In this document: piece after piece, positions 1 through 5,450 of the stretch
Position numbering within the stretch: position 1 is the stretch's first letter
How the letters are laid out: every line of letters begins with the position of its first letter
Assembly: GCA_016929465.1 (NCBI GenBank)
Contig: JAFGIT010000315.1
Span: forward strand, 1 to 5,450
Length of the DNA: 5,450 nucleotides
Direction: 5' to 3'
Source: JAFGIT01 sp016929465 [NCBI: Candidatus Coatesbacteria bacterium]
GTDB taxonomy: Bacteria > B130-G9
The notes under the pieces: generated by a model
What the model saw: only the letters and a program-made list of their open reading frames with translations
Databases searched by the model: none
Told to the model about the DNA's origin: nothing
Made by a program: the position numbers and the translations under genes

Positions 1-26
1 CTGTCTAATAAGTCGAAACGTGTGGT

Positions 27-133
27 TGTAGGGGCGATTCACGAATCGCCCAATCTCTATTGATTTCCTTTCCAGATTGCCTTGAATATAGCGCTGACGC
101 CCTCAAGGGCGGTTCGTGAACCGCCCCTATAAG
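27..133. repeat. Paired palindromic REP-like (BIME-like) element
   Basis: Two related palindromes face each other. The left one has 9-bp arms GGGCGATTC (32-40) and GAATCGCCC (43-51) around a 2-nt centre AC. The right one has arms GGGCGGTTC (107-115) and GAACCGCCC (118-126) around GT. The outer flanks are also inverted: TTGTAGGGGCG on the left matches the complement of CGCCCCTATAA on the right. The whole unit therefore behaves like a ~105-bp element with inverted ends and a ~55-bp unique core. Extragenic palindromes of this kind are known as REP/BIME elements and are often mobilised by RAYT transposases, but none is encoded here. The palindromes are seen directly; dispersal through the genome is inferred. 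Confidence 0.75.
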
Positions 134-179
134 GCGGATTTCAACGAATCCGATTCGAATGATATTGGCCTGGCTGGGA

Positions 180-208
180 TTGACAATCTGTCGGGATTCT
201 GATAAAAT
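180..208 (+). promoter_or_regulatory. Near-consensus sigma70-type promoter
   Basis: TTGACA (180-185) is a perfect -35 box. After a 17-bp spacer comes TAAAAT (203-208), which matches five of six bases of the -10 consensus. Transcription would start near position 215 and run toward the Nudix gene at 491, leaving a leader of about 275 nt. It lies just after the paired palindrome element. The match is strong, but whether this phylum uses the canonical sigma70 consensus is an assumption. Confidence 0.55.
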
Positions 209-478
209 TATTGTGTGAACATGAAGCAAAAACCTCGCCAAGCCATTTATTGGACAGCCTCTAATCAGATTGAATCGCCTGGATTACCGACCCATGTGGT
301 CGGGATCTGTCGCAGACCGAGATACTCATGCACCGAATGATGACAATGTGATGCGGTTCCGGGTCAACGCAATCAAAGGCGGCGAAAGCTCGCGCGCAGT
401 CCATACCCATTCCCCGGCACTTGATTGCGACCACCCAATACGATTAGTATGTGTCGGTTGTCTGCTTGAATCCAATTT
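209..478 (+). other. Non-coding stretch, possible long leader of the operon
   Basis: I see no convincing gene here. A 39-codon ORF starts at ATG 221 and ends at 340, but it has no Shine-Dalgarno site and no recognisable sequence. One small hairpin is visible: CCGACC (287-292) pairs with GGTCGG (298-303) around a 5-nt loop. A weak second promoter, TTGATT (421-426), 18 bp, TAGTAT (445-450), lies closer to the Nudix gene. I recognise no known riboswitch or attenuator. Confidence 0.35.
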
Positions 479-485
479 GGAGGAG
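479..485 (+). promoter_or_regulatory. Strong ribosome binding site deciding a TTG start
   Basis: GGAGGAG lies 5 nt before TTG 491. An in-frame TGA at 467-469 closes the frame upstream and no other start codon lies between, so TTG is the only upstream start that fits. The resulting N-terminus SERILVVPRSVL reads naturally for the family. Confidence 0.8.
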
Positions 486-490
486 CTATT

Positions 491-1168
491 TTGGCATCTG
501 AGCGCATTCTGGTTGTGCCGCGGAGCGTGTTGGCGGAGAAAGTCGCGGTCGAATGGGGGGAGAAATACACTGAATCCATCGGCCCTGTAGCGAAGATCCG
601 CTCCAAAAAGGCCCCCTGCAAGTTCGGGGGAAGGAAGGTGACGGAAGCGGCGCTCGAGGCGGCTGCGGCGGCGTTTCGGTTCGTGGACCGCGATAGCGCG
701 GAAAACGATCCATCGCTGAAGCAGATAATCCCGTACATGATCGTCAGGACAGACTCGGCGATCCTTCTATTGAAGCGGCTTCGGAAGCAATCCGAGCAGC
801 GGCTCTGGGACAAATACTCGATCGGTATCGGGGGCCATCTCAATCCGGCGGACGGCGAGACCGACTTCATGGATATTCTGGAATGCGGCATGGATCGGGA
901 ACTCAACGAAGAGCTGGAGATATTCTTCAGTTTCGAGCCGGAGATCGTGGGCTGCATCAATGACGACGATACCGACGTCGGAAGCGTCCACTTCGGCATC
1001 GTCTATCAGATACACCTGGAAGGTATCATCGTCGGTATCCGAGAGAAGACCAAGATGTCGGGTGAATTCGCGGACCTGAAGCGGCTGGCGGAGGTTCGGG
1101 ACAATATGGAGTCCTGGTCCCAAATCGTCTTCGACCATTTTCTCGCACCGCGAAGGCGAGGTCGATAG
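491..1168 (+). CDS. Nudix (MutT-like) hydrolase, predicted phosphoesterase
   Basis: This 225-residue cytoplasmic protein probably hydrolyses a nucleoside-diphosphate-linked substrate using a divalent metal; the substrate cannot be read from sequence. It resembles the group annotated as MutT-family predicted phosphoesterases, which have an N-terminal extension before the Nudix fold. After the SERILVVPRSVL start, the fold begins near residue 80 (PYMIVRTDSAILLLKR). A GIGGHLNP segment follows at 112-119, then the Nudix box at 122-144 with G122, D128, R136-E137-L138, E140-E141 and I144. The box departs from G-x5-E-x7-REUxEExGU in two places: E is D at 128 and G is E at 143. The metal-binding core RELxEE is intact. 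The start is TTG with a strong ribosome binding site. It ends 2 bp before the methyltransferase start, so the two are probably cotranscribed. Family assignment is firm; substrate is unknown. Confidence 0.9.
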   Translation: MASERILVVPRSVLAEKVAVEWGEKYTESIGPVAKIRSKKAPCKFGGRKVTEAALEAAAAAFRFVDRDSAENDPSLKQIIPYMIVRTDSAILLLKRLRKQSEQRLWDKYSIGIGGHLNPADGETDFMDILECGMDRELNEELEIFFSFEPEIVGCINDDDTDVGSVHFGIVYQIHLEGIIVGIREKTKMSGEFADLKRLAEVRDNMESWSQIVFDHFLAPRRRGR

Positions 1169-1170
1169 GC

Positions 1171-2364
1171 TTGCCGAGTTCGCCAGAGCAAACGGACTCG
1201 CTGCTCGAAGACGGGGCCTGCTGCGTATGCGGCGGCAGAGAGGGGGAGAAGGTCGTCGAGAAGTTGGATGTTGCCATAGGTTCGACCAAATCCAGCTTCG
1301 CTTTCATCAAATGTCCTTCCTGCGGTGTGCTCTACCTCGACCCAAAGCCAAAGGCTGAGAGCCTCGGTCTTCTCTATCCCGATGGAGACTATTACACGAG
1401 GGATTTCGATGCGCTTGCGAATGCGATATCCCATCAGCCGTCAGGCCTGAAGCGTCGGCTTCAGGAGCGGATCATGGGAGCTTATGAGTTCAAAGTTCAA
1501 AGTTCAAGGTTCAAGGCCGGAGGGAGTTCAAAGTTCAAGGTTCAAAGTTCAAAGTCGGAGAGAGTTCAAAGTTCAGAGTTCAAAGTTCAAAGTCCAGAGT
1601 CAGAGTGCCGAGACGCGGAAGGGTTTTGGGGGAGGTTGGTCGATGGAGTGGGGAGGCTTTCGGTTTATCCGATATTGGTTAGGCGGAGCGCCCTTCTCAA
1701 AATGCTTATACACCACCGCCGTTTCTTCCGCTTCGAGAGAAGACCAGCGCGAATCCTCGAGGTTGGCTTCGGGGTCGGCTTTCTACTGCATGCCCTGTCC
1801 CACCTCGACACCGAGCTATACGGAACCGAGATCTCGGAGAAGGCGTGCGATGCGGTCTCTGACCTACTCGGCGTCGATACATTCTGCGGGCATTTCTGGG
1901 ATGCCGGATACCAGGATGGACATTTCGACCTCGTCATATTCTCACACTCGCTGGAGCACCTGTCAGACCCGATGCGGGCCCTGAACGAAGCCCGCAGGAT
2001 AATCTCGCCGACCGGCGGCCTGCTCATAAGCGTCCCCAATCCCGATTGTCTTTCGGCAAGGCTCTTCAGGGAATATTGGACAGGTTACGATTTCCCGAGG
2101 CATCTCTTCCTCTTCGGACATGAGGCGATGTCCAAAATTGCTCAAAAGACTGGCTTTGAGCTGGCAGCGACACAATATCCGGTCGATTTCTCGGTTCACC
2201 ACTTCACCGAGTCAGCCAAGGCGAGATTCGGACGGAGCATCATCCCCGGCTGGCTTAGCAGGTCACTCCCCTTCGAACTACTATATCTGCCGATAAAGCT
2301 CGCGGGAAAGGCCGACGTTATGACGATGTACTTCCGCCCGTCGAGCCAGCCAATGCCCAAATAG
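1171..2364 (+). CDS. SAM-dependent methyltransferase with N-terminal zinc ribbon
   Basis: This is a 397-residue class I methyltransferase. An N-terminal zinc-ribbon-like module has C17/C20 and C48/C51 (CPSCGVLYLDP). The Rossmann fold starts with SAM motif I, ILEVGFGVG (195-203), followed by the acidic residue E220 in YGTEIS. The post-I strand FDLVIFSHSLEHLSDP is at 252-267, and GGLLISVPNP at 282-291. YDFPRHLFLF (306-315) is typical of Methyltransf_23-like proteins that often sit in surface-glycan loci; the acceptor is unknown. The TTG start has GAGGT (1158-1162) 8 nt upstream and is 2 bp after the Nudix stop. Oddly, residues 107-144 (FKVQSS-type low complexity) are encoded by a heptamer DNA array, lengthening the linker between zinc module and catalytic domain. 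Removing that array would leave the frame intact, so the gene may be functional. An alternative is a disrupted gene that happens to stay open. Confidence 0.88.
   Translation: MPSSPEQTDSLLEDGACCVCGGREGEKVVEKLDVAIGSTKSSFAFIKCPSCGVLYLDPKPKAESLGLLYPDGDYYTRDFDALANAISHQPSGLKRRLQERIMGAYEFKVQSSRFKAGGSSKFKVQSSKSERVQSSEFKVQSPESECRDAEGFWGRLVDGVGRLSVYPILVRRSALLKMLIHHRRFFRFERRPARILEVGFGVGFLLHALSHLDTELYGTEISEKACDAVSDLLGVDTFCGHFWDAGYQDGHFDLVIFSHSLEHLSDPMRALNEARRIISPTGGLLISVPNPDCLSARLFREYWTGYDFPRHLFLFGHEAMSKIAQKTGFELAATQYPVDFSVHHFTESAKARFGRSIIPGWLSRSLPFELLYLPIKLAGKADVMTMYFRPSSQPMPK
1489..1602 (+). repeat. In-frame heptamer array, three blocks with 38-bp period, inside the methyltransferase gene
   Basis: Three blocks of four heptamers (TTCAAAG with variants TTCAAGG and TTCAGAG) begin at 1489, 1527 and 1565, exactly 38 bp apart. 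Spacers of 10 bp separate them: CCGGAGGGAG, then TCGGAGAGAG, with a degenerate TCCAGAGTCA after the third. The total is 114 bp, or 38 codons, translated as FKVQSS-like sequence. Because 38 is not a multiple of three, each block is read in a different frame. In this orientation the heptamer contains no stop in any frame, whereas its complement gives TGA in every frame. The array is seen directly; insertion or expansion into a pre-existing gene is inferred. Confidence 0.9.
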
Positions 2365-2367
2365 CCA

Positions 2368-2403
2368 ACTTTGAACTTTGAACCTTGAACTTTGAACTAT
2401 GAA
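2368..2403 (-). repeat. Heptamer array, opposite orientation, between methyltransferase and nucleotidyltransferase genes
   Basis: Five tandem 7-bp units of CTTTGAA type occupy 2369-2403: CTTTGAA twice, CCTTGAA, CTTTGAA and CTATGAA. Positions 2368-2398 are the perfect reverse complement of 1525-1555 in the methyltransferase gene (31 bp), including the variant unit in the same place. The array begins 3 bp after the methyltransferase stop and ends 6 bp before the ATG at 2410, filling the space where a Shine-Dalgarno site would be expected. Confidence 0.9.
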
Positions 2404-2409
2404 CCAACA

Positions 2410-3417
2410 ATGAAAGCAATGCTATTTTGTGCCGGCATAGGCTCTCGGCTTTCGCCGATTACGGATGATATCCCGAAGCCGATGGTCGAGTTCATGGGAA
2501 AGCCACTAATCGATTACACCCTATCCCTGGTCAAAGATTGGGGCGTGCGTGAGATTGCTGTCAACCTGCACCACCACCCGGAGTCGCTAGAGCGTCACCT
2601 GATCGAGGACTGGAGCAACACATTCAAAGTGCGCTTTTCGAGAGAGCGCGTTCTCCTGGGAACTGGTGGCGGACTGAAGGAGGTCGAGAAGTATCTGAAT
2701 GACGGCTCCTTCCTTACCGCTAACGGAGACTTTCTGCTTGATCCATTGCTAGATATTAGCAAAATACTCGAGATGCACTCTAATAACGCTGCAGGGGCTA
2801 CGCTCCTTCTCATCAAGGATGATTCCGGCAGGCACACGCCGATTCAGACTGACACGGAGGGGCGTCTTTCCTATCTCGGCGAGTTGTTAGGTGAATATGA
2901 GGCGAACGCCCCGAGATACTCCTTCTGTGGGCTGCTGATACTCGAGCCGGTTATCTTCGATTACTTGCCGAAGGGAAGGCCATATAGCGTGATAGCCGCG
3001 TGCATCGAGATGCTTAAGCAGGGGCACTTGGTTCAAGGGTATATGCTCGATGGGTATTGGCAGGAATTGGGCGAGACAGAGAGCTACCTAAAGGCTCATT
3101 TCGACCTGCTGAATAGGCAGAGTCCATATCGCTCAATTGTTGAGGATGAAGGCCGGTTCAGCTTCATTCAGGCGGAAAATGACCTCCGCCACCCGTGTTG
3201 CGTGGGTGCCAATATACACTCCGGAGCAGTCATCAGGCCACCGGTTGCGCTGGGTCTTTCCTGCTCCATCAGGGATGGTGGGGTGGTCGGGCCTTTCACG
3301 GTCATCGGGGAAAAAGCTGAGGTCGGTGGTGGGGCGGAATTGAGCCGCACGGTTTTGTGGGGCGGCGTGAGTGTGCCGCGGGGAATTCGGCTCGACGGTG
3401 AAATAGCCTATCGGTAG
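2410..3417 (+). CDS. Sugar-1-phosphate nucleotidyltransferase with C-terminal left-handed beta-helix
   Basis: This cytoplasmic enzyme of 335 residues should join a sugar-1-phosphate to an NTP, giving a nucleotide-sugar and pyrophosphate. It belongs to the mannose-1-phosphate guanylyltransferase / MurU / glucose-1-phosphate thymidylyltransferase group; the exact sugar and base are not decidable. The signature A8-G-I-G-S-R-L with P22-K-P-M (residues 8-25) binds the NTP. LLGTGGGL (82-89) is the base/sugar loop and NGD (105-107) supplies the metal-binding Asp. The usual W-x-D-I-G-T metal site reads W217-Q-E219-L-G-E, a conservative Asp-to-Glu change. From about residue 265 to the end, hexapeptide-like repeats (VGANIHSGAVI, VVGPFTVIGEKAEV) suggest a left-handed beta-helix. 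I chose ATG 2410, which starts directly at MKAMLFCAG; TTG 2392 would add six residues encoded by the repeat. No ribosome binding site is visible. Probably translated from the upstream operon transcript. Confidence 0.88.
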   Translation: MKAMLFCAGIGSRLSPITDDIPKPMVEFMGKPLIDYTLSLVKDWGVREIAVNLHHHPESLERHLIEDWSNTFKVRFSRERVLLGTGGGLKEVEKYLNDGSFLTANGDFLLDPLLDISKILEMHSNNAAGATLLLIKDDSGRHTPIQTDTEGRLSYLGELLGEYEANAPRYSFCGLLILEPVIFDYLPKGRPYSVIAACIEMLKQGHLVQGYMLDGYWQELGETESYLKAHFDLLNRQSPYRSIVEDEGRFSFIQAENDLRHPCCVGANIHSGAVIRPPVALGLSCSIRDGGVVGPFTVIGEKAEVGGGAELSRTVLWGGVSVPRGIRLDGEIAYR

Positions 3418-3458
3418 GGCATTCACGCCCCGGCGGCAGTTGGCTGGAGCCGGGAGAA

Positions 3459-3487
3459 CGGGCGGATCCCGATGCGGCACCCGCCCG
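3459..3487. terminator. GC-rich hairpin between convergent genes, terminator candidate
   Basis: CGGGCGG (3459-3465) is complementary to CCGCCCG (3481-3487) across a 15-nt loop. It lies in the 97-bp gap between the stops of the nucleotidyltransferase and the secreted-protein gene, where a bidirectional terminator would fit. There is no T-tract on either side, so it is not a classical intrinsic terminator. Confidence 0.3.
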
Positions 3488-3514
3488 CCTGCTTGCTGGT
3501 TAGTTGGTTGTCAG

Positions 3515-3988
3515 CTACTCCACTAGCAAGAAATAATTGAAACTGACGTCTTCCTGCTTCATGTTCTGCCCCACCTCAACGACGGCCATGCCCAGCCAGT
3601 AAGTCCCCAGGGGCAGGGGGTGTGTGAGAGGAAAGACTATCTCTGCGACCGCCGTCGGTGGATAGTAGAAATTCAGAGGAATGAAAGCATTCCTGTAGTA
3701 GGGATAGTTGCCCTTCTTCCACGCATCCCAGTCCATCGACCACACCTGGCCATTGGTGTCGATCACGCCGATATAGACGTCGGCATTGAAGGGCCGCAAG
3801 TAGTCGTAGAGAGAGATGTAGATATACATGTGGTCGCCATTCTTGTACTCGTAGCTGCCCATCAGACCGCGGTCATGTGTGATCTCCCACCATAGGTTGT
3901 CATTCTGCTCAGCAAAGCCAATCGAGGCATATATCACGATTGCGAGCGTCAGGCCGATTGAGAGCCACAAAAGAGTGCTCCTGGACAT
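3515..3988 (-). CDS. Small secreted aromatic-rich beta-sandwich-like protein, unknown function
   Basis: I do not recognise a named family. The 157-residue product begins with a Sec signal peptide: SR near the N-terminus, a hydrophobic run LLWLSIGLTLAIVIYASIGFA, and a likely cut after A26 (GFA before EQND). The mature ~131 residues contain 14 Tyr, 6 Trp and 6 Phe (about one in five) and no Cys, which fits an exported all-beta domain. The segment ADVYIGVIDTNGQVWSMD (69-86) resembles TAYVAVLDPSGNLLFLP in the partial protein at 5153-5450, and LPLGTYWLGMAVVE matches its WIERGKYLWMVGAFD, so both probably carry the same fold. The start ATG (3986-3988) is preceded by an excellent ribosome binding site, GGGAGGAG, 6 nt upstream. 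It lies 438 bp downstream of pyrE on the same strand, far enough to suggest its own promoter. It may act as a periplasmic or surface protein; no catalytic motif is visible. Confidence 0.8.
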   Translation of the reverse strand: MSRSTLLWLSIGLTLAIVIYASIGFAEQNDNLWWEITHDRGLMGSYEYKNGDHMYIYISLYDYLRPFNADVYIGVIDTNGQVWSMDWDAWKKGNYPYYRNAFIPLNFYYPPTAVAEIVFPLTHPLPLGTYWLGMAVVEVGQNMKQEDVSFNYFLLVE

Positions 3989-4052
3989 CTCGAACTCCTC
4001 CCTGTCCTTAGGTTCGTTTTCTTCAACGTCGCTCCGGATCTTATTTAAGCAG

Positions 4053-4101
4053 GAAATGTGCCATAGACGGAGATTGATGTGGGAAGTCCGCGAAATGTGC
4101 C
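4053..4101 (-). repeat. Two direct copies of a 10-bp motif upstream of the secreted-protein gene
   Basis: GAAATGTGCC occurs at 4053-4062 and again at 4092-4101, 39 bp apart. Read on the gene's strand this is GGCACATTTC, 65-113 bp before the start codon. The position and spacing suit a regulatory binding site, but two copies of a 10-mer are limited evidence. Confidence 0.4.
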
Positions 4102-4137
4102 TATTATGGGGATATTAGGGGATGGCCAGATGAAAAT

Positions 4138-4163
4138 CCCTTCTTCCGGCTGCAGCCGAAGGG
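4138..4163. other. GC-rich hairpin around a 12-bp palindrome
   Basis: CGGCTGCAGCCG (4147-4158) is a perfect palindrome. The outer CCCTT (4138-4142) pairs with AAGGG (4159-4163), leaving a 4-nt bulge. On the minus strand it is followed by ATTTTC, so it could be an imperfect terminator for transcripts running from pyrE. It abuts the first of the three palindromic repeats. Confidence 0.35.
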
Positions 4164-4330
4164 TGGATCAATATTGATCCACTCAGGAGACCTGCCCATA
4201 GCCTGGATCGACTGTACCTTCGACCTATAGGCCGATTTGACAGGTGGGTCAATTTTTGACCCATCCCCCATCAGCGAATTGGATCAAAATCGATCCACTA
4301 CCCTATCTGAGAAGCTATAGGCCGCCGATT
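4163..4330. repeat. Cluster of three related palindromes in a diverged tandem duplication
   Basis: P1 (4163-4182) is a perfect 20-bp palindrome, GTGGATCAAT followed by its complement. P2 (4245-4263) has arms TGGGTCAA and TTGACCCA around TTT. P3 (4280-4297) has arms TGGATC and GATCCA around a 6-nt centre. P1 and P2 differ by a compensatory A-T to G-C pair change. CTATAGGCCG occurs at 4225-4234 after P1 and at 4315-4324 after P3, 90 bp apart. The stretch therefore looks like two diverged copies of an ~80-90 bp unit (palindrome, second half-palindrome or palindrome, CTATAGGCCG). In the first unit the second site survives only as CTGGATCGA near 4203. It fills the gap between pyrE and the secreted-protein gene; no ORF here is convincing. 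Confidence 0.75.
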
Positions 4331-4426
4331 ATGGTTTTCGGAACTCAACCTATGGGTCTCGGACGTTGCATCCATCAGAGGCCCTGTCGAATGAATTCTA
4401 TAGAGAATAGAGAGAGGTATTCGCCC

Positions 4427-4990
4427 TTAGCTGAGCTTCAACGAAGAGAGGGTGAAAATGGACCTGCAATCATACCCCTCGGTGACGAGCTTCTGAGCGC
4501 CTCCCCTCATCTTATCCACCACAGCGAAGACGGCCTTGACGTTCATGCCGAGGCTCTTCGCAGTACGGACAATCCTGAGTGTTGAGGAGCCAGTCGAAAG
4601 AACATCGTCAACGATGACCGCGGACGCGCCTCTTTCCACACAGCCCTCGACCAGGTTATCGGTGCCGAATTCGCTGAGGCTCTTGCGGACGATAAAGCCC
4701 TTAATCGGATGCTTGAAGGGCGGAAGATGCGATATAGCAACCATTGCTCCGATGATCGGATCGGCCCCCAAGGCGCCGCCTCCAGCGAGCGATACATCCA
4801 TCTCCTGCATCCAGTTGACGAAGGTGCCGGCAATCGCATAGAGCGAATCTGGCTCCAAGCACGCCCCCTTGATGTCGATATAGTTCTGACCGCGCGCCCC
4901 CGAAGACAGCACGAAGTCCTTATTGTGGATCTGAAGAGCTGCTATCTTTTGCCTCAGCTCCTCAATAGCCTTTTTGGTGATCGCTGGCAT
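4427..4990 (-). CDS. pyrE: Orotate phosphoribosyltransferase (PyrE-like)
   Basis: This cytoplasmic type I phosphoribosyltransferase of 187 residues should convert orotate and PRPP to orotidine 5'-phosphate in de novo pyrimidine synthesis. Residues 26-40 (FVLSSGARGQNYIDI) match the orotate-binding strand and loop. GGGALGADPIIGAM (70-83) is the next conserved turn. FIVRKSLSEFGTDNLVEG (99-116) is the catalytic loop, and AVIVDDVLSTGSS (124-136) is the PRPP-binding motif with D128-D129. VVDKMRGGAQKL and the C-terminal IFTLSSL also fit. Length agrees with the shorter PyrE form. In the loop, R102 and K103 are kept, but positions usually Lys and His (RKExKxHG in the family) are S106 and F108. This may signal weakened or altered activity, or a relative with another base specificity. 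ATG 4990 has AAGAAAGGA (4997-5005) 6 nt upstream. No other pyrimidine gene is nearby. Confidence 0.85.
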   Translation of the reverse strand: MPAITKKAIEELRQKIAALQIHNKDFVLSSGARGQNYIDIKGACLEPDSLYAIAGTFVNWMQEMDVSLAGGGALGADPIIGAMVAISHLPPFKHPIKGFIVRKSLSEFGTDNLVEGCVERGASAVIVDDVLSTGSSTLRIVRTAKSLGMNVKAVFAVVDKMRGGAQKLVTEGYDCRSIFTLSSLKLS

Positions 4991-5037
4991 TTGTTGTCCT
5001 TTCTTGGGGTCGAACGAGTCTCAACACGAATAGCATA

Positions 5038-5065
5038 AGTATGCAGCTATCTCGAAAGCAATCAA
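5038..5065 (-). promoter_or_regulatory. Possible pyrE promoter
   Basis: On the minus strand, TTGATT (5060-5065) and CATACT (5038-5043) are separated by 16 bp, each matching four of six consensus bases. This would give a leader of about 40 nt before pyrE. An alternative -10, TATGCT, overlaps. Matches are weak. Confidence 0.25.
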
Positions 5066-5067
5066 GC

Positions 5068-5117
5068 AAAAATTATCGCGCCGGATGAGCGCCCTTCAGG
5101 GAATTTCAGGGACCGGC
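5068..5117 (-). terminator. Weak terminator candidate after the partial gene
   Basis: On the minus strand a 5-bp stem GCCGG/CCGGC (5113-5117 with 5080-5084) encloses a second small stem, CCCT/AGGG. A run of five T (5068-5072) follows a few bases later. It lies between the partial gene and pyrE and would separate their transcripts. The stem is short and the loop long. Confidence 0.2.
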
Positions 5118-5152
5118 CCGAGGAGCGTTCGGCTCAGCTACTCAATGGCCTC

Positions 5153-5450
5153 TCACCTGACAAATACCGGTGATGTGCTTATATTCCCATCAATGGGGGT
5201 CTGAGTGCTGTCGAAGGCCCCGACCATCCAGAGATATTTGCCCCTCTCTATCCACGGGACTATCTCAACATCGAGAATGGGAAGGTCCCTGATCGTCTGC
5301 CCCGAGGGTACTGAGAAGCCCAACGGACACGACTCGCTCGAAAAACTTGGGAGAAAGAGCAAATTCCCCGATGGATCGAGCACGGCTACATAGGCTGTGC
5401 AATCAGTCAGATCACGGCTCGTCGAGATCGAGGCTGTAATACTGAGCCGA
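5153..5450 (-). CDS. C-terminal part of a larger, probably exported protein, cut by the window edge
   Basis: The reading frame is open from the right edge to TGA at 5153-5155, giving about 99 residues and no visible true start. The GTG at 5381-5383 is internal: codons upstream continue in the same style (RLSITASISTSRDLTDCTAYVAV), so the gene extends beyond the window. The sequence alternates short hydrophobic strands and turns, such as TAYVAVLDPSGNLLFLP, LDVEIVPWIERGKYLWMVGAFD and the end ISTSPVFVR, as in immunoglobulin-like or other beta-sandwich modules at the C-terminus of exported proteins. It resembles residues 55-137 of the secreted protein at 3515-3988. Localisation is inferred from that similarity because the N-terminus is missing. 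Its stop lies 162 bp before pyrE. I cannot assign a function. Confidence 0.7.
   Translation of the reverse strand, partial: RLSITASISTSRDLTDCTAYVAVLDPSGNLLFLPSFSSESCPLGFSVPSGQTIRDLPILDVEIVPWIERGKYLWMVGAFDSTQTPIDGNISTSPVFVR

What the first reader, a model, noticed from the sequence alone, without database searches (positions are those of the whole stretch)
1489..1602. Frame-sensitive 38-bp repeat inside a methyltransferase gene: possible phase-variable switch or length-variable linker
Three heptamer blocks start at 1489, 1527 and 1565. Each period is 38 bp, so each copy shifts the frame by two and only a copy number divisible by three keeps the methyltransferase open. With three copies the gene is intact (38 extra codons); two or four copies would join the zinc module to a wrong frame. 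Gain or loss of a single heptamer would also shift frame. Contingency loci with frame-breaking repeats are well known in surface-glycan and methyltransferase genes of pathogens; here the unit is unusually composite (4 x 7 + 10 bp).
Basis: partly seen in the sequence, partly recalled or inferred. Interest (0 to 1): 0.75.

Follow-up and report, generated by a model that had tools for sequence, protein, structure and literature searches.

The report
In-frame heptamer repeat in methyltransferase linker
A stretch of repeated seven-letter DNA, one of dozens scattered through this bacterium's genome, sits in frame inside the join between two parts of a methyltransferase gene; it most likely reads as a spacer peptide rather than an on/off switch.

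Summary
The repeat is real: three ~38-bp copies (30-33 of 38 identical), each four AGTTCAA-type heptamers plus ten bases, in an open 397-codon gene. It is not private to the gene: the same heptamer forms at least 28 arrays on 24 contigs of this genome. By my gene caller 18 are intergenic, 8 overlap a gene end, and 2 lie inside an ORF: this one and one in an ORF tail. The three orthologues held from this phylum have a shorter, non-repetitive linker there, with cysteine-rich and methyltransferase parts conserved on both sides. So the array is an in-frame linker segment. On the coding strand GTTCAAA reads SSKFKVQ in every frame without stops; the other strand gives TGA in every frame. Elsewhere the same heptamer sits in frame inside conserved enzymes (TopA, GAPDH, AspRS, TsaD), where solved homologues show 7-12 residue gaps; switching those off would presumably be lethal. 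No frame-broken (OFF) gene was recognised among 93 arrays (four cases undecided). Phase variation is unsupported but not excluded: no second strain or reads were examined. Heptamer arrays, including some in ORFs, are already described; this is a new member of that kind.

The parts
1486..1602 (+). Heptamer array: three ~38-bp copies, each four AGTTCAA-type heptamers plus a 10-bp spacer; translated as EFKVQSSRFKAGGSSKFKVQSSKSERVQSSEFKVQ
   Evidence: TRF; copy identities; peptide
1171..2364 (+). Methyltransferase ORF, 397 codons, open through the array
   Evidence: the ORF listing; Pfam Methyltransf_23 3e-20 at residues 183-332
1219..1323 (+). N-terminal CxxC...CxxC zinc-ribbon-like module (residues 17-51), 5' of the array
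   Evidence: cysteines invariant in two orthologues and seen in the third; no Pfam hit; 'zinc ribbon' is inferred from the motif
1717..2166 (+). Class I SAM-dependent methyltransferase domain, 3' of the array, same frame
   Evidence: Pfam; weak solved homologues (best 3cc8, 6.5e-09)
2367..2404 (-). Second array of the same heptamer, opposite orientation, between the methyltransferase stop (2362-2364) and the next gene
   Evidence: TRF
1525..1558 (+). Arm of a 34-nt, 97% complementary inverted repeat with 2365-2398
   Evidence: the repeat finder
2365..2398 (-). Other arm of that inverted repeat
   Evidence: the repeat finder
2410..3417 (+). Nucleotidyltransferase (NTP_transferase) gene, likely ATG at 2410 just after the second array
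   Evidence: Pfam 1.3e-22; start matched by eye to orthologous downstream sequence printed
491..1168 (+). Upstream gene (225 codons), Nudix-like by eye only
   Evidence: ORF; no Pfam hit at 1e-3; family name from memory

Best explanation
The feature is a translated, in-frame member of a genome-wide family of GTTCAAA heptamer microsatellites. It sits in the poorly conserved linker between an N-terminal zinc-ribbon-like module and a class I methyltransferase domain. Shown: the reading frame is open through the array, both flanking modules are conserved in three orthologues, the orthologues have non-repetitive linkers there, and the same heptamer recurs in at least 28 arrays in this genome while the 14-base pattern AGTTCAAAGTTCAA is absent from the three relatives. 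Inferred: heptamers arise and grow by local tandem duplication (slippage or unequal exchange), and a second round duplicated a 38-bp block. The array survives inside a gene only because (i) on this strand GTTCAAA gives the same stop-free seven codons (SSKFKVQ) in all frames, since 7 = 1 mod 3, whereas the other strand gives TGA in every frame; (ii) the host segment is a tolerant linker; and (iii) purifying selection keeps only net lengths divisible by three. It works as a spacer peptide and is not used as a switch.
For: Own genome: AGTTCAAAGTTCAA 39 exact hits against 0 for the reversed control; GTTCNNNGTTCNNNGTTC 88 against 4. 28 arrays on 24 contigs after two chance-like loci (L108, L110) were dropped. 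By my gene caller 18 of 28 are intergenic, 8 overlap an end of a called gene, and 2 lie inside an ORF: this one and one at a C-terminal tail, L119. The three relatives, which are the rest of the phylum held, have 0 hits of the 14-mer and of the 19-mer and a shorter unrelated linker. Other bacteria: 24 of 93 arrays in 80 loci lie in ORFs with at least 60 codons on both sides, all in the stop-free orientation; 260 of 279 forward frames are open through the array against 12 of 279 reverse. In 12 of these 24 ORFs the array is inside or between Pfam domains (L198). In 4 of 4 of these that I compared with solved homologues (TopA, GAPDH, AspRS, TsaD) an alignment gap falls on the heptamer peptide (10, 7, 10, 12 residues).
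Against: No second strain, reads or protein data: neither constancy of length nor translation is shown directly. The orthologues are only 49-58% identical over the aligned halves, so the ancestral linker is unknown and 'insertion' could be 'replacement'. A structure prediction was uninformative (mean pLDDT 37, single sequence), so linker flexibility is inferred from the alignment. The genome is a fragmented draft (423 contigs, 86% complete); the array length could be mis-assembled. The GAPDH and TsaD alignments open further gaps away from the heptamers, so those proteins are loop-rich anyway. I did not compare the other bacteria's genes with close relatives lacking the array. The methyltransferase domain might be restarted internally (in-frame GTG 1648, ATG 1702), which would relax the frame constraint.
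Confidence: 0.82

Rival explanations
1. Phase-variable contingency locus: slippage of heptamers or recombination of 38-bp copies flips the methyltransferase ON and OFF.
For: Every 7- or 38-bp step shifts the frame, and all four simulated steps truncate the protein at 157-283 of 397 residues. The gene lies next to a nucleotidyltransferase gene, so a glycan role is conceivable. Heptanucleotide phase variation exists: papers on phase-variable NeuO of E. coli K1 hold the term (search listing and abstract start only; details recalled).
Against: Longest perfect period-7 run is only 21 bp. The family is mostly intergenic. The same heptamer is found in frame in conserved enzymes elsewhere. Among 93 arrays elsewhere 5 had long open flanks only in different frames; one is two complete genes and four have no Pfam family on either side, so none is a recognised OFF gene.
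Confidence: 0.07
2. A dispersed, possibly horizontally spread heptamer element that inserts preferentially into linkers and surface loops, comparable with the in-frame palindromic elements of Rickettsia (recalled).
For: It coincides with alignment gaps in 4 of 4 enzymes compared. In this genome 12 of 28 arrays are followed by the same end variant AARGTTG, against 5 of 93 elsewhere, which could be a defined end.
Against: AGTTCAA is not special among heptamers: 4-unit scans of viral contigs gave 12 stretches for it against 7, 27, 0 and 30 for four others; 7 of 386 genomes, this one included, against 2 of 386 for its reversed control. The window genome carries other heptamer families too. By eye the 5' flanks agree only among paralogous loci. 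Target-site duplications were not tested.
Confidence: 0.08
3. The in-gene and the inverted downstream array pair in the mRNA (34 nt, 97% complementary) and control stability or translation of the methyltransferase-nucleotidyltransferase pair.
For: Inverted repeat 1525-1558 / 2365-2398; the second array ends 5 bp before the likely start of the next gene (2410).
Against: Any two opposite arrays of one heptamer family are complementary by construction; the loop would be about 800 nt and occupied by ribosomes; no heptamer array is seen in the orthologous downstream sequences printed.
Confidence: 0.03

Closest known systems
TAACTGA heptanucleotide direct repeats of marine Beggiatoaceae (PMC4679880; abstract, passages and section 15 seen)
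   Same: Heptamer arrays dispersed through a genome, mostly intergenic, also in scattered unrelated phyla; one orientation has stops in all frames, so internal ORF copies occur only in the other (LSVISYQ peptide there, SSKFKVQ here); some arrays overlap stop codons of upstream genes.
   Different: Different heptamer; Beggiatoaceae arrays sit mainly upstream of start codons and in ORFs mostly at the periphery; here one lies between two conserved modules, and elsewhere inside domains of conserved enzymes.
GGGAATC / GGGGA(T/C)T heptamers of Xanthomonas and Nostoc (PMC4692102; passages seen)
   Same: Dispersed heptamer simple sequence repeats, mostly intergenic, often within 50 bp of a stop codon.
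   Different: G-rich, quadruplex-forming; not GTTCAAA.
Tandem repeats in Borg elements (PMC9879509; passages seen)
   Same: In-gene tandem repeats that keep frame and give commonly disordered peptide segments.
   Different: Borg in-gene units are all divisible by three and virtually all unique; here the unit is 7 (or 38) and shared across the genome.
Heptanucleotide phase variation such as neuO of E. coli K1 (PMC9659370, PMC13001214; search listing and abstract start only, rest recalled)
   Same: Seven-base unit, frame-sensitive, in a gene.
   Different: Phase variation is reported there; here the tract is impure and switching is untested.

Membership tests
Dispersed heptanucleotide simple sequence repeats | Seven-base tandem unit | tested here: met
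   TRF period 7 x 14.4
Dispersed heptanucleotide simple sequence repeats | Same unit at many places in one genome, mostly intergenic | tested here: met
   28 arrays on 24 contigs; 18 of 28 intergenic, 8 overlap an end of a called gene
Dispersed heptanucleotide simple sequence repeats | Copies inside ORFs only in the stop-free orientation | tested here: met
   24 of 24 in-ORF arrays of other bacteria forward
Phase-variable contingency locus | Repeat number shifts the reading frame | tested here: met
   Simulated unit changes truncate
Phase-variable contingency locus | Pure tract long enough for frequent slippage | tested here: inconclusive
   Longest perfect period-7 run 21 bp, impure array; I know of no set threshold for heptamers
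Phase-variable contingency locus | Length varies between cells or strains | not testable with these tools
Phase-variable contingency locus | OFF alleles exist | tested here: inconclusive
   Not testable at this locus; among 93 arrays elsewhere 0 recognised OFF genes in 5 candidates, 4 of them undecided
Mobile in-frame insertion element (Rickettsia type, recalled) | Conserved element with defined ends | tested here: inconclusive
   5' flanks shared only among paralogous loci by eye; but 12 of 28 arrays are followed by AARGTTG
Mobile in-frame insertion element (Rickettsia type, recalled) | Target-site duplication or empty site | not tested
   Orthologues too distant for an empty site

The most novel reading that the evidence does not exclude
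Heptamer microsatellites, with units not divisible by three, are a recurrent source of new in-frame loop and linker peptides across bacterial phyla. The same SSKFKVQ-type peptide entered the same kind of site (loops of housekeeping enzymes and interdomain linkers) in many lineages, either by spread of one heptamer element or by a shared replication mechanism that favours this unit.
Probability: 0.2. Interest if true: 0.65.

Novelty: new member of a known kind. Interest (0 to 1): 0.36.

Why it matters
It weakens a tempting phase-variation story and offers a general caution: a frame-shifting repeat inside a gene is not evidence of switching when the same repeat litters the genome and sits in frame in housekeeping genes elsewhere. 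The cross-phylum set of heptamer peptides inside topoisomerase, GAPDH and tRNA synthetases gives a concrete collection for asking how microsatellites create protein loops and why units of seven are favoured.

Tried and rejected
Paper searches for the repeat letters and for the peptide SSKFKVQ returned nothing; a search for 'heptamer repeats' with 'Patescibacteria' returned nothing. That is a statement about those searches in that library only.

Structure prediction of the window protein without an alignment was useless (mean pLDDT 37). A scan for viral relatives to build an alignment gave three short matches and was dropped. A plasmid search found only distant methyltransferases (22 records, none covering 80% of the query).

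A mobile element with fixed ends was considered. By eye the 5' flanks align only among paralogous genes (L098, L111, L113, L114, and L109 with the two of L115) and are otherwise unrelated. Against this, 12 of 28 arrays end in the variant unit AARGTTG (5 of 93 elsewhere); I keep the mobile reading at low odds. AGTTCAA as a uniquely favoured heptamer was weakened by comparison heptamers. An OFF allele in L173 was considered: 514 and 486 open codons in different frames turned out to be two complete genes, a helicase and RmuC, with the array beginning at the TAG stop. The other four different-frame cases had no Pfam family on either side and are undecided.

Rows dropped before counts: L108 and L110 in the own-genome array set (units unlike GTTCAAR). 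L101, L105 and L123 (contigs 61, 111, 418) hold AGTTCAA arrays by TRF that my two-dimer rule missed, so 28 is a lower bound. Of the 24 in-ORF arrays elsewhere, 12 are inside or between Pfam domains (for L177 the output does not locate the second Epimerase stretch); 6 are outside or at the border of a domain (L138, L146, L166, L167, L183, L210); 5 have no family (L145, L157, L186, L198, L206); and 1 (L147, Hsp90) is probably upstream of the start. The four enzymes compared with solved structures, 4 of those 12, were chosen by me as clear housekeeping genes.

Full report
WHAT IS THERE. The array is real. Tandem Repeats Finder gives period 38 x 2.9 at 1486-1594 and period 7 x 14.4 at 1487-1593. 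The three 38-bp copies share 30-33 of 38 bases, and GTTCNNNGTTC occurs 13 times in the window against a mean of 0.13 and a maximum of 2 in 500 shuffles. It lies in a 397-codon ORF, 1171-2364. Residues 183-332 match Methyltransf_23 at 3e-20. The N-terminal part has CxxC...CxxC cysteines invariant in two orthologues and present in the third; no Pfam family was hit there, so 'zinc ribbon' is my reading of the motif. A second array of the same heptamer, in the opposite orientation, lies at 2367-2404 between this gene and a nucleotidyltransferase gene; the two arrays form a 34-nt, 97% complementary inverted repeat.

IT IS A GENOME-WIDE FAMILY. The window is contig 37 of a 423-contig draft of 3.19 Mb. 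AGTTCAAAGTTCAA occurs 39 times there and its reversed control 0 times; GTTCNNNGTTCNNNGTTC occurs 88 times and its control 4. I fetched 28 further contigs or parts of them. Under one rule (at least two heptamer dimers), 28 arrays on 24 contigs remain after dropping L108 and L110; TRF finds AGTTCAA arrays in three more contigs that the rule missed. A simple hexamer-based gene caller places 18 of 28 between genes, 8 overlapping an end of a called gene and 2 inside an ORF: the window array and one at the C-terminal tail of L119. In 6 of 28 the array starts at or next to the stop codon of a gene on the same strand (L098, L107, L113, L114 and both of L116). In 12 of 28 the unit after the last GTTC is AARGTTG. 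Other heptamer families are present too: 17-mers of CCGCAAT and GCCAACT gave 8 and 10 exact hits against 0 for controls. In twenty other contigs (1-21 without 12, which had been fetched for its array; 142 kb), 1 of 10 tandem arrays had period 7 and none was GTTCAAA.

ORTHOLOGUES. Only four genomes of this phylum are held. The three relatives have no AGTTCAAAGTTCAA and all carry the methyltransferase (56-58% identity over the C-terminal part, 49-53% over the N-terminal part), each followed by a nucleotidyltransferase-like sequence (read by eye). Between the conserved halves the window has 47-51 residues where G001, G003 and G002 have 22, 26 and 9 (intervals). The replacements are non-repetitive; those of G001 and G003, one genus, resemble each other, that of G002 does not. 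So the array occupies a tolerant linker, both halves are read in one frame, and the array must be translated if the whole gene is. The ancestral linker cannot be told at this distance.

WHY A SEVEN-BASE UNIT CAN LIVE IN A GENE. Because 7 leaves 1 modulo 3, a tandem heptamer reads the same seven codons in every frame. GTTCAAA gives SSKFKVQ without a stop; its complement gives TGA in every frame (read from the sequence). Twenty-four of the 93 lie in ORFs with at least 60 codons on both sides, all in the open orientation.

THE SAME HEPTAMER INSIDE CONSERVED GENES. Of those 24 ORFs, 12 have the array inside or between Pfam domains: an undecaprenyl diphosphate synthase, TrpE-like, GH2, a PP-loop ATPase, TsaD, ATP-dependent DNA ligase, a leucyl-tRNA synthetase, a sugar epimerase, a class II tRNA synthetase, a polyprenyl synthetase, GAPDH and TopA. 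Six have it outside or at the border of a domain, five have no family (L198) and one (Hsp90) probably lies before the start. I compared 4 of the 12 with solved structures: TopA, AspRS (the class II synthetase), GAPDH and TsaD. In each the best alignment opens a gap of 10, 10, 7 and 12 residues on the heptamer peptide; GAPDH and TsaD also have other gaps. I read these as in-frame loop insertions. The gaps need not be multiples of seven residues; only the frame is kept. Eight of the 12 come from records named for candidate phyla that I place in Patescibacteria from memory.

IS IT A SWITCH? The expected signs of switching are missing. The longest perfect period-7 run is 21 bp, whereas intergenic arrays in the same genome reach 57 bp. 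The heptamer is found in frame in enzymes that a cell can hardly switch off. Searching for frame-broken genes, 29 of 93 arrays had at least 60 open codons on both sides: 24 in the same frame and 5 only in different frames. The strongest of the 5 is two complete genes; the other four have no recognisable family on either side. Own genome: 5 same-frame and 0 different-frame of 28. The 5 are the window, L106, L117, L122 and L113; in L113 a stop interrupts the frame at the array, between two genes, and the ORFs of L106, L117 and L122 have no Pfam family. I could not examine reads or a second strain, so absence of switching is inferred. An internal start (GTG 1648 or ATG 1702) could rescue the methyltransferase domain; untested.

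IS THE HEPTAMER SPECIAL? Record titles span many phyla, which invites a mobile or horizontally spread element. Comparison heptamers temper this: viral contigs gave 12 stretches for AGTTCAA x4 against 7, 27, 0 and 30 for four others, and 7 of 386 genomes, this one included, have AGTTCAAAGTTCAAAGTTC against 2 of 386 for its reverse. No comparison heptamer was scanned in the GTDB contigs. Heptamer arrays of many other sequences occur in the same loci.

WHAT IS KNOWN. Dispersed heptanucleotide repeats are described: TAACTGA in Beggiatoaceae, with internal in-ORF copies only in the stop-free orientation (PMC4679880, abstract, passages and section 15 seen), and GGGAATC in Xanthomonas and Nostoc (PMC4692102, passages seen). 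Both cite a 2007 survey in which heptamers are over-represented; I did not read that survey. Borg elements carry in-gene repeats that keep frame, all with units divisible by three (PMC9879509, passages seen). The window array is a new member of the heptamer kind. What I did not find in those passages is the same heptamer inside domains of housekeeping enzymes; in-ORF copies there were mostly peripheral.

VERDICT. Observation confirmed, interpretation half right: a length-variable, in-frame linker segment, not a demonstrated switch.

Noticed in passing
window 32-51 and 107-126: Two related 20-nt near-palindromes (GGGCGATTCACGAATCGCCC and GGGCGGTTCGTGAACCGCCC), REP-like, near the start of the contig.
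   Followed up: no
window 4163-4182, with similar sites near 4244 and 4298: A perfect 20-nt palindrome GTGGATCAATATTGATCCAC and two imperfect look-alikes seen by eye, near a phosphoribosyltransferase-like gene (4427-4990, minus strand; weak Pfam hit below its cut-off).
   Followed up: no
28 own-genome arrays (window and L096-L122): 12 of 28 arrays are followed by the variant unit AARGTTG, against 5 of 93 arrays from other bacteria: a possible shared 3' end in this genome.
   Followed up: partly
L098, L111, L113, L114 at their arrays: Paralogous sequence coding for a shared C-terminus ending TQKLIGPIDRKFES is followed directly by GTTCAAA arrays (L111 by its DNA only); gene end and array were probably duplicated together.
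   Followed up: partly
L132, L135, L141, L142, L143, L162, L169, L177, L181, L196, L203, L211: In-frame GTTCAAA heptamer peptides inside or between domains of conserved enzymes in other bacteria; 8 of 12 from records of candidate phyla that I place in Patescibacteria from memory.
   Followed up: partly
L114, L115, L118, L122 (and L121 by eye): Different heptamer families (CCGCAAT, GCCAACT) stand near GTTCAAA arrays.
   Followed up: partly
window 491-1168: Upstream gene without a Pfam hit; Nudix-like by eye (GGHLNP, ELNEEL).
   Followed up: no
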